Source: Stenotrophomonas sp. 610A2 (GTDB taxonomy: Bacteria; Pseudomonadota; Gammaproteobacteria; Xanthomonadales; Xanthomonadaceae). From it: a DNA stretch of 64,000 nucleotides. The notes beneath the pieces were generated by a model that was not told the DNA's origin, ran no database searches, and saw nothing but the letters and a program-made list of their open reading frames with translations. Position 1 is the first letter of the stretch. The number at the start of each line of letters is the position of its first letter. Positions 1 to 64,000 of the stretch are shown piece by piece. The translations under genes were made by a program, and so were the position numbers. The stretch spans positions 3,472,001 to 3,536,000 of the forward strand of contig NZ_CP130832.1 of NCBI RefSeq assembly GCF_030549615.1, written 5' to 3'.

Positions 1-25
1 CCCCAGCGATCTCTGCAGGGCATCG

Positions 26-332
26 GTAGTGCCGAGGCAGGGGCATCCCCGGCAATGCACGTAGGAGCGGCGTAAGCCGCGAAGCTGGCAATCCACAAAC
101 GGCACAAAAGCCAACCCCTCCCCAGCCCTCCCCTTGCCTGCGGCAAAGGGAGGGAGCAACAGCAGCCAGCTGCCGGCTCCAGCTGTAGAGCGCAGCCATG
201 CTGCGCTGGGGCATTACCGGTGACGCCCTTTGCCGAGCATGGCTCGGCACTACATTATGGAAAGCCCCTGCCGAGCATGGCTCGGCACTACACCCCTGGC
301 TCGCCCCCCTGCCGAGCATGGCTCGGCACTAC
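26..332. repeat. Cluster of intergenic palindromic repeats before thiG
   Basis: This gap of about 360 bases holds no gene. It contains a degraded GTAG palindrome at 26-44 and one copy of a second GTAG family (GTAGGAGCGGCGTAAGCCGC) at 61-85. A C-rich hairpin element lies at 114-155, and a GTAG variant with a GCGCAGC/GCTGCGC stem at 185-212. Three inverted SMAG-type palindromes (TGCCGAGC-AT-GGCTCGGCA followed by CTAC) sit at 231-253, 269-291 and 310-332. The last ends about 30 bases before thiG. The elements match the REP class known in Stenotrophomonas. Confidence 0.85.
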
Positions 333-361
333 AGATCGGCGGGATGGGTGATAATTCAGGC

Positions 362-1156
362 ATGAATGCAAATGTCCCCACCGATTCGCTGGTCATCGCC
401 GGCAAAACCTATTCCTCCCGGCTGCTGACCGGCACCGGCAAGTTCAAGGATCTGGAAGAAACCCGCCTGGCTACTGAAGCCGCTGGCGCCCAGATCGTCA
501 CCGTGGCCATCCGCCGCACCAACATCGGCCAGAACCCGGGCGAGCCCAACCTGCTCGACGTGCTGCCGCCGGACCGCTACGCCATCCTGCCCAATACCGC
601 TGGCTGCTATACCGCCGAAGACGCGGTGCGCACCTGCCGCCTGGCGCGTGAACTGCTGGACGGCCACAACCTGACCAAGCTGGAAGTGCTGGGCGACCAG
701 AAGACCCTGTACCCGGACGTGATGGCTACCCTCAAGGCCGCCGAACAACTGGTGAAGGATGGCTTCGACGTCATGGTCTACACCTCCGATGACCCGATCC
801 TGGCCAAGCGCCTGGAGGAGATCGGCTGCGCCGCGGTGATGCCGCTGGCCGCGCCGATTGGTTCCGGCCTGGGTATCCAGAACAAGTACAACCTGATCGA
901 GATCATCGAGAACGCCAAGGTGCCGATCATCGTCGATGCCGGCGTCGGCACCGCCTCGGATGCAGCCATCGCCATGGAGCTGGGCTGCGACGGCGTATTG
1001 ATGAACACCGCCATTGCCGGCGCTCGCAACCCGGTATTGATGGCCAGCGCCATGCGCAAGGCGGTGGAAGCTGGCCGCGAGGCCTTCCTCGCCGGCCGCA
1101 TCCCGCGCAAGCGCTACGCCAGCGCCTCCTCTCCCGTTGATGGGCTGATCGGCTGA
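362..1156 (+). CDS. thiG: Thiazole synthase ThiG
   Basis: ThiG builds the thiazole phosphate half of thiamine in the cytoplasm from 1-deoxy-D-xylulose 5-phosphate, ThiS thiocarboxylate and dehydroglycine. The 264-residue protein reads as a full-length family member. The TKLEVLGD stretch near residue 106 carries the lysine expected to form the Schiff base with the sugar. The phosphate-binding GVGTASDAA segment and the [12 protein letters not shown] end are also present. The start chosen gives [10 protein letters not shown]. An in-frame ATG at 344 would add six residues, and earlier in-frame ATGs lie inside palindromic repeats. The stop shares one base with the trmB start, so the two are probably cotranslated. 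thiS is not in the window and probably lies to the left. Confidence 0.96.
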
Positions 1157-1908
1157 TGACCAATCCTTTTGACAGCGCGGGCTCCAAGGCACCGCCCAAG
1201 CCCTTCACCGTGACCGAAGGCCGCCGCGAGATCCGCAGTTTCGTGCTGCGCCAGGGCCGCTTCACCCCGGCCCAGCAGCGCGCGTTCGACGACCGTTGGC
1301 CGCGCTTCGGCATCGACTTCAATGGCGAACCACGCGACCTGCAGGCCACCTTCGGCCGTGACGCACCCAAGGTGTTGGAAATTGGTTTCGGCAACGGCGC
1401 CGCACTGCGCTACGCCGCCCAGTTCGATACCTCCAAGGACTACATCGGCATCGAGGTGCACGCTCCGGGCGTCGGCCGCCTGCTCAATGCCTTGGCCGAT
1501 GACAACGCCGACAACGTCAAGCTCTACCACCACGATGCAGTCGAGGTGCTGGAGAAGGAAGTAGCCGACGGCGCTCTTGATGAGATCCGCATCTATTTCC
1601 CCGATCCCTGGCACAAGAAGCGCCACAACAAGCGCCGTCTGGTGCAGCCAGGCTTTGCCGAACTGCTGGTGCGCAAGCTGCGCGTTGGCGGCCGCCTGCA
1701 TTGCGCCACCGACTGGGAAGACTATGCCGAGCAGATGTGGGACGTGCTCGATGCCACGCCCGGCCTGGTCAACCGCGCCGGCCCGCGTGGCGCGGTGCCG
1801 CGTCCGGACTGGCGCCCGCAGACCCACTTCGAGACCCGTGGCCAGAAGCTCGGCCATGGCGTCTGGGATCTGTTGTATGACAAGCCCGGCAATACGGACG
1901 CAAGCTGA
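1156..1908 (+). CDS. trmB: tRNA (guanine-N7-)-methyltransferase TrmB
   Basis: TrmB methylates G46 in the variable loop of tRNAs using S-adenosylmethionine. The 250-residue protein has the SAM-binding EIGFGNG loop at residues 75-81 and the family signature [14 protein letters not shown] at 148-161, which takes part in catalysis and tRNA contact. Length is normal for the family. The ATG overlaps the thiG stop by one base (TGATG), which suggests translational coupling. thiG-trmB adjacency is usual in xanthomonads, as I recall. No irregularity was seen. Confidence 0.96.
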
Positions 1909-1922
1909 GTGATGAGGACGCG

Positions 1923-2033
1923 ATGACAGCTGCACGCCTCCATGAGATTGCCGAACACGCTGCCTGCGCAGCGTCGATGGCAGATTGCACTGTCAAACCG
2001 TCCCAGCTCTCCCCTTTGAAGTCACTGCCCTGA
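1923..2033 (+). CDS. Possible small coupled ORF, 36 residues
   Basis: A 36-codon frame starts at an ATG preceded by GAGG at a good distance. It ends in a TGA that shares one base with the ATG of the transporter gene at 2033 (TGATG). The peptide begins MTAARLHEIAEHAACAAS and resembles no family I know. It has two cysteines and no membrane segment. The ribosome-binding site and the stop/start overlap are what a coupling leader would show, because the transporter itself lacks a clear Shine-Dalgarno. It could equally be chance in a 125-base gap, and only conservation in relatives would settle it. Confidence 0.33.
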   Translation: MTAARLHEIAEHAACAASMADCTVKPSQLSPLKSLP

Positions 2034-3880
2034 TGGATACCGCGCTGACGCTCACCACCGATATGAAGCTCGTGCTCGGGCTGGTGGGCTTCACGATGGC
2101 CATGTTCCTGTTCGAGCGCATCCGCGCCGACGTGGTGGCCTTGGTGGTGATGGTGGTGCTGGGCGTCACCGGCCTGATCGCCCCGGAAGAAATCTTCGGC
2201 GGTTTCTCCGGTAACGCGGTGATGAGCATCATCGCCACCACCATTCTCGGTGCCGGCCTGGACCGCACCGGCGCGTTGAACCGGCTCGCCGGCTGGTTGC
2301 TGCGGCGTTCGCATGGACTGGAACAACGGCTGCTGCTGCTGACCACTGCCACCGCCGGTTTGAACTCTTCGTTCATGCAGAACCCGTCGGTGATGGCGCT
2401 GTACCTGCCGGTCGCCTCGCGCCTGGCCTCGCGCACCGCACTCACCTTGAAACGCCAACTGCTGCCGATTTCCGCCGCCATCGTGATGGGTGGCGCACTG
2501 ACCATGGTCGGCAACTCGCCGCTGATCCTGCTCAACGACTTGTTGATGTCGGCCAACAACAACCTGCCTTCCGGCACCGCCACCATCGAACCACTGCGCA
2601 TGTTCGCGCCGTTGCCGATTGGTATCGCGCTGCTGATCGCTTCGTTGCTGTACTTCCGTTTTTACGGCAGCCGCAAGCTGCAGGAAGAAGAAACCGAAAG
2701 CGAAGACGGCCAGGCCCCGGCCCGAACCGAAAGCTATTTTGCCAAGGCCTACGGCATTGAAGGCGATGTCTTCGAACTGCTGGTCACCGCCGAGAGTCCT
2801 CTGGTCGGCATGACCGTGGGCGAGGCTGAAAACCTGTTCGACGCCCCGCTGTTCCTTGCGCTGAAAACCGGCGATGACACGCGCCTGTCGCCACCGGCGG
2901 ACATGCGCATCTGGGTTGGCAGCGCACTGGGCGTGATGGGTCCACGCCGGCAGGTGTCGGACTTCGCGCAGAACCAGTTCCTGCGCATGTCCTCGCGGCT
3001 GAAGCAGCTGGGCGATCTGTTCAATCCGGCCCGCGCTGGCATTTCCGAAGCAGTGGTACCGCCTACCTCGCGCCTGATCGGCAAGACCGCCGGCGAACTG
3101 CGCCTGCGCAAGGAACGCGGCATCAGCCTGCTGGCGATCAACCGCGACAAGCAGGTGATCCGCGAGGACGTGCGCAACACGCCACTACGCGCCGGCGACA
3201 TGCTGGTCTTCCACAGCATCTGGCAGGACCTGGCCACCGCAGCCGAGAGCCGCGACTTCGTGGTGGTCACTGACTACCCCAAGGGCGAGCAGCGCCCGCA
3301 CAAGTTCAAGATCGCGATGGCGATCTTCGCGCTGACCATCATCATCGCGCTCACCTCGCACTTGCCGGTCGCCCTGACCCTGCTCACCGGCGTGGCCGGC
3401 ATGTTGTTGACTGGCGTGCTGCGCATGGACGAGGCCTATGCGGCGATCAACTGGAAGACCATCTTCATGATGGCCGGCCTGATTCCGCTGGGCTGGGCGA
3501 TGGACAGCAGTGGCGCGGCGGCATGGATCGCCGGCCACACCATCGACAAACTGCCTACCGGCATTCCCGTCTGGGTGCTGGAGATCGCATTGGCCTTGCT
3601 GACCACCGCATTCTCACTGGTGATCAGCCATGTCGGTGCGACCATCGTGATGGTGCCGATCGCAGTCAACCTGGCCTTGGCTGCCGGCGGCAATCCCACC
3701 GCGTTCGCCCTGATCGTCGCCTTGTCGGCATCCAACAACCTGATGACCGCGTCCAACCCGGTGATCTCGATGGCAATGGGCCCGGCCAAATACACCCCGC
3801 GTGAGATGTGGCGGGTAGGCGGCCCCTTGTCGCTGCTCTACACCGTGATCGTGGTGATCATGATCAACATCATGTTCTGA
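2033..3880 (+). CDS. SLC13-family permease with two RCK_C (TrkA_C) domains
   Basis: An inner-membrane anion or dicarboxylate permease of the SLC13/DASS type, 615 residues, similar in architecture to E. coli YfbS. Membrane segments occupy about residues 12-210. Two soluble regulatory RCK_C-like domains follow at about 243-310 and 335-405. Membrane segments resume at about 425 and run to the end. The NPSVMALYLPV segment near 117 and the SASNNLMTASNPV segment near the C-terminus resemble the paired substrate and sodium motifs of the family. The substrate cannot be told; sulfate, citrate or dicarboxylates are possible. The start at 2033 was chosen over an upstream in-frame ATG at 1985 because it begins just before the first membrane helix. 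Confidence 0.88.
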   Translation: MDTALTLTTDMKLVLGLVGFTMAMFLFERIRADVVALVVMVVLGVTGLIAPEEIFGGFSGNAVMSIIATTILGAGLDRTGALNRLAGWLLRRSHGLEQRLLLLTTATAGLNSSFMQNPSVMALYLPVASRLASRTALTLKRQLLPISAAIVMGGALTMVGNSPLILLNDLLMSANNNLPSGTATIEPLRMFAPLPIGIALLIASLLYFRFYGSRKLQEEETESEDGQAPARTESYFAKAYGIEGDVFELLVTAESPLVGMTVGEAENLFDAPLFLALKTGDDTRLSPPADMRIWVGSALGVMGPRRQVSDFAQNQFLRMSSRLKQLGDLFNPARAGISEAVVPPTSRLIGKTAGELRLRKERGISLLAINRDKQVIREDVRNTPLRAGDMLVFHSIWQDLATAAESRDFVVVTDYPKGEQRPHKFKIAMAIFALTIIIALTSHLPVALTLLTGVAGMLLTGVLRMDEAYAAINWKTIFMMAGLIPLGWAMDSSGAAAWIAGHTIDKLPTGIPVWVLEIALALLTTAFSLVISHVGATIVMVPIAVNLALAAGGNPTAFALIVALSASNNLMTASNPVISMAMGPAKYTPREMWRVGGPLSLLYTVIVVIMINIMF

Positions 3881-3895
3881 AAGGCTCGGCAACCT

Positions 3896-4038
3896 GTAGG
3901 AGCGGCATAAGCTGCGAAGTCACTGCACCGGCCAACGCCAGGACCCGAAAACCACCCGCCATACAGCGGACAGCGGTTTCCATCAAACACCCCAAGCCTT
4001 GCGACATTCCTGGCTTCGCGGTTCACGTCGCTCCCACA
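3896..4038. repeat. Diverged inverted pair of GTAGGAGCGGCG repeats
   Basis: A forward copy of the second GTAG palindrome family, with two changes in its stem, lies at 3896-3919. An inverted copy lies at 4013-4038, with about 90 bases between them. The pair fills the gap between two converging genes (transporter on plus, Rieske protein on minus) and may act as a transcription end for both. Confidence 0.7.
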
Positions 4039-4063
4039 GAAGCGGCAAGACCTGCGGAATCCA

Positions 4064-4411
4064 TCAGCCCAGCAACACCTTGCCATCCGCTACCGATACC
4101 GGCACCGCGCGCAGCGAATCGCCCTTGCACGGGCCAGCCACGCAGATACCGCCTTCCAGCTCGAATGAAGCGCCATGCACCGCGCACACAAGATGCCCTT
4201 CGCGGCTTTTGAGGAACTGACCGGGTGCCCAATCCAACGCGCGCCCTGCATGCGGGCAGACATTCAACCATGCGCGCACCGAGTTGCCTTCGCGGTACAG
4301 CACGAGCGTCTCGGCGTCGCCATCAATCACCGCCACCACCGCATGGAAGCCCTGGTCAGGCACGACCTCAAGCGGGCAAAGTTCGATTCCGGAAGCGATG
4401 GCGCTGGACAT
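4064..4411 (-). CDS. Rieske [2Fe-2S] ferredoxin-like protein
   Basis: A stand-alone Rieske protein of 115 residues. The two cluster-binding boxes are intact: CPH at residues 52-54 and CAVH at 76-79, the C-x-H ... C-x2-H pattern. There is no signal peptide or membrane anchor, so it is a cytoplasmic electron carrier of the type found with ring-hydroxylating oxygenases or the small nitrite reductase subunit. Neither partner is nearby. The start at 4411 gives MSSAIASGIE. A longer frame to 4465 would add 18 residues with an unlikely composition. Its physiological partner is unknown. Confidence 0.85.
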   Translation of the reverse strand: MSSAIASGIELCPLEVVPDQGFHAVVAVIDGDAETLVLYREGNSVRAWLNVCPHAGRALDWAPGQFLKSREGHLVCAVHGASFELEGGICVAGPCKGDSLRAVPVSVADGKVLLG

Positions 4412-4585
4412 TGGAACACCGATACAAGTAAGCCAGCCATTGTCGCATGGGCAGACGTGACCCAAAACGAAGCTGACTCACGCCCTTGTCCAGCCCCCTA
4501 TTCAGACAGCGATTAACGACAACTTCACGCAATTGCCCTCTGCGCCCCTGATACTCGACGGCAGACTCAACGTCATCCAACTTTC

Positions 4586-4867
4586 ATGAATATCCGTTAC
4601 GTCCAATTCGCCAAGCTGCGCAACCTGTTCGCACCGCGCAAACCGCGCAACCCGCTGGTGCGCATTGCCTTGGGCCTGCTGGGCATCGCAATCCTTGCGG
4701 TGCTGATTGTTGGCGGTATTTTCGTTGGTGCAGCCATGATCCTCGGCGGCATCGCGTGGAAGCTGCTGGCAGCACGCAAGGCCCGCGCCGTGCGCAAGGC
4801 CGACCCGACCGTGGTCGATGCCGAATACCGCGTAGTCCGCAAGGCCGCCCTGCCACAAGCGCGCTGA
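4586..4867 (+). CDS. Small membrane protein of unknown function
   Basis: A 93-residue protein with a basic N-terminal region (about residues 1-25, rich in Arg and Lys). One long hydrophobic stretch runs from about 26 to 63 and could span the membrane once or twice, and a basic tail follows. I do not recognise a family. It is divergent from the Rieske gene, with a 174-base gap that must hold both promoters, and it ends just before a repeat cluster. A reading frame on the opposite strand over the same bases has poor composition and was discarded. Confidence 0.65.
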   Translation: MNIRYVQFAKLRNLFAPRKPRNPLVRIALGLLGIAILAVLIVGGIFVGAAMILGGIAWKLLAARKARAVRKADPTVVDAEYRVVRKAALPQAR

Positions 4868-4875
4868 GCTTTTCT

Positions 4876-5119
4876 GTAGTGCCGAGCCATGCTCGGCAGG
4901 GGCTTTACCAGACAGCCAACAGCCTACCCCTCCCCAACCCTCCCCTTCGCTGCGCGAAAGGGAGGGAGCGAAAGCTTCTGCCGAACCATGCTCGACAAAG
5001 GCTTTACCGACGCCGTCAGACTGTAGGAGCGGCGTAAGCCGCGAAGCCGGCATTGCTGGAACCAGCGGTATATCCACAATCGGATCGGTTATCAGCTTCG
5101 CGGCTTACGCCGCTCCTAC
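4876..5119. repeat. Mixed repeat cluster including a REP doublet
   Basis: No gene is seen in this 337-base gap. A SMAG-type palindrome starts at 4876. A C-rich hairpin element with a TTCGC/GCGAA stem spans 4925-4967, and a decayed SMAG copy lies near 4980. A head-to-head doublet of the GTAGGAGCGGCG family follows: forward at 5023-5050 and inverted at 5094-5119. The two doublet arms could pair into one long hairpin. Confidence 0.85.
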
Positions 5120-5204
5120 AAATCGGCATTGCCGCTGAGCAATGCGCGCTCCACACACCCGCTCCGTCCGCTAGACTTTTGCGTCGTTTCACCTGGACGC
5201 AACC

Positions 5205-5909
5205 ATGACTGATCTGATCCCTGCCCTGCCCTTGCCCCGCATCCCGGTCGCCGGTGGCGGTACGTTCCCGGTGCACCGCATCTATTGCGTGGGCCGCAAC
5301 TTTGCCGACCATGCACGCGAGATGGGCGCTGCCGCCCCCGCCTCGGCCAGCGAGCGCGGCCAGCCGATGTTCTTCATGAAGCCCGCCGATGCCGTGGTCA
5401 TTGGCGATGCCGCGATTCCCTACCCGTCCGCCACCTCCGATCTGCACCATGAGGTCGAACTGGTCGTGGCACTTGGCAAGGATGCACCTGCCGGCGTGCT
5501 CGCCGTGGAAGATGCGATGGCGCTGGTACTGGCCTACGGCGTAGGCCTGGACCTGACCCGCCGCGACCTGCAGGCCGCTGCCAAGGCGAAGGGCGGCCCC
5601 TGGGATATCGCCAAGGGCTTCGACCATTCCGCTCCGGTCAGCAGCCTCGTGCTGGCATCCGAGGTGGGTGCCCTGGCGCCGCTGGAGCTGTCACTGGAAA
5701 TCAATGGCGAAGTACGGCAGAAGTCCACGCTGGACCAGATGATCTGGAATGTCCCGGATATCCTGCACGAGCTGTCCAAGCTCTATGCACTGCGTGCCGG
5801 CGACCTTGTCTTCATGGGTACCCCCGCCGGCGTGGCCGCCCTGCAACGCGGTGATCGCTTCAGTGCGCGCCTCGGAAACATCGCACAACGCGACGGCGTG
5901 ATCGTCTGA
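5205..5909 (+). CDS. Fumarylacetoacetate hydrolase family protein (acylpyruvase-like)
   Basis: A cytoplasmic metal-dependent C-C bond hydrolase of the FAH superfamily, 234 residues. This is the short single-domain form typical of acylpyruvases and oxaloacetate decarboxylases such as FAHD1/YcgM. The metal site is visible: E83 and E85 in the HHEVE stretch and D116 in [10 protein letters not shown], with K137 in DIAKGFD. The GRNFADHA segment near residue 30 and the MGTPAGV loop near the C-terminus are family hallmarks. The exact substrate cannot be assigned. It is followed 58 bases later by mscL on the same strand, but mscL has its own strong ribosome-binding site. Confidence 0.9.
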
Positions 5910-5967
5910 TGACAGGCGTTGGAGTACGCTGCGCCAGCTCCCCCTTACGTACGCACAGGAGAAACAC

Positions 5968-6384
5968 ATGGGAATGATCAGCGAATTCAAGGAATTTGCG
6001 ATGCGCGGCAACGTCATCGACCTCGCGGTCGGTGTCGTCATCGGTGGTGCGTTCGGCAAGATCGTCACCTCGCTGGTGGACAAAGTGATCATGCCGCCGA
6101 TCGGCTGGCTGATCGGCAATGTCGATTTCTCGGCATTGGCCTGGACGCTGGCACCGGCCAAGATCGGCGCCGATGGCAAGGAAATCCCCGCCGTGGTGAT
6201 CGGCTATGGCGATTTCATCAACACGCTGATCCAGTTCATCATTGTCGCCTTCGCGATCTTCATGCTGGTCAAGGTGGTCAACCGCCTCTCACGCAAGAAG
6301 GCCGAAGCACCGGCCGCTGCGCCTGAGCCGAGCGAAGAAGTACTGCTGCTGCGCGAAATCCGCGACAGCCTCAACAAGCACTGA
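5968..6384 (+). CDS. mscL: Large-conductance mechanosensitive channel MscL
   Basis: MscL forms a homopentameric pore in the inner membrane that opens under membrane tension to release solutes during hypo-osmotic shock. The 138-residue protein has the amphipathic N-terminal helix ([20 protein letters not shown]) and the first membrane helix at about 18-45. The second helix is at about 83-105, and a charged C-terminal helix ends in [10 protein letters not shown]. An AGGAG ribosome-binding site lies 8 bases before the ATG. Length is normal. Confidence 0.97.
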
Positions 6385-6401
6385 GCAATCAGCAGGCGTA
6401 T

Positions 6402-6436
6402 CGACAACGGCCGGGAATTCCCGGCCGTTGTCGTTT
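6402..6436. terminator. Bidirectional terminator between mscL and the outer-membrane protein gene
   Basis: A perfect 32-base palindrome (half-site CGACAACGGCCGGGAA) is followed by TTT on the plus strand. It lies 17 bases after the mscL stop and 8 bases before the end of the converging gene, so it can end both transcripts. Confidence 0.85.
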
Positions 6437-6443
6437 GCATGGC

Positions 6444-7427
6444 TTAGAACAGCAGGGTCATCGATGCCTGCGGGCTGATATAGGAATCGCTGTTGCGCCC
6501 GCCTGGCAACGAGGCCTGCACCCCGACCAGGAAACCCAACTGGTGATTGACGTTGTACTCCAGCGCTGGCGCGATGCTGAAACTCCGGCTGGCTCCGTCA
6601 TGCCGCACCACCTGCTCCCGTTGCCCAGCCACACTCAAAGCGCTGCCATTGAGCACGCTCCCGGATTGCCTGCCTGCGGTCAGATCCATCGCAAGCGCCC
6701 AGTTGTGGTTGATGCTGTATTCTAGACCAAGCGCCGCACTCAGCGCAGGCCCCGGACTGACATGCCCGCGAAAACTGCGATCGGTGCCATACACGCTGGC
6801 ACCAGTGATTGACACATCCCGCGGCGACGGACTCCAGCGGGCCTGCCAACGCAAACGCAGCGGCCGCCCATTCGGCAGCCAGTAGTAGTTCTGCCCCAGC
6901 ACCGACAGGTTGCTGCGCGAGACACCGCTGCCCTGACCATTGAGCAGATTGTCACCCAAGCCGTCATAGCGCCCTGTGGGCAATGACTGACCAAGCATTA
7001 CCGCGTACTCCGCCTTGCCAGCGAGCGCATCACCTTCACGCATCAGATAGCGTAGTCGCAGCGCACCGTCCGCCATGCGAAATCCGTCACTGTGCTGCCC
7101 GCCCTGGCTGCTTCTGGCACTGTCCAGTACCAGTTCACCGGTGAGATTCTCGGTGAAACCAGCGCTGATCATCACGCTCAGCAGCGTTGTGTCGCTGGAC
7201 TCGCCCAGCGTGTGCCGGTCACCGTTGTTGTCATAGCGTCCGCTGGTGTGCGTCTGTATCAGATAGGGCTGGGTATAGAACCGTCCTTGCGGCAGCGTTG
7301 ACGGCCCCGGTGTCAGCAAGGGGCCGGTAAAACGCACATCGTCCAGCGAATGCGCCTGCGCCCTTCCTGCGATTGCTGCCAGCATCGCCACCAACAGCGT
7401 ACCTGCAGCCCTGTTGCTCAATGTCAT
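6444..7427 (-). CDS. Outer-membrane beta-barrel protein, MetA/phenol-degradation type
   Basis: A 327-residue exported protein. A signal peptide ends with the AQA motif before HSLDDV (about residue 26). The rest is rich in alternating polar and aromatic residues and ends in a terminal phenylalanine (SMTLLF), the usual beta-barrel assembly signal. It resembles the transporter-like family named after the phenol-degradation meta pathway, whose substrates are mostly unknown. The start at 7427 has AGGA about 8 bases upstream. An in-frame ATG at 7445 would add six residues without a good site. It is divergent from the M28 peptidase gene across a 252-base gap. Confidence 0.8.
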   Translation of the reverse strand: MTLSNRAAGTLLVAMLAAIAGRAQAHSLDDVRFTGPLLTPGPSTLPQGRFYTQPYLIQTHTSGRYDNNGDRHTLGESSDTTLLSVMISAGFTENLTGELVLDSARSSQGGQHSDGFRMADGALRLRYLMREGDALAGKAEYAVMLGQSLPTGRYDGLGDNLLNGQGSGVSRSNLSVLGQNYYWLPNGRPLRLRWQARWSPSPRDVSITGASVYGTDRSFRGHVSPGPALSAALGLEYSINHNWALAMDLTAGRQSGSVLNGSALSVAGQREQVVRHDGASRSFSIAPALEYNVNHQLGFLVGVQASLPGGRNSDSYISPQASMTLLF

Positions 7428-7523
7428 TACAACGTCCTGATTCATCCACCCAATCGGTGGAAAGCCCAGACTCGCGCGCAGCGCGATGCCGCCGACACCG
7501 GGAAAACCCTGCTCATCCTGTAG

Positions 7524-7543
7524 CGCTTTTCAGCTGAAAAGCG
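7524..7543. promoter_or_regulatory. Perfect 20-base palindrome in a divergent promoter region
   Basis: The half-site CGCTTTTCAG is mirrored exactly. It sits in the gap between the outer-membrane protein gene (minus) and the M28 peptidase gene (plus), about 95 bases from the first and 135 from the second. No T-run follows, so an operator for a dimeric regulator is more likely than a terminator. The regulator is not identifiable. Confidence 0.4.
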
Positions 7544-7679
7544 GCCTAACCGATGCGCTGCAGCACCGTCATAGGACAAACCCTCGCGTCGATCCTGTTA
7601 TTTGCCCCATACCAACTGGCACATCCGCCTACATCCACTCACTGTTACCCTGACTGGACAAATCACCTTGGAATTGACT

Positions 7680-9101
7680 ATGCGTCGCCGTGCTCTTTCC
7701 CTTGCCCTTCTACTGCTGTGCACCTCGGCCGCTGCCAACGCAGCGCCTACCCATATCCCGCAGCAGTCGCTGGCCAAGGCTGGCGAACTGCGTGAGCAGG
7801 CATTGGCCGACAACACCGCGTGGCAGGTGGTTGAATCGCTGACCACCGAAATCGGTCCGCGCATGGCCGGCAGCGAAGCCGATGCGCGCGCGGTGGAATG
7901 GGCCAAGGCCAAGTTCAAGGCGCTGGGCTTCGACAAGGTCTGGACCGAGCCGGTCACCTTCCCCAAGTGGGAACGCCGCAGCGAGCACGCCTCGGTGTTG
8001 GGCGCGCACCCGCAGCCGCTGACCATCACCGCACTCGGCGGCAGCCCGGCCGGCACGGTTGAAGCCGAAGTCGTGCGTTTCGAGGGCCTGGACGCGCTGA
8101 AGGCTGCCCCAGAGGGTTCGTTGGCGGGCAAGATCGCCTACATCGACTTCACCATGACCCGCAAGCGCAACGGCGAGGACTATGGCATCGGCGGCAGCGT
8201 GCGTAGCCGTGGTCCGTCGGAGGCGATCCGCAAGGGTGCGGTCGGTTTCATCATGCGCTCGGCCGGTACCGACTCGCACCGCATGCCGCATACCGGCATC
8301 ACCCGCTATGACGAAGGCCTGACCCCCGTGCCGTCGGCGGCGCTGTCCGGCCCTGACGCCGACCAGCTCAACCGTCTGGTCGCACGCGGCGCCACCCGTA
8401 TCCGCATCGCGCTGGATTGCGGCTGGGATGGCACTTACACCTCGCAGAATGTGATCGGCGAAATCACCGGCCGCAGCCTGCCCAAGGAAGTAGTGGTGAT
8501 CGGTGGCCATCTGGATTCCTGGGACCTGGGCACGGGTGCCATCGATGACGGCGCGGGCGTAGGCATCACCATGGCCGCTGGCCATTTGATCGGTCAGCTC
8601 AAGCAGGCGCCCAAGCGCACGATCCGCGTCATCGCCTTCGCCAACGAAGAGCAGGGGCTGTACGGCGGCAAGGCTTATGCTGCAGCGCGCGTGGCAGCTG
8701 GCGAGGTCGTGCAGCAGCATATCGCCGCCGAGAGCGACTTCGGCGCGGGGCGCATCTATGCCTTCAACACCGGTTCGGGCAACCCGGCCGAGTCGCGTGA
8801 AGCCACCCGTCAGATCGGCGAAGCACTGGCGCCGTTGGGCATTGAGTACCGCGCCAACGAAGGTGGTCCCGGCCCCGACGTAGGCCCGCTGGCCGCCAAG
8901 GGCGGCGCCTGGGCGTGGCTGGCGCAGGACGGGACCGATTACTTCGATCTGCACCACACCCCGGACGATACCTTGGACAAGATCGACCCGAAGGCATTGG
9001 CGCAGAACGTGGCTGCCTACACCGTGTTTGCCTATCTGGCGGCGGAGTCCGAGGGCAGTTTCGGCAGCGAAGCCAAGGATGTGGTGCCGCCGCGGGAGTG
9101 A
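7680..9101 (+). CDS. Secreted M28-family zinc peptidase
   Basis: A 473-residue exported metallopeptidase resembling the plasma glutamate carboxypeptidase group of family M28. A signal peptide (MRRRALSLALLLLCTSAAANA) covers residues 1-21. A PA-type insert spans roughly 120-250 and the catalytic domain follows. The two-zinc site is complete: H277 in GGHLDSWD, D289 in AIDDGAG, E323/E324 in NEEQG, D353 in ESDFG and H426 in DLHHTPDD. It probably trims peptides in the periplasm or outside the cell. The start was chosen where the signal peptide begins; an in-frame ATG at 7602 would bury it. Confidence 0.92.
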   Translation: MRRRALSLALLLLCTSAAANAAPTHIPQQSLAKAGELREQALADNTAWQVVESLTTEIGPRMAGSEADARAVEWAKAKFKALGFDKVWTEPVTFPKWERRSEHASVLGAHPQPLTITALGGSPAGTVEAEVVRFEGLDALKAAPEGSLAGKIAYIDFTMTRKRNGEDYGIGGSVRSRGPSEAIRKGAVGFIMRSAGTDSHRMPHTGITRYDEGLTPVPSAALSGPDADQLNRLVARGATRIRIALDCGWDGTYTSQNVIGEITGRSLPKEVVVIGGHLDSWDLGTGAIDDGAGVGITMAAGHLIGQLKQAPKRTIRVIAFANEEQGLYGGKAYAAARVAAGEVVQQHIAAESDFGAGRIYAFNTGSGNPAESREATRQIGEALAPLGIEYRANEGGPGPDVGPLAAKGGAWAWLAQDGTDYFDLHHTPDDTLDKIDPKALAQNVAAYTVFAYLAAESEGSFGSEAKDVVPPRE

Positions 9102-9116
9102 TTTTCGGGCTTGTTG

Positions 9117-9154
9117 AAAACAAGAAAGGCGCCGCAGGGCGCCTTTCTTGTTTT
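9117..9154 (+). terminator. Rho-independent terminator of the M28 peptidase gene
   Basis: A 17-base stem (left arm AAAACAAGAAAGGCGCC) closes over the loop GCAG, and the right arm ends in TTTT. It begins 15 bases after the stop codon. Confidence 0.9.
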
Positions 9155-9161
9155 GGTTTCC

Positions 9162-9474
9162 GTAGTGCCGAGCCATGCTCGGCAGGGGCTCTACCGGTAA
9201 AGCCTCTGCCGAGCATGGCTCGGCACTACAGGTTTGGTTTTGCTAGGAAAGCCCCTGCCGAGCATGGCTCGGCACTACGGCCGTTGCCCCCTCCCTTTCA
9301 CGCAGCGAAGGGGAGGGTTGGGGAGGGGTAAGCTGTTGGCTGGCTGGTGAAGCTCCTGCCGAGCATGGCTCGGCACTACAGTTTGGCTTTGCTGGGAAAG
9401 CCCCTGCCGAGCATGGCTCGGCACTACAGTTTGGCTTTGCTACGAAGGCCTCTGCCGAGCATGGCTCGGCACCA
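9162..9474. repeat. Repeat cluster with a 47-48-base tandem array of SMAG palindromes
   Basis: There is no gene in this gap. A forward SMAG copy lies at 9162-9186 and inverted copies at 9207-9229 and 9256-9278. A C-rich hairpin element occupies about 9288-9333. Three more inverted SMAG copies follow at 9357-9379, 9405-9427 and 9452-9474. These are spaced 48 and 47 bases apart, and the same TTTGGCTTTGCT-like linker joins each pair, so they form a short tandem array. The last copy ends 9 bases before the stop of the RNA methyltransferase gene. Confidence 0.88.
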
Positions 9475-9483
9475 CCGTATTTT

Positions 9484-10323
9484 TCAACGCTGCTTGCGGC
9501 TGTTCCAGCTGGCCAGGAATACCGCGGTGGCCGAGGCCACATTCAGGCTTTCCACTGCGCCGCTTCCGGGAATCGACAAGCGCAGGTCACAGCTCTGCGC
9601 GAAGTCGCGGTCCATGCCCTCGCCCTCCGCACCCATCACGTAGACCATGCGATCCGGCAGCTCGGTGGTGAAGACGTTGTCGCCATCGGCCACCAGGGTC
9701 GCGGCCAGACCAAAGCCGGCATCGCGCAGCTGCGCAACCGCCTGCGGCAGCGCTGGCAGACGGACCAGCGGCACCGATTCGGCGCCACCTTCGGCGACGC
9801 GCGCGGCAGCGCCGGACAGGGCCAGGGTCGAGTCAGCCGGCAACAGGATTGCCGCAACACCAAAATGTGCGGCCGAACGCAGGATCGCGCCGAAGTTGTG
9901 CGGGTTGCCCACGCCGTCCAGCCACAAGGCCAGCGCAGGACCGTCCTTCAACGATGCCAGCCAGGTCGCCAGCGCCAGCGGTTCCTGCTTCTGCACGTCG
10001 GCCACCAGGCCTTCGTGGTGGGTGGTGGCGGCCAGTTTGTTGAGGTCGCCATCGCCAACCACGCGGTAACCCACGCGGTTGGCCACACACCATTTCAGCA
10101 CCGGCTGCAGGCGCTGGATCATGTCCTCGGCCAGGTAGAGCTTGCGCAGCGCCTGCGGGCGCTTGGCAAACATCGCCTGTACGGCATTGAAGCCGTACAG
10201 GCGCATTTCATCGCCGCCGCGTACTGGTACACCGTCACCACCTTCACGTGCGGCTGACGGCGCAGCCGGGGTTGCGCGGGGTGGCCGCGAAGAAGGGCGA
10301 CGGTTGTTCCAGGGGTTACTCAC
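9484..10323 (-). CDS. TrmH/SpoU-family RNA 2'-O-methyltransferase
   Basis: A 279-residue SPOUT methyltransferase that uses SAM to methylate a ribose in rRNA or tRNA. The three SpoU motifs are present: motif 1 NPHNFGAILRSA from residue 140, motif 2 VMGAEGEGM from 229, and motif 3 SLNVASATAVFLA from 259, which forms the knotted SAM site. A substrate-binding domain covers about 40-115. An unstructured Arg/Pro/Ala-rich N-terminus covers 1-38. RlmB-like 23S rRNA activity is possible, but the target cannot be proven from sequence. It is separated from the symporter gene by only 15 bases and is probably cotranscribed with it. Confidence 0.88.
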   Translation of the reverse strand: MSNPWNNRRPSSRPPRATPAAPSAAREGGDGVPVRGGDEMRLYGFNAVQAMFAKRPQALRKLYLAEDMIQRLQPVLKWCVANRVGYRVVGDGDLNKLAATTHHEGLVADVQKQEPLALATWLASLKDGPALALWLDGVGNPHNFGAILRSAAHFGVAAILLPADSTLALSGAAARVAEGGAESVPLVRLPALPQAVAQLRDAGFGLAATLVADGDNVFTTELPDRMVYVMGAEGEGMDRDFAQSCDLRLSIPGSGAVESLNVASATAVFLASWNSRKQR

Positions 10324-10338
10324 AGCGGTTCCTTTGAA

Positions 10339-11841
10339 TTACTTGTTGCTACGCCAGAATTCGGCATTCTTGATGCCCAGTGCATCGGGGTCGAAGACCG
10401 GGTCCAGGCCAAGCTTCTTCTGCCGCTCATAGTCGGACAGTGCAAGCATGGCAGGCTTTTGCAGGATCAGGATGGCGATGACGTTCAGCCAGGCCATCAA
10501 GCCCACGCCGATATCACCCAGCGCCCAGGCCATTTTCGCATTGTGGTAAGCGCCAAACACCACCATCGCCATGATGCCAAGACGCAGCACCAGGGTAGCC
10601 GCCGGATGGGTGCGGTTGCTGCCAGCCAGGTAGGTCAGGTTGGTTTCGGCCATGTAGTAATAGGCCATGATCGTGGTGAAGGCGAAGAAGAACAGCGCCA
10701 GGGCCACAAAGCCCCCCCCCCAGCCAGGCAACACCGACTCCACCGCTGCCTGGGTAAACAGGGCACCTTCGGAGGGCTGCACGCCGGGTACGCCGGTGAT
10801 GATGGCTTCGAGCTTGGTCACGCCGCCTTCGGTCACTTCGCGGAACACGTTGTACATGCCGGTGGACAGCACCAGGAACGCGGTCGAGGTGCAGACCAGC
10901 ATGGTGTCGAAATAGATGGCGAAAGCCTGCACATAACCCTGCTTGGCCGGGTGCGATACCTCGGCGGCGGCAGCGGCGTGCGGACCGGTGCCCTGGCCAG
11001 CCTCATTGGCGTAGATGCCGCGCTTGACGCCCCAGGCGATGGCCTGGCCGATGATGCCGCCAAAAGCCGCGTGCGCGCCGAATGCGCTGGAGAAGATGTC
11101 CGAGAACATCGCCGGCACCTTGCTGGCATTGAGCATCATCACCACGATCGCCATCAGGATGAAGCCCAGTGCCATGAACGGCACGATGACTTCGGCGAAG
11201 CTGGCAATGCGCTTCACGCCACCGAAGATGATGATGCCCAGCAGTGCTGCCACGGCCAGGCCGATCCACAGCTTCATGCTTGCCGTGCCGCCCACCGAGG
11301 CGCAGGCGTCGGCACCAGTGCAAAGCACGTTGACCGCGCTGTCGGCAATCGCATTGGCCTGCACACCCGGCAGCAGGAAGCCACCAGCGATGACGGTAGC
11401 CACGGCGAACACCGCCGCGTACCACTTCAAGCCCATGGCTTTTTCAATGTAATACGCCGGGCCACCGCGGTAACGGCCTTCGCCGTCCTTGACCTTGTAG
11501 ATCTGTGCCAGCGTGCACTCCACATAGGAGGTGGATGCGCCGAGGAAGCCCATCACCCACATCCAGAAAATCGCGCCAGGTCCGCCATAGGCAATAGCCG
11601 TGGCCACGCCGGCGATGTTGCCGATACCCATGCGCCCTGCCATCGACATGGCCAGCGCCTGGAACGATGAGACACCCGCATCGGACTTCTCGCCGCGGAT
11701 GGTGAGCCGGCACATCTCGGCAAAACCCCGGATCTGCATGAAGCGGGTGCGCACACTGAACCAGAGACCGGCGCCCAGACACATGAAGATGAGCGCATTA
11801 CTCCAGATGATGCCGTTGATCGATTCGACGATGGATTCCAC
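10339..11841 (-). CDS. Sodium:alanine symporter family protein (AgcS/AlsT type)
   Basis: A 500-residue inner-membrane transporter that imports alanine or glycine with sodium. It has about ten hydrophobic segments. The family signature MAGRMGIGNIAGVATAI lies at about residues 67-83, and the conserved NEAGQGTGPHAAAAA loop in the middle. The stretch GWGGGF is encoded by an uninterrupted run of ten G (minus strand, 10712-10721), which is prone to slippage; the frame here is intact. The gene follows the GNAT gene after a 90-base gap that probably contains its promoter. Confidence 0.92.
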   Translation of the reverse strand: MESIVESINGIIWSNALIFMCLGAGLWFSVRTRFMQIRGFAEMCRLTIRGEKSDAGVSSFQALAMSMAGRMGIGNIAGVATAIAYGGPGAIFWMWVMGFLGASTSYVECTLAQIYKVKDGEGRYRGGPAYYIEKAMGLKWYAAVFAVATVIAGGFLLPGVQANAIADSAVNVLCTGADACASVGGTASMKLWIGLAVAALLGIIIFGGVKRIASFAEVIVPFMALGFILMAIVVMMLNASKVPAMFSDIFSSAFGAHAAFGGIIGQAIAWGVKRGIYANEAGQGTGPHAAAAAEVSHPAKQGYVQAFAIYFDTMLVCTSTAFLVLSTGMYNVFREVTEGGVTKLEAIITGVPGVQPSEGALFTQAAVESVLPGWGGGFVALALFFFAFTTIMAYYYMAETNLTYLAGSNRTHPAATLVLRLGIMAMVVFGAYHNAKMAWALGDIGVGLMAWLNVIAILILQKPAMLALSDYERQKKLGLDPVFDPDALGIKNAEFWRSNK

Positions 11842-11931
11842 GTAATTCCCCGGAAAGCTGAAAGGTAGCCAAAGCCCGGACTCCCGGGGCTGACCGATTT
11901 TTCCACGATTAAGCTTGGCTGTGCACGGCCT

Positions 11932-12468
11932 TTACGCCAATTTCAGCAAAGTCCTGATCAGGGCGAAGCAGCGCATGTCATGCAACTGCCCGTCCTTGAG
12001 CACCGATTGGCGTTCGGTGCCCTCCTCCACGAATCCATTCTTCAACAGCACCCGCGCCGAGGCCGGGTTGCCGGCCATCACCTGTGCGGACATTCGTGTC
12101 AGCGCCAGGGTATCCATCACCCACGGCACATAGGCGCCGACCACCGCGGTCATGATGCCCTGCCCCCAATAGCGCTGGCCCAGCCAATAACCCAGCGATG
12201 CCGAATGACGCCGCTCGTCCCTGCCCTGGGTCACGCCGATGCCCCCGCAGGCCTGACCATCCATCTCCAGTGCAAACACCTGCCCCCGCAGGTCCAGCAC
12301 CTGTCCCGCCAGAAACGCCTCGCCATCGGCGCGGGTATACGGATAGGGAAAGCGCGTGCTCAGCCCCCGCGATACCGCCGCATCGTTGGCATGCTCGAGC
12401 AGCGCGTCCAGGTCCCCTGCGTGCCAGGGGCGTAACCGGACGCGACCGCCGAGCAGCGGCTCATGCAT
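11932..12468 (-). CDS. GNAT-family N-acetyltransferase (RimJ/RimL type)
   Basis: A 178-residue acetyltransferase using acetyl-CoA. The RLRPWHAGDLDAL N-terminal strand and helix, the GYWLGQRYWGQGIM acetyl-CoA-binding loop at about 95-108 and the NPASARVLLKNGFVEEG motif at about 135-150 are typical of the RimJ/RimL group that modifies protein N-termini or small amines. The start codon lies 8 bases inside the end of the RND transporter gene, so it is probably the last gene translated from the efflux operon. Its substrate is unknown. Confidence 0.87.
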   Translation of the reverse strand: MHEPLLGGRVRLRPWHAGDLDALLEHANDAAVSRGLSTRFPYPYTRADGEAFLAGQVLDLRGQVFALEMDGQACGGIGVTQGRDERRHSASLGYWLGQRYWGQGIMTAVVGAYVPWVMDTLALTRMSAQVMAGNPASARVLLKNGFVEEGTERQSVLKDGQLHDMRCFALIRTLLKLA

Positions 12469-15400
12469 GGCCGCCAACCGAAGGTGTCTCGCGCTCGAGC
12501 TTCTCCAGCGCGTTGGCCACGGTTTCCGGCGACTTGGTGTACGGCGCCAACAGCGCGTAGAACGCCGGCACCACGAACAGCGACAGGAAGGTGGACACGC
12601 TGACGCCGAAGATCACCACGATGCCGATGGTGGCGCGGCTGGCCGAACCGGGGCCGCCAGCCACGACCAGCGGAATCGCGCCAACCACGGTCGCGATCGA
12701 GGTCATCAGAATCGGCCGCAGGCGCACCATCGACGACTCGACGATGGCCTGGTGCACGTTGCGGCCTTCATCGCGCAACTGGTTGGCGAATTCGACGATC
12801 AGGATGCCGTTCTTCGCCGCCAGGCCGACCAGCATGACGATGCCGATCTGACTGAACAGGTTGAGCGTGCCGCCACTGAGGTACAGGCCAACGAAGGCAC
12901 CCAGCACGCCCAAGGGCACGGTCAGCATGATTACCAGCGGATGGATGAAGCTCTCGAACTGCGCGGCCAGCACCAGGTAGACCACCAGCAAGGCCATGGC
13001 GAAGGTCAGCAGCACCGCGCTGCCGGCGCTCTGGTACTCGCGCGATTCGCCCTTCCAGTCGATCTGCGCGTATTCCGGCAGTTCCTCGGCGGTCACCTGT
13101 TTGGCCCAATCGATGGTTTCGCCCAGCGTATGGCCCGGCGCGACGTTGGCGCTGATGGTGATCGAACGCAGGCGGTTGAAGCGGTTGAGGCTGCCGGCCT
13201 CGGCCACTTCACTGAGCGTGACCAGGTTGGACAGCGGCACCAGTTCGCCCGAGCGCGCCCGCACCTGGATCGCCGACAGGTCGGCCGGCGAGGCACGGCC
13301 TTCGCGGCCGGCCTGCACCAGTACGTCGTATTCCTCGCCGTTGTCGACGAAGGTGGTGACGCGGCGCGAACCCATCATGGTTTCCAGCGCGCGGCCGATG
13401 TCGGTGACCGAGATACCAAGGTCGGCCGCACGCTGGCGGTCGATGTTGACCCGCATCTGCGGCCGGGTTTCCTTGTAATCCGAATCCGCGCCAACCAGAC
13501 CGGGATAGTCAGCCATGCGCTCCAGCAGGCGATCACGCCACTGTGCGATTTCGGCGTATTCCGGGCCACCGAGCACAATCTGGAAGGGCTGGCCCATGCT
13601 GCGCACCAGACCGCCACCGACCATCGTGCGCACGCGCACGCCGCTGAGGTCATTCAGCTCTTTCTGCAGGTCATTGGCCACATCCACCGTGGCTTCGCTG
13701 CGATTGCGCCACGGCTGCAGGAACACGCTCATGCGGCCGGTGTGCATTTCTTCGCTGTTGCCCCAACCACCGGGCACGCGCGGATTGGCGCGGACAATGG
13801 GTTCGTCCGGGCCGACGAAGCGGGAAACGATCTTCTCGACCTGCTGCACCTGCTCCACGGTGTAGTCGTAGCCGGCACCTTCCGGGCCATCGATCATGAT
13901 CTGGAACGAGCCACGGTCCTCGGCCGGGGCCAGCTCCGAGGGAATCAGCTTGAACAGACCCCAGCTGGCGCCAAGCGCACCCAGCATCACCAGCCCGAAC
14001 ACCCAGCTACGCTGCACGTGGCGATCCAACACACGGCCGTAGGCTGCCGACAGCCGCTCCAACTGACGGTTGATGAAGCCATGCAGGCGACTGACCTTCT
14101 GCTCGCTATGCGGCTTGAGCAGCTTGGACGCCATCATCGGCGTCAGCGTCAGCGCGACGAAGGCCGACAAGGCCACCGCCGCCGCCAGCGCAACCGCCAG
14201 CTCGCGGAACAAGCGCCCGGTATTGCCTTCAAGGAAACCGACCGGCAGGAACACCGCCACCAGCACCGCCGTCGTCGCGATCACCGCGAACGCGACCTGC
14301 GCGGTACCGCGCTTGGCGGCCACCAGCGGCGGCTCGCCCAGATCAATGCGGCGTTGCACGTTCTCGACCACGACGATGGCGTCATCCACCACCAGACCGA
14401 TACACAGCACCAGCGCCAGCAGGGTGAACAGGTTGATCGAGAAGCCAAACGCGAACAGCGCGATGAAGGCCGCCACCAGACACACCGGCACCGTCACCGC
14501 GGGAATCAAGGCCGCGCGCAGGCTGCCGAGGAACAGCCAGATCACTACCAGCACCAGCAGCATCGCTTCGACCAGGGTCGCGTAAACGCGCTCCACCGCG
14601 GCTTCAATGAAGGTGGTGTTGTCGAAGGCGACGAAGATCTGCGTGCCCTTGGGCAGGGTCTGGCCGATGCGCTCGGCTTCGGCACGGGTATCGCGCGCCA
14701 CGTCCAGCGCATTGGCCGTGGAGGTCTTGACGATGCCCAGGCCGATACCCGGTTCGCCGTTGCTGCGGAAATAGGCGCGGCGCTCCGACGAGGCCAGTTC
14801 AACCTTGGCCACATCGCCCAGCCGCACCACGTAGCCGTCATTGCCCTTGCCCAGCGGGATGCTGGCGAAGTCGGCCGGGGCCACGTAGCTGCGTTCGACG
14901 CGCAGGGTGAAATCGCGGTCGGCCGATTCGATGCGGCCGGCCGGCAACTCCACGTTCTCGTTGCGCAGCGCGGTTTCGACCTCGTTGACGGTCATGCCGC
15001 GCGCAGCCAGCTGGTCACGGTCCAGCCATACCCGCATCGCGTAACGCTGACGGCCGCCGATGCGCACCTGCGCCACACCGTCGATGCTGGAGAAACGATC
15101 CACCACGTAGCGGTCGGCGTAATCGCTGAGCTCCAGCGTATCCATCACCGAGGACGACATGTTGAACCAGATGATCGGGTCGGCATCGCTCTCGACCTTG
15201 GCGATCTCCGGCGGCCGCGCCTCTTCCGGCATGCGGTCGGCAACGCGGCTGACCGCATCGCGCACGTCGTTGGCGGCGGCTTCGATATCGCGGTTGGCGT
15301 TGAACTCGATGCTGACCGAGGCACGGCCATTGGTGCTGCGTGCATTGATGGTATCGATGCCTTCGATACCGGCCAGTGCGTCTTCCAGTACCTGGGTGAC

Positions 15401-15586
15401 GCGGCTTTCGATCACCGCCGCCGAGGCGCCGGTGTAATCCACCGATACCGAGACGATGGGCGGATCAATCGCCGGCAGCTCGCGCAGGGTCAGGCGGGTG
15501 AAGGACATGATGCCCAGCACCAGCAGCAACAGGCTCATCACCACGGCCAGCACCGGCCGCTTGATCGAAAGGTCGGACAGCTTCAT
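12461..15586 (-). CDS. RND-family efflux transporter, inner-membrane pump subunit
   Basis: A 1041-residue proton-driven multidrug exporter of the HAE1/AcrB-like type. Twelve membrane segments flank two large periplasmic loops. The paired proton-relay aspartates are at 401-402 in VVDDAIVVVEN. The N-terminus MKLSDLSIKRPVLAVVMS is typical of the MexK/MdtB-like branch. It pairs with the adaptor gene upstream (ATGA overlap), and no outer-membrane channel gene is adjacent, so it must use a TolC-like protein encoded elsewhere. Two-gene pumps without their own channel are known in S. maltophilia (SmeGH, SmeMN). Which one this is, if either, cannot be decided here. Confidence 0.93.
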   Translation of the reverse strand: MKLSDLSIKRPVLAVVMSLLLLVLGIMSFTRLTLRELPAIDPPIVSVSVDYTGASAAVIESRVTQVLEDALAGIEGIDTINARSTNGRASVSIEFNANRDIEAAANDVRDAVSRVADRMPEEARPPEIAKVESDADPIIWFNMSSSVMDTLELSDYADRYVVDRFSSIDGVAQVRIGGRQRYAMRVWLDRDQLAARGMTVNEVETALRNENVELPAGRIESADRDFTLRVERSYVAPADFASIPLGKGNDGYVVRLGDVAKVELASSERRAYFRSNGEPGIGLGIVKTSTANALDVARDTRAEAERIGQTLPKGTQIFVAFDNTTFIEAAVERVYATLVEAMLLVLVVIWLFLGSLRAALIPAVTVPVCLVAAFIALFAFGFSINLFTLLALVLCIGLVVDDAIVVVENVQRRIDLGEPPLVAAKRGTAQVAFAVIATTAVLVAVFLPVGFLEGNTGRLFRELAVALAAAVALSAFVALTLTPMMASKLLKPHSEQKVSRLHGFINRQLERLSAAYGRVLDRHVQRSWVFGLVMLGALGASWGLFKLIPSELAPAEDRGSFQIMIDGPEGAGYDYTVEQVQQVEKIVSRFVGPDEPIVRANPRVPGGWGNSEEMHTGRMSVFLQPWRNRSEATVDVANDLQKELNDLSGVRVRTMVGGGLVRSMGQPFQIVLGGPEYAEIAQWRDRLLERMADYPGLVGADSDYKETRPQMRVNIDRQRAADLGISVTDIGRALETMMGSRRVTTFVDNGEEYDVLVQAGREGRASPADLSAIQVRARSGELVPLSNLVTLSEVAEAGSLNRFNRLRSITISANVAPGHTLGETIDWAKQVTAEELPEYAQIDWKGESREYQSAGSAVLLTFAMALLVVYLVLAAQFESFIHPLVIMLTVPLGVLGAFVGLYLSGGTLNLFSQIGIVMLVGLAAKNGILIVEFANQLRDEGRNVHQAIVESSMVRLRPILMTSIATVVGAIPLVVAGGPGSASRATIGIVVIFGVSVSTFLSLFVVPAFYALLAPYTKSPETVANALEKLERETPSVGGHA

Positions 15587-16701
15587 CCGGCAGTCGCCAA
15601 CTTGGCCGGCGCGGCAACTTCAGCCGGCTTCAGCGGCGCGGCCGCGTCGGCGGCCTTGGCCGGCTTCTCATCCTGGATGCGGATGCCTGGGCGCAGCTTG
15701 CCAGTACCATCGACAACGATGCGATCGCCGGCCTTCAACCCTTCGACAATCTCCACCACCCCGGCACGACGGGTGCCGGCCTTGATGTCTGCGCGCTCGA
15801 CGCTGTCGTCCTGCTTGACCCGAAACACATAGGAATCGCGGCCCACCTGCACCACCGCGATCTCCGGAATCACCAGCGCATCGCGCTCGGGGCGGAACAG
15901 GCGCACGTCGAGCAGCATGCCCGGGCGCAGCGCATGGTCGGCATTGTCGAAATCGGCGCGGACGGTGATCGCACGGCTGCCCGGATCGACGCGGGCGTCG
16001 ATGGTGCTGACTTCGCCTTCAAACGTGCGCCCCGGATAGGCGATGCTGCTGCCGCTGACCTTGTCGCCAATCTGCAGCGAGGACAGCTGCGCTTCCGGAA
16101 CCTGGAAATCAACGTGCATGCGCGAGATGTCATCGAGGGTGGCGATGGCCGTGGTCGGCGTGACCAGCGAACCCGGGCTGACCTGGCGAATACCCAATAC
16201 GCCAGCGAATGGCGCACGCACCTGCCGATCAACGATATCGGCGCGCATCTGCTGCACACGGGCCTCGGCGGCATCGCGGATGGACTGCTGCGTGTCCAGC
16301 GTTGAATGCGCGACCAGCTGCTGTGCGGCCAGTTCACGCTGGCGCTTGTAGAGCCGGTCAGCCTCGGAGAAGGTGGCCTGGGCCTGGGCCAGCGCGGCCT
16401 GCTGGGCCTGCCCGCGCAGCGTCACCAGCGGGGCGCCGGTAGCGACCTGCTGGCCGCTTTCGAAATGCACCTTGTCGATGATTTCGCTGACCTTGGCGGT
16501 GACGATGATGGATTCACGTGCCTTGGCAGTGCCGTTAGCCTGCAAGGTATCGCTCCAGGGCGCGGTTTCGACGACCTGGGTAGTGACCAGTACCGCACCG
16601 GCAGCTTGCTGCGGCGCATCGGCGTTCTTGCGGTTGCATCCGGCCAACGCCAGCGCCAAGACAGTGCCACCTGCAACGGTGACGGCAAATCGCCCGAACA
16701 T
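15583..16701 (-). CDS. RND efflux periplasmic adaptor lipoprotein
   Basis: The membrane-fusion partner of the pump, 372 residues. A lipoprotein signal ends in LALAGC with C22 as the lipidated residue. The barrel-sandwich and alpha-hairpin regions follow (LVTLRGQAQQAALAQAQATF around 90-110), then the beta-barrel and a Pro/Ala/Lys-rich tail. It bridges the inner-membrane pump and an outer-membrane channel. An alternative ATG at 16713 would add four residues. The stop overlaps the pump start in ATGA, so the two are one operon. No local regulator gene is seen. Confidence 0.92.
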   Translation of the reverse strand: MFGRFAVTVAGGTVLALALAGCNRKNADAPQQAAGAVLVTTQVVETAPWSDTLQANGTAKARESIIVTAKVSEIIDKVHFESGQQVATGAPLVTLRGQAQQAALAQAQATFSEADRLYKRQRELAAQQLVAHSTLDTQQSIRDAAEARVQQMRADIVDRQVRAPFAGVLGIRQVSPGSLVTPTTAIATLDDISRMHVDFQVPEAQLSSLQIGDKVSGSSIAYPGRTFEGEVSTIDARVDPGSRAITVRADFDNADHALRPGMLLDVRLFRPERDALVIPEIAVVQVGRDSYVFRVKQDDSVERADIKAGTRRAGVVEIVEGLKAGDRIVVDGTGKLRPGIRIQDEKPAKAADAAAPLKPAEVAAPAKLATAG

Positions 16702-16799
16702 ACAGAGTCCCATCGGATACACGATCGGGCAGTCTAGCGGTGTCAGATGACGGCTGGATGTGCCGTTAGGGGGGGAGCACCACCTCATTTGGAGCAGCG

Positions 16800-16972
16800 G
16801 TAGTGCCGAGCCATGCTCGGCAGGGGCCTGCACAGGTGATGGCAGCGGCCAAAGGCTTACCCCTCCCCAACCCTCCCCTCCGCCTTCGGCGCAAGGGAGG
16901 GGGCAACGGCTGCAATTGCAGATGAATTCGGGCCTGATGGTGCGGCGGCTTCGCGGCTTACGCCGCTCCTAC
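16800..16972. repeat. Three different palindromic repeats between the RND and cys operons
   Basis: The gap between the adaptor start and the cysNC end (about 280 bases) has a forward SMAG copy at 16800-16823. A C-rich hairpin element with a CCGCC/GGCG stem lies at 16859-16903, and a single inverted GTAGGAGCGGCG copy at 16949-16972. The promoter of the efflux operon should lie near 16715-16795. No coding signal was seen. Confidence 0.85.
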
Positions 16973-16994
16973 AGACCTTGCAACCGCGAACGAC

Positions 16995-18872
16995 TCAGCG
17001 CAGCGCCTGCAGCACCTGCTCCACCATCGCCGGCACGCTGTCCGTATCGGCCCGCAGGTGCAGCTCGGGGTTCTCCGGTGCTTCATACGGCGAATCGATG
17101 CCGGTGAAATTTGGAATCTGCCCGGCACGGGCCTTGCGGTACAGGCCCTTCACATCGCGGGCTTCGGCCACGGCCAGCGGCACATCAACGAAGACCTCGA
17201 TGAACTCGCCAGCGTCGAAGCGTTCACGCGCCATCTGTCGCTCGGCGCGGAAGGGCGAGATGAAGCTGACCAGCACCACCAATCCGGCATCGGCCATCAA
17301 ACGGGCCACTTCGGCGACGCGACGAATGTTCTCCACGCGGTCCTCGTCGGTGAAGCCCAGGTCCCGGTTCAAGCCATGACGGACGTTGTCACCGTCCAGC
17401 AGGAAGGTATGCACGCCCTGCGCATGCAGGCGCTTCTCGACCTGGTTGGCGACGGTGGACTTGCCCGCGCCGGACAGGCCGGTGAACCACAGCACCTTGG
17501 GCTGCTGGCCCTTGATACGTGCTCGTGCAGCCTTGTCCACGTCCAGATGCTGCCAATGCACATTGCCCGCGCGGCGCAGGGCGAAGTCCAGGGTGCCGGC
17601 GGCGACGGTGGCATTGGTCTGGCGGTCGATCAGGATGAAGCCGCCCAAGGCCCGGTTCTGCGCATATGGGGCGAAGGCCACCGGCTCGTCCAGCGACAGG
17701 TTGCAGTAACCCACCTCATTCAGCTCGAGGCGTTTGGCCGCCAGACGCTCTTGCGTATTCACGTCAACGCGGTGCTTGATCTCGCTGATGCTGGCCGCCA
17801 CGGTGCGGCTGCCGATCTGCAGCCAATAAGGCCGACCCGGCAGCAACGCTGCATCGTCCATCCACAACACGTGCGCAGCGAACTGGTCGGCCACCTCCGG
17901 CGGATCACCGGCGGCGGCGATCACGTCGCCTCGGCTGACATCGACTTCGTCGTCCAGGGTCAGCGTCACCGCCTGCCCGGTCGCGGCGACCGACAGCGGA
18001 CCATCCGGGCCCAGCACCTGCTTGACCGTGGAGCGACGCGCCGAGGGCAACACCACCACTTGATCGCCCACGCGCACCTGACCGGCGGCAATGGTGCCAG
18101 CAAACCCACGGAAGTCCTGGTTGGGTCGATTGACCCATTGCACCGGCAGGCGTAGCCCACTGGCGGCGTCATGCGCGCTCAGCTCAACCGTATCCAGGTG
18201 CTCGATCAGGCTGGGACCGCTATACCAAGGCATCGCCGACGAACGCGTGGACAGGTTCTGTCCTTCCAGCGCCGACAACGGAATCGCCTGGACGTTGGCA
18301 ATGCCCAACTGCGCCGCAAGCATCTGGTAGTCGGCGACGATGCGCTCGAACACCGCCTGGTCGTAGTCGACCAGATCCATCTTGTTCACCGCCAGCACCA
18401 CCTGGCCGATGCCCAGCAGCGAGATGATGTAGCTATGCCTATGCGTCTGCGTCAGCAGGCCCTTGCGCGCATCCACCAGCACCACTGCCACATCGGCAGT
18501 GGAGGCGCCGGTGGCCATATTGCGCGTGTACTGCTCGTGGCCGGGGCAATCGGCGACGATGTACTTGCGGCGGTCGGTATCGAAGTAGCGGTAGGCCACA
18601 TCGATGGTGATGCCCTGCTCTCGCTCGGCTGCCAGCCCATCGAGCAGCAATGCGTAATCGATGCGCTCGCCCTGGGTGCCATGGCGACGGCTGTCTGCTT
18701 CCAGCGCGGACAGCTGGTCATCGAACAAGCGCTTGCTTTCGTACAACAGCCGCCCGATCAGGGTGCTCTTGCCGTCGTCGACGCTGCCGCAGGTAATGAA
18801 GCGCAGCAGCGGCTTGGTTTCGTGGATTTTGAGGTAGGCGGCGATGTCGGAAGAAGTGGTCACGGCGCTCAT
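16995..18872 (-). CDS. cysNC: Bifunctional sulfate adenylyltransferase subunit 1/APS kinase CysNC
   Basis: A fused enzyme of 625 residues. The N-terminal CysN GTPase drives sulfate activation to APS together with CysD. Its G-motifs are GSVDDGKST at 29-37, DCPGH at 108-112 and NKMD at 163-166. The C-terminal CysC part phosphorylates APS to PAPS; its P-loop GLSGAGKST is near residue 460. The APS-kinase motifs [10 protein letters not shown] and [10 protein letters not shown] follow. The fusion is the usual form in xanthomonads. Its ATG shares one base with the cysD stop. Confidence 0.97.
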
Positions 18873-19783
18873 CAGAAATACCCTTCCAACTTCTTCTTCT
18901 CCATCGATGCAGACTGGTCGTGGTCGATCAAGCGGCCTTGGCGCTCGGAACTGGTGGAGACCAGCATTTCGGCGATGATCTTCTCCAGTGTGTCGGCTTC
19001 GGACTCGATTGCGCCGGTCAGCGGATAGCAGCCCAGCGTGCGGAAACGCACCTTGCGCAGCTGTGGCACTTCGCCAGGATGCAGCGGCAGGCGCTCGTCA
19101 TCGACCATGATCAGGCTGCCATCGCGCTCGACGACAGGTCGCTCAGCCGCCAGGTATAGCGGCACCACCGGGATCTTCTCGCGGTAGATGTAGAGCCAGA
19201 TATCCAGTTCGGTCCAGTTGGACAGCGGGAACACGCGCACGCTCTCGCCCTGATGGATGCGGGCGTTGTACAGGTTCCACAGTTCAGGGCGTTGGTTCTT
19301 CGGGTCCCAGCGGTGGCGGTCGTTGCGGAACGAGAACACCCGCTCCTTGGCCCGTGACTTCTCTTCGTCGCGGCGTGCGCCACCGATGGCGGCATCGAAC
19401 TTCCACTTGTCCAAGGCCTGCTTCAGCCCCTGGGTCTTCATCACATCGGTATGCACGCTGGGACCGTGGCTGACCGGGCCGATGTCACGGGCGATGCCAT
19501 CCGGGTTGATATGCACGCGCAGCTCGGTGCCGGTTTCGGCTACCCGACGGTCGCGGAAGGCGATCATCTCGCGGAACTTCCAGCGGGTGTCCACATGCAG
19601 CAGCGGGATCGGCGGTACGCCCGGCGCGAACGCCTTCATCAGCAGATGCAGCAAGACCGAGCTGTCCTTGCCCACCGAGTACAGCAGCACCGGGTTGTCA
19701 AAGGCGGCAGCGACTTCACGCAGGATATGAATGCTTTCGGCTTCCAGTCGGTCCAGATGAGACATCGGTACATTAACAGTCAT
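18872..19783 (-). CDS. cysD: Sulfate adenylyltransferase subunit 2 CysD
   Basis: The catalytic subunit of ATP sulfurylase, 303 residues. It makes APS from sulfate and ATP, in complex with the CysN part of CysNC. The PP-loop SVGKDSS is at 36-42. [16 protein letters not shown] and the [14 protein letters not shown] segment are family features. The start at 19783 gives [10 protein letters not shown]; a second ATG six codons later (19765) is possible. A much longer open frame to 19960 runs through the promoter region and was rejected. It is divergent from cysJ. Confidence 0.96.
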
Positions 19784-19989
19784 TTCGGATTGCAATTTAA
19801 AGAGGAGTGGATAATTGGCAATGAAGGGTAGCAGTGAAATAGCGCCAAACCTGAACCGGATAGGCACTATATGAGCATCACTAAAGGCAAGCGAAATAAA
19901 CCCAGGGCATGAAGCGATAACCGCTGCTCCTTTCCCCTGCTGGCGCGCTGTACCTAGCATCGGTCATCCCTACCTAGACCGGAATGGAA
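19784..19989. promoter_or_regulatory. Divergent cysD/cysJ control region
   Basis: About 200 bases separate cysD (minus) from cysJ (plus). The part next to cysD (about 19785-19910) is clearly richer in A and T than its surroundings, as expected for two back-to-back promoters. CysB, encoded 8 kb away, is the likely activator by analogy with other proteobacteria. CysB sites are poorly conserved, and I could not place one with confidence. Confidence 0.55.
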
Positions 19990-21825
19990 ATGACCGCCGC
20001 CGCCACCGTGCCACCCAGCCCCTTGCCTGAAGACCGCAGGGTCTTGCTGACGCGACTGGTGGACGGCTTGGATGGAAACAGCCTGTGGTGGCTGTCCGGG
20101 TTTGCCGCCGGGTTGGCGCAGGGTACCTCTCCCACTGCCCTTACCGTCATCCCCGGCGGCCAAGCCGCACAGCCAGCGCAGACCCGCCTGACCGTGGTCT
20201 ATGGCAGCCAGACCGGCAACGCCCGCCGCGCTGCGGAACAACTGGCCGCCGAGGCAGAAGCCGCAGGCCTGCCAGTGCGGGTGGTCCGCGCCGATGCCTA
20301 CGCTACCCGCGAGTTGGCCAATGAACGCCTGCTCTATATCGTCATCAGCACCCAGGGCGAAGGCGATCCGCCGGACGACGCGATCGGCCTGGTCGAGTTC
20401 ATCGCCGGCAAACGTGCGCCCAAGCTGCCGGAACTGAAGTACGCCGTGCTCGGCCTGGGCGACTCCAGCTACGTGGAGTTCTGCGGCATCGCCCGCAAGC
20501 TGGACAGCCGCCTGACCGAGTTGGGTGCCACCCGCCTGCAGCCGGTCGGCGAGGCGGACCTGGATATCGACGTAGTCGCCACGCCGTGGCAGGCGCAGGC
20601 ACTGGCCAATGCGCGCGAGGTGATCGGCGAGACCGTGGTTGCCGCGCCCAGCAATGTCACCCCGCTGCGCCATGCCGGCGCCTGGACCGCCCAACATCCA
20701 TTCAGCGCCGAACTACTGTCGCGCCAGGTGATCAGTGGCCGTGACTTCAAGGGCCCGGCCTATGCCAGCTACGGCAACGCAGCCAAGTCCGTGCATCACC
20801 TTGAGCTGTCGCTGGAAGGCAGCGGCCTGCACTACGAACCCGGCGACGCGCTCGGCATCGTGCACCGTAACCCGGCCGAGCTGGTCGAGGCGGTGCTGGA
20901 TGTCACCGACCTGGATGGCGCGCTGCAGGTCGAGCACGACGGCCACAGCCGGCCGCTGGCGCAATGGCTGGGCGAACACCGCGAGCTGACCCGCATCTCG
21001 CGCCCGCTGCTGGCTTCGGTGGCTGAGCGCAGTGCGCATCCTGAACTTGCACGCCTGCTCGATCCGGCACAGAAGAGCGAGCTTGCCTCGGTATTCGAAG
21101 ACCATCAGCTGGTCGACGTGCTGCGCCGCTGGCCGGCCGAGTGGAATGCCGAAGCCCTGCTCGGCACCCTGCGCCCCGCCACGCACCGCCTGTATTCCAT
21201 CGCCTCCAGCCGCAAGCGCGTTGGCGAAGAAGTTCACCTGACCGTCGACGAACTGCGTTATCACGCGCATGGCAGCGAGCACGTTGGGGCCGCCAGCGGC
21301 TTCCTGAGTGCACTGGAAGAAGGTGCGCAGCTGCCGGTCTACATCGAAGCCAACGAACGCTTCCGGGTACCAGCCGACGGCAGCCACGACATCATCATGA
21401 TCGGCCCCGGCACCGGCGTTGCCCCGTTCCGCGGCTTCGTGCAGGAGCGCGCGGAGATCGGCGCCACCGGCCGCAACTGGCTGTTCTTCGGCGCGCGCCA
21501 TTTCAACACCGATTTCCTCTACCAGACCGAGTGGCAGGATGCGCTGCGCCGCAAGGAACTGGATCGCCTGGACCTGGCGTTCTCGCGCGACCAGGCCGAC
21601 AAGATCTACGTGCAGCAGCGCCTGCGTACCCGCGGCCGTGACCTGTACGACTGGCTGCAGAACGGCGCGCACCTGTATGTATGCGGCGCCATCACCATGG
21701 GCAAGGACGTGCATGCAGCGTTGCTGGATGTACTACGCGAACACGGCGGGCTGGATGAAGACGATGCCCGCGACTATCTGACTCGACTGCACACGGAGGG
21801 GCGCTATGGACGGGATGTGTATTGA
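19990..21825 (+). CDS. cysJ: Sulfite reductase [NADPH] flavoprotein alpha subunit CysJ
   Basis: CysJ passes electrons from NADPH through FAD and FMN to CysI in sulfite reduction. The 611-residue protein has a flavodoxin domain with VYGSQTGNARRAAEQ from residue 70. A FAD-binding reductase domain follows, with RLYSIASSRK near 400, then the NADPH-binding MIGPGTGVAPFRGF near 470 and the usual aromatic C-terminal end GRYGRDVY. The ATG at 19990 has GGAA just upstream; an ATG two codons earlier (19984) is equally possible. It leads the cysJIH operon. Confidence 0.96.
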   Translation: MTAAATVPPSPLPEDRRVLLTRLVDGLDGNSLWWLSGFAAGLAQGTSPTALTVIPGGQAAQPAQTRLTVVYGSQTGNARRAAEQLAAEAEAAGLPVRVVRADAYATRELANERLLYIVISTQGEGDPPDDAIGLVEFIAGKRAPKLPELKYAVLGLGDSSYVEFCGIARKLDSRLTELGATRLQPVGEADLDIDVVATPWQAQALANAREVIGETVVAAPSNVTPLRHAGAWTAQHPFSAELLSRQVISGRDFKGPAYASYGNAAKSVHHLELSLEGSGLHYEPGDALGIVHRNPAELVEAVLDVTDLDGALQVEHDGHSRPLAQWLGEHRELTRISRPLLASVAERSAHPELARLLDPAQKSELASVFEDHQLVDVLRRWPAEWNAEALLGTLRPATHRLYSIASSRKRVGEEVHLTVDELRYHAHGSEHVGAASGFLSALEEGAQLPVYIEANERFRVPADGSHDIIMIGPGTGVAPFRGFVQERAEIGATGRNWLFFGARHFNTDFLYQTEWQDALRRKELDRLDLAFSRDQADKIYVQQRLRTRGRDLYDWLQNGAHLYVCGAITMGKDVHAALLDVLREHGGLDEDDARDYLTRLHTEGRYGRDVY

Positions 21826-21853
21826 GGCTTGAACGCTGCGATCTGATCCAGCG

Positions 21854-21881
21854 CCGGCTTCGCGACTTACGCCGCTCCTAC
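21854..21881 (-). repeat. Single REP element inside the cysJIH operon
   Basis: One inverted copy of the GTAGGAGCGGCG family, with one stem change, lies in the 82-base gap between cysJ and cysI. It could form a hairpin in the cysJIH transcript and adjust the relative amounts of the two sulfite reductase subunits, as REP elements do in other operons. Confidence 0.8.
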
Positions 21882-21907
21882 AACCCCGACTCCTGACAGC
21901 GAACAGA

Positions 21908-23614
21908 ATGAGCACCCACTCCGTTGAAAACATCAAGGCTGACAGCAACCGCCTGCGCGGCTCCTTGCTGGAAAGCCTGGCCGACCCGGTCACCGGCGCG
22001 TTGCGCGAAGACGACCAGACCCTGATCAAGTACCACGGCAGCTACCAGCAGGACGACCGCGACGTGCGCGATGAGCGCCGCCGGCAGAAACTCGAGCCGG
22101 CCTACCAGTTCATGATCCGCACCCGCACCCCGGGCGGCGTGATCAGCCCGGAGCAGTGGCTGAAACTGGACAGCATCGCCACCCGCTACGGCAACCATTC
22201 GCTACGTATCACCACCCGCCAGGCCTTCCAGTTCCACGGCGTGATCAAGCGCGAGTTGAAAGCGACCATGCAGGCGATCAATGCGGCATTGATCGACACC
22301 CTGGCGGCTTGCGGTGACGTCAACCGCAACGTGCTGGTCGCCGCCAACCCCTTGCTCTCCAGCGCGCATGCCACGCTATATGCCGATGCCGCACGCACCT
22401 CCGAGCACCTGCTGCCCAATACCCGCGCCTACTACGAAATCTGGCTGGACGAAGAACGTGTGGCCGGCAGCGGCGCCGAGGAAGAGCCGATCTACGGCGA
22501 GCGCTACCTGCCGCGCAAGTTCAAGATCGGCTTCGCACTGCCGCCGCTCAACGACGTCGACGTCTATGCCAACGACCTGGGCTTCATCGGCGTGCTCGAT
22601 GATGCCGGCGAGCTGCTTGGCTATGACGTGACCATCGGCGGCGGCATGGGTGCCACCCACGGCGATGCCGAGACCTATCCGCGCATCGCCAACAGCGTCG
22701 GCTTCATTCCGCGCGAGGCACTGCTGGATGTGGCCACCGCAACCGTCACCACCCAGCGCGACCTTGGCAACCGCGACCTGCGGAAGCGCGCACGCTTCAA
22801 GTACACCATCGATGACCACGGCCTGGACACGGTGGTTTCCGAAATCGAACGTCGCGCCGGCATCCGCTTCGCACCATCGCGTGCTGCTCCGTTTGACCAC
22901 AGTGGCGACCGCTACGGCTGGGTCGAAGGCGACGATGGCCGTTGGCACCTGACCCTGTCGCTGCAGGCCGGACGTATCGCCGATGTGGCCGGTGCCCCGC
23001 ACCTGACCGCCCTGCGCGAAATCGCCCGCATTCTCGACGGCGAGTTCCGCATGACCGGCAACCAGAATCTGGTCATCGCCGGCGTACCGGCACAGCAGCG
23101 CGCACAGATCGATGCCATCGTGCAAAGCGCCGGGCTGGACATCGGCAATCGCGCGCCGACCGCGCTGGCACGTGCCGCGATTGCCTGCGTCGCACTACCC
23201 ACCTGCGGACTGGCAATGGCCGAGGCCGAACGCTACCTGCCCGACTTCAGCGCCAAGCTGCAGCCGCTGCTGGAACAGCATCAGCTGGCCGACGCACCGA
23301 TCCTGCTGCGCATCTCCGGTTGCCCGAACGGCTGCTCACGCCCCTACCTCGGCGAGATCGCCCTGGTTGGCAAGGCACCGGGCCGCTACAACCTGATGCT
23401 CGGCGCCGACCACCGCGGCCAGCGCTTGAACACGTTGTACCGCGAGAACATCACCGAGCCGGAGATCCTCGATGCATTGGCGCCGCTGTTCGCCCGCTAT
23501 TCCGGCGAGCGCGACGGCAGCGAAGGCTTCGGTGATTTCCTGCACCGGGCCGGCATCGTCAATCTCCCCACCTACCCCACCCACCGCCAGATATCCGTGG
23601 AACTGCAAGCATGA
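21908..23614 (+). CDS. cysI: Sulfite reductase hemoprotein beta subunit CysI
   Basis: CysI reduces sulfite to sulfide with six electrons from CysJ, using siroheme coupled to a [4Fe-4S] cluster. The 568-residue length is normal. The cluster cysteines are C427 and C433 (CVALPTC) and C472 and C476 ([10 protein letters not shown]), the last also being the siroheme ligand. The [10 protein letters not shown] segment near 105 is the conserved substrate-binding region. The stop overlaps the cysH start by 4 bases (ATGA). Confidence 0.97.
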
Positions 23615-24342
23615 GCGCCCTGCCCAAAACCTCCAACACTCCGTCGGTTGCCCTGCCTGACGACCTGGGCCCGCTCAATACCCTGCTCGATTCGATGGAT
23701 GCGCAGCAGCGCGTCGAATGGGCACTGCAGAATGCACCCGGCGCGCATGTGCTGTCGTCGAGCTTCGGCGCGCAGTCGGCGGTGACCCTGCATCTGCTCA
23801 GCAGCCAGCATCCGGACATCCCGGTCATCCTTATTGATACCGGCTACCTGTTCCCGGAGACCTACCGCTTCGCCGACGAATTGACCGACCGGCTCAAGCT
23901 CAATCTCAAGGTCTACCGGCCGCAGGTCAGTCGCGCATGGATGGAGGCGCGCCATGGCCGCTTGTGGGAACAGGGCGTCGTCGGCATCGAGCAGTACAAC
24001 AACCTGCGCAAGGTCGAGCCGATGAAGCGGGCGCTGGACGATCTGCAGGTAGGCACCTGGTTCACCGGCCTGCGCCGCAGCCAATCCGCCAGCCGCGCCA
24101 ATACACCGGTGCTGCAGCGTCGTGGCGAGCGCTACAAGGTCAATCCGATTGCCGACTGGAATGACCGCGATGTGTGGAAGTACCTGCAGGAACACCAGCT
24201 GCCCTACCACCCGCTATGGGAACAAGGCTACGTCTCGATCGGCGACTTCCACACCACCCGCCGCTGGGAACCGGGCATGCGCGAGGAAGACACGCGCTTC
24301 TTCGGCCTGAAGCGCGAATGCGGCCTGCACGAAGAGATTTGA
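23611..24342 (+). CDS. cysH: Phosphoadenosine phosphosulfate reductase CysH
   Basis: CysH reduces PAPS to sulfite with thioredoxin as electron donor. The 243-residue protein has the PP-loop-like SSFGAQSAV near residue 50 and the [14 protein letters not shown] motif. The catalytic cysteine is C237 in the C-terminal ECGLHEEI. It lacks the extra cysteine pairs that bind an iron-sulfur cluster in APS reductases, so PAPS is the likely substrate. This agrees with the APS-kinase domain of CysNC. It is the last gene of cysJIH and is followed by a tandem repeat array. Confidence 0.96.
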
Positions 24343-24352
24343 GCAAAGCCAT

Positions 24353-24786
24353 GTAGTGCCGAGCCACGCTCGGCAGAGGCTTCACCGATAACGCCCAAAC
24401 GCAGCACCGCTGCGCACGGCAAAAGCCGCCCTCACCCCAACCCCTCTCCCGCAAGCGGGAGAGGGGCAAGTCCTGTAGTGCCGAGCCATGCTCGGCAGAG
24501 GCTTCACCGGTAAAGCCCCAGCGCAGCACCGCTGCGCACTGCAAAAGCCGCCCTCCCCCCCCTCTCCCGCAAGCGGGAGAGGGGCAAATCCCGTAGTGCC
24601 GAGCCATGCTCGGCAGAGGCCTCACCGGTAAAGCCCCAGCGCAGCACCGCTGCGCACTGCAAAAGCTGCCCTCACCCCAACCCCTCTCCCGCAAGCGGGA
24701 GAGGGGCAAGTCCTGTAGTGCCGAGCCATGCTCGGCGGAGGCTTCACCGGTAAAGCCCCAGCGCAGCATGGCTGCGCTCTACCAAT
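24353..24786. repeat. Tandem array of about 120-base composite repeat units
   Basis: Three full units and one partial unit start at 24353, 24475, 24593 and 24715 (periods 122, 118 and 122). Each unit carries a SMAG palindrome, a short GCAGCACCGCTGCGC palindrome and a C-rich hairpin with stem CCCCTCTCCCGC/GCGGGAGAGGGG. Unit 3 differs from unit 2 at only a few positions, so the amplification looks recent. The last unit stops after the second palindrome, which there has the variant GCGCAGCATGGCTGCGC. No coding capacity was seen in this 478-base gap between cysH and the copper receptor gene. Confidence 0.92.
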
Positions 24787-24820
24787 CCTGCATTTCACCG
24801 TCAGCGGTGAATGTCGAGAC

Positions 24821-26881
24821 TCAATACCGATAGTCCAGCTTCAACCAGAACGACCGCCCGGGCTCATTGATCCGCACCGGGTCTGCCGGAAAGCCGAAAT
24901 CCGCACTGCCGGCCAGATTCAGATGCTCGGCATAGGCACGATCGAACAGATTGTCGACACCAACGCTGGCCCGCAGACTGTCGTTGATCCGATAGGCACC
25001 GTTGAGTGACAAGGTCGCAAAGCCTGCACTCGGCCCCAGATCCCGCGCCACCACATTGCCCTCATCCTGGGCTACCCGGCTCTGCCGGCTGACAGCTCGG
25101 AACAAGGCCCCCACCGACCAGCGTGCCTGCTCATAAGATGCCGAGAAGCGCCCCTCCAACGGTGGAATCTGCGGCAAGGGTCGGTTTTCGCTACGGTTCT
25201 CACCCCAGGCATAGGCCAGCGTGCTGCCCAGCTTCCATGCCTGCGTCGGCCGCCATTCCAAACCGGCCTCGGCACCGGCAATGCGTGCATCCACATTGCT
25301 GGCCTGGGTGCTGCTGCCCATCATGCCGCCGCTGCGGTACTGGAACAGGATGTAGTCCTGCAGGCGTCCGGCATAGGCCGACACCCATGCATCGAGCTTT
25401 TCGCTGCGGAACTGCAGCCCCAGATCCAACTGCGTGGTCTGCTCCGGCTTCACTCCCGAGAACGCGTTGATGCTGCCGGTTGGTCCAGCGTCGGCCGAGA
25501 ACAGTTCCCAGTAATCAGGCATGCGCTCGCTGTGACCGATGCCGGCATACCAGGTCCAGGCCTTGCCATGGTCGCGCTCGTAGCGCAGGAAGCCGCTGCC
25601 CAGGTCCTCCTTGCGCCGCTGCCCGGCGGTGGGATTGGGCATGCCCATCATGCCGGTCGTAGTGCGCTTGTCTTCCACCTCGGCCCTGTCCAGACGCAGA
25701 CCACTGATCCAACGCTGCGCCGTTCCCTCGCCCAAGGTCAGCTCGGTGAACACGCCCTGGCTGCTGAAGTCCGCATCGCGCTTCCACGGCGATTGCTTCC
25801 AGGTGTTGCGTCCCATGCCACTGCGGCTGCGATGGCGACTTTCCTGCGCATCGACACCGGCGACGACTGCCACCTCCTGCCAGCGCCACTCACTGCTGAC
25901 GCGGCCGCCAGTCGTACGCCGCTCCACGTTCGCAGCCATTGGCATCGGCATGCTGCTGTCCGGGTTGGGCGTGCGCAGGGTGTAGTTGTCCATCAAATGA
26001 TCTGCATTGTTGTAATACAGATTGGCCTGCAGCTTGTCCCAGGCACCCGGCAGGTTGTCGCGTTCAAAACGCAGGCCATAGCTGTCGCGTTTGAACGCTG
26101 CACCGTCCATGCCACGCCCCGCGTAACGCGCAATCGCGTCGCCAGTGCCGGCGCTGATCTCCAGCACAGTATCGGCGTCCGGAGTCCAACCGATGGCTGC
26201 ATCGGCGTTCCACTTGCGCCAGCGCGACGGCACCACATCACCATTGCCATCACTGTAATCATCAGACTCGGAGCGGTTGCCGTTGACCCGCACATAGCCC
26301 GGTGTGCTGCCGAAACTGGCATCGAGCATCTGGTCATTGCGGTTATTGGAACCGGCCAATGCGCTGGCTTTCAGCTCCATGCCCGGACTGTCGAAGCGCG
26401 GCGTCTCGCGCTCGAAGCGCACCGTGCCAGCGGAGGCACCGGCGCCCCAGCGCACGCTTTGCGGGCCCTTGATGACGGTCAGGCGGTCATAGGTTTCCGG
26501 CGCGATGTAGGACAAGGGGTTGTCCATCCGCGACGGACAGGCGCCGATCATCGTGCCGTCATTACTGAGGATGTTCAGTCGCGAACCGGACATGCCGCGC
26601 AGCACGGGGTCGCCGTTGGTCCCGCCATTACGGATCGCCGAGAAACCCGGCACGGTCTTGAGGTAATCGGCGCCGTCGCTGGCAGGCACAGGCTGCCGCG
26701 GCAGATGTGGATCGGTAACCCATTGCAGCGGCGAGGACGGCGCCGCGGCGGTGACCACCAAGGTATCCAGGGTTCGGGTCAGATCACGCTCGGCAGCAAC
26801 CGCGAGATGGGGGAACAGCGCCATGCAGACACAGACGGACAGGCACGCGGGCGCACCCGGCGTGCGGGAAAGGAATTTCAT
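24821..26881 (-). CDS. TonB-dependent copper receptor (OprC/NosA-like)
   Basis: A 686-residue outer-membrane gated channel, probably for copper. It has a signal peptide (about residues 1-29), a plug domain with LDTLVVTAAAP and the GGTNGDPVLRGMSGSRLNIL segment, and a beta-barrel ending in WLKLDYRY. Methionine-rich loops (SSMPMPMAANV, TTTGMMGMPNP, SGGMMGSS) fit a copper ligand. A GGAGA ribosome-binding site precedes the ATG at 26881; a longer open frame to 27085 enters the upstream gene. It follows the DUF2946 gene by 68 bases and is probably in the same transcript. Confidence 0.9.
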   Translation of the reverse strand: MKFLSRTPGAPACLSVCVCMALFPHLAVAAERDLTRTLDTLVVTAAAPSSPLQWVTDPHLPRQPVPASDGADYLKTVPGFSAIRNGGTNGDPVLRGMSGSRLNILSNDGTMIGACPSRMDNPLSYIAPETYDRLTVIKGPQSVRWGAGASAGTVRFERETPRFDSPGMELKASALAGSNNRNDQMLDASFGSTPGYVRVNGNRSESDDYSDGNGDVVPSRWRKWNADAAIGWTPDADTVLEISAGTGDAIARYAGRGMDGAAFKRDSYGLRFERDNLPGAWDKLQANLYYNNADHLMDNYTLRTPNPDSSMPMPMAANVERRTTGGRVSSEWRWQEVAVVAGVDAQESRHRSRSGMGRNTWKQSPWKRDADFSSQGVFTELTLGEGTAQRWISGLRLDRAEVEDKRTTTGMMGMPNPTAGQRRKEDLGSGFLRYERDHGKAWTWYAGIGHSERMPDYWELFSADAGPTGSINAFSGVKPEQTTQLDLGLQFRSEKLDAWVSAYAGRLQDYILFQYRSGGMMGSSTQASNVDARIAGAEAGLEWRPTQAWKLGSTLAYAWGENRSENRPLPQIPPLEGRFSASYEQARWSVGALFRAVSRQSRVAQDEGNVVARDLGPSAGFATLSLNGAYRINDSLRASVGVDNLFDRAYAEHLNLAGSADFGFPADPVRINEPGRSFWLKLDYRY

Positions 26882-26949
26882 TTGCTTCTCCAATACGACA
26901 CAGCCACGTGCTACCCGGGGGCAGCGCGCGGCAAACAGGAAAGGTGGCG

Positions 26950-27402
26950 TTATCTGGAGAGCACCGGCGGCCCACGCGGTGGATGCGCCGGCCAGCGCAG
27001 GCTGGCAGGCCGAAGCGTTTTGCGGGGAGATTGTGGCGCAAGCCGATACAGCAGCGGTGCCAGTACCAGGATCACCGCCAGCCATGGCAGCAGGCGCGAT
27101 GCCATGGTGCAGTAATCGCAGGCCTCGCCGTGGGCAGCGTGGGGGTCGGCCGGCATCGAAGCAGGCTTCACCTCTGTCGCTGCAAGCGCAGGAGCTGCAT
27201 GCGACATGTGCTGCATGTCGTGGTGGCCTGCATGCGGATCGACCGGCATCTGCATCGCAGCCTCATGCGCCGCATGATCCATTGCACTCATCGGCAGCTG
27301 CTGCGATTGCAGCCAGCGGCTGACCACCGGCGCCACTGCCATCAACAAGGCAGCGGCAAAGGCCAGCAGGAGCACAAAGGATTGGAAGCGAAGCGAGCGC
27401 AT
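26950..27402 (-). CDS. DUF2946-family protein, His/Met-rich, copper-linked
   Basis: A 150-residue membrane-associated protein. The first hydrophobic segment is at 8-28 and a second at about 104-121. A periplasmic loop between them is dense in His and Met (DHAAHEAAMQMPVDPHAGHHDMQHM). A CDYC motif sits at 95-98 just before the second segment. This layout matches the DUF2946 family, which is commonly found beside copper receptors. It could hand copper to or from the receptor encoded next; that role is inference. The Arg/Pro-rich tail after residue 122 is unusually long. Confidence 0.78.
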   Translation of the reverse strand: MRSLRFQSFVLLLAFAAALLMAVAPVVSRWLQSQQLPMSAMDHAAHEAAMQMPVDPHAGHHDMQHMSHAAPALAATEVKPASMPADPHAAHGEACDYCTMASRLLPWLAVILVLAPLLYRLAPQSPRKTLRPASLRWPAHPPRGPPVLSR

Positions 27403-27480
27403 GACTCGCCCATTTTATCGGCATGGCAATAATGGGGTCGCCACACAGGGTGCGACCGTTTGCCGCATGACCGCCGCCCT

Positions 27481-27691
27481 GTAGTGCCGAGCCATGCTCG
27501 GCAGAAGCCTTCCAAGCAACGGATCAGCACAACAGCTGCTGTAGGAGCGGCGTAAGCCGCGAAGCTGACATCAATGGAATCGCAGGCATTGCTGCATTCG
27601 GATGCATCATCAGCTTCGCGGCTTACGCCGCTCCTACAAGATCCTGCGCGGTCTACGAGGAAAGCCTCTGCCGAGCATGGCTCGGCACTAC
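27481..27691. repeat. SMAG copies flanking a REP doublet
   Basis: The gap between the DUF2946 gene start and the cysB end (305 bases) has a forward SMAG copy at 27481-27504 and a GTAGGAGCGGCG doublet. The doublet is forward at 27541-27566 and inverted at 27612-27637, with a 45-base spacer. An inverted SMAG copy follows at 27669-27691, 16 bases before the cysB stop. The promoter of the copper operon should lie near 27405-27475. Confidence 0.88.
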
Positions 27692-27707
27692 CGGTGATCT
27701 GCTTCGC

Positions 27708-28691
27708 TTAAACCGTAATCGTCTGCGTCAACGATTCCCAGGTCGGCGGCAGCGGCCAATCGGCCTGCTGGTTGCCGTCCAACACGCGGCGCAGATCGCG
27801 CTTGTCTATCTGCGGTGCAAGCACGTGCACCAGCTCCAGAGCGTAATCGCGCAATACGCGATCGCGCGGCAATACCGCCCATGCGATGCACTCGGGGATT
27901 GATGCCGGTGCCGGCCAGGCGCGCAGGTCGGTGTCGTTGGCGCTTACCGCCATTTCCGCGAGCAGGCCAACACCCAGACCGGTGCGCACGTATGTCTTGA
28001 TCAGGTCCGCATCCAGCGCGGTCAAGGTCAGGTCCGGCTCCAGATCAAGCGCGGCAAACGCGCGTCGCAGCGATGAACTGGTGCGGGTGGAGGATTCATA
28101 GCTGATCAGCGGGTGGCTCGCCAATGCCGCCATGTCCGGCGTCACTCCGGCGCGGTCCAGCGGATGGCCCTTGGGCACCAGCACCAGCCGACGCCAGCGG
28201 TACAAGGGCACGGCAATACCGGTGCTCGGCTCGCCACCTGCGGTGCTGATGATGGCGATATCCGCGTCGCCCTGGCTCAGCAGATCCAGTGCATCGCTTT
28301 CAGCAGCCTGCTGCAGATGCACGCTCACCTGCGGGTAGGCCAACTTGATGCGCGCAACCGCAGGCGGCAATACGAAACGTGCCTGCGTGTGGGTGGTGGT
28401 CAGGATCAGCTGGCCGTGGCTCTCACGACGTTGGTTGGCTGCGTAGGTGCGGATGTTGTTCGCTTCCGCCAACACGCTGCGCGCGCGGTTGATCACTTCC
28501 TCGCCGGCCGGCGTCACCGATTCCAGGCTTCTGCCCTTGCGCACGAACAACAGGAAACCCAACTCGTCTTCAAGTTGTTTGAGTTGCTTGGATAACCCCG
28601 GCTGGGTGGCATGCACCCGCGTCGCGGCGAGCGTGATGTTCAGCTCGGCATCGGCAATGGCAACGAGGTAACGCAGTTGGGTAAGTGTCAT
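27708..28691 (-). CDS. cysB: LysR-type regulator CysB
   Basis: A 327-residue transcription factor. It has an N-terminal winged helix-turn-helix (residues 1-60, LNITLAATRVHATQPGLSKQ) and an effector domain from about 90 onward. QLILTTTHTQARFVLPP is the segment that binds N-acetylserine or sulfate in CysB proteins. Length and sequence fit CysB/Cbl rather than a general LysR protein. It should activate the cysDNC and cysJIH operons during sulfur limitation. It is divergent from cysG across 167 bases. Confidence 0.93.
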   Translation of the reverse strand: MTLTQLRYLVAIADAELNITLAATRVHATQPGLSKQLKQLEDELGFLLFVRKGRSLESVTPAGEEVINRARSVLAEANNIRTYAANQRRESHGQLILTTTHTQARFVLPPAVARIKLAYPQVSVHLQQAAESDALDLLSQGDADIAIISTAGGEPSTGIAVPLYRWRRLVLVPKGHPLDRAGVTPDMAALASHPLISYESSTRTSSSLRRAFAALDLEPDLTLTALDADLIKTYVRTGLGVGLLAEMAVSANDTDLRAWPAPASIPECIAWAVLPRDRVLRDYALELVHVLAPQIDKRDLRRVLDGNQQADWPLPPTWESLTQTITV

Positions 28692-28858
28692 CGCAGTGTT
28701 GGTAAGAGATCTTCAGTAAGGAACTGTGAAGAATGTAGGCCAAAACGCTCCCGATACTTATAACCTAAAGTTATCTGACATGGGGCGCTTTTCATTTCCG
28801 GCCCCGCAGGGCTGGCGATACGGTCACGGACCTTACTCCGACTACCGCCGCCACCGCC

Positions 28859-30322
28859 TTGGACAGCCCCTTGTTCCCCCTGTTTGCCGACCTGAAAGCT
28901 CGGGCGGTGTTGGTCGTCGGCGGGGGCGCGGTGGCCGAGCGCAAAACCGATGCGTTGCTGCGCGCAGGTGCCCTGCCACAGGTTGGTGCGCCGTCGCTGA
29001 GCCCTGCGCTGCAGATTCTGGCGGACGGTGGTCGTATCCAGTGGCTGAAGGGACAGTTCGATCCGGCATGGCTGGATCAATCGGTCTGGCTGGTGATTGC
29101 CGCAACCGACGACAACGCCATCAATCGCGCCGTCGCCGAGGCCGCCGAAGCGCGGCGGCTGTTCGTCAATGTGGTGGACGACGCTGCGTTGTCCGGTTTC
29201 CACGTGCCTGCGGTGGTCGAGCGCGGCCCGCTGCAGATAGCGATTTCCAGTGGCGGTGGTGCGCCAATGGTGGCGCGCCATGTGCGCCGCCAGATCGAGG
29301 AGCGGTTTGATCAGGCCTGGGGCCAATTGGCGCAGTTGGTAAGCCGCAAGCGCGGATTGATACGCGAGCGCTTCCCTGAGCTGGCCGCGCGCCGCCGCTT
29401 CTTCGATCGCTTGATCGAGGGGCCGTTGCTCGGCCTGCTGCGCTCACGCCAGTCGATCGCGGCCGAAACCCAGCTATTGCTGGACCTCGCGGCCGAAGCA
29501 CCGGTTCATCCCGGCTCGGTGGTGCTGGTTGGCGCCGGCTCGGGCGATCCCGGCCTGCTCACCCTCAACGCGTTGCGTGCACTTAATCAGGCCGATGTGA
29601 TCCTGCATGATCGCCTGGTCAGCGCCGAGGTGCTGCAGCTTGCGCGCCGCGATGCCGACTTCATCGAAGTGGGCAAATCCGCGCAGGGCCGCAGCACTGC
29701 ACAGGAACATATCCATGCGCTGATGCTTGAGCATGCCCGCGCTGGCAAGCGCGTGGTGCGGCTCAAGGGCGGCGATGCCTTCGTGTTCGGCCGTGGCGGC
29801 GAAGAACTGCAGTTCCTGCGCAGCCATGGCATCGCCTTCGAAGTTGTGCCCGGCATCACCGCCGCGCTGGCCTGCGCGGCTTACGCCGGCATTCCCCTCA
29901 CCCATCGTGACCACGCCCAGCAGTTGCGGCTGGTGACCGCACACTGCAAGGACTCGCTGGACACGCTGGATTGGCCCGCGCTGGCAGAGCCGCGACAGAC
30001 CCTGGTGTTCTACATGGGCGTGGCCGCATTGGCGCAGATCCGCAGCCACCTGCTAGCCGCGGGAATGTCGGCCAGTACCCCATTCGCCCTGATCGAAAAT
30101 GGCTCGCGTGCCGAGCAGCGGGTGGTCAGCGGGCAACTGCGCCAGCTGCCGGATGCTGCCGCCCAGCACCAGGTGAAGTCCCCTGCCCTGCTGGTGCTCG
30201 GCGAGGTGGCGGCGCTGGCCGATGAACTGCATTGGTTCGGCGCTGCGCCGCTGCACGCAACGCCTACTGTTTCCTCACTTTCCGCAAAGACGGCACCGCC
30301 CACACTGGCCGACGCCGCCTGA
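28859..30322 (+). CDS. cysG: Siroheme synthase CysG
   Basis: A 487-residue multifunctional enzyme that makes siroheme for CysI. The N-terminal NAD-binding domain ([11 protein letters not shown] at 19-29) carries precorrin-2 dehydrogenase and ferrochelatase activity, and the dimerisation region contains [14 protein letters not shown]. The C-terminal part from about residue 218 is uroporphyrinogen-III C-methyltransferase, with [14 protein letters not shown] and [17 protein letters not shown]. The best start is a TTG: it places the family N-terminus correctly, and no in-frame ATG is found upstream near it. A weak start may keep expression low. Confidence 0.94.
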
Positions 30323-30342
30323 CCACCTCCCCGGAGACTTCA

Positions 30343-31302
30343 ATGGCCCTGTACAACAGCATCCTGGACACCATCGGCAATACCCCGGTGGTCAAACTCA
30401 ACCGCCTGGCCCCAGCCGGCGTCGATATCTACGTCAAAGTCGAGTCGTTCAACCCGGCCGGTTCGGTCAAGGACCGTCTGGCCCTGGCCATCATCCTCGA
30501 CGCCGAGAAGAAGGGCCTGCTCAAGCCCGGCGACACCATCGTCGAAGCCACCTCCGGCAACACCGGCGTGGCCCTGGCTATGGTCGCCGCCGCGCGTGGC
30601 TACAAGTTCGTCGCCACGATGGTGGAAACCTTCTCCATCGAGCGCCGCAAGCTGATGCGCGCCTACGGTGCCAAGGTCATCCTGACCCCGGCCGCCGAGC
30701 GCGGCAGCGGCATGGTGCGCAAGGCCAAGGAGCTGGCCCAGCAGCACGGCTGGTTCCTGGCCAGCCAGTTCGCCAACCCGGCCAATCCGGCCTATCACCG
30801 GCAGACCACCGCCGCCGAGATCCTGCGCGACTTCGCCGGCAAGCGTCTGGACTACTTCGTCAGCGGCTGGGGCACCGGCGGCACCCTGACCGGCGTCGGC
30901 GAAGTGCTGAAGCTGGCCCGTCCGGAAACCCGCATCATCGCCACCGAACCGGCCGGCGCCGCCCTGCTGGCCGGCAAGGATTTCACCCCGCACAAGATCC
31001 AGGGCTGGACCCCGGACTTCATCCCGGAAGTGCTCAACCGCAACGTCTACGACCAGTTGCTGTCGATCCAGGACGAGCGTGCGATCGAGACCTCGCGCCG
31101 CCTGGCCGCCGAGGAAGGCATCTTCGTCGGCATCTCCTCCGGCGCCACGGTTGCCAGTGCGCTGGATGTGGCCGCCACTGCCGAAGCCGGCTCGGTAATC
31201 CTGGCGATGCTGCCCGATACCGGCGAGCGCTACTTCTCCACCCCGCTGTTCGCCGATGTGAACGACGGCTCCGACGACGACTGGCTGGCCGGCCTTCCGT
31301 AA
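30343..31302 (+). CDS. cysK: Cysteine synthase A
   Basis: A PLP enzyme that makes cysteine from O-acetylserine and sulfide, 319 residues. The PLP lysine is K43 in FNPAGSVKDR. The substrate loop TSGNTG is at 70-75, and the PLP-phosphate loop is SGWGTGGTLTGV. The QFANPANPAYH segment supports CysK over CysM. GGAG lies 9 bases before the ATG. It follows cysG by 20 bases and is probably cotranscribed, so the last step of the pathway is linked to cofactor supply. Confidence 0.96.
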   Translation: MALYNSILDTIGNTPVVKLNRLAPAGVDIYVKVESFNPAGSVKDRLALAIILDAEKKGLLKPGDTIVEATSGNTGVALAMVAAARGYKFVATMVETFSIERRKLMRAYGAKVILTPAAERGSGMVRKAKELAQQHGWFLASQFANPANPAYHRQTTAAEILRDFAGKRLDYFVSGWGTGGTLTGVGEVLKLARPETRIIATEPAGAALLAGKDFTPHKIQGWTPDFIPEVLNRNVYDQLLSIQDERAIETSRRLAAEEGIFVGISSGATVASALDVAATAEAGSVILAMLPDTGERYFSTPLFADVNDGSDDDWLAGLP

Positions 31303-31329
31303 CCCCGGTTACTTAACCCGTCAGCAACG

Positions 31330-31360
31330 CGAAGGCCGCCTATGCGGCCTTCGTGCTTTT
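31330..31360 (+). terminator. Terminator of the cysG-cysK operon
   Basis: The stem CGAAGGCCGC/GCGGCCTTCG with loop CTAT is followed by a T-rich stretch (TGCTTTT). It begins 28 bases after the cysK stop. Confidence 0.88.
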
Positions 31361-31472
31361 CTGTGCCCGTGAATCGCGCCGGATGAGACCGCATGGGTGC
31401 AGACTGCAGCTGTGTCCGGCGCGGCGGTGGCCGTCACATTTTTCTCATACATCGCAACGGAAGATCAGCGCC

Positions 31473-32063
31473 ATGAACATTGAAGTCTGGCAGGGCGACA
31501 TTACCGAACTGGCGGTCGACGTCATCGTCAACGCAGCCAATGAAACCCTGCTGGGCGGCGGCGGAGTGGACGGTGCAATCCATCGGGCCGCAGGCCCCGG
31601 CCTGCTGCGCGAATGCGAGCAGCTGCCCGAGCTGCGTGCCGGCGTGCGCTGCCCCACCGGCGAAGTGCGCGCCACTGGCGGCCACAATCTGCCAGCCCGG
31701 CATGTATTCCATACCGTCGGCCCGGTGTGGCGCGATGGTCGTCACGATGAAGCAGCGCTATTGGCCAATTGTTATTGGCAGTCGCTGCGTCTGGCCGAAC
31801 AGATGGGTCTGGAATCGATCGCATTCCCGGCGATCAGCTGCGGCGTGTACGGCTACCCGCTGCACCAGGCGGCGGTAATTGCCGCAACCGAAACCATGAC
31901 CTGGCAGAAGAGCCATGCGCGGCCTGTGCGGATCGTGCTGGTCGCTTACAACGCGGCGGCGTTCAAGATCTATCAGCAGGCCCTGGCCAGCGCTGGACCG
32001 GCGCAGGAGCAGGCGGGCTCTGTGCTGGCGTCGTTTGCGGGTGGGTTTGCGCCTGCGCATTGA
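31473..32063 (+). CDS. Macro-domain protein, YmdB-like O-acetyl-ADP-ribose deacetylase
   Basis: A single macro domain of 196 residues that should bind or hydrolyse ADP-ribose derivatives. Key motifs are [19 protein letters not shown] (residues 19-37), which contacts the adenine and distal ribose, and ISCGVYGYP near 125-133, which holds the phosphates. The GGGGVDGAI loop matches the YmdB/MacroD-type active group. A Pro/Ala-rich tail of about 25 residues follows the domain. It has its own ribosome-binding site and lies after the cysK terminator, so it is a separate unit. Confidence 0.9.
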
Positions 32064-32098
32064 GGTGTTTGGCTGTTCGAGCCGAGCAAAATCAAAAC

Positions 32099-32229
32099 CT
32101 ACCCCTCCCCAGCCCTCCCCTTCGCTACGCGAAAGGGAGGGGGCAAGAGCGGCTACCCGCGATCGGCCCGACCTGCATGACCAGCTCCCTCCCTTTGCCA
32201 CAGGCAAGGGGAGGGTTGGGGAGGGGTAG
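32099..32229. repeat. Two C-rich hairpin repeats facing each other
   Basis: The forward copy (about 32099-32142) has a TTCGC/GCGAA stem with loop TAC. The inverted copy (about 32184-32229) has a TTTGCC/GGCAA stem with loop ACA. The two face each other between converging genes and could each end one transcript. The different but self-complementary stems are a clear example of covariation. Confidence 0.85.
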
Positions 32230-32247
32230 CTCTTGGCAGCAAACCCA

Positions 32248-33567
32248 TCACCCCAGCTCACCACCTACCCCGTAAACCCAGGCATCAAAAAACCCCTGCA
32301 GCGAACGGCCAGCAGCACGCTCCATCGCCTTCTGGAGATCCGCCGTCACCACCGACTTCCCGTCATTGGCCTGCGTGTATTGCCGCAGTCCGAGCCAGAA
32401 CACCTCGTCACCAAGCTCCAGGCGCAAGCGGTGCAGCACATAGGCGCCCTTCCGGTAGACCACCGCACGGTCATCGGAGGTGGGCTTGTCCCAGTTCGGA
32501 TATACCAACGCTCTATCAGCGCCCTTCGCGCGCAACGCCAGCAGCCGCTGCTCCCAGCCCTGCACCATCGCCTGATATACAGCTTCGCCCTGCGACTGCT
32601 GCAACCATGCAGCGGTCATGAAGTTGGCGAAACCTTCGTTGAGCCAGAAGTGCTCCCAGCCTGCACAGGTAACGCGATTCCCCCACCACTGATGTGCAGC
32701 CTCGTGTGCGATCAAGCTGGTCTGGGTCGCATCGGCAAGCACCTCCTGTCCGTAGGCCTCCGACATCAGCGATAGCCCTGCCATTTCCTGACCGATGGTG
32801 CGCTTGACCAAGGCCTGCCGATAGTCGCCCTGATAGGCCAGACCTGCGCGCTCTGCAAAGAAGTCCAACATGGCGCCGGTGTCGGCGAACAGTTGCCGCA
32901 GCTCGCCCTCTGAACGATCCAGCGCGTAGTAATGCAAGGTGTTGCCGGCATGCGTCTGCTGCACGTGCCGGTATGGCGCAGCGGCAAAGCCGTAGACGTA
33001 GCCCGGCATTGGTGTACGCAGCTGCCAGCGGTGCTCGATGCGGCCATCCGGCAATTGCCGCGACGGCAAGGCCTCGCCTACCGCAGCTGTCGTCAGATCC
33101 TTGGGCAGGCGCAATGCCAGCAGCAAGGTGGCGCGCTCGTCCGGCGCGTTGATCGACGGCATCCATTGATCGGTGGAGAAAACGGTGTAGACCTCGTTTC
33201 GCTCGGCAGCGAACTCCAGGCCGAAGCGCGGCTTGCCGTGGTAATGCAGGCGCACGCTGGTTTGCTCGCCGGCATTCAACGCTCGTGCAAGGCTGACGGT
33301 CAGTTTTCCATCTGCCAGTTGGAAGTCCACCGGCTTGCCATCGTGCGTGGCCGAGTCGACAACCAGCTCACCGCTGTCCAACGTCAGTTTCTGCATCGGA
33401 GCGAGTGCGTTGAACCGCACCAGGGTTTCGCCCTGCAGCTGGCCTGCTGCGATCTCCAGATCCAGGGTGGTCGCGTAGTGCTGGATATCGAAGCTGCGCG
33501 TTTCCGCAGCGAAGGCAGATACGGCGATGGTCGATGCAAACAGCCCAAGTGTGATTCTGCGATGCAT
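32248..33567 (-). CDS. Exported M1-family metallopeptidase (short, atypical)
   Basis: A 439-residue protein with a signal peptide (about residues 1-21) and an M1-type catalytic domain. The zinc site is HEAAH at 288-292 plus E311 in NEGFANF. The protein is much shorter than classical M1 aminopeptidases (about 850) because it lacks the C-terminal helical domain. The usual GAMEN substrate motif reads GQEMAGLSLMS at 259-269 instead. Peptide cleavage is therefore likely, but N-terminal specificity is doubtful. A GGGAGG ribosome-binding site precedes the ATG at 33567; a longer open frame to 33774 runs through repeats. Confidence 0.85.
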   Translation of the reverse strand: MHRRITLGLFASTIAVSAFAAETRSFDIQHYATTLDLEIAAGQLQGETLVRFNALAPMQKLTLDSGELVVDSATHDGKPVDFQLADGKLTVSLARALNAGEQTSVRLHYHGKPRFGLEFAAERNEVYTVFSTDQWMPSINAPDERATLLLALRLPKDLTTAAVGEALPSRQLPDGRIEHRWQLRTPMPGYVYGFAAAPYRHVQQTHAGNTLHYYALDRSEGELRQLFADTGAMLDFFAERAGLAYQGDYRQALVKRTIGQEMAGLSLMSEAYGQEVLADATQTSLIAHEAAHQWWGNRVTCAGWEHFWLNEGFANFMTAAWLQQSQGEAVYQAMVQGWEQRLLALRAKGADRALVYPNWDKPTSDDRAVVYRKGAYVLHRLRLELGDEVFWLGLRQYTQANDGKSVVTADLQKAMERAAGRSLQGFFDAWVYGVGGELG

Positions 33568-33611
33568 CGGATCCTCCCTGATGGAAAACCCGATTGTAGG
33601 GCGCCGAGCAT

Positions 33612-33725
33612 GTAGGAGCGGCGTAAGCCGCGAAGCTGGCAAGGCAACAGCCGCCAAGATGTTTGCAATTGCGGCCATCGCGGCAGTTTGTTTTGCATCA
33701 GCTTCGCGGCTTACGCCGCTCCTAC
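33612..33725. repeat. REP doublet with a 62-base spacer
   Basis: Forward GTAGGAGCGGCG palindrome at 33612-33637 and inverted copy at 33700-33725. The spacer begins GGCAAGGC and resembles the spacer of the doublet at 39.4 kb, so the whole doublet probably moves or duplicates as one unit. Confidence 0.88.
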
Positions 33726-33743
33726 AAAAACACTGCAAAACAA

Positions 33744-33766
33744 AACGCCGGCTGTTGGCCGGCGTT
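33744..33766 (-). terminator. Terminator of the fba gene
   Basis: The stem AACGCCGGC/GCCGGCGTT is followed on the minus strand by TTGTTTTG. It lies 26 bases beyond the aldolase stop. Confidence 0.88.
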
Positions 33767-33792
33767 CTGTTCAACTCACGCAGGTTGGCCTA

Positions 33793-34797
33793 TCAGCCTT
33801 CCCACTTGCCCTGTGCAGCCAGGCCGTTTTCCTTGGCACGCTCGAACACGGTCTTCTGTGCGGCAGCGTAGTTGCCCTTCATGTCCTTGGCCCACAGCTT
33901 CAGTGCAGCCTGCTGCATGGCGCGGCCGTAGGAGAAACTCAGCGGCCACGGCAGGGTGCCGACCTGGTTCATGGCGTTGAGGTGAGCGGTGGACTGCTCA
34001 TCGCTCTGGCCACCGGACAGGAACACCACACCCGGCAGGATCGCCGGCACGGTCGACTTCAGGCACATCACGGTGGACTCGGCCACTTCCTCGACATCCA
34101 CCTGCTCGTCGCAGGTCTTGCCCGGGATGACCATCGAGGCCTTCAGGATGGTCCCTTCCAGCACAACGTTCTGCTGGTACAGAGCGTCGAACAGCGAACG
34201 CAGGGTTGCTTCGGTGACTTCGTAGCAGGTCTCGATGTCGTGGTCGCCGTCCATGATCACTTCTGGCTCGACCATCGGCACCAGGCCGCATTCCTGGCAC
34301 AGCGCGGCATAACGGGCCAGCGCATGGGCGTTGGACTCGATGCAGGTGCCCGACGGCATGCTTTCACCGATGTTGATCACCGCACGCCACTTGGCGAAAC
34401 GCGCGCCCAGCTTGTAGTACTCCTGCAGGCGCTCGCGCAGGCCGTCCAGGCCTTCGGTCACCAGCTCACCGGGGCAGCCAGCCAGCGGGTGCGCACCCTT
34501 GTCGACCTTGATGCCCGGGATCATGCCGTTGTCGGCCATGTACTTGGCGAACGGCACGCCGTCCTTGGTCGACTGGCGGATGGTTTCGTCGTACAGGATC
34601 GCGCCGGAGATGTGCTCGTTGAGCTTCGGCGTGGTCAGCAGCAGCTCGCGGTAGGCACGACGGTTTTCTTCCGTGTTCTCGATGCCGACGCTTGCGAAGC
34701 GCTTGGCAATCGTACCGGTGGATTCGTCAATGGCGATGATGCCCTTGCCCGGGGCGACCATGGCCTGGGCGGTTTCAGCCAGCAGTTCGATGCTCAT
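33793..34797 (-). CDS. fba: Class I fructose-bisphosphate aldolase
   Basis: Cleaves fructose 1,6-bisphosphate to dihydroxyacetone phosphate and glyceraldehyde 3-phosphate through a Schiff base. The 334-residue protein is of the eukaryote-like class I type. Key residues are D24 in IAIDESTGT, K97 in GIKVDKG, K136 in ARFAKWRA, E177/E179 in MVEPEV and the Schiff-base lysine K219 in LEGTILKASM. An AGGAA ribosome-binding site precedes the ATG. It lies 164 bases downstream of pyk and may be partly cotranscribed with it. Confidence 0.95.
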   Translation of the reverse strand: MSIELLAETAQAMVAPGKGIIAIDESTGTIAKRFASVGIENTEENRRAYRELLLTTPKLNEHISGAILYDETIRQSTKDGVPFAKYMADNGMIPGIKVDKGAHPLAGCPGELVTEGLDGLRERLQEYYKLGARFAKWRAVINIGESMPSGTCIESNAHALARYAALCQECGLVPMVEPEVIMDGDHDIETCYEVTEATLRSLFDALYQQNVVLEGTILKASMVIPGKTCDEQVDVEEVAESTVMCLKSTVPAILPGVVFLSGGQSDEQSTAHLNAMNQVGTLPWPLSFSYGRAMQQAALKLWAKDMKGNYAAAQKTVFERAKENGLAAQGKWEG

Positions 34798-34912
34798 GAG
34801 GTTCCTGTGACAGCGTGCGGGAAAACCCGGATTATAGCCCGGCCCGCTCACCGGCTGGCTGCCCGCGAGGTCTGGAACCGGTTTCAGCCTGTCATGTCAG
34901 GACAAAACCTGT

Positions 34913-34941
34913 CCGCTCCGATCAGAAGATGACCGGAGCGG
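34913..34941 (-). terminator. Possible terminator or attenuator between pyk and fba
   Basis: The stem CCGCTCCG/CGGAGCGG lies 20 bases after the pyk stop. On the minus strand it is followed by ACAGGTTTTG, a weak T-rich tail. It may reduce read-through from pyk into fba rather than stop it fully. Confidence 0.45.
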
Positions 34942-34961
34942 TGGCTTGTTGCTGGCGTCGC

Positions 34962-36428
34962 TTACAGGTCGCCCAGACCGCTGGCGCGGCCGTCGTTACC
35001 GACTTCCAGCAGGCGCAGGGTGTTGGTGGCGCCATGGGTTTCCATGTGCTCGCCACTGGTGAACACCACGCGATCACCCGCTTCCAGCAGGTTGGACTCG
35101 ACCAGCAGACGGATGCTGCCACGTGCGGCTTCACGCGGGGTGAAGCCACGGCTGTCGAAATTGATCGGGAACACATCGCGCATCAGTGCCATCTGCCGGC
35201 GTGCACCGTCATGGCGGGTGACCGCGTAGATCGGCGACTTGGCGCGGAAGCGCGACAGGTAACGCGCGGTGCCACCGGATTCGGTCATCGCCACGATGGC
35301 GCGCACGCCCACGTGCTGGGACAGGAACATGGTGGCCATGGCGATGGCCTGGTCGGCGCGCTCCAGGTTGCGCGGCGAGGCGTTGAAGTCGGTCTCGGTC
35401 TGGAACTGGCGCTCCGCACCCAGGCAGATACGGGCCATCGCCTCGACCGCCTTGACCGGATAGGCACCTGCCGCGGTTTCGGCCGACAGCATCACCGCGT
35501 CGGTACCGTCGATGACCGAGTTGGCCACGTCCAGCACTTCGGCGCGGGTCGGGATCGGGCTTTCGACCATGGACTGCAGCATCTGCGTGGCGGTGATCAC
35601 CACCTTGTTCTGCGCCAGCGAGGCCTTGATGATCTTCTTCTGCAGGCCCGGCAGTTCGGCGTCGCCGATTTCCACGCCCAGGTCGCCACGCGCCACCATC
35701 ACCACATCGCTGGCGTCGACGATCTCTTCGAGGTTCTCGATGGCTTCGGTGCGTTCGATCTTGGACACCAGCGCGGCGTAGCAGCCATGCGACTCGGCGA
35801 TGGCGCGCGCGTCGTTCATGTCCTGCGCGTTACGGCAGAACGAGACGGCGATGAAGTCGACGCCGATCTTGGCGACGATGCCGATCAGCTCTTTATCGCG
35901 CTCGGTCAGCGCGCCCAGCGACAGACCGCCGCCCTGCTTGTTCAAGCCCTTGCGGTCGGACAGCACGCCGTCATTGAGCACGGTGTTGATGATGCGCTCG
36001 CCCTGCACTTCCACCACCTGCAGCTGCATCAGGCCGTCGTCGAGCAACAGCACGTCACCCGGCGCCACGTCCTGCGGCAGGCCGAGATAGCTCACGCCCA
36101 CCTGGCTGGTGTCACCGGCCGGTGCGGTGGCGCTGGCGATCAGGTCGAAACGGTCGCCAGCCTTCAACGAAATCTTGCCTTCGGCAAAACGTTCAATGCG
36201 GATCTTCGGGCCCGGCAGGTCGGCGAGGATGCCGACTTCCACGCCCACACGCTGGGCGGCGGCACGCACGTCGGCGGCACGCCTGGCCTGGCCGGACGGA
36301 TCACCATGGGAGAAATTCAAACGCACAACGTTGACGCCGGCGCGGAACAGATCGTCCAGCACCCCTGGCGCGTCAGTTGCCGGCCCGAGGGTGGCGAGGA
36401 TCTTGGTGCGGCGCTGACGTTCAATCAT
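34962..36428 (-). CDS. pyk: Pyruvate kinase
   Basis: Transfers phosphate from phosphoenolpyruvate to ADP. The 488-residue protein starts MIERQRRTKILATLGPAT, has the substrate and metal region NVVRLNFSHG near 33-42, and MVARGDLGVEIG as the Mg-binding segment. VITATQMLQSM follows, with an allosteric C-terminal domain to GRASGLGDL. The start at 36428 is the family N-terminus; the open frame to 36860 crosses non-coding DNA. The 450-base upstream gap suggests complex control. Confidence 0.95.
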   Translation of the reverse strand: MIERQRRTKILATLGPATDAPGVLDDLFRAGVNVVRLNFSHGDPSGQARRAADVRAAAQRVGVEVGILADLPGPKIRIERFAEGKISLKAGDRFDLIASATAPAGDTSQVGVSYLGLPQDVAPGDVLLLDDGLMQLQVVEVQGERIINTVLNDGVLSDRKGLNKQGGGLSLGALTERDKELIGIVAKIGVDFIAVSFCRNAQDMNDARAIAESHGCYAALVSKIERTEAIENLEEIVDASDVVMVARGDLGVEIGDAELPGLQKKIIKASLAQNKVVITATQMLQSMVESPIPTRAEVLDVANSVIDGTDAVMLSAETAAGAYPVKAVEAMARICLGAERQFQTETDFNASPRNLERADQAIAMATMFLSQHVGVRAIVAMTESGGTARYLSRFRAKSPIYAVTRHDGARRQMALMRDVFPINFDSRGFTPREAARGSIRLLVESNLLEAGDRVVFTSGEHMETHGATNTLRLLEVGNDGRASGLGDL

Positions 36429-36879
36429 TGTGCGTGGTCTCCCTAATAGACCGCCGAAAGTAGCACATCCATTGCATGACAACGATGTCGCATACGATTT
36501 CATACGACACTTTCTGCTGTGTCCCAAAGACAGGCCAGACAGTCGATCTGGACATACCGCACGGTATGACAACGCGGGACCTATAGCTGCCTTGCATAGG
36601 TCGATAAGCCAAGGTGATAGCTCAGCACGCGGATGTTGCCGTTGCGTGTGGGATCGGGGAAAAGCTTTGCTGCTTCGCAGCAAGAAAAGTTGGCAGCGAA
36701 GACATGCCGAGGACATCGAGTGACAACTGGTGCGAGCATGGCACGAACGCCGAGGGCTTCCCCGAAAACCCTTCAGATCGCCATTCCCGCGCAGGCGGGC
36801 ATGACGATCTGAAATTTTGCTGAGGCCTGTCCGCGTTGTGGCTCCGGATGCCGGAGCCACAAAACATCAAACCCATCAA
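36429..36879. other. Long non-coding region upstream of pyk
   Basis: About 450 bases without a convincing gene. Near pyk there is a direct repeat CATACGA-N3-CATACGA. A small hairpin TTGCTGC-TTC-GCAGCAA lies near 36665-36681. A 17-base imperfect inverted repeat (CAGATCG outer arms) is at 36773-36811 and resembles a common dispersed ATTCCCGCG-type element. A strong hairpin TTGTGGCTCCGG/CCGGAGCCACAA at 36836-36862 lacks a T-tail on either strand but could mark the end of the pgk transcript. A small RNA gene is possible but unproven. Confidence 0.5.
36491..36507. promoter_or_regulatory. Direct repeat, candidate operator upstream of pyk
   Basis: CATACGA occurs twice with starts exactly 10 bases apart, one helical turn, 63-79 bases before the pyk start codon. 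This spacing suits cooperative binding of a regulator on one face of the DNA. No regulator is known for it. Confidence 0.35.
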
Positions 36880-37524
36880 TCAACCGCGCAACACCGCCGC
36901 CAACTCATCCGGCGTAGCCGCCAGCGTGCCAGCCCCGGCAGCCTGCAACTCTTCGCGACCACCAAAGCCCCACAGCACGCCGACATTGCGCATGCCGTGG
37001 TGACGCGCGCCTTCGATGTCCATGCGGCGGTCGCCGATCATCCAGCACTGCGACGCCTGCAACGACAAACGCTGCAAGGCCTCGGCGATCAGCTCCGGCT
37101 TGTGGCTGCGCGAACCATCTTCGGTCGCCCCGATGATGTCCTCGAAGCAGCCACCAAACGGCAGGTGCTCGACGATACGCCGCGCATGCGGCTCGTTCTT
37201 GGCGGTGACCACGGCCAGCCGATGGCCGGCCGCGTGCAGGCCCCGCACGACATCACCGATACCGGCGTAGATGTCGTGCTCCTTCCAGCCGTGCACATCG
37301 AAACGCTCGCGGTACAACTCCACCGCCCGCTCCACGCGCAGGGCATCGCCAAACAAGGGCGTGAAGCTGGTACGCAGCGCCGGGCCGATCCACTTGCGCA
37401 GCTCGGCATCGCCCGGCACCGGATGCTCCATCTGTTCCAGTGCAAAAGCCACGCAGCGGGTGATGCCGACGGCCGAATCAATCAGCGTGCCGTCGAGATC
37501 GAAGAAGAAGACTTCGCGGCTCAC
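36880..37524 (-). CDS. HAD-family phosphatase (phosphoglycolate phosphatase-like)
   Basis: A 214-residue haloacid dehalogenase-type hydrolase. Motif I is [11 protein letters not shown], with the nucleophile D9 and acid/base D11. Motif II is VVTAKNE, motif III is the lysine in SHKPELI, and motif IV is [11 protein letters not shown] helical cap lies at about 15-85. It starts at a GTG that overlaps the pgk stop by four bases (GTGA), so translation is coupled to pgk. Repair of phosphoglycolate or another glycolytic by-product would fit, but the substrate is not proven. Confidence 0.85.
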
Positions 37525-38699
37525 TGGCCGCGAGCCTCCAACGCTGCCACCGCCGGCAAGGTCTTGCCTTCCAGGAATTCCAGGAACGCGCCGCCGCCGG
37601 TAGAGATATAGCTGACCTGCTTGGCGATGCCGTACTTGTCGACCGCGGCCAGGGTGTCGCCACCACCAGCAATCGAGAACGCATTGGAGCTGGCGATGGC
37701 CTTGGCCAGCGCTTCCGTACCCTTGCCGAACGCGTCGAACTCGAACACGCCAACCGGGCCGTTCCAGACCACGGTGCCGGCCTTGGCGATCAGTTCGGCG
37801 TACTGCGCGGCAGTCTGCGGGCCGATATCAAGAATCATGTCGTCGGCGCCGACGGCATCGACCGCCTTGACCGTGGCTGGCGCATCAGCGGCGAACGCCG
37901 GTGCCACCACCACGTCGGTCGGCAGCGGGATTTCAGCACCGCGCGCCTTGGCATCGGCATCGATCTTGCGCGCGGTATCCAGCAGATCGTTCTCGACCAG
38001 CGACTTGCCGACACCGTGGCCTTCGGCAGCGATGAAGGTGTTGGCGATGCCACCACCGACGATCAACTGGTCGACCTTGCTGACCAGGCTGGACAGCAGT
38101 TCCAGCTTGGTCGAGACCTTGGAGCCAGCCACGATCGCCAGCAGCGGGCGCGCCGGGTTGGCCAGCGCCTTGTCCAGCGCGTCCAGCTCGGCCATCAACA
38201 ACGGGCCGCCTGCAGCAACCGGAGCGAAACGGATCACGCCATGGGTCGAGGCCTGCGCGCGGTGGGCGGTGCCAAAGGCGTCCATCACGAACACGTCGCA
38301 CAGCGCGGCGTACTTCTGCGACAGCGCCTCGTCATCCTTGCCCTCGCCCACATTCATGCGGCAGTTCTCCAGCAACACGATCTGGCCCGGGGCCACGGCT
38401 ACGCCGTCCACCCAGTCCTTGACCAGCGGTACGTCGACGCCCAGCAGCTCGGACAGGCGCTTGGCCACCGGTGCCAGCGAATCGGCCTCGCTCCACACGC
38501 CTTCCTTGGGACGGCCCAGGTGCGAGGTCACCAGCACGGCAGCGCCCTTCTCCAGCGCCAGCTTCAGGGTCGGCAGCGAGGCGGTGATGCGCTGCTCGGA
38601 GGTGATCTTGCCGCTCTCGTCGATCGGCACGTTCAGATCCTGGCGGATCAGTACGCGCTTGCCGGAAAGGTCGAGGTCGGTCATGCGAACGATGGACAT
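37521..38699 (-). CDS. pgk: Phosphoglycerate kinase
   Basis: Makes ATP and 3-phosphoglycerate from 1,3-bisphosphoglycerate in glycolysis. The 392-residue protein has the [12 protein letters not shown] substrate site near 18-29, [10 protein letters not shown] near 60, [15 protein letters not shown] near 112, and [12 protein letters not shown] in the nucleotide-binding domain. The start at 38699 gives [10 protein letters not shown]; the upstream open frame to 38873 overlaps the divergent GNAT gene and is rejected. A GGAG lies 11-14 bases before the ATG. Confidence 0.95.
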
Positions 38700-38781
38700 G
38701 GCAGGATCAGCTCCGCAAAGATGGGGGGAAACCGCAATTCTCGCCCGCCCTGCCTGATGGGGCAAACCCAAGGTGCACCGG

Positions 38782-39336
38782 ATGTCACCACGCCTGCCGC
38801 AACCCGAGCTGTCCAGCCCCCGCCTGCGCCTGCGCGAAGTCCGTGATAGCGACGCTGCAGCGCTGTTCTCCATTCATAGCGATGCACGGGTGATGCGCTA
38901 CTGGAGCTACCCGGCCTGGACCGAGCTGAAGCAGGCCGAACAGAAGATCGCCGACATCCAGCGCCAGCGCCGCGAACTGGACATGCTGGTCTGGGCGATT
39001 GCCGACGCGGACACCGACCTGTTGATAGGCAGCAGCGCCATCTTCTACATGGATCTGGCACAGGCACGTGCCGAGGTCGGTTACAGCCTGCATCCCGACT
39101 GGCAGGGCCGCGGCCTGGCCAGCGAAGCCCTGCAGCTGGTACTTGGCTATGTGTTCAACGAATTGGGGCTGCGCCGTATCGAGGCCGACATCGACCCGCG
39201 CAACCTGCCCTCCTGCCGCCTGGTGGAGAGGTTCGGCTTCGTCCGCGAAGGCCTGCTCCGCGAGCGCTGGCATGTAAACGGCGAAATCTGCGACAGCGCC
39301 ATCTACGGCCTGCTGCGCCAGGATTTCAAACTGTAG
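38782..39336 (+). CDS. GNAT-family N-acetyltransferase; stop codon within a GTAG repeat
   Basis: A 184-residue RimJ/RimL-type acetyltransferase. The [16 protein letters not shown] start, [18 protein letters not shown] acetyl-CoA loop (about 97-114) and [18 protein letters not shown] motif (about 137-154) are intact. A GTG three codons earlier is an alternative start. The TAG stop is part of the GTAG that begins a palindromic repeat at 39333, so the repeat defines the protein end, QDFKL. It is divergent from pgk across 82 bases. Confidence 0.87.
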
Positions 39337-39542
39337 AGCCGAGCCATGCTCGGCTGGGGGCGTTACCAGCAACCCACACTACTTGTGGGAGCGGCGTAAG
39401 CCGCGAAGCTGGCAAGGCGACAACGCCCTGAGCCAACCGCAATCGCAGCCATCTCGCCTGTTTGCGTTGCACCAGCTTCGCGGCTCACGCCGCTCCCACA
39501 AGTGCATCGAGAAAGCCCCTGCCGAGCATCGCTCGGCACTAC
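39333..39542. repeat. SMAG copies around a REP doublet
   Basis: A GTAG palindrome with a GAGCCGAGC/GCTCGGC stem at 39333-39357 overlaps the end of the upstream CDS. A doublet of the GTGGGAGCGGCG form is at 39385-39411 and 39474-39499, and its spacer is related to the one at 33.6 kb. An inverted SMAG copy with a changed loop (ATC) is at 39520-39542, three bases before the stop of the next gene. Confidence 0.88.
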
Positions 39543-39545
39543 CGG

Positions 39546-40940
39546 TCACAACGGCAGGCGATGCACGATGAAGTTCACCACGTTCTCCATCGCTCCCGGA
39601 TCAACATTGCTCAAACCGATCACCACGTAGCCCTGCTCAGGCAGCACCACCAGCGACGTATTCGCGCCGGGCGCGCCGCCTTCGTGCCCGTACTGGCGCT
39701 CCGCGCCCTTCCCACTGACCATGAAGCCATAGCCATACCAGGCTTTGTTGTTCTGCGGTGATGTGGCCAACGCCAATGACTCAGGCGATATCAGCCGACC
39801 TGCACGCAGTGCTTCGGCAAACTTCAGCATGTCCCCAATCGTGCTGTAGCCGCCACCAGCAGAAGTGCCTCTCCATGGCAGCGTTTTGGTTTCCTGCACC
39901 CACTTGCCGTCAACCTTGGCATAGGCGACCGCGCGCCCCGGAACAGCCACCGATTCTGGCTCCGAGCCAGTCGCACCCATTCCGGCAACACGAAAGATAT
40001 GCTGATCCACGTAGTCGTAATACGACTGCCCGCTCACCGCTTCGATGATCGAGCCGAGCAGGATATAGCCGTAGTTTGAATAACCATCCTCACTGCCGGG
40101 AGTCGAGCTCGGCGGCGCGGCACTGGCGAGGCTCCAGTAGTCGTTCAATGTCCGCAACGATTGCGAACGCTTTTCGAATTCCTCGCCGAACACGTCACCC
40201 AGCCCGCTGGTGTGATTGAGCAGCTGGCGGATGCTGATGGCCCTGGCCACCTCCTGGTTCGGATAATTTTTCAGATGTGTGGTGATCGCGTCATCCAGCG
40301 ACAATTTTCCCGCCTCCTGCAACTGCAGGATGGCCACCGCAGTGAACATCTTGTTCAAGGAGGCCAGCCGGAACCGGGTTGCTTCATCGACTCCAACAGC
40401 GCGCTCGCGATCTGCGGCGCCGCCATGCCAGGTCAACAGAACCTTGCCGTTCTTCGCCACCAGTAGTGCACCGGACAAGCTGTCGGCTGCACGCGCGGCA
40501 TCCAGCCTTGCCCTGCCTGCAGCCAGAGCCTTTGTCTGTGACATCCGCTGTGGCGTGAACTCATCCGGCAGTTCCATCCCTTCAAGCTGCAGCCTGGTGA
40601 CGTCAAACGGATCAGCAGGATCCATGTCCAGCGTTGCCAGCACGCCGCGATCGGTCATCTCCGAAAGCAAGATCAGCTGCGCGTTGTCCGCCGTGCTGGA
40701 TTTGACTCCCAGCAATTTGAACGTGCCCAGTGATTGACGGATATCCAGAAAGCGTTGCGCCTCCTGCCCAACTTTGTAGTCGACCAGGAATGTCTGCAGC
40801 GCATCGCGCTCACCGCTGTTGTATGCCGCAAGCCATAGGCTGAGGACCTGCTCGGCATGTGCATCGGGCAAAGGCTGTCTGGCAGCGGCGACGGTCGAAA
40901 AGCCAAGCAGAACTGCAACCGCAAATGACTTCAAACGCAT
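39546..40940 (-). CDS. Exported serine hydrolase of the beta-lactamase/DD-peptidase fold
   Basis: A 464-residue protein with a signal peptide (about 1-20) and an extra N-terminal domain of about 120 residues (GERDALQTFLVDYK). The class C-like catalytic domain follows. Active-site motifs are SLNK at 194-197 (nucleophile S194), YSN at 287-289 and HEGG near 430 in place of KTG. The last change suggests an esterase or D-aminopeptidase-like enzyme rather than a true beta-lactamase. The start at 40940 begins the signal peptide; an ATG at 40961 is possible. Confidence 0.86.
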   Translation of the reverse strand: MRLKSFAVAVLLGFSTVAAARQPLPDAHAEQVLSLWLAAYNSGERDALQTFLVDYKVGQEAQRFLDIRQSLGTFKLLGVKSSTADNAQLILLSEMTDRGVLATLDMDPADPFDVTRLQLEGMELPDEFTPQRMSQTKALAAGRARLDAARAADSLSGALLVAKNGKVLLTWHGGAADRERAVGVDEATRFRLASLNKMFTAVAILQLQEAGKLSLDDAITTHLKNYPNQEVARAISIRQLLNHTSGLGDVFGEEFEKRSQSLRTLNDYWSLASAAPPSSTPGSEDGYSNYGYILLGSIIEAVSGQSYYDYVDQHIFRVAGMGATGSEPESVAVPGRAVAYAKVDGKWVQETKTLPWRGTSAGGGYSTIGDMLKFAEALRAGRLISPESLALATSPQNNKAWYGYGFMVSGKGAERQYGHEGGAPGANTSLVVLPEQGYVVIGLSNVDPGAMENVVNFIVHRLPL

Positions 40941-40975
40941 AAGCCAACCGATCCTTTCCATTGCCAGCAACACCG

Positions 40976-41171
40976 GTAGTGCCGACCATGCTCGGCAGGG
41001 GCATTACCGACACATCGCGACTGTAGAAGCGGCGTCAGCCGCGAAGCAGATGAACCCGAAAGGGCAAAAAGCCAACCCCTCCCCGGCCCTCCCCTTCGCT
41101 GTGCGAAAGGGAGGGAGGTACGCCGGTCAGCCGCATTGAGGAAGCCCCTGCCGAGCATGGCTCGGCACTAC
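40976..41171. repeat. Mixed repeat cluster
   Basis: A SMAG copy with one base missing in its left arm is at 40976-40998. A decayed GTAGAAGCGGCG copy is at 41023-41047, and a C-rich hairpin (TTCGC-TGT-GCGAA) at 41075-41118. An inverted SMAG copy at 41149-41171 ends one base before the stop codon of the DUF3999 gene. Promoter signals for the serine hydrolase should lie just beyond 40941. Confidence 0.85.
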
Positions 41172-41172
41172 A

Positions 41173-42558
41173 TCAGGTGTCTTTTTTTTCTGTGCGGCTA
41201 CTGCGGATCAGGCTGAATGCAAAACCAGCTACTGCTGCAGCGCCCAAGACCAGCACCACCCACAGCACGATGTTCTTCCAATCGCGTGGTGCCTCGGCCT
41301 GCTGATAGGCAGCATCACCAGCGCGCTGTGCTGCCGCACCCAGCGTTGCCGCAACCGGCTGCCATTGCGCGCCGTTGTGTGCACGCAAGGCTGCCAGCAT
41401 CGGATCCAGCGCCGCCTGCGCCTTGCCCTCGTCCGCACTACCTGCAACCAACAGGTAAGGCGCACGCCCCTGCGCAAGAAACACCACGCTGCCGGGGCGG
41501 TAGCCCAGACGCAACGCTGGCGCAGCAGCAGGCACTGCACCAGGCTCAGCCTGCAGACGCCACTGCCGGTCATCAACGATGCCTGAGGTCTCCAACGGCG
41601 GTGAGCGTTGTTGCTTGCCGGCCTGACTCAGGTTCCACGCATTCCAGCCACTGGTCAGCGTCTGCCAGACCGGTTCACCGTTGTCGGCGCGCGAGCGGTC
41701 CTCATCGCGACTGGATACCGTCCAGCTCACCGCGCTGTTGGCAGGCATCACCACATCCAGGCGCTGCACCGGGAAGCGACCCTGCAAACGGTATAGATAG
41801 CCGTCCTTGCCATTGCCACCGGCAGCCGCCTGCAACTCCTGCCACTGCCAATCACCAACCTCAACGGCATCGGCGAACTCACCGCGCAGGCCCTGCAGCT
41901 GCGGGGCACCGCTACGCTGCAAGGGCACCAGGCGCAGATAGCGCAGGCCGGACTCGACCTTGATGCTGTTGCTGCGCAGTTCGTTGCCCTGGTTGCGCAA
42001 CTGCACCAGCCGCACCTGCGGATCCAGCACCTGCCACCCACGCAGGTCGTCGCTGCCTTCAAGGCGATAACCAAGATCCAGCGTCGCCGCTGTGTCATTC
42101 CAATCAACCAACAGTTTGTGCAGCTTGCCCGCCTCGTCACCAAGATCGACCAGCCATACCGGATCGGCGCTACCAACCGCAGTTGTCGCGCCTACCGAAT
42201 TGCGGATCGACACCACTTTGCCAGCGGTATCGCGCTCCACCACGATGCTCAGGTCCTCATCGCCGCCCGCACTTGCTGCAGGCAATGCAAACCACTGCAG
42301 CGGCGCAGTACGCACCGCACCACCAAGCGGCGTTGCAGCGGCATAGACGGCACTGGCAACCGGTTTGCCATCGGCATCGATCACCCGTACATCGCGCAGG
42401 TCACGCCAATGCGCGGCGGCATACACCGATGCATCCAGCGGCACCCGGTAGGCACCGGCATCGGCCTGGGACAACTGCAGCGGCCACTGCCGGGCGAAGT
42501 CATCGGCGGCAAGTGCACTGAAAGGCAACAAGGCCAATACCAGCAGGCGCTTGATCAT
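41173..42558 (-). CDS. DUF3999-family membrane-anchored periplasmic protein
   Basis: A 461-residue protein with a signal peptide (MIKRLLVLALLPFSALAADD) and a large beta-rich periplasmic region with discoidin-like repeats (LRGWQVLDPQVRLVQLRNQG). One membrane helix near the C-terminus (about 425-448) is followed by a basic tail. It matches the DUF3999 family. Its ATG overlaps the DUF2339 gene stop (ATGA), and the two families are commonly paired, so they probably form one envelope complex of unknown function. An eight-base A run lies near the 3' end. Confidence 0.82.
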   Translation of the reverse strand: MIKRLLVLALLPFSALAADDFARQWPLQLSQADAGAYRVPLDASVYAAAHWRDLRDVRVIDADGKPVASAVYAAATPLGGAVRTAPLQWFALPAASAGGDEDLSIVVERDTAGKVVSIRNSVGATTAVGSADPVWLVDLGDEAGKLHKLLVDWNDTAATLDLGYRLEGSDDLRGWQVLDPQVRLVQLRNQGNELRSNSIKVESGLRYLRLVPLQRSGAPQLQGLRGEFADAVEVGDWQWQELQAAAGGNGKDGYLYRLQGRFPVQRLDVVMPANSAVSWTVSSRDEDRSRADNGEPVWQTLTSGWNAWNLSQAGKQQRSPPLETSGIVDDRQWRLQAEPGAVPAAAPALRLGYRPGSVVFLAQGRAPYLLVAGSADEGKAQAALDPMLAALRAHNGAQWQPVAATLGAAAQRAGDAAYQQAEAPRDWKNIVLWVVLVLGAAAVAGFAFSLIRSSRTEKKDT

Positions 42559-45296
42559 GCGGATGTTTCCTCGTTGTTTGTTCCGGCACCCACCCGACGC
42601 GGCGGTGCTGGTGCCAGCCAGCCGACCAGGGTGCACAGCAGGCCATAGGCGATGAAGGCACCAATACCCAGCAGGTCACCCAGGTTGCCACGATCGATCA
42701 GCAGCAGCTTGGCCAACACCACGCTCATCAGGATGGCACCAGCCAGCCACAGCCCCCACTGGCCACGACGCGAGCCGACGATCCAGCCGATTACACCCAG
42801 CAGGCTCCAGACCACGGTCAGGCTGGTCTGTGCCAACTTGCTGCCAAGCAAGCTGTCGCTCCACGGCACATCGCCCCAGTGATGCACGGCACGCAGCGTC
42901 ATCACCGTCACCAATACCAGCGCGGCCACTGCCGTACCCACCAGCTGCATCGGCAACGCTGCCGCGCCCGCATTCTGGCGCAGGCGCATCGCCAGCAAGG
43001 CAAGCACGGCGATCTCGGCCAATTCCAGCGGGTTCAACACAACAATCCATGGCAACGGCGCAGCCGAGCCGGAGCTGGTCAGCGACGCAAGCCACCACAA
43101 GCCAAGTGCCGCGAACACGGCGATCTGCAAGGCCTTGCGATAGCCATCAAACGCTGCGCCCAAGGGCTGCGACAACCACGCCCAGCGGTACATGGAAAAC
43201 ACCGCCAGCAACAGCCACGGCAGTGCCAGCAGCATGCCAACCCAGCCTTCGGCCAGCGCGAAGCGGTCGCCGATATGCCAGGCCAACAACGACAGCACGG
43301 TCGGCCACAGCAACCACCAGGCCAACTGCGCCAAACCAGCGACCGTACCGCTGCCAGCGCGCAGGCACATCAGGCTGCGCACACCCAGAACGGCGAACAC
43401 TGCCCACGCCACCGCGCCGTAACCGGCGAATGGCTGCCCGTATTCGGACACCTGCAGGAAGGCCACCGGGAAAGCCATCACCAACGCGCCCAGCGTGGTC
43501 AAGGACAGCGCCAACGCCGGTGCGCGACGCTGCACTTCCGCGGCCAGCCAGCCGGTCACACCGAGCAGTAGCAAGACCGCGTGCAGACGACTGCCGACCT
43601 CGACGAAATCACCAATCTCCATGATCACGTTGCCCATCCACCAGGCCAACGCCCACAGATAGGCCACCGTCGCCACCTGCTGATTACCCGCGCGTCGGTA
43701 CCACCATGCGGTGGCGAAGCCGGCCACGGCGATCAGCAGGGCGCCCATGAAGGCCGCGTTGGCGATGGCAATGGTCGCGCTGGAATGGCTACCCGACACA
43801 CCAATCGCCAATGCCGCCGCGGCAGCCAATTGCAGGCCCAAGCCGGTCCAGCGGGCCAGCCGGCGATCCTGGGTCAGGCCCAGCCAGACCAGGCCCGCGC
43901 CTTCCAGCGCAAACACCGATGCCGTCGCCTTGGCCGACAATGCCAGCGGTACCGCCAAGGTGGCAAAGCCCACGGCGAGAATGGCGTAGCCGCGGGCCAG
44001 CACATTCATGCGCTCGTTGTTGATCAGCGCGCGTGCCAGCACCGCGTACAGCGCGGCCACGCCCAGTGCGCAGAATGCCAACGGCATGCGGTCACCCTGC
44101 AGCAAGGCCGCCTGCAGTGAGAACGCGACCAGCGGCGTGCCGAACAGCAGGCAGCCATCGATGCGCGCACTGCCTTCGGTGCTGGCCTTGCGGGCATACA
44201 GCAAGGGCAACAGCAGATAGAACACGAAGAACAGCACCAGGAACGGCTCGGTGCTGCTGAAATTGGCTGGCGCGTACTTCAACACGCCCCAGGCGGTACC
44301 AATGCCCCAGGTGAAGACAAACCCCAGCAGGTTGAGGATGCGCCACGGCCGCACCCAGGCGATGGCGAAGATGCCCGCGTTGAGCAGTGCGTAATACGAG
44401 AACAAGGCGACGTGGTTGCCGCTGCCGTCGGACAGCCAGATCGGCGCCATGAAGCCGGCCAGCACACCGAGGATGGCCAGGGTTCTGCTCTCCTGCAGCA
44501 CCGCCATCACCGACAGGCCGGCAATCAGCACCACGCTCAATGCGAATGCAGCACCCGTGCCGATCATTCCGTAGTTCTTGCAGGCGGAAAACACCACCAG
44601 CAACAGGATGCCGATCATGCCGCCCTGCATCGCCAGAGCAAAACTGCGGTGGCTCTCGCGCTTGCGCCAGGCGAATACCAATCCGGCCAATGCCGCTGCA
44701 CTGATGCCAGCCAGCTTCAGGCTGACCGGCACGGTGAACCAGCCCTGGTCAGTGGCGTACTTGAGCAACGCTGCTACGCCCGCCAGCAGCACCAACATGC
44801 CGACCTTGACCGGCACATTGCCGCTGGTCAGCCATTGCTTGGCATAGGCGACCGCGCGTTCGATGAAATTGGGTTCGGCCGGCTGGGCGGGCTCGGCCGG
44901 TATCCAGGTCTGCTGCGGGGCCGGCTCACTGCGTTCAGGCACAGGACGGCGGGGTGCGCTCGCCAGCGGGTCGAGCGGATCAAGCTTGGGCGGCAAGGGT
45001 GGAGGCGCTGGTGCCGCAGCCACAGGCTCTGGCACTGATACCGGCGGAGCGGCCACCGCTGGCTCGGCAATGGAATCGACCGGATCGGCCTCCGGCTCCA
45101 TCCTGGCATAGGGCTGGACTGCCTCGGTGCGCTGCGGCCCTACGGCTTCGGCACCGCCAGCAGCCAAACGCTCTTCGAGCGCAGCCACGCGGCGCTTCAG
45201 CGAAGACACCGATACCAAGGCGGCCACCAGCAACACCGGCATCGCCAGCGCAGCCAGTACCAGCAGCACTATCAACAACACCCAACCCTCGTCCAT
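42555..45296 (-). CDS. DUF2339-family polytopic membrane protein
   Basis: A 913-residue inner-membrane protein. A short N-terminal anchor (about 4-30) precedes a coiled stretch (SLKRRVAALEERLA), a Pro/Ala/Glu-rich linker to about 150 and then more than twenty hydrophobic segments to the end. It fits DUF2339, a family with no assigned reaction. It is the first gene of a pair with DUF3999. A role in envelope polymer handling or stress has been guessed from the fold, but nothing in the sequence proves it. Confidence 0.82.
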   Translation of the reverse strand: MDEGWVLLIVLLVLAALAMPVLLVAALVSVSSLKRRVAALEERLAAGGAEAVGPQRTEAVQPYARMEPEADPVDSIAEPAVAAPPVSVPEPVAAAPAPPPLPPKLDPLDPLASAPRRPVPERSEPAPQQTWIPAEPAQPAEPNFIERAVAYAKQWLTSGNVPVKVGMLVLLAGVAALLKYATDQGWFTVPVSLKLAGISAAALAGLVFAWRKRESHRSFALAMQGGMIGILLLVVFSACKNYGMIGTGAAFALSVVLIAGLSVMAVLQESRTLAILGVLAGFMAPIWLSDGSGNHVALFSYYALLNAGIFAIAWVRPWRILNLLGFVFTWGIGTAWGVLKYAPANFSSTEPFLVLFFVFYLLLPLLYARKASTEGSARIDGCLLFGTPLVAFSLQAALLQGDRMPLAFCALGVAALYAVLARALINNERMNVLARGYAILAVGFATLAVPLALSAKATASVFALEGAGLVWLGLTQDRRLARWTGLGLQLAAAAALAIGVSGSHSSATIAIANAAFMGALLIAVAGFATAWWYRRAGNQQVATVAYLWALAWWMGNVIMEIGDFVEVGSRLHAVLLLLGVTGWLAAEVQRRAPALALSLTTLGALVMAFPVAFLQVSEYGQPFAGYGAVAWAVFAVLGVRSLMCLRAGSGTVAGLAQLAWWLLWPTVLSLLAWHIGDRFALAEGWVGMLLALPWLLLAVFSMYRWAWLSQPLGAAFDGYRKALQIAVFAALGLWWLASLTSSGSAAPLPWIVVLNPLELAEIAVLALLAMRLRQNAGAAALPMQLVGTAVAALVLVTVMTLRAVHHWGDVPWSDSLLGSKLAQTSLTVVWSLLGVIGWIVGSRRGQWGLWLAGAILMSVVLAKLLLIDRGNLGDLLGIGAFIAYGLLCTLVGWLAPAPPRRVGAGTNNEETSA

Positions 45297-45447
45297 TGAT
45301 CATCCTTGTGCACCTGAACGTGCTGCATCACCTTATCGGGGTCACCTGAAAACGCAAGATGCGCGCAGTCAGGTTCAGCCCAGCCCCTGTGGCGCAATGC
45401 TGTTCGCTTGGGCATTTGAGCCACGCCGGGACCCAGACCGCACTTTT

Positions 45448-45544
45448 GTGGGAGCGGCGTAAGCCGCGAAGCCGCTACATCCTCAGATGGCATGTATACC
45501 GAAGGCTTCAGCAGCCTCAGCTTCGCGGCTTACGCCGCCCCTAC
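45448..45544. repeat. REP doublet in a 307-base gene-free gap
   Basis: Forward GTGGGAGCGGCG copy at 45448-45473 and inverted copy at 45519-45544, with a 45-base spacer. The rest of the gap (45297-45447) should contain the promoter of the DUF2339-DUF3999 operon; no gene or other motif was seen. Confidence 0.85.
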
Positions 45545-45603
45545 AGAACGATGCTCGCGCAATACTGGTATTGGCTTGGTGGTCGGGTGGTGACTCGACA
45601 GCA

Positions 45604-46023
45604 TCAGCCTTGCAGCTCGGCGTCCTCGGCATCGCGCTGGCGATCATCGAAGTCGGAGCGGGCCTGATCCATCTGCGGCTGGTGCGTCCAGGCCCACTGC
45701 AGCAAGGCATCCACGGGCTGAAGCAGTGATTGCCCCAATCCGGTCAACGCGTAGTCCACCTGCGGCGGCACGGTCGGGTAGACACTGCGGCTGACCAGCC
45801 CATCCCGTTCCAGGCCGCGCAGCGTCCGCGCCAGCATGCGCGGCGACACGCCACTCAATTCACGCCGCAACTGATTGAAGCGGCGCGGTTGCTCGCGCAA
45901 AGCGATCACCGCCAGCAGGCTCCATTTCTCGCCGACACGGTCCAGCAGCAAGCGCACCTGCTGGCAATACGCAGCGTCGTCAGCCGCCGCCGATCCGGTA
46001 TCACCGGTGTGAGCTGCTGTCAT
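45604..46023 (-). CDS. HxlR-family transcriptional regulator
   Basis: A 139-residue winged helix-turn-helix protein. It has CQQVRLLLDRVGEKWSLLAVIAL at about 20-42 and the recognition region RRFNQLRRELSGVSPRMLARTLRGLERDGLVSR, both typical of HxlR regulators, including the conserved Cys near the N-terminus that often senses oxidants or electrophiles. AAGGAGG precedes the ATG. It is divergent from the pirin gene by 105 bases and probably controls it. Confidence 0.9.
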   Translation of the reverse strand: MTAAHTGDTGSAAADDAAYCQQVRLLLDRVGEKWSLLAVIALREQPRRFNQLRRELSGVSPRMLARTLRGLERDGLVSRSVYPTVPPQVDYALTGLGQSLLQPVDALLQWAWTHQPQMDQARSDFDDRQRDAEDAELQG

Positions 46024-46128
46024 CGGCGTGCCTCCTTGTGGTGTAGAACCGCGCACCCATCAATAGAGCATGTCGACGCGGGGCGACGCCAGTCCAGCAC
46101 CGCGTTCCAACCATCCAAGGAGCCGCCA

Positions 46129-47169
46129 ATGTCCAACCTGATCCTCCGCAATGAACCGCTGGGCAACCCCTGGCCAGGCACCGATCCCTTCCTGTTCTGC
46201 GCCCATCACCTGGACCAGTATCCGCCGGCCACCGCCGAGCAGGGCGTGGACATGCGCCAGCTGGGTGGCCGTGAACTCGGCCATGACTTCAGCGGCAAGG
46301 ATGGCTTCAGCATGTACCACGGGGTCAACGCCCCGGGCTTCCCTGCGCACCCGCACCGTGGTTTCGAAACCATCACCATCGTGCCGCAGGGCTTGGTGGA
46401 CCACGCCGATTCGCTGGGTGCAACCGCGCGATACGGTGACGGCGACGTGCAGTGGCTCACCGCCGGTGGCGGCACCCAGCATTCGGAGATGTTCCCACTG
46501 CGTTCGCGCGAGCATCCCAATCCGCTGGACCTTTACCAGATCTGGTTGAACCTGCCGCCGCACAACAAGATGGCTGATCCCGAGTTCGTGATGCTGTGGG
46601 GTGAGAACATTCCCCACTACCGCATCGACGGAGTCGGGGTGAAAGTGATTGCTGGCCGCTATGCCCCGCAGGAAGCCGGCCATGCCGAACTCGTGCCGCT
46701 GGCGCCGGGGCGCAGCTCATGGGCGGCCAATCCTGAAGGCGATGTCGCTGTCTGGCAGATCACCTTGCAGCCAAGTGCTTCGGTGACCTTGCCGCCGGCC
46801 AGCGGACAAGGCTCGCGACGCACGCTGTACTTCCATGGCGGCAGGCAGCTGCTGGTGGATGGTGATTTGATCAGCGGGCCGCGCTTGCTGGAAGTGGCTG
46901 CCGGCAATGCCTTGCCGCTGCATAACAATGGCGAGGACGTGGTGCAGATACTGCTTTTGCAGGGCGTACCGATTGGCGCACCGGTGGTGGCCTATGGCCC
47001 GTTCGTGATGAATACCGCTGAGGAGATCGAACAGGCGCGGCGCGATTATGGCCGCAACCAGTTTGGTGGCTGGCCGTGGTCGAGTCATGGGCCGGTGCAT
47101 GCGGCAGGGCAGGGGCGGTTTGCCAAGCATCCGGGCAGTGATGGGATTGAGTTGCCGCCTTCAGTGTGA
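46129..47169 (+). CDS. Pirin-family cupin protein
   Basis: A 346-residue bicupin. The metal site of the N-terminal cupin is visible as H74, H76, H118 and E120 (HPHRGFETI and GGGTQHSE). Bacterial pirins act as iron-dependent quercetin dioxygenases or as regulators of metabolic enzymes; the activity here is not known. It is somewhat longer than the common 230-290 residues because of a C-terminal extension after about 310 (GRNQFGGWPWSS). AAGGAG precedes the ATG. Control by the divergent HxlR protein is likely. Confidence 0.9.
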   Translation: MSNLILRNEPLGNPWPGTDPFLFCAHHLDQYPPATAEQGVDMRQLGGRELGHDFSGKDGFSMYHGVNAPGFPAHPHRGFETITIVPQGLVDHADSLGATARYGDGDVQWLTAGGGTQHSEMFPLRSREHPNPLDLYQIWLNLPPHNKMADPEFVMLWGENIPHYRIDGVGVKVIAGRYAPQEAGHAELVPLAPGRSSWAANPEGDVAVWQITLQPSASVTLPPASGQGSRRTLYFHGGRQLLVDGDLISGPRLLEVAAGNALPLHNNGEDVVQILLLQGVPIGAPVVAYGPFVMNTAEEIEQARRDYGRNQFGGWPWSSHGPVHAAGQGRFAKHPGSDGIELPPSV

Positions 47170-47243
47170 AAGGCGAGCGCGTGTGTCACTTGCAACAGCG
47201 GGTAATCCGAGCAAGGACATGGAGCACAGGCAATAGCAACAGT

Positions 47244-47286
47244 ACCCCTCCCAACCCTCCCCTTCACCTACGGTGAAAGGGAGGGC
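47244..47286 (+). repeat. C-rich hairpin repeat
   Basis: A single copy with the stem CTTCACC/GGTGAAAG and loop TAC. This stem differs from those of the other copies yet keeps pairing. It lies between the converging pirin and gap genes. Confidence 0.82.
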
Positions 47287-47289
47287 TCT

Positions 47290-47326
47290 AAAAAAGCAGA
47301 ACGGGCGCCTTTCGGCGCCCGTTCTG
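47290..47326. terminator. Terminator between pirin and gap genes
   Basis: The 13-base stem CAGAACGGGCGCC/GGCGCCCGTTCTG has loop TTTC. On the minus strand it is followed by GCTTTTTT, so it ends the gap transcript and may also serve the pirin gene. Confidence 0.92.
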
Positions 47327-47345
47327 TTTACAGCTGCTGCGTGGA

Positions 47346-48495
<1,150 letters not shown>

Positions 48496-48555
48496 AGCGG
48501 TACCCGGGCGCGGACCGGACACTGGCGCCACCTCCACCAAGTAACGGAATTACAC

Positions 48556-49203
48556 ATGCGCAAGACCTCCGCCCTGCTGCTTTCCGCCATGGCCGCCGCC
48601 GTGTCCCTGGCTGCCGCCGCCCCCGCCATGGCCCAGTCCAAGGGCGATTGGACCCTGGGCGTCGGCGTCCACGCGGTTGACCCGAAGTCCGATGCCGGCG
48701 ATCTGAATGGCGCCGCGCTGGGCCTGGGCAAGCTGTCCACCAAGGTCGACAGCGACGTCAAGCCGACCATCACGTTCGAATATTTCGTCGCCGATAACGT
48801 GGGCATCGAAGTGCTGGGCGCGCTGCCGTTCAAGCACGATGTCAGCATCGACGGCGTCGGCAAGGTCGGCGAAACCAAGCAGCTGCCGCCGGTGGTCTCG
48901 CTGCAGTACCACTTCGCCAACAGCAGCAAGGTCACCCCGTTCGTCGGCCTGGGCGTGAACTACACCAAGTTCTTCAGCACCGACAGCAAGGGCGCGCTGG
49001 CTGGCACCAAGCTGAAGCTGGAAGACTCGTGGGGCCTGGCTGCGCACGCTGGCCTGGACTTCGCCGTCAGCGACAAGGGCGCGCTGCGCGTTGACATGCG
49101 CTGGGCCGACATCGACACCAAGGTGAAGGTCAACGGCAACAAGCTGGGCACCGCCAAGATCGACCCGCTGGTCTACGGCGTGGCTTACGTCTTCAAGTTC
49201 TGA
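48556..49203 (+). CDS. ompW: OmpW-family outer-membrane protein
   Basis: An eight-stranded beta-barrel of 215 residues with a signal peptide ending PAMAQ (about residue 26). GVGVHAVDPKSDAG is the first strand and turn, and VAYVFKF ends in the terminal phenylalanine needed for barrel assembly. OmpW proteins form a narrow hydrophobic channel and respond to oxygen and stress. An FNR/ANR box lies upstream and a terminator downstream, so it is a single-gene unit. Confidence 0.94.
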   Translation: MRKTSALLLSAMAAAVSLAAAAPAMAQSKGDWTLGVGVHAVDPKSDAGDLNGAALGLGKLSTKVDSDVKPTITFEYFVADNVGIEVLGALPFKHDVSIDGVGKVGETKQLPPVVSLQYHFANSSKVTPFVGLGVNYTKFFSTDSKGALAGTKLKLEDSWGLAAHAGLDFAVSDKGALRVDMRWADIDTKVKVNGNKLGTAKIDPLVYGVAYVFKF

Positions 49204-49249
49204 GGCTGGCCGCAGTTGATGGGTAAGTAGATATTGCCCTCCCCCAGCG

Positions 49250-49282
49250 AACACGCCCCCGGCCACAACCGGGGGCGTGTTT
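49250..49282 (+). terminator. Terminator of ompW
   Basis: The 13-base stem AACACGCCCCCGG/CCGGGGGCGTGTT with loop CCACAA is followed by TTC. It begins 46 bases after the stop. Confidence 0.88.
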
Positions 49283-49332
49283 CGCCATCTGGCGCACGTA
49301 GCCGATGGCAGCACAGCCGTTAGAATGGCGGC

Positions 49333-50157
49333 ATGAACAAGCTCCACCGTCTCCTGATGCCGGCACTGGGCATCGCCATCGCTGTCTCCGCAACCCTCCC
49401 TGGCCAGGCTCTGGCATGGGGCGCGCAAGGCCACCGCCTGGTCGCACGGGTCGCCGAAACCCGCCTGGACCCCCAGGCCAAGGCCGAAATCGATCGACTG
49501 TTGACCAGCGAGCCTGGCGCCACCCTCAGCAGCATCGCGCCCTGGGCCGACCAGCTGCGTGCCAGCGATCCCGACCTGGGCAAGCGCTCGGCCGGCTGGC
49601 ACTACGTCAACATGGCTGAAGACGGCTGCAACTTCTCCCCGACCAAGCACTGCCGGAACGGCAACTGCGTGGTGGGCGCCCTGCAGCAGCAGAGTGAAAT
49701 CCTGGCCAACCGCCAGCTAAGCGACGCCGAACGCCTGCAGGCGCTCAAGTTCGTCGTGCACCTGGTTGGCGACCTGCACCAGCCGCTGCACGCCGGCTAC
49801 GGCCACGACCGCGGCGGCAACAATTACCAGTTGCAGTTCAACGGCCGCGGTACCAACCTGCACTCGGTCTGGGACAGCGGCATGTTCTATCCGCTGCAGC
49901 TGAACGATGACCAGTTCCTGCAACGCCTGCAGGTGCTGCCTGCCCCCAGCGGTGTGCGCGCACCAGACCTGCAGCGCGATCCCGCCTTGTGGGCCGAGCA
50001 GACCTGCCGCATCGCCACCCGCAAAGGCCTGTACCCGGACGGTCACAAGATCGACGAGCGTTACACCGCTGTGTGGGAACCGGTTGCCGAAGCACAGCTT
50101 CGTCTGGGCGGCGAACAGCTGGCCGCCTTGTTGAACCGGCTGCTCGATACTCCCTGA
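49333..50157 (+). CDS. Secreted S1/P1-type nuclease
   Basis: A 274-residue extracellular or periplasmic nuclease using three zinc ions. The signal peptide should be cut after LPGQALA so that W29 becomes the new N-terminus, as the family requires for zinc binding. Other ligands visible are H34, D73, H90, H143, D147, H153, H177 and D181 (FVVHLVGDLHQPLHAGYGHD, NLHSVWDS). A similar S. maltophilia enzyme, SmNuc1, has been studied and degrades RNA and DNA. No partner gene is nearby. Confidence 0.92.
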   Translation: MNKLHRLLMPALGIAIAVSATLPGQALAWGAQGHRLVARVAETRLDPQAKAEIDRLLTSEPGATLSSIAPWADQLRASDPDLGKRSAGWHYVNMAEDGCNFSPTKHCRNGNCVVGALQQQSEILANRQLSDAERLQALKFVVHLVGDLHQPLHAGYGHDRGGNNYQLQFNGRGTNLHSVWDSGMFYPLQLNDDQFLQRLQVLPAPSGVRAPDLQRDPALWAEQTCRIATRKGLYPDGHKIDERYTAVWEPVAEAQLRLGGEQLAALLNRLLDTP

Positions 50158-50166
50158 GCAATCAAC

Positions 50167-50190
50167 GCGCCTGCCCCAAGGTGCAGGCGC
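50167..50190. terminator. Hairpin between converging nuclease and lipoprotein genes
   Basis: The stem GCGCCTGC/GCAGGCGC with loop CCCAAGGT lies 9 bases after the nuclease stop and 4 bases before the end of the converging lipoprotein gene. Its T-tail is short, so it may be only a partial terminator for both. Confidence 0.65.
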
Positions 50191-50194
50191 ATGT

Positions 50195-50767
50195 TCAGTG
50201 CAAACCGTCTTCGCGCCGCACCATCGCCCTGCCCTCGATCACTTCGAAGGTGAAGGCATATGCCAGGGTTACCGGCACCGCCTCGATGCGTGAGGCAGTG
50301 CTGCAGTCCCCGTTCGACGGCGCCTGCACACCGGCAGCGTAATGGCAGACTGCAGCCGGCTCGAACGACCACCCGGAAGTGGCGACCAGCGCAGCCTGCA
50401 GCAAGCCTGCATTAACCGTGTCACTTCCCGCACCGCAGGCCGAATGCGCCAACAGCGGCGCGCTGCGTTCCACCCGCCCCTGCGCATCCAGGATGACATT
50501 CACGCATACCGTAGTGGCATCCAGCGAACGTTTTGCGTACTCCGACGGCAACACCGGATCATCCGCAGTTACGGCAACCGGCATGCGAAAGCTTTCCGTG
50601 GCGGCTAACTGATAGGGCTGTATCTCGCCTGCACCACCGGAAGATTCCGGCGTCAGCATCTGCCGGTGCTGGTTGAGGTTGAAACTCCTGCTCGCCTGCT
50701 CTTTCTGCGGCTGCGTCGCACAGCCGGCGAGCATCAACGCGGCCAGCACCGCGGCATGCCCGCGCAC
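50195..50767 (-). CDS. Predicted lipoprotein with a divergent TonB-C-like domain
   Basis: A 190-residue lipoprotein from a GTG start one base after the stop of the upstream gene (TGA-G-GTG). The signal AALMLAGC puts the lipidated cysteine at residue 16. The segment VCVNVILDAQGRVERSAPLL and the later LLQAALVATSGWSFEPA resemble the strand-helix-strand core of TonB C-terminal domains, as does the domain of the neighbouring gene. It has four more cysteines, possibly two disulfides. It is probably the last gene of the BlaI-M56 operon. An internal ATG at residue 12 is too late for a signal peptide. Confidence 0.65.
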   Translation of the reverse strand: MRGHAAVLAALMLAGCATQPQKEQASRSFNLNQHRQMLTPESSGGAGEIQPYQLAATESFRMPVAVTADDPVLPSEYAKRSLDATTVCVNVILDAQGRVERSAPLLAHSACGAGSDTVNAGLLQAALVATSGWSFEPAAVCHYAAGVQAPSNGDCSTASRIEAVPVTLAYAFTFEVIEGRAMVRREDGLH

Positions 50768-50768
50768 C

Positions 50769-51614
50769 TCAGCCCCTGCTCTGGGTTTCGGTGTAGTGCA
50801 TTTCTTCTTCGTCCATATCAAACGAGATCGGCACCCGGATGAGGCCAGCAACCGGCTTGCCGTCCTTCATCGCTGGTGTGAAACGCCACTGCCTTGCAGC
50901 GGCAATCGACACTTCCTCGAACACCCCCTTGGGATGCGCCTCGGTGACCACCACGTCGGTCGCCCGGCCTTCTGCATCCACCGCGATACGCAGCACCACC
51001 TTGCCACTGGTGCCACTGTCGATCGCAGCGCGCGGATAGCTGGGCGGCGGCATCCGCCCGGCATTCGGCAAGCCGACCTGTTCGGCCTTGCCGGAAGCTG
51101 CCGATACGATGGCCGGATCCCCTGCTGCCAAGGCGACCGAACGCAGCTCCAGTGCCCAGGTCGAGCGCCCGTCAGCGGTGGACACTTCAATGCCTGCCGC
51201 CACATCGGGTTTGATCAGCAAGGTCGGCGACGAAATCAGGTCCCCGTTCGCCTTCAGTGTGCCCTTGAGCGTGAGCATGCCGTCGGCGGCAGGCTGCAAG
51301 GTGAACTCCGCTGCCCACTGCACGCCCTTGTCCGAGCTGGCACTGAAAGAGAACGGCGTGCCTGCCGACTGCTGCAGCTCAAAGCGCTGCTTGGTGCCCT
51401 CCAGCGTCGCCTCCACGAAGGTGGCATACACCGTGCCCTTCCCGGTCGTCGTCGAGGTCGATGAAGAAGACGATGTGGACGTCGACGAGGAGGTGGACAC
51501 CGCCTTGCCCGGTTGCGCAGCCCACGCGGTATAGCCGAAAGCGAACGACAAGCCCAACGACAACACCAACATGGCACACCACTGCTTCCTGCCCGGTACG
51601 GGACGCTTCAACAT
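50769..51614 (-). CDS. TonB-like C-terminal part of a split M56 gene, possible separate product
   Basis: This stretch lies after an in-frame amber codon and could be translated alone from the ATG at 51614, which has AAGGAG nine bases upstream. The product (281 residues) would begin with a basic stretch and one membrane helix (WCAMLVLSLGLSFAFGYTAWA). A Ser/Thr linker, a beta-rich middle and a TonB C-terminal domain follow (PPPSYPRAAIDSGTSGKVVL ... ARQWRFTPAMKDGKPV). That is the layout of an energy-transducer-like protein. Without this internal start it is just the tail of the interrupted gene described in the spanning entry. Confidence 0.6.
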   Translation of the reverse strand: MLKRPVPGRKQWCAMLVLSLGLSFAFGYTAWAAQPGKAVSTSSSTSTSSSSSTSTTTGKGTVYATFVEATLEGTKQRFELQQSAGTPFSFSASSDKGVQWAAEFTLQPAADGMLTLKGTLKANGDLISSPTLLIKPDVAAGIEVSTADGRSTWALELRSVALAAGDPAIVSAASGKAEQVGLPNAGRMPPPSYPRAAIDSGTSGKVVLRIAVDAEGRATDVVVTEAHPKGVFEEVSIAAARQWRFTPAMKDGKPVAGLIRVPISFDMDEEEMHYTETQSRG

Positions 51615-51764
51615 GGCAATACGCTCCTTCAATGGATGATAGTTCTGCCAGTGACACCCCACCGGCAACGGGGACGCGGCCAGCCCGGTCTTGAGCATGG
51701 CCTCGCCGTAACTGCGGCGTGCGCCCGAGACCCGGGCAATCACGCGTTCATCGCAGGACAATTC

Positions 51765-52394
51765 CTAATCTTCACGGCAGCAGCGCAGGGCGAACAACAA
51801 CAACGGGTTGAACCAGTACAGGCACTGCAACAGCGCCAGCAATGCGTTGATCACGATGTCGCCGCGTTGCAGATGCACGCGCTCATGCAGCAGTACCAGT
51901 TGTTGCTCGATCGGCAGATAGCGTTGTTCAAAGCCGGCCGGCAACACGATCCGCGGCCGCAACAAACCCATCGCCGCAGGCAAGCCCGCCACTGCCTGCG
52001 CCTGCCACAGGCCGTCATCGCGTTGGCTGAGCCGACCCAGCCCGCGCTGGAAACTCCGCTGCTGGCGATACAGATGCACTGCCATCAACAGCCCCCCGGC
52101 CAACCATGCGCAGCACAGCCACAGCGGCCAATGCGCAATCACGGCAGGACCAGCAACTACTGCCTGCCCGACCTGTACCGCCACCTCGCTGACCCGCATC
52201 GGCACCGCCGCAACCCGTGGTGCAGGCAACAGCGCCGCCAGCAGCATCACCGGCAACAGCATCCACAGCAGATAGGCGGCACTTGCTCCCAACCAGTGCC
52301 GCAGCGGGCGGCGCAGGATCAACGCCAGCGTGACTGCGGCACTGCTGGCCAAGGTGGTCTTCAGCAACAGCGCAAGGATCTCAGTGCTGCTCAT
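51765..52394 (-). CDS. Truncated M56-family (BlaR1/MecR1-like) membrane metallopeptidase
   Basis: The first 209 residues of the interrupted gene. Four membrane helices lie at about 6-27, 36-58, 86-108 and 182-203. The cytoplasmic region contains the gluzincin motif HERVH at 170-174. In intact relatives a periplasmic signal triggers cleavage of the partner BlaI-type repressor. Here the third zinc ligand lies beyond the stop codon, so the truncated product should lack protease activity. The start at 52394 gives MSSTEILALLLK. It may still act as a membrane partner, but that is speculation. Confidence 0.75.
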   Translation of the reverse strand: MSSTEILALLLKTTLASSAAVTLALILRRPLRHWLGASAAYLLWMLLPVMLLAALLPAPRVAAVPMRVSEVAVQVGQAVVAGPAVIAHWPLWLCCAWLAGGLLMAVHLYRQQRSFQRGLGRLSQRDDGLWQAQAVAGLPAAMGLLRPRIVLPAGFEQRYLPIEQQLVLLHERVHLQRGDIVINALLALLQCLYWFNPLLLFALRCCRED

Positions 52395-52755
52395 CGTCGA
52401 GCCCCTCCAGCAGTTTGCGCAGCTCGGCCACGTCCTCGCGGCTGAGCCGCTGGTGCTGGCTGAAATGGGCGACCAGCGGCGCAACCCGGCCATCAAACAG
52501 GCGCTCGATCAGGCTGCTGCTCTCTTCAAGCAACCAGGCATCGCGCTGCACCAGCGGCGTGTACAGGAAGCGCCGTCCTTCCTTGGTTGCACTGATCGCG
52601 GCCTTGTTGAGCAGGCGGTTGAGCAGGGTCTTGACCGTGGCCTCGGCCCAGTCATTGCCGCCGGGCAATCGCGCGATGACCTCGTCGGCGGACAGCGGGT
52701 GCTGCCCCCAAAGGACTTCCATGACAACGGCCTCGGCCTCGCTGATACGGATCAT
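52381..52755 (-). CDS. BlaI/MecI/CopY-family transcriptional repressor
   Basis: A 124-residue winged-helix repressor: ISEAEAVVMEVLWGQHPLSA (helix 1 and 2), WAEATVKTLLNRLLNKAAIS (recognition helix and turn) and a C-terminal dimerisation helix region (APLVAHFSQHQRLSREDVAE). It is the expected partner of the M56 protein encoded next, whose start overlaps its end. It probably represses its own operon through TTTAC half-sites upstream. With the M56 protease broken, the repressor might stay bound permanently. No beta-lactamase gene is adjacent. Confidence 0.92.
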   Translation of the reverse strand: MIRISEAEAVVMEVLWGQHPLSADEVIARLPGGNDWAEATVKTLLNRLLNKAAISATKEGRRFLYTPLVQRDAWLLEESSSLIERLFDGRVAPLVAHFSQHQRLSREDVAELRKLLEGLDDEQH

Positions 52756-52757
52756 CG

Positions 52758-52793
52758 TTTACGCCTGTAATTTTTTACGATTACACGAGTAAA
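52758..52793. promoter_or_regulatory. Candidate BlaI-type operator
   Basis: TTTACG occurs at 52758-52763 and again at 52774-52779. The second copy also faces GTAAA at 52789-52793, giving a 20-base element with inverted TTTAC arms. It lies just before the blaI-like start in an A+T-rich patch, the place expected for an autoregulatory operator. Confidence 0.5.
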
Positions 52794-52843
52794 CGAAAGC
52801 CCTGTCAAGCCCTCACCAAGTGATTCAGGGCGGACATGCTGTA

Positions 52844-54832
52844 ATGCCGATACCCCCGCAGATACCGGACACCATGCCCCATCACGTGACCGACCTCGAC
52901 GCCGCCGTGGACTGGCTGCTGAGCAACATCCAAGGCCCACTGCGCATTGGCGCCCCACTGGCGCTGGGCAAACCGCATCGTTTGCTCAATGCCTTGTACG
53001 CGCGTATCGAACACGATCCGGCGCGGCCGCTGCAGTTGTATACCGCCTTGTCGTTGAACCCGCCGAAGGCGAAGGGCGATGGACTGGAAGCGCGCTTCAT
53101 GCGCCCGTTCGTCGAACGCCACTTCGGCGCTGACTTCCCGCGCCTTGCCTACTCCGATGCCATCGCCCGCGATGCATTGCCTGCACATGTGCAGGTAGAA
53201 GAGTTCTACATGCAATCCGGTGCGCTGCTGCGGTCGACGCAGGCGCAGCGCTATTACACCAGTCTCAACTACACGCATGCCGCCGATGCCGTGGCGCAGC
53301 GCGCGCCGAATGCAATCGTGCAGAAAGTGGCCTACCGCGAAGGCAGCCACCAGCTATCGCTGTCATGCAACAACGACATTACCCAGGACACACTGGATGC
53401 CATCGCCAAGCGCGGCCTGCCCAAGCCCTTCTTGATCGCCGAGATCGATCCGCAGCTGCCGTGGCTCGGCGGTAGCGCCGCGGTCGATCCGGAGTTCTTC
53501 GATCTGGTGATCACCCCGCCCGGCCCTTACCCGCGGCTGTTTGGCCTGCCGCGGCAGCCGGTCAGCGATGCCGACTACGCCATCGGCCTGTACGCCAGCA
53601 CCCTGGTGCGCGACGGCGGCACCTTGCAGATCGGCATCGGCACACTGGCCGACGCGCTCAGCCATGCGCTGGTGTTACGGCATACCGACAACGCACGCTA
53701 CCGGCAGATCCTGCATGCGCTGGATCCGCAGATCGCCGAGCACCCGCTGGTGCATGAGGCAGGTGGACTTGGGCCGTTCGAGATCGGCCTGTATGGCTGC
53801 AGCGAGATGCTCAACGAGGGCTTCCGCAAGCTGGTGCAGACCGGTGTGATCTGGCGCAAGGTGCATGACGACCTTGGCCTGATGCAGCGCCTGGCCGACG
53901 GCACTGCCAGCAACGGTGACCGCGGCCGACTTGCGCGCGAAGGCGAGTACCTGCATGGCGCCTTCTATCTGGGCTCAGCCGAGTTCTACGACTGGCTGCG
54001 CAATCTCCCCGATGCCGAACGCGCCGCCATCGGCATGCGCCGCATCAGTGAGATCAACCAGCTCTACGGCGGCAACGAGGCCTTGGAACGCCTGCAGCGC
54101 CGCGATGCGCGCTTCTTCAACTCCTGCATGATCGCCAGCGCACTCGGCGCGGCGGCATCGGATGCATTGGAAGATGGCCGCGTGGTCTCCGGCGTCGGTG
54201 GCCAGTACAACTTCGTGGCGATGGCACATGCCCTGCCCGATGCGCGCAGCGTGTTGATGTTCCGCGCCGTGCGCGAGGATGGCGGCAAGCCACAATCCAA
54301 TGTGCGCTGGAACTACGGGCACACCACCATTCCCCGCCATCTGCGCGATGTCTTCGTCAACGAGTACGGCATTGCCGACCTGCGCAACCTGACCGACGAG
54401 GATTGCGTGGTCGCGATGACCAGCATCACCGATGCTGCATTCCAACCGGGACTATTGGAGCAAGCCAAAACCTCGAAGAAGCTGGCTGCGAACTTCGTTG
54501 CGCCCACGCATTGGCAACAGAACCGCGCCGAGCTGCTCAAGGCAACGCTGGCCCCGTTCCGCGCCGATGGCAGCCTGCCCGACTATCCGCTCGGCAGTGA
54601 TTTCGATGCCGTCGAGCAGGATCTTGTGCGTGCCTTGGGTTGGCTGAAATCTGCCACTGCGACGCCAATGGGCAAGCTACGCACCGTGGTCGCAGCCTTG
54701 CGCCAAGCGCCCGCCGAGAACGATGCGATGTATATGCAGCGGATGGGACTGGAGCGGCCTGCCAGTTTTGGTGAACGGCTCAATGCCGGATTGCTGCGGG
54801 TTGGTCTGGCGCGGACTGCGGGGAAAGCTTGA
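52844..54832 (+). CDS. Acetyl-CoA hydrolase/transferase family protein
   Basis: A CoA-transferase-fold enzyme of 662 residues, longer than the usual 430-530. The C-terminal half holds the family features: a GIGTLADALSHALV segment near 275, HEAGGLGPFEIGLYG near 305, and VVSGVGGQYNFVAMA near 455, the oxyanion glycine-rich loop. The N-terminal half is less typical. It should move or hydrolyse CoA esters such as acetyl-CoA. Start choice is uncertain: ATGs at 52844 and 52874 and a GTG at 52820 are in frame with no strong ribosome-binding site. It is divergent from the blaI-like gene by 88 bases. Confidence 0.85.
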   Translation: MPIPPQIPDTMPHHVTDLDAAVDWLLSNIQGPLRIGAPLALGKPHRLLNALYARIEHDPARPLQLYTALSLNPPKAKGDGLEARFMRPFVERHFGADFPRLAYSDAIARDALPAHVQVEEFYMQSGALLRSTQAQRYYTSLNYTHAADAVAQRAPNAIVQKVAYREGSHQLSLSCNNDITQDTLDAIAKRGLPKPFLIAEIDPQLPWLGGSAAVDPEFFDLVITPPGPYPRLFGLPRQPVSDADYAIGLYASTLVRDGGTLQIGIGTLADALSHALVLRHTDNARYRQILHALDPQIAEHPLVHEAGGLGPFEIGLYGCSEMLNEGFRKLVQTGVIWRKVHDDLGLMQRLADGTASNGDRGRLAREGEYLHGAFYLGSAEFYDWLRNLPDAERAAIGMRRISEINQLYGGNEALERLQRRDARFFNSCMIASALGAAASDALEDGRVVSGVGGQYNFVAMAHALPDARSVLMFRAVREDGGKPQSNVRWNYGHTTIPRHLRDVFVNEYGIADLRNLTDEDCVVAMTSITDAAFQPGLLEQAKTSKKLAANFVAPTHWQQNRAELLKATLAPFRADGSLPDYPLGSDFDAVEQDLVRALGWLKSATATPMGKLRTVVAALRQAPAENDAMYMQRMGLERPASFGERLNAGLLRVGLARTAGKA

Positions 54833-54877
54833 TTGTGTGCGTCGCAACCTGATCGCATGCCGGGAAGCCTGGGTTTT

Positions 54878-55208
54878 GTAGGAGCGGTGTAAGCCGCGAA
54901 GCTGATAACCCTTGACTATCGTCAGCTTTATCTGTTGCCAGCTTCGCGGCTGACGCCGCTCCCACAACGGCTGGGATGCCGGGAAAGCCCCCTTGCCGAG
55001 CATGGCTCGGCACTACAGATCTGCTCCCTCCCTTTCGCGTAGCGAAGGGGAGAACTGGGGAGGGGTTAGCCTTTTGCTGGGCAAGCCCCTGCCGAGCATG
55101 GCTCGGCACTACAGATCTGCTCCCTCCCTTTCGCGTCGCGAAGGGGAGGGTTGGGGAGGGGTTGGCCTTTTGCTGGGCAAGCCCCTGCCGAGCATGGCTC
55201 GGCACTAC
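54878..55208. repeat. REP doublet followed by a 96-base tandem array
   Basis: There is no gene in this 444-base gap. A GTAGGAGCGGTG copy at 54878-54903 faces an inverted copy at 54940-54965. Inverted SMAG copies then lie at 54994-55016, 55090-55112 and 55186-55208, exactly 96 bases apart. Between them are two C-rich hairpins (TTCGC-GTA-GCGAA and TTCGC-GTC-GCGAA) and the same linker CTTTTGCTGGGCAAGC. Two full units and a third start make a young tandem array. Confidence 0.92.
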
Positions 55209-55226
55209 AGTTGGGGCGGAGCCAAA

Positions 55227-55254
55227 ACAAAGGCCGGGTTTCCCCGGCCTTTGT
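55227..55254 (-). terminator. Terminator of tkt
   Basis: The 12-base stem ACAAAGGCCGGG/CCCGGCCTTTGT with loop TTTC is followed on the minus strand by TTTGG. It lies 22 bases past the tkt stop. Confidence 0.9.
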
Positions 55255-55276
55255 CCAATCTTGCGATGTAGGGCTA

Positions 55277-57283
55277 TCAGCCCTTGATCTGTGCCTTGGC
55301 TGCTGCCACAACCGCTTCGGTGGTGATGCCGAAGTGCTTGTACAGCTTGTCGGCCGGGGCCGATGCGCCGAAGGTGTCCAGACCGATGACAGCACCGTCC
55401 AGGCCCACGTACTGGCGCCAGAAACCGGTGACACCGGCTTCGACCGCAACGCGCTTACGCACGGCGTTCGGCAGCACGGACTCGCGGTAAGCAGCGTCCT
55501 GCCGATCGAACACGTCGGTGCACGGCATCGACACCACGCGGGTCTTGATGCCGGCAGCGTCCAGTTCGGCCTTGGCAGCCACGGCCAGACCCACTTCCGA
55601 ACCGGTGCCGATCAGGATCACGTCCGGAGTACCGGCGGCGTCAGCCAACACGTAACCACCGCGTTCGATCTGCTGCACCTGCTCGGCCGTACGCGGCTGC
55701 GGGGCCAGGTTCTGGCGGCTGAAGATCAGGCAGCTCGGGCCGTCCTTGCGGACGATCGCAGCCTTCCAGCTGACCGCCGATTCGGCCGCATCGCAGGGAC
55801 GCCACACATCGTTGTTGGGGATGTAGCGCAGCGAGGACACATGCTCCACCGGCTGGTGGGTCGGGCCGTCTTCGCCCAGGCCGATCGAGTCGTGGGTGAA
55901 CACGTGGATGACGTGCGCCGGGATCAGCGCGCTCATGCGCAGCGCATTGCGGGCGTAGTCGCTGAACACCAGGAAGGTGGCGTCGAACGGCAGGAAACCG
56001 CCGTGCAGGGCCAGGCCATTGGCAATCGCGCTCATGCCGAACTCACGCACGCCGTAGTGCACGTAGTTGGCATGCGGGTCTTCGCCGACCACGGTCTGCG
56101 CACCCTTCCACAGGGTCAGGTTGGAACCGGCCAGGTCAGCCGAGCCGCCAATGATTTCCGGCAGCAGCGGTGCGAAGGCCTGGATGGCGTTCTGCGAGGC
56201 CTTGCGCGAGGCGATGTTCGGCGCTTCGGCCTGCACCTGGGCGATGTAGGCATCGGCCTGGGCAATGAAGTCAGCCGGCAGTTCGCCGTGCGAACGGCGG
56301 GTCAGTTCGTCGGCGTCGGCCGGGAACTGTGCAGCGTATTTGTCGAACAGCTGCTCCCACTCGGCCTGGCGCAGGGTGCCGGTGCCGCCAGCGCGCCAGC
56401 CAGCGTAGATTTCTTCCGGAATCTCGAACGGGCCATACGACCAGTTCAGCGCCTTGCGGGTAGCTTCCAGTTCGTCCTTGCCCAGCGGTGCGCCGTGGCT
56501 GGATTCCTGGCCGGCCTTGTTCGGCGAACCAAAACCAATGGTGGTCTTGCAGCAGATCAGGGTCGGCTTGTCGAACTGCGACAGCGCCTGCTCGATGCCG
56601 GCCTTGATGCTTTCCGGATCATGGCCGTCGACGCCACGCACCACGTTCCAGCCATAGGACTCGAAGCGTGCCGGGGTGTCGTCGGTGAACCAGCCTTCCA
56701 CTTCACCGTCGATGGAGATGTTGTTGTCGTCCCAGAAGCAAACCAGCTTGTTCAGGCCCCAGGTACCGGCCAGCGATGCGGCTTCGTGCGAGATGCCTTC
56801 CATCAGGCAGCCGTCGCCCATGAACACCCAGGTGCGGTGGTCGACGACTTCGAATTCCGGGCGGTTGTAGCGCTGCGACAGCAGCTTTTCAGCCAGCGCG
56901 AAACCCACGGCATTGGCCAGGCCCTGACCCAGCGGGCCGGTGGTGGTTTCCACGCCCGGGGTTTCATGACGTTCCGGGTGGCCGGCAGTGCGGCTGCCCA
57001 GCTGGCGGAAAGCCTTCAGTTCCTCGATCGGCAGGTCGTAGCCGCTCAGGTGCAGCAGCGCGTAGTGCAGCATCGAGCCGTGACCGTTGGACAGCACGAA
57101 ACGGTCGCGGTTGAACCACTTCGGGTTGTTCGGGTTGTGACGGAGATAGTCGTTCCAGAGCACTTCGGCGATATCGGCCATGCCCATCGGCATGCCGGGA
57201 TGACCGGACTTGGCGGCTTCTACCGCATCAGCGGCAAGGAAACGGATGGCGTTCGCCAACTGGCGGCGGGTGGGCTGCGTCAT
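55277..57283 (-). CDS. tkt: Transketolase
   Basis: A thiamine diphosphate enzyme of the pentose phosphate pathway, 668 residues. [18 protein letters not shown] near 23-40, [17 protein letters not shown] near 63-80, the ThDP motif [19 protein letters not shown] near 152-170 and [17 protein letters not shown] near 465 are all present. It is a single-gene unit between a promoter gap (57284-57414) and its terminator. Its cofactor links loosely to thiG at the other end of the window. Confidence 0.96.
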
Positions 57284-57414
57284 GGGTCGTCAGAATCAGG
57301 AGGCTCCCGCGGAACTGCGGGCGGCCTATTGTCCCACAAGCTACCGCCGGGATCAGTCCGTAAAAGCTGACGGTAGTTCGTATTGGTTTCGCCTGACAGG
57401 AACATGCCCAAGCA

Positions 57415-57444
57415 AAACGGCCACCCTGAACAGGGTGGCCGTTT
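57415..57444 (-). terminator. Terminator of the dicarboxylate symporter gene
   Basis: The 14-base stem AAACGGCCACCCTG/CAGGGTGGCCGTTT with loop AA is followed on the minus strand by TGC. It lies 24 bases after the symporter stop. Confidence 0.9.
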
Positions 57445-57468
57445 GTCATTGCAGCGTTTGCGAAGCAA

Positions 57469-58776
57469 TCACTCCTGCTGGTGATGCCGGCCGATGCTGT
57501 CGTCACTCTCGCCACGCGCCACCAGGGTGGTCAGGGCCAGGTCACCGGTCACGTTCAGCGCGGTACGGCACATGTCCAGGAAGTGGTTCACACCCAGAAT
57601 CAGGCCGATACCGGCCGGATTGACGCCGACCATGGCACAGATCAGCGCCACCACCGGCAACGAGCCGGACGGCACACCGGCGGTACCGATGCCACCGAGG
57701 ATGCAGACCACCATCACCATGAACTGCTGGCCGATGCTCAGGTCGACACCGAAGAACTGCGCCAGGAAGATCACCGTCACGCCCTCGAACAGCGCGGTGC
57801 CGTTCTGGTTGGCGGTAGCGCCCACGGTCAGTACAAAGCGCGAAACCTTGTGCGGGAAGCCCATCTGGTCGGCCACGCGCAGGGCGGTCGGCAGGGTCGC
57901 GTTGGAGGACGCGGTGGAGAACGCCATCACCGTGGCTTCCTGCGTCTCACGGAAGAACTTGATCGGCGAGCGCCCGGCCAGCTTCACCGCGATGCCGTAG
58001 CTGACGAACATGTGCACAGCCAATGCCAGCACCACCACGCCCACATAGGCACCCAGCTTGACCAGCAGATCGAAGCCGAAGATGGCGGCCAGATTGAACA
58101 TGAAGCAGGCCACGGCGTACGGCGCCAGGCGGATGACCAGGTTGATCAGGGTCATCGAGATCTCAAACAGGCCCTCGATCGCCTTGCGCAGGGTGGCGAC
58201 CTTTTCGGCCGGTGACAGCACCATGCCGATGCCCATCATCAACGCGAAGAACATCAGCGACAGGATCTTGCCGTTGTCAGACGCCGCGTCGAGCACGTTG
58301 TCGGGAACGATCGACAACAGCATGTCCAGGCCCTTGGGCGCGGTGCCGGCACCAGCCACGATCGCCTTGCTGCGCTCGGCGTTTTCGGCCAGCAGCTTGG
58401 CGGCCACGTTCGGGTCGACGCCAGCGCCGGGTTGGAACAGGTTGACCAGCACCAGGCCGATCAGGACGGCCAAGCCAGACAGCACGACGGTGTAGGCCAG
58501 CGACTTCCAGCCGATGCGGCCCAGCGAGCGGATATCGCCCATCTCCGACACGCCCATCACCAGCGCCGAGAAGATCAGCGGCACGATCAGCATGAAGATC
58601 AGGCTCAGGAACAGCCCGGATACCGGCGTGGTCACATAGGTGGTGACCGTGTGCACCCAGTCCGCGTCTGGACTGACGAGGTGCACGATCAGGCCCAACA
58701 GCAGACCGAAGCCGAAGCCGATCCCTATTTTCCAGTGGAACGGCATTTTGGCGTTGGTCTTGGCTGCATTGGCCAT
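57469..58776 (-). CDS. Dicarboxylate/amino acid:cation symporter (DAACS family)
   Basis: A 435-residue inner-membrane transporter of the SDF group that imports glutamate, aspartate or C4-dicarboxylates with protons or sodium. AFSTASSNATLPTAL is the first re-entrant serine-rich hairpin. ATANQNGTALFEGV is the cation and substrate motif, usually NMDGT, here NQNGT. GVNPAGIGLILGVNHFLDMCRTALNV is the last helix with the substrate-carboxylate residues D and R. A GGAGGG ribosome-binding site precedes the ATG; the open frame to 59169 overlaps batD and is rejected. Confidence 0.92.
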   Translation of the reverse strand: MANAAKTNAKMPFHWKIGIGFGFGLLLGLIVHLVSPDADWVHTVTTYVTTPVSGLFLSLIFMLIVPLIFSALVMGVSEMGDIRSLGRIGWKSLAYTVVLSGLAVLIGLVLVNLFQPGAGVDPNVAAKLLAENAERSKAIVAGAGTAPKGLDMLLSIVPDNVLDAASDNGKILSLMFFALMMGIGMVLSPAEKVATLRKAIEGLFEISMTLINLVIRLAPYAVACFMFNLAAIFGFDLLVKLGAYVGVVVLALAVHMFVSYGIAVKLAGRSPIKFFRETQEATVMAFSTASSNATLPTALRVADQMGFPHKVSRFVLTVGATANQNGTALFEGVTVIFLAQFFGVDLSIGQQFMVMVVCILGGIGTAGVPSGSLPVVALICAMVGVNPAGIGLILGVNHFLDMCRTALNVTGDLALTTLVARGESDDSIGRHHQQE

Positions 58777-58834
58777 AAGTGGATTTCCCTCCAGAGAATT
58801 ATTCAGCTTAACAGACGATGTACAACCGCCCTTT

Positions 58835-60514
58835 TCAGCTTTGTCCTGGATAGAGAGGGTCCAACAAGGGTTTTTCCACCACTGCGGCGTGCCGCCAACG
58901 CGGACCGGCCTTGAATACCTCGCGTAGCTGGGCACGGGCTGCGCCCACATCGCCCTCGCCGCCCCAGCGCGCACGCTGCATGCGTTGCAGGGCATCGCGC
59001 TGGGCTGGGTCGTCCAATTTCGCGACCACCGCATCCAACCCGTCCACCCCGCCCATTGCGGCAAGGATCTGTGCCACCTCGTCCAGGCTCCCAGCGTCCA
59101 GCGCGCGACGCAGATCGGCGATGCCGAAGCGCGCAGTCGCGTCAGCGGCCGGCGAGCCAAGCGAGGCATGACCCAAAATAACGCTACGCCGGCGCGACAG
59201 GCCCCAGATCAGCGTAGCCAGCCACAACAAGGCGAAACCCGCAGCCAGCGCAGGCCATAGCCAGTTGTTCGTCACCTCCTGCGAGGCGGCCAGGGCATTG
59301 CCCGTGGGCAATGCCGAAGCCCCAACCGCTGCCGGTTGCACCAGCGGCGGCGCGACCATGGCGGTGTTGCTGCCCTGCGCAACCTGCAGCGCCAGCGCCG
59401 GCAGCGAGGTGGTACGCACCTGTCCGGTGGCCACGTCCCACCACTGCATCTGTATGCCCGGCACGCTCAGCGCGCCGGCCTGCTGCGGCACGATCGAGTA
59501 ACGGCGGGTCAGCTTCAGCTGCGGGCTGGAGCCCTCGAAAGTCTCATCGTATTGCGGGGGTTCGGCGAACACCTGCGCGCTGTCACCCAGCGAGGGGACC
59601 GGCAATTCCGGGAACTGGGCCTTGGTGGCACCGTTGGCAATCGCCTCTACTTCAATGGCAATGGCTTCACCGGTACGTCCGCTGTTGGGCGCGGCGGTAT
59701 AGCGCAATTGCAGGCTCTTCAGCGGCAACCACGGCTGCGGCGCATCGGCCGGTGTCGCGCGCACCTGCAAGGTCTGGTCGGGGCCACGGGCACTGAGCTG
59801 GCCATTGTCGCGGCCGAAGAAGTCATCGAAGAAGCCACCCGCACCCTGCCCGCTGAAACGGGCACCAGCAATCTGCAAGGGACCGCTGCGCTCGGGAATC
59901 AACAGGAAGCGACGCTCGACCACGTTGTAGCGGCGTCCGCCGACTTCGCGCACGGAGGTACGGTCATCGCCGATGCGCTGCAGCGACGCGGCAGCCGGGG
60001 TATCCAGCACCAGTTCGCCAGACGCCAGCTGGGTGGCGAAGTACAGCCGAACCACCACGCCTACGCTCTGCTGCACGTAGGGCTGTTTGTCATCCACCTC
60101 GGTCTCGATGAAGGCCAAGGCGTTGCCGTCGCTGCTTGCGACCGGTGCCTCGTCCACCTTCACCAACAAGGGCGTGGTGCTGCCGCCACCCACGCGCAGC
60201 GCCGGGATGTCGAGCATGCCGGTGCGGCGCGGCGTAAGCGCCACCGCGTACTGGGCGTAGTTGCGCGAGGCGCCACCGCCCATCTGCAGCTGGCGGCTGC
60301 TGTTCTGTGCACCCAGCACGAAGTTGGCTTCCAGCGGTGCATAGTCCGGGCTGCCCGACTGGTCGGTTTCGATGGTCAGCGTGACCGACTCGTTCTGCTT
60401 GATGCTGTCGCGGTCCAACCAGGCCCTGGTCTGTGCCTGCAACAGGCCAGTGAAGGCCAGCAGAGCAAGCAACAGCCACAGCTGCATGGCGCTGCCCGTG
60501 TGATTCTTTTTCAT
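58835..60514 (-). CDS. batD: BatD-family aerotolerance protein
   Basis: A 559-residue envelope protein with a signal peptide ending LLQAQT. Several beta-sandwich domains follow (WLDRDSIKQNESVTLTIETD at the start), then one membrane helix (WLWPALAAGFALLWLATLIW) and a cytoplasmic helical tail of about 110 residues. It belongs with the Bat proteins linked to oxygen tolerance in Bacteroides and found widely in proteobacteria beside MoxR. Its start overlaps the previous gene (ATGA), and it is the last gene of the operon. Confidence 0.88.
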   Translation of the reverse strand: MKKNHTGSAMQLWLLLALLAFTGLLQAQTRAWLDRDSIKQNESVTLTIETDQSGSPDYAPLEANFVLGAQNSSRQLQMGGGASRNYAQYAVALTPRRTGMLDIPALRVGGGSTTPLLVKVDEAPVASSDGNALAFIETEVDDKQPYVQQSVGVVVRLYFATQLASGELVLDTPAAASLQRIGDDRTSVREVGGRRYNVVERRFLLIPERSGPLQIAGARFSGQGAGGFFDDFFGRDNGQLSARGPDQTLQVRATPADAPQPWLPLKSLQLRYTAAPNSGRTGEAIAIEVEAIANGATKAQFPELPVPSLGDSAQVFAEPPQYDETFEGSSPQLKLTRRYSIVPQQAGALSVPGIQMQWWDVATGQVRTTSLPALALQVAQGSNTAMVAPPLVQPAAVGASALPTGNALAASQEVTNNWLWPALAAGFALLWLATLIWGLSRRRSVILGHASLGSPAADATARFGIADLRRALDAGSLDEVAQILAAMGGVDGLDAVVAKLDDPAQRDALQRMQRARWGGEGDVGAARAQLREVFKAGPRWRHAAVVEKPLLDPLYPGQS

Positions 60515-62322
60515 CGTTTTTCCCGCATCCGTCGCTCGTACTCGAGCTGGAATTTCGCTTTCAACAAATCACCCGGCTCATCCGGCACGCGTTGCATCCA
60601 GGCCTCCACGGCCTGCTGCTGCTCGCGTTGCGCAGGTGTCATCGCGGCCAACGCAGCCGCGTTCTGCTGCTCACCCTCCCGCGCCTGTTGCTGGCGCATG
60701 GCCTCAGCCATGCGCTGACTCTGGGCTTGATCGGCCTGCTGCTGCCTGCCGGCATCTTCGCCCTGTGGCGGCTGCTGATCCCTGTCAGATGGCGACTTGC
60801 CATCCGCCTGCGGATTGCGCTCAGGGGATTGCCGGCCTTGTTGCGACGGGTTCGATTGCTGACCCTGCTGCGGCTGACCCTGCTGCCCCTGCTGCTGACC
60901 TTGTTGGTTCTGCTGCGAAGGATTCTGCTGCCCGTTCTGTGGCGGACTCTGCTGCCCGGGCTGGTCCTTGCCCTGCTGCGGCTTGGACGGATTCTGCTGA
61001 TTGCCTTGCTGGCCCTGCTGCGATTTGCGCTTGCGCGCGGCATCCACCGCGGCACGGTTGGCAACCGCGTCCTGCATGCCTGGCTGCGCCTTCAATGCGC
61101 GATCGTAGGCAGCGATGGCTTCGTCGTACTTGCCCTGGCGGGCAAGCGCATTACCAAGGTTGTACCAGCCCTGATCGCTGTCGATGCCTTCGAACTTTTT
61201 CTGCGCGGTGGCGAAATCACCGGCCCGGTAGGCCTCCACACCTTCGCCCAGACGCTGGTGCTGGCGCTGGTCGGCGCGCTGCCACCAGCCGCCCTGCTCT
61301 GCTGCATGGGCTGGCTGCAGCACTGGCAACAACAGGCAAAGCGCCAGGATCGGCAGCACCCGCCTCGGGCGCCGGAACGCGAACAACGCAAGCAACAACA
61401 GCGGCGGCAACAACCAATAGCCTTCGTCCTGCCACTGCTTGCCGGCACTGGCCTGCTGCTCGCGGTCCTGTGCGCCAGCCTGCGGCTCCAACACGCCCAA
61501 GGCCTGCAGGTCCGCCGAGGTGGTGGCAATACGCTGGTAGCCACCTCCGCCGGCCGCAGCCAACGCGCGCAACGAGGCTTCATCCAGATGTGCCTGTTCA
61601 ATCGCCCCACGCGGATCGCGGTAAGACGCACCCTGCAGGCTGCCAAGACCGATCGCCGAGACCCGGTATCCGGCGACGCGCAGCTTGCCTGCCTCCGCAA
61701 CCGCCGCAGCGTCAGCGTGATCGCTCAACAGCAGGATCTCGCCGTTGCGCGCGCCGGACTGTTTCAACAGGTCACCAGCCCAGAGCAATGCCTTGTCCGG
61801 GCGCTGGCCATCGGCCGGCATCACTTCCGGCGCCAAGGCATCCAGGAACAGCGCCACGTTGGCCGCGTCATCGGTCAGCGGTGCCACGGTGAATGGCTCA
61901 TAGGCGAAAGCGATCAACGCTACTTCGCCGCCCTTGCGCTCACGCAGCAAGGCGGCCAGCTTGGCCCGTGCCTGCAGCAGACGCGACGGCGGTAGATCGG
62001 TGGCGCGGATGCTGCTGGACAAGTCCATCACGATCACCAACGGCGTCTTCGATTCCCACAGCGGTTGTTCCAGCTGACGCCAGCTCGGCCCGGCCAGGGC
62101 GAGCACTGCCAGCACCAGGCCAAGTGCCAGTACAACGCTGCCCCACCAACCGCGCTTTCCACCATCGCTCAACAGCTGCGCCAACAAATGCGGGTCCACC
62201 GCATCGTGCCAACGCGCACTGCGCCGGCGCCGCCACCAACTGCCCGCCAGCGCGGCCGGCACCAGCAACAAGGCCCACAACCACTCCGGGCGCAGAAAGT
62301 GCAGATCCTGCCAATTGATCAT
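60511..62322 (-). CDS. batB: BatB/BatC-like VWA and TPR protein
   Basis: A 603-residue membrane protein joining two Bat functions. Two N-terminal helices (about 14-30 and 60-80) precede a von Willebrand A domain with the metal site D100-x-S-x-S104. Another membrane segment lies near 320, and TPR repeats (QGWYNLGNALARQGKYDEAI) near 375-420. A long Gln/Pro/Gly-rich low-complexity tract (about 440-560) and a charged end follow. The start at 62322 overlaps the batA stop (ATGA). The Gln-rich part is probably disordered and may vary in length between strains. Confidence 0.88.
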   Translation of the reverse strand: MINWQDLHFLRPEWLWALLLVPAALAGSWWRRRRSARWHDAVDPHLLAQLLSDGGKRGWWGSVVLALGLVLAVLALAGPSWRQLEQPLWESKTPLVIVMDLSSSIRATDLPPSRLLQARAKLAALLRERKGGEVALIAFAYEPFTVAPLTDDAANVALFLDALAPEVMPADGQRPDKALLWAGDLLKQSGARNGEILLLSDHADAAAVAEAGKLRVAGYRVSAIGLGSLQGASYRDPRGAIEQAHLDEASLRALAAAGGGGYQRIATTSADLQALGVLEPQAGAQDREQQASAGKQWQDEGYWLLPPLLLLALFAFRRPRRVLPILALCLLLPVLQPAHAAEQGGWWQRADQRQHQRLGEGVEAYRAGDFATAQKKFEGIDSDQGWYNLGNALARQGKYDEAIAAYDRALKAQPGMQDAVANRAAVDAARKRKSQQGQQGNQQNPSKPQQGKDQPGQQSPPQNGQQNPSQQNQQGQQQGQQGQPQQGQQSNPSQQGRQSPERNPQADGKSPSDRDQQPPQGEDAGRQQQADQAQSQRMAEAMRQQQAREGEQQNAAALAAMTPAQREQQQAVEAWMQRVPDEPGDLLKAKFQLEYERRMREKR

Positions 62323-63317
62323 TGCCGCAGCCCCCGCCAAGCCAGTCCCAGCATCCCCAACAGCAGCGACACCGCCAACGGCAATGGATAGCGTTCAATA
62401 CGCGGTCGCACCGCAGGGCCTGCATCCTTCACCGGTTCCAGTCGATCCAGCTCGGCATAGATATTGACCAGTTCATCGGTATCGCGGGCGCGGAAGAAAC
62501 GCCCGCCGGTTTCGTCGGCGACCTTGGTCAAGGTGGCTTCATCGACCTGGTCATCGGCACCCGGCAGCTTTACCCCAAACAAGGACATGCCGCCGCTGCC
62601 ACCAAAGGCGATGGTGTAGACGCGCACGCCTTCGGCCTTGGCCAGCTCGGCTGCCTTCAGCGGCTCCAGGACACCTGCGGTATTCACGCCGTCGGTCAGC
62701 ACGATCAATACCCGCTGCCCTTGCGGCTGTTCGCGCAGGCGCTTGACCGACAAGGCAATCGCATCGCCCAGTGCCGTCTCACGGCCGGCCAGCCCGACCA
62801 CGCTGTCGCGCAGCTGATCGCGCACTGTGGCGCGATCGGCGGTCAGCGGAGTCAAGGCGTAAGCGCGCTGGCCGAATACCAGCAGGCCAATGCGGTCACC
62901 CTCGCGCCGATCAAGAAAGTCCGCCAGCACGGCTTTGGCAGCGGTCAGCCGGTCGACGACCTGGCCACCGAGCTGCATGTCCGGCTCGCTCATGCTGCCG
63001 GACAGATCCACCGCCAGCATCATCTGCCGCCCCTGCCGTGGTGGCTCGATCGGTTCACCCAGTTGCTGCGGGCGCGCCACTGCGGCACACAGGCACAGCC
63101 ACGCCAGCCACAACAGCAACGTCTGCAGCACCGCGCCGGCACGCGACGGCGTGTGATCCTGCAGCAGCGTCGCGTCGTAAGGCACGCGCAAGGCAGCACC
63201 GCTTTGTTCGCGCAACGGCCACAACAACATCAACAACGGCAATGGCAGCGCCAGCCATGCCCACGGCCAGGCGAAGCTCGGCAGCAGGTCCAACCAATTG
63301 GCAAGCATGTCCTGCAT
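62319..63317 (-). CDS. batA: BatA-like VWA-domain membrane protein
   Basis: A 332-residue protein with two N-terminal membrane helices (about 14-34 and 62-82). Its von Willebrand A domain has an intact metal site (D104-L-S-G-S-M, with later T and D residues in VLTDGVNTAG), and a C-terminal helix follows (PLAVSLLLGMLGLAW). It should bind a protein partner in the periplasm in a Mg-dependent way, perhaps with the second VWA protein. The ATG at 63317 shares one base with the upstream stop. Confidence 0.9.
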   Translation of the reverse strand: MQDMLANWLDLLPSFAWPWAWLALPLPLLMLLWPLREQSGAALRVPYDATLLQDHTPSRAGAVLQTLLLWLAWLCLCAAVARPQQLGEPIEPPRQGRQMMLAVDLSGSMSEPDMQLGGQVVDRLTAAKAVLADFLDRREGDRIGLLVFGQRAYALTPLTADRATVRDQLRDSVVGLAGRETALGDAIALSVKRLREQPQGQRVLIVLTDGVNTAGVLEPLKAAELAKAEGVRVYTIAFGGSGGMSLFGVKLPGADDQVDEATLTKVADETGGRFFRARDTDELVNIYAELDRLEPVKDAGPAVRPRIERYPLPLAVSLLLGMLGLAWRGLRQ

Positions 63318-63769
63318 CAACGTTGCCCTGCCATCAATTCCAGGAAACGCACACGGGCCAGCTTGCAGACACGATCAACGTGGTCAGCTTCGAGCTGCGG
63401 GCGGAAACCACCATCCAGCAGTAGCCGGCCTTCGCCGCGGCTGAAATCCTTGCGTTTCGGGCCATCGAGAAAGTGCAGCCATGCATCGCCCTGCAACTGC
63501 ACCGTCTGCGGATCAAGCCGCCGCGCCGCACGACGCAGCAGTTCCGAGGCTGCGGCCAATCGTGCTGGCCCTTGTTGCGCTGCCTGCACCTGCCGGTCGA
63601 ACAACATCTTCCAGCGCTGCAATCGGCGTCGACGGATCAGATAGATCGAGGACACGATCACTGCGATCAGCACGATCGCGCCAATCAGCAGCCACCAGCC
63701 CGGCGCCAGTGGCCACCAGGCAGGTGCCGCCGGCAGATGTACATCACGCAGCGGTAGTTGTGCGGCCAT
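63317..63769 (-). CDS. DUF4381-family membrane protein of the Bat operon
   Basis: A 150-residue protein. A short Pro-rich N-terminus is followed by one membrane helix (APGWWLLIGAIVLIAVIVSS, about 22-43), and a cytoplasmic or periplasmic helical domain (SELLRRAARRLDPQTVQLQG) follows. It matches DUF4381, which regularly sits between DUF58 and batA in Bat operons. The biochemical role is unknown. Its ATG shares one base with the stop of the DUF58 gene. Confidence 0.85.
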   Translation of the reverse strand: MAAQLPLRDVHLPAAPAWWPLAPGWWLLIGAIVLIAVIVSSIYLIRRRRLQRWKMLFDRQVQAAQQGPARLAAASELLRRAARRLDPQTVQLQGDAWLHFLDGPKRKDFSRGEGRLLLDGGFRPQLEADHVDRVCKLARVRFLELMAGQR

Positions 63770-64000
63770 CAGCCTACGCTCCGGTTCGGCGAGACACCCA
63801 GCCAGGCATCGCTGGCGTCATCGGTGACCAAGGTACTCACGCGGATGCGGCGGCCCGGCAATTGCCGGCACAAGGCCTCGACGGGACCGATCAATGCGTC
63901 GTGCCAAGCCTCGCGCACGTTGGACGAGGCCAGGTCCAGTTGTATGCGGCCCGAGCGTGTCGCCAACGGCAGCACGCATTGCGGTGGCGAAATTTCCAGG
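63769..64000 (-). CDS. DUF58-domain protein, C-terminal fragment (runs off the window)
   Basis: The last 76 codons of a gene that continues beyond the right edge. The frame is open from 64000 to the TGA at 63769-63771, and it reads through LATRSGRIQLDLASSNVREA and TLVTDDASDAWLGVSPN. It resembles the end of DUF58 proteins that precede DUF4381 in MoxR-Bat operons. The position and the one-base overlap with the next gene support this. The VWA-like core is outside the window, so the call rests on context. Confidence 0.7.
   Translation of the reverse strand, partial: LEISPPQCVLPLATRSGRIQLDLASSNVREAWHDALIGPVEALCRQLPGRRIRVSTLVTDDASDAWLGVSPNRSVG

What the first reader, a model, noticed from the sequence alone, without database searches (positions are those of the whole stretch)
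50769..52394. In-frame amber codon splits an M56 sensor protease from its TonB-like domain
Codon 210 of a continuous 542-codon frame is TAG, with no shift in frame on either side. The stop falls between HERVH and the E211/D215 residues expected to finish the zinc site. A CAG to TAG transition explains it. The repressor and operator next door look intact, so a broken sensor would leave the operon locked, unless the amber is read through or the two halves work as separate proteins.
Basis: partly seen in the sequence, partly recalled or inferred. Interest (0 to 1): 0.75.

Follow-up and report, generated by a model that had tools for sequence, protein, structure and literature searches.

The report
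Nonsense-broken sensor gene with hidden start
A single stop codon appears to have inactivated a membrane sensor-protease in this Stenotrophomonas strain, and comparing its intact relatives turned up something less ordinary: the gene seems to carry a second, conserved start signal that would make its sensor tail as a separate protein.

Summary
On the minus strand, codon 210 of an otherwise open M56 (BlaR1-type) frame is TAG, directly before the glutamate expected to complete the zinc site. It is a rare allele. The 29 genus relatives fetched all have a sense codon there, a database protein with 9 differences in 540 residues is full length, and 2 of 395 family genomes have TAA/TAG in this motif. 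None of 61 tRNA genes reads UAG, and RF1 is present. E211 precedes the first downstream start codon, so no two-piece product can rebuild the zinc site. The protease is most likely dead; repressor and twin operators look intact.

Beyond the finding, the gene holds a strong internal ribosome-binding site and ATG (51629-51612), downstream of the stop and just before the last membrane helix. Of 118 loci read across the family, 113 parsed (110 distinct genes): 106 of 110 keep the ATG, 91 keep AAGGAG, in 25 of 29 genera. Synonymous codons lean towards it and the site is unusually unstructured. The predicted product is a signal-peptide-like helix plus a TonB-like domain. This rests on comparative sequence alone; no expression data were available.

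The parts
52803..52808 (-). -35 element TTGACA of the blaI promoter
   Evidence: sequence; 17 bases before TGTAAT; CTTGAC present in 14 of 14 parsed upstream regions, of 16 orthologous loci tried
52780..52794 (-). operator 1 GTTTACTCGTGTAAT; its last six bases (52785-52780) fit a -10 element
52757..52771 (+). operator 2, same site in opposite orientation (GTTTACGCCTGTAAT on +)
   Evidence: the two exact copies are the only ones in the genome
52381..52755 (-). BlaI/MecI-type repressor, 124 aa, intact
   Evidence: PF03965 E 4.4e-35; dN/dS 0.00-0.08 against three relatives
51765..52394 (-). 5' piece of the M56 sensor-protease gene: 209 codons plus TAG; contains HERVH (residues 170-174)
51765..51767 (-). 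in-frame amber codon (codon 210)
50769..51764 (-). 3' piece of the same frame: 331 codons plus TGA; starts with E211 (expected third zinc ligand), ends in a TonB_C domain
51624..51629 (-). internal Shine-Dalgarno-type sequence AAGGAG (codons 256-257, Lys-Glu)
51612..51614 (-). internal ATG, codon 261, 9 bases after AAGGAG
50769..51614 (-). proposed internal-start product, 281 aa: basic n-region, hydrophobic helix, AWAAQP, beta domain, TonB_C
   Evidence: inference
51510..51527 (-). AWAAQP (residues 290-295), possible signal-peptidase site after the last membrane helix
   Evidence: invariant in 27 of 27 aligned proteins; A/V-W-A/S-x-Q-P in 85 of 109 loci with the ATG, -1 residue 31-33 from the internal Met
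50195..50767 (-). downstream small TonB-like lipoprotein frame; start uncertain (GTG just after the TGA)
   Evidence: weak TIGR01352 match 16.5 bits, below the cut-off of 27.1; lipobox read by eye

Best explanation
The window holds a BlaI-type repressor gene and the M56 sensor-protease gene that should antagonise it; in this strain the sensor gene carries a recent nonsense change at codon 210. Shown: the stop, its absence from the relatives read, and no suppressor tRNA found. Inferred: translation ends with a 209-residue membrane fragment that has both zinc histidines but lacks the third ligand E211, so the protease is inactive and BlaI stays on its own operators. Also inferred, from comparative evidence: ribosomes can still start at the conserved internal site AAGGAG-9nt-ATG (codon 261). 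They would make a 281-residue product (signal-peptide-like last helix, AWA|AQP site, periplasmic beta and TonB-like domains). In intact relatives this gives two products from one gene, the full sensor-protease and a separate sensor tail, much like the tail that BlaR1 releases by autocleavage and signal peptidase. In this strain only the tail would be left beside a dead fragment.
For: Stop rare: 29 of 29 fetched genus relatives (of 85 other genomes with a match) have a sense codon there; 2 of 395 family genomes have TAR in the motif; the residue is invariant in 27 of 27 aligned proteins. Intact near-identical allele: P0001, 541 aa, 4 + 5 differences. No CTA/TTA anticodon in 61 of 61 tRNA genes; RF1 present. 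Zinc site: BlaR1 H201ExxH/E242xxxD (PMC9834060, passages; mutants in PMC3356374, passages); the family profile matches BlaR1 structures (profile 149-236, chain 180-268), consistent with E211 = E242, not shown residue by residue. Internal start, 110 distinct genes: ATG in 106, AAGGAG in 91; 25 of 29 genera. Lys-Glu is AAGGAG at the site in 91 of 95, elsewhere in the same genes in 7 of 31. Arg is AGA in 36 of 81 loci outside the genus; of the other 35 Arg columns one, inside the site, reaches 17% and the rest at most 3.4%. MFE above the mean of synonymous resamples in 99 of 109 loci and above the gene mean in 108 of 109. Other in-frame ATGs have a strong SD in 62 of 1101, 57 of these 62 in the region of the gene's own start. 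In 15 genes the Met sits one codon earlier only; 13 of them keep AAGGAG. The long M56 paralogue type shows no such site in 24 of 25 loci.
Against: No transcript, ribosome or protein data. The stop rests on one assembly. Selection on both pieces is still purifying (dN/dS 0.08-0.13), which fits a recent stop but also a maintained two-piece gene. 15 of 106 genes with the ATG lack AAGGAG; genera g7, g18, g32 and g52 show no AAGGAG+ATG. In the column scan the most biased column in the genus lies outside the site (offset -21), as do the second and third in other genera (offsets -42, -237). Met261 and LKER are also conserved as protein. Related sequences were treated as independent in the Fisher tests. 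The signal-peptide call is by simple features, no dedicated predictor.
Confidence: 0.66

Rival explanations
1. The TAG is a base-calling or assembly error and the gene is intact in the living strain.
For: Only one codon is involved, the frame is otherwise perfect, neither piece shows relaxed selection, and a nearly identical full-length protein exists.
Against: The genome is one contig, rated 100% complete; a similar stop occurs independently in G124, and two further relatives have other disruptions, so loss of this gene does happen.
Confidence: 0.13
2. The stop is read through at a useful level, setting a low dose of full sensor (regulated or leaky suppression).
For: Both pieces remain under purifying selection; the same column carries an ochre in a second genus.
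Against: No suppressor anticodon in 61 tRNA genes; RF1 present; the stop is in none of the 29 genus relatives read. With three in-frame stops known, a coincidence at one site is not improbable (my estimate, roughly 1 in 10, not computed).
Confidence: 0.06
3. The two pieces are separate, cooperating proteins that together make an active split protease.
For: BlaR1 is a domain-swapped dimer in which helix 9 and the last helix pack on the partner (PMC9834060, passages), so a separate tail could in principle pack on an N-terminal piece.
Against: E211 is in neither product: it follows the stop and precedes the first possible restart (TTG codon 212); the strong internal start is at codon 261.
Confidence: 0.03
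4. The AAGGAG at codons 256-257 is a translation pause that helps the last helix insert, not a start site. (This rival concerns the internal site only; its odds do not add to those above.)
For: It lies just before the last membrane helix; internal SD-like sequences have been suggested to slow ribosomes, a claim that the abstract of PMC5100845 calls controversial (abstract and start of introduction).
Against: A pause needs neither an ATG at start spacing nor an unstructured flank. Yet the ATG is kept when it moves one codon (15 genes, 13 with AAGGAG), the site is less structured than synonymous resamples, and none of the 4 parsed genes without the ATG has AAGGAG, though 2 of them have AGGGAG.
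Confidence: 0.2

Closest known systems
BlaR1/MecR1 beta-lactam sensor-proteases with BlaI/MecI (Staphylococcus, Bacillus)
   Same: M56 gluzincin with HExxH and ExxxD, neighbouring BlaI-type repressor, single C-terminal extracytoplasmic domain after a last membrane helix, possible signal-peptidase site at the start of that domain
   Different: C-terminal part is a beta domain plus TonB_C, with no penicillin-binding domain match; BlaR1 NCBIfam score 89.4 bits at best against a cut-off of 400; no resistance gene among the frames read beside it (by eye, not searched systematically)
M56-TonB sensor genes of Xanthomonadaceae named 'TonB family protein'
   Same: Same architecture and length in intact relatives, e.g. 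P0010 and P0011
   Different: This copy has the amber codon 210
Bacterial genes with in-frame internal starts (CheA short form, infB, CcmM short form; named in PMC11005335, passages)
   Same: One frame, two starts, the shorter product with its own role
   Different: Here only inferred from comparative sequence; the short form would begin with a signal-peptide-like helix and so change compartment

Membership tests
Peptidase M56 (PF05569) | Pfam profile match over the gathering score | tested here: met
   142.7 bits for the 5' piece, 43 bits for the 3' piece, cut-off 31
Peptidase M56 (PF05569) | HExxH plus ExxxD in one polypeptide | tested here: not met
   HERVH before and E211/D215 after the TAG; met in 29 of 29 fetched genus relatives
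BlaR1/MecR1 beta-lactam sensor | NCBIfam equivalog score | tested here: not met
   68.9 bits (5' piece) and 89.4 bits (intact database relative P0001), cut-off 400
BlaR1/MecR1 beta-lactam sensor | C-terminal penicillin-binding domain | tested here: not met
   Besides the end of the M56 domain, only TonB_C was found in the tail
BlaI-controlled operon | BlaI-type repressor with paired operators over its promoter | tested here: met
   by sequence; binding itself not tested
Programmed stop-codon readthrough | Stop conserved among orthologues | tested here: not met
   29 of 29 fetched relatives have a sense codon; 2 of 395 genomes have TAR
Programmed stop-codon readthrough | Suppressor tRNA | tested here: not met
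   61 of 61 tRNA genes found have other anticodons
Gene with internal in-frame start | SD and start codon in frame, kept at nucleotide level | tested here: met
   not kept in 4 of 29 genera
Gene with internal in-frame start | Short product detected | not testable with these tools
   no expression or proteome data; three of the 120 listed database proteins begin at that Met (P0016, P0027, P0045), their contigs were not read

The most novel reading that the evidence does not exclude
The M56-TonB sensor genes of this bacterial family are dual-start genes. A conserved internal start makes the last helix plus sensor domain as a separate exported protein, the translational counterpart of the tail that BlaR1 frees by autocleavage and signal peptidase. 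It could act as a decoy, as a partner that swaps into the sensor dimer, or as an independent periplasmic TonB-like protein. In strains such as this one, where the protease part is broken, that second product alone would persist.
Probability: 0.62. Interest if true: 0.66.

Novelty: new variant of a known kind. Interest (0 to 1): 0.52.

Why it matters
As a broken gene the finding is ordinary. The internal start would mean that a class of bacterial sensor-proteases spread over most genera examined in this family makes two proteins from one frame, one membrane protease and one exported sensor tail. That would change how mutants and domain truncations of these sensors are read, and would give a simple test of what the free tail does. 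In BlaR1-type receptors a freed sensor fragment arises by proteolysis; a genetically encoded fragment would let its role be tested apart from cleavage.

Tried and rejected
Recurrent stop at one codon: G124 (another genus) has an ochre at the very same column, G141 an opal elsewhere in the 5' part, and G107 a frameshift. G178's stop is its natural end and G051's short frame is a contig edge. With so few disruptions, two at one site is not strong evidence of design (my estimate, not computed), and the pattern search found only 2 of 395. The match lists were truncated by the tool, so no full denominator is claimed from them.

CTC codon bias at the internal site was considered as a sign of selection and dropped: CTC is the commonest Leu codon before Lys elsewhere in these genes (34 of 65 in the genus, 42 of 98 outside). 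The column scan is mixed. In the genus 7 of the 14 most biased of 171 columns lie in the site (offsets -1 to 7), but the top one does not. In other genera the site holds 5 of the top 16 of 152, including the first.

Reinitiation at the stop: TTG codon 212 has only AGGA one base upstream and would start after E211; rejected as a rescue of the protease.

A row (CoA-transferase) was read in a wrong frame and is dropped. Of 118 loci given, five did not parse (L149, L156, L165, L179, L198). L179 and L198 were seen later: L179 has no start there, L198 has AAGGAA and ATG. Three of the 113 parsed loci repeat genes already in the set (L118=L036, L119=L039, L121=L040; checked). Counts are for 110 distinct genes; those still hold the three repeats. 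The loci were picked from listed matches, not drawn at random: 29 of 85 other genomes with a match, and 89 matches from the list. In one search, 5 of 30 loci are this gene type; of the 25 of the long type two (L003, L027) may show the wrong frame and one (L031) has an unrelated SD+ATG.

The structure model of the tail is modest (pLDDT 68.9, pTM 0.35). Only its TonB_C part has clear natural matches; the beta domain gave none that I trust.

Literature: searches listed no paper on an internal start in M56/BlaR1 genes; they cover the held open-access library only, and searches listed 15, 10 and 10 of 266, 13 and 43 papers.

Full report
What is there. The window is part of a one-contig, 4.68 Mb genome. 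The tool groups it with 90 other genomes of one genus; the two close named relatives found by sequence are Stenotrophomonas sp. PS02298 and S. terrae DSM 18941. On the minus strand lie, in order, a BlaI/MecI-type repressor (52755-52381), the M56 sensor-protease frame (52394-50769) and a small TonB-like lipoprotein frame. Codon 210 of the sensor frame is TAG (51767-51765). Both sides are open in one frame, and the two pieces cover PF05569 positions 3-238 and 240-296.

Is the stop shared? No. In the genus, 86 of 91 genomes have a match to the 5' piece, one of them this genome. I read the 29 best others: all 29 have a sense codon at the column and the motif E-[LF]-[AS]-C-D after it. The column is invariant in 27 of 27 aligned full-length proteins. 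A database protein of 541 residues (P0001) differs from the two pieces at only 4 of 209 and 5 of 331 positions, so an intact near-identical allele exists. A pattern for this motif with TAA or TAG in the column hits 2 of 395 family genomes: this one and G124, of another genus, with TAA. Other disruptions seen are an opal elsewhere (G141) and a frameshift (G107). In all four the tail frame downstream stays open, but four cases prove little.

Can it be read or bypassed? All 61 tRNA genes found by the Rfam model were covered by the stretches given to ARAGORN; none has anticodon CTA or TTA. RF1 is present over its cut-off. In BlaR1 the zinc is held by the histidines of H201ExxH and by E242 of ExxxD (PMC9834060, passages read). 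Changing the matching residues in Bacillus licheniformis BlaR1 gives a non-inducible phenotype (PMC3356374, passages read). The family profile matches BlaR1 structures 8exp/8exs, profile 149-236 on chain 180-268. This is consistent with E211 being E242; I did not see it residue by residue. E211 is the codon right after the stop; the first start codon downstream is TTG 212. No product that ends at the stop or starts after it contains E211. I conclude that the protease is dead unless there is readthrough.

What follows for regulation. Two copies of GTTTACnnnTGTAAT in opposite orientation lie between the -35 box and the blaI start, and the last six bases of one copy fit the -10 box. Of 16 orthologous loci tried, 14 upstream regions parsed; both copies are recognisable in these 14, in several with mismatches, and the nearest is identical to the window. 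The exact site occurs twice in the genome, both here; with one mismatch there are two more, against 3 hits for the backward control. So the likely effect, by analogy with BlaR1/BlaI, is constant repression of mainly this operon. Selection is still purifying on both pieces (dN/dS 0.08-0.13 against three relatives), which fits a recent event.

The unexpected part: an internal start. In each of the 29 genus relatives and in the window, AAGGAG stands 9 bases before an in-frame ATG at the codons for LKERIxML. I then read loci across the family: 118 given, 113 parsed, 110 distinct genes. The ATG is kept in 106 of 110 and AAGGAG in 91, always together with the ATG; of the 4 genes without the ATG two have AGGGAG and two nothing similar. 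By genus, 25 of 29 have AAGGAG+ATG in at least one locus; with one locus per genus it is 22 of 29.

Protein conservation alone does not explain it. (a) Lys-Glu is written AAGGAG at the site in 91 of 95 cases and in 7 of 31 elsewhere in the same genes (with the three repeats 94 of 98 and 7 of 32, Fisher p 1.6e-16, relatedness ignored). (b) Outside the genus the Arg after it is AGA in 36 of 81; of the other 35 Arg columns one, inside the same site, reaches 17% and the rest at most 3.4%; one per genus, 13 of 29 are AGA. (c) In the genus the codons there are mostly TTG, CGT and ATT, minority codons elsewhere in these genes. (d) The 60 bases around the ATG are less structured than the rest of the gene (mean z 2.33; 108 of 109 loci) and than synonymous resamples (99 of 109 above the mean, 45 at p<0.05). 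(e) In 15 genes the Met lies one codon earlier only, at 6-base spacing, and 13 of these keep AAGGAG. (f) Of 1101 other in-frame ATGs 62 have a strong SD, 57 of them in the region of the gene's own start. (g) The longer M56 paralogue of the same genus shows no strong SD with in-frame ATG in 24 of 25 loci. A member in another family of the order has AAGGAGAGA..ATG too. Against: 15 of 106 genes with the ATG lack AAGGAG. Genera g7, g18, g32 and g52 show no AAGGAG+ATG. The single most codon-biased column in the genus lies outside the site.

What the internal product would be. From Met261 it is 281 residues: a basic stretch, a hydrophobic helix (105 of 109 loci have both by a simple score), then A-W-A-A-Q-P, invariant in 27 of 27, a beta domain and a TonB_C domain (PDB matches 6i97, 1u07). 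In S. aureus BlaR1 the chain cuts itself between Ser283 and Phe284 and is cut by signal peptidase at Gly331/Gln332, between the last helix and the sensor (PMC9834060, passages). By the offset of about 31 residues, Met261 would lie a few residues after the self-cleavage point, so the internal product would resemble that tail. This equivalence is inference, as the profile alignment stops before it. Three of the 120 listed database proteins, of 259-265 residues, start exactly at this Met, but their contigs were not read. Bacterial genes with two in-frame starts are known (PMC11005335, passages); my searches listed none for M56 sensors (open-access library only).

Verdict. The reported amber is real in the assembly and most likely a strain-level loss of the protease. 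I find no sign that it is programmed or that the halves form a working split enzyme. The more interesting matter is the conserved internal start downstream of it, a new variant of a known kind, supported only by comparative sequence so far.

Noticed in passing
52394-50769 against L062: dS to Stenotrophomonas sp. PS02298 is 0.30-0.43 in the sensor gene but 0.07-0.12 in blaI, the lipoprotein and the S1/P1 nuclease, which suggests that one of the two strains took this gene by recombination.
   Followed up: no
L140 (genome G124): An ochre codon stands at exactly the same column of an M56-TonB gene in another genus, with the internal AAGGAG and ATG present downstream.
   Followed up: partly
54977-55210: Stretch with a 96-base tandem repeat, 2.4 copies, 93% matches, which opens frames on both strands.
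   Followed up: partly
52757-52808: The blaI promoter has its likely -10 box inside operator 1 and a second operator just before the start codon; the exact operator is found nowhere else in the genome.
   Followed up: yes
L209 (genome G107): The homologous gene is frameshifted after about 250 codons, in a genus (g18) whose parsed members lack the internal start.
   Followed up: partly
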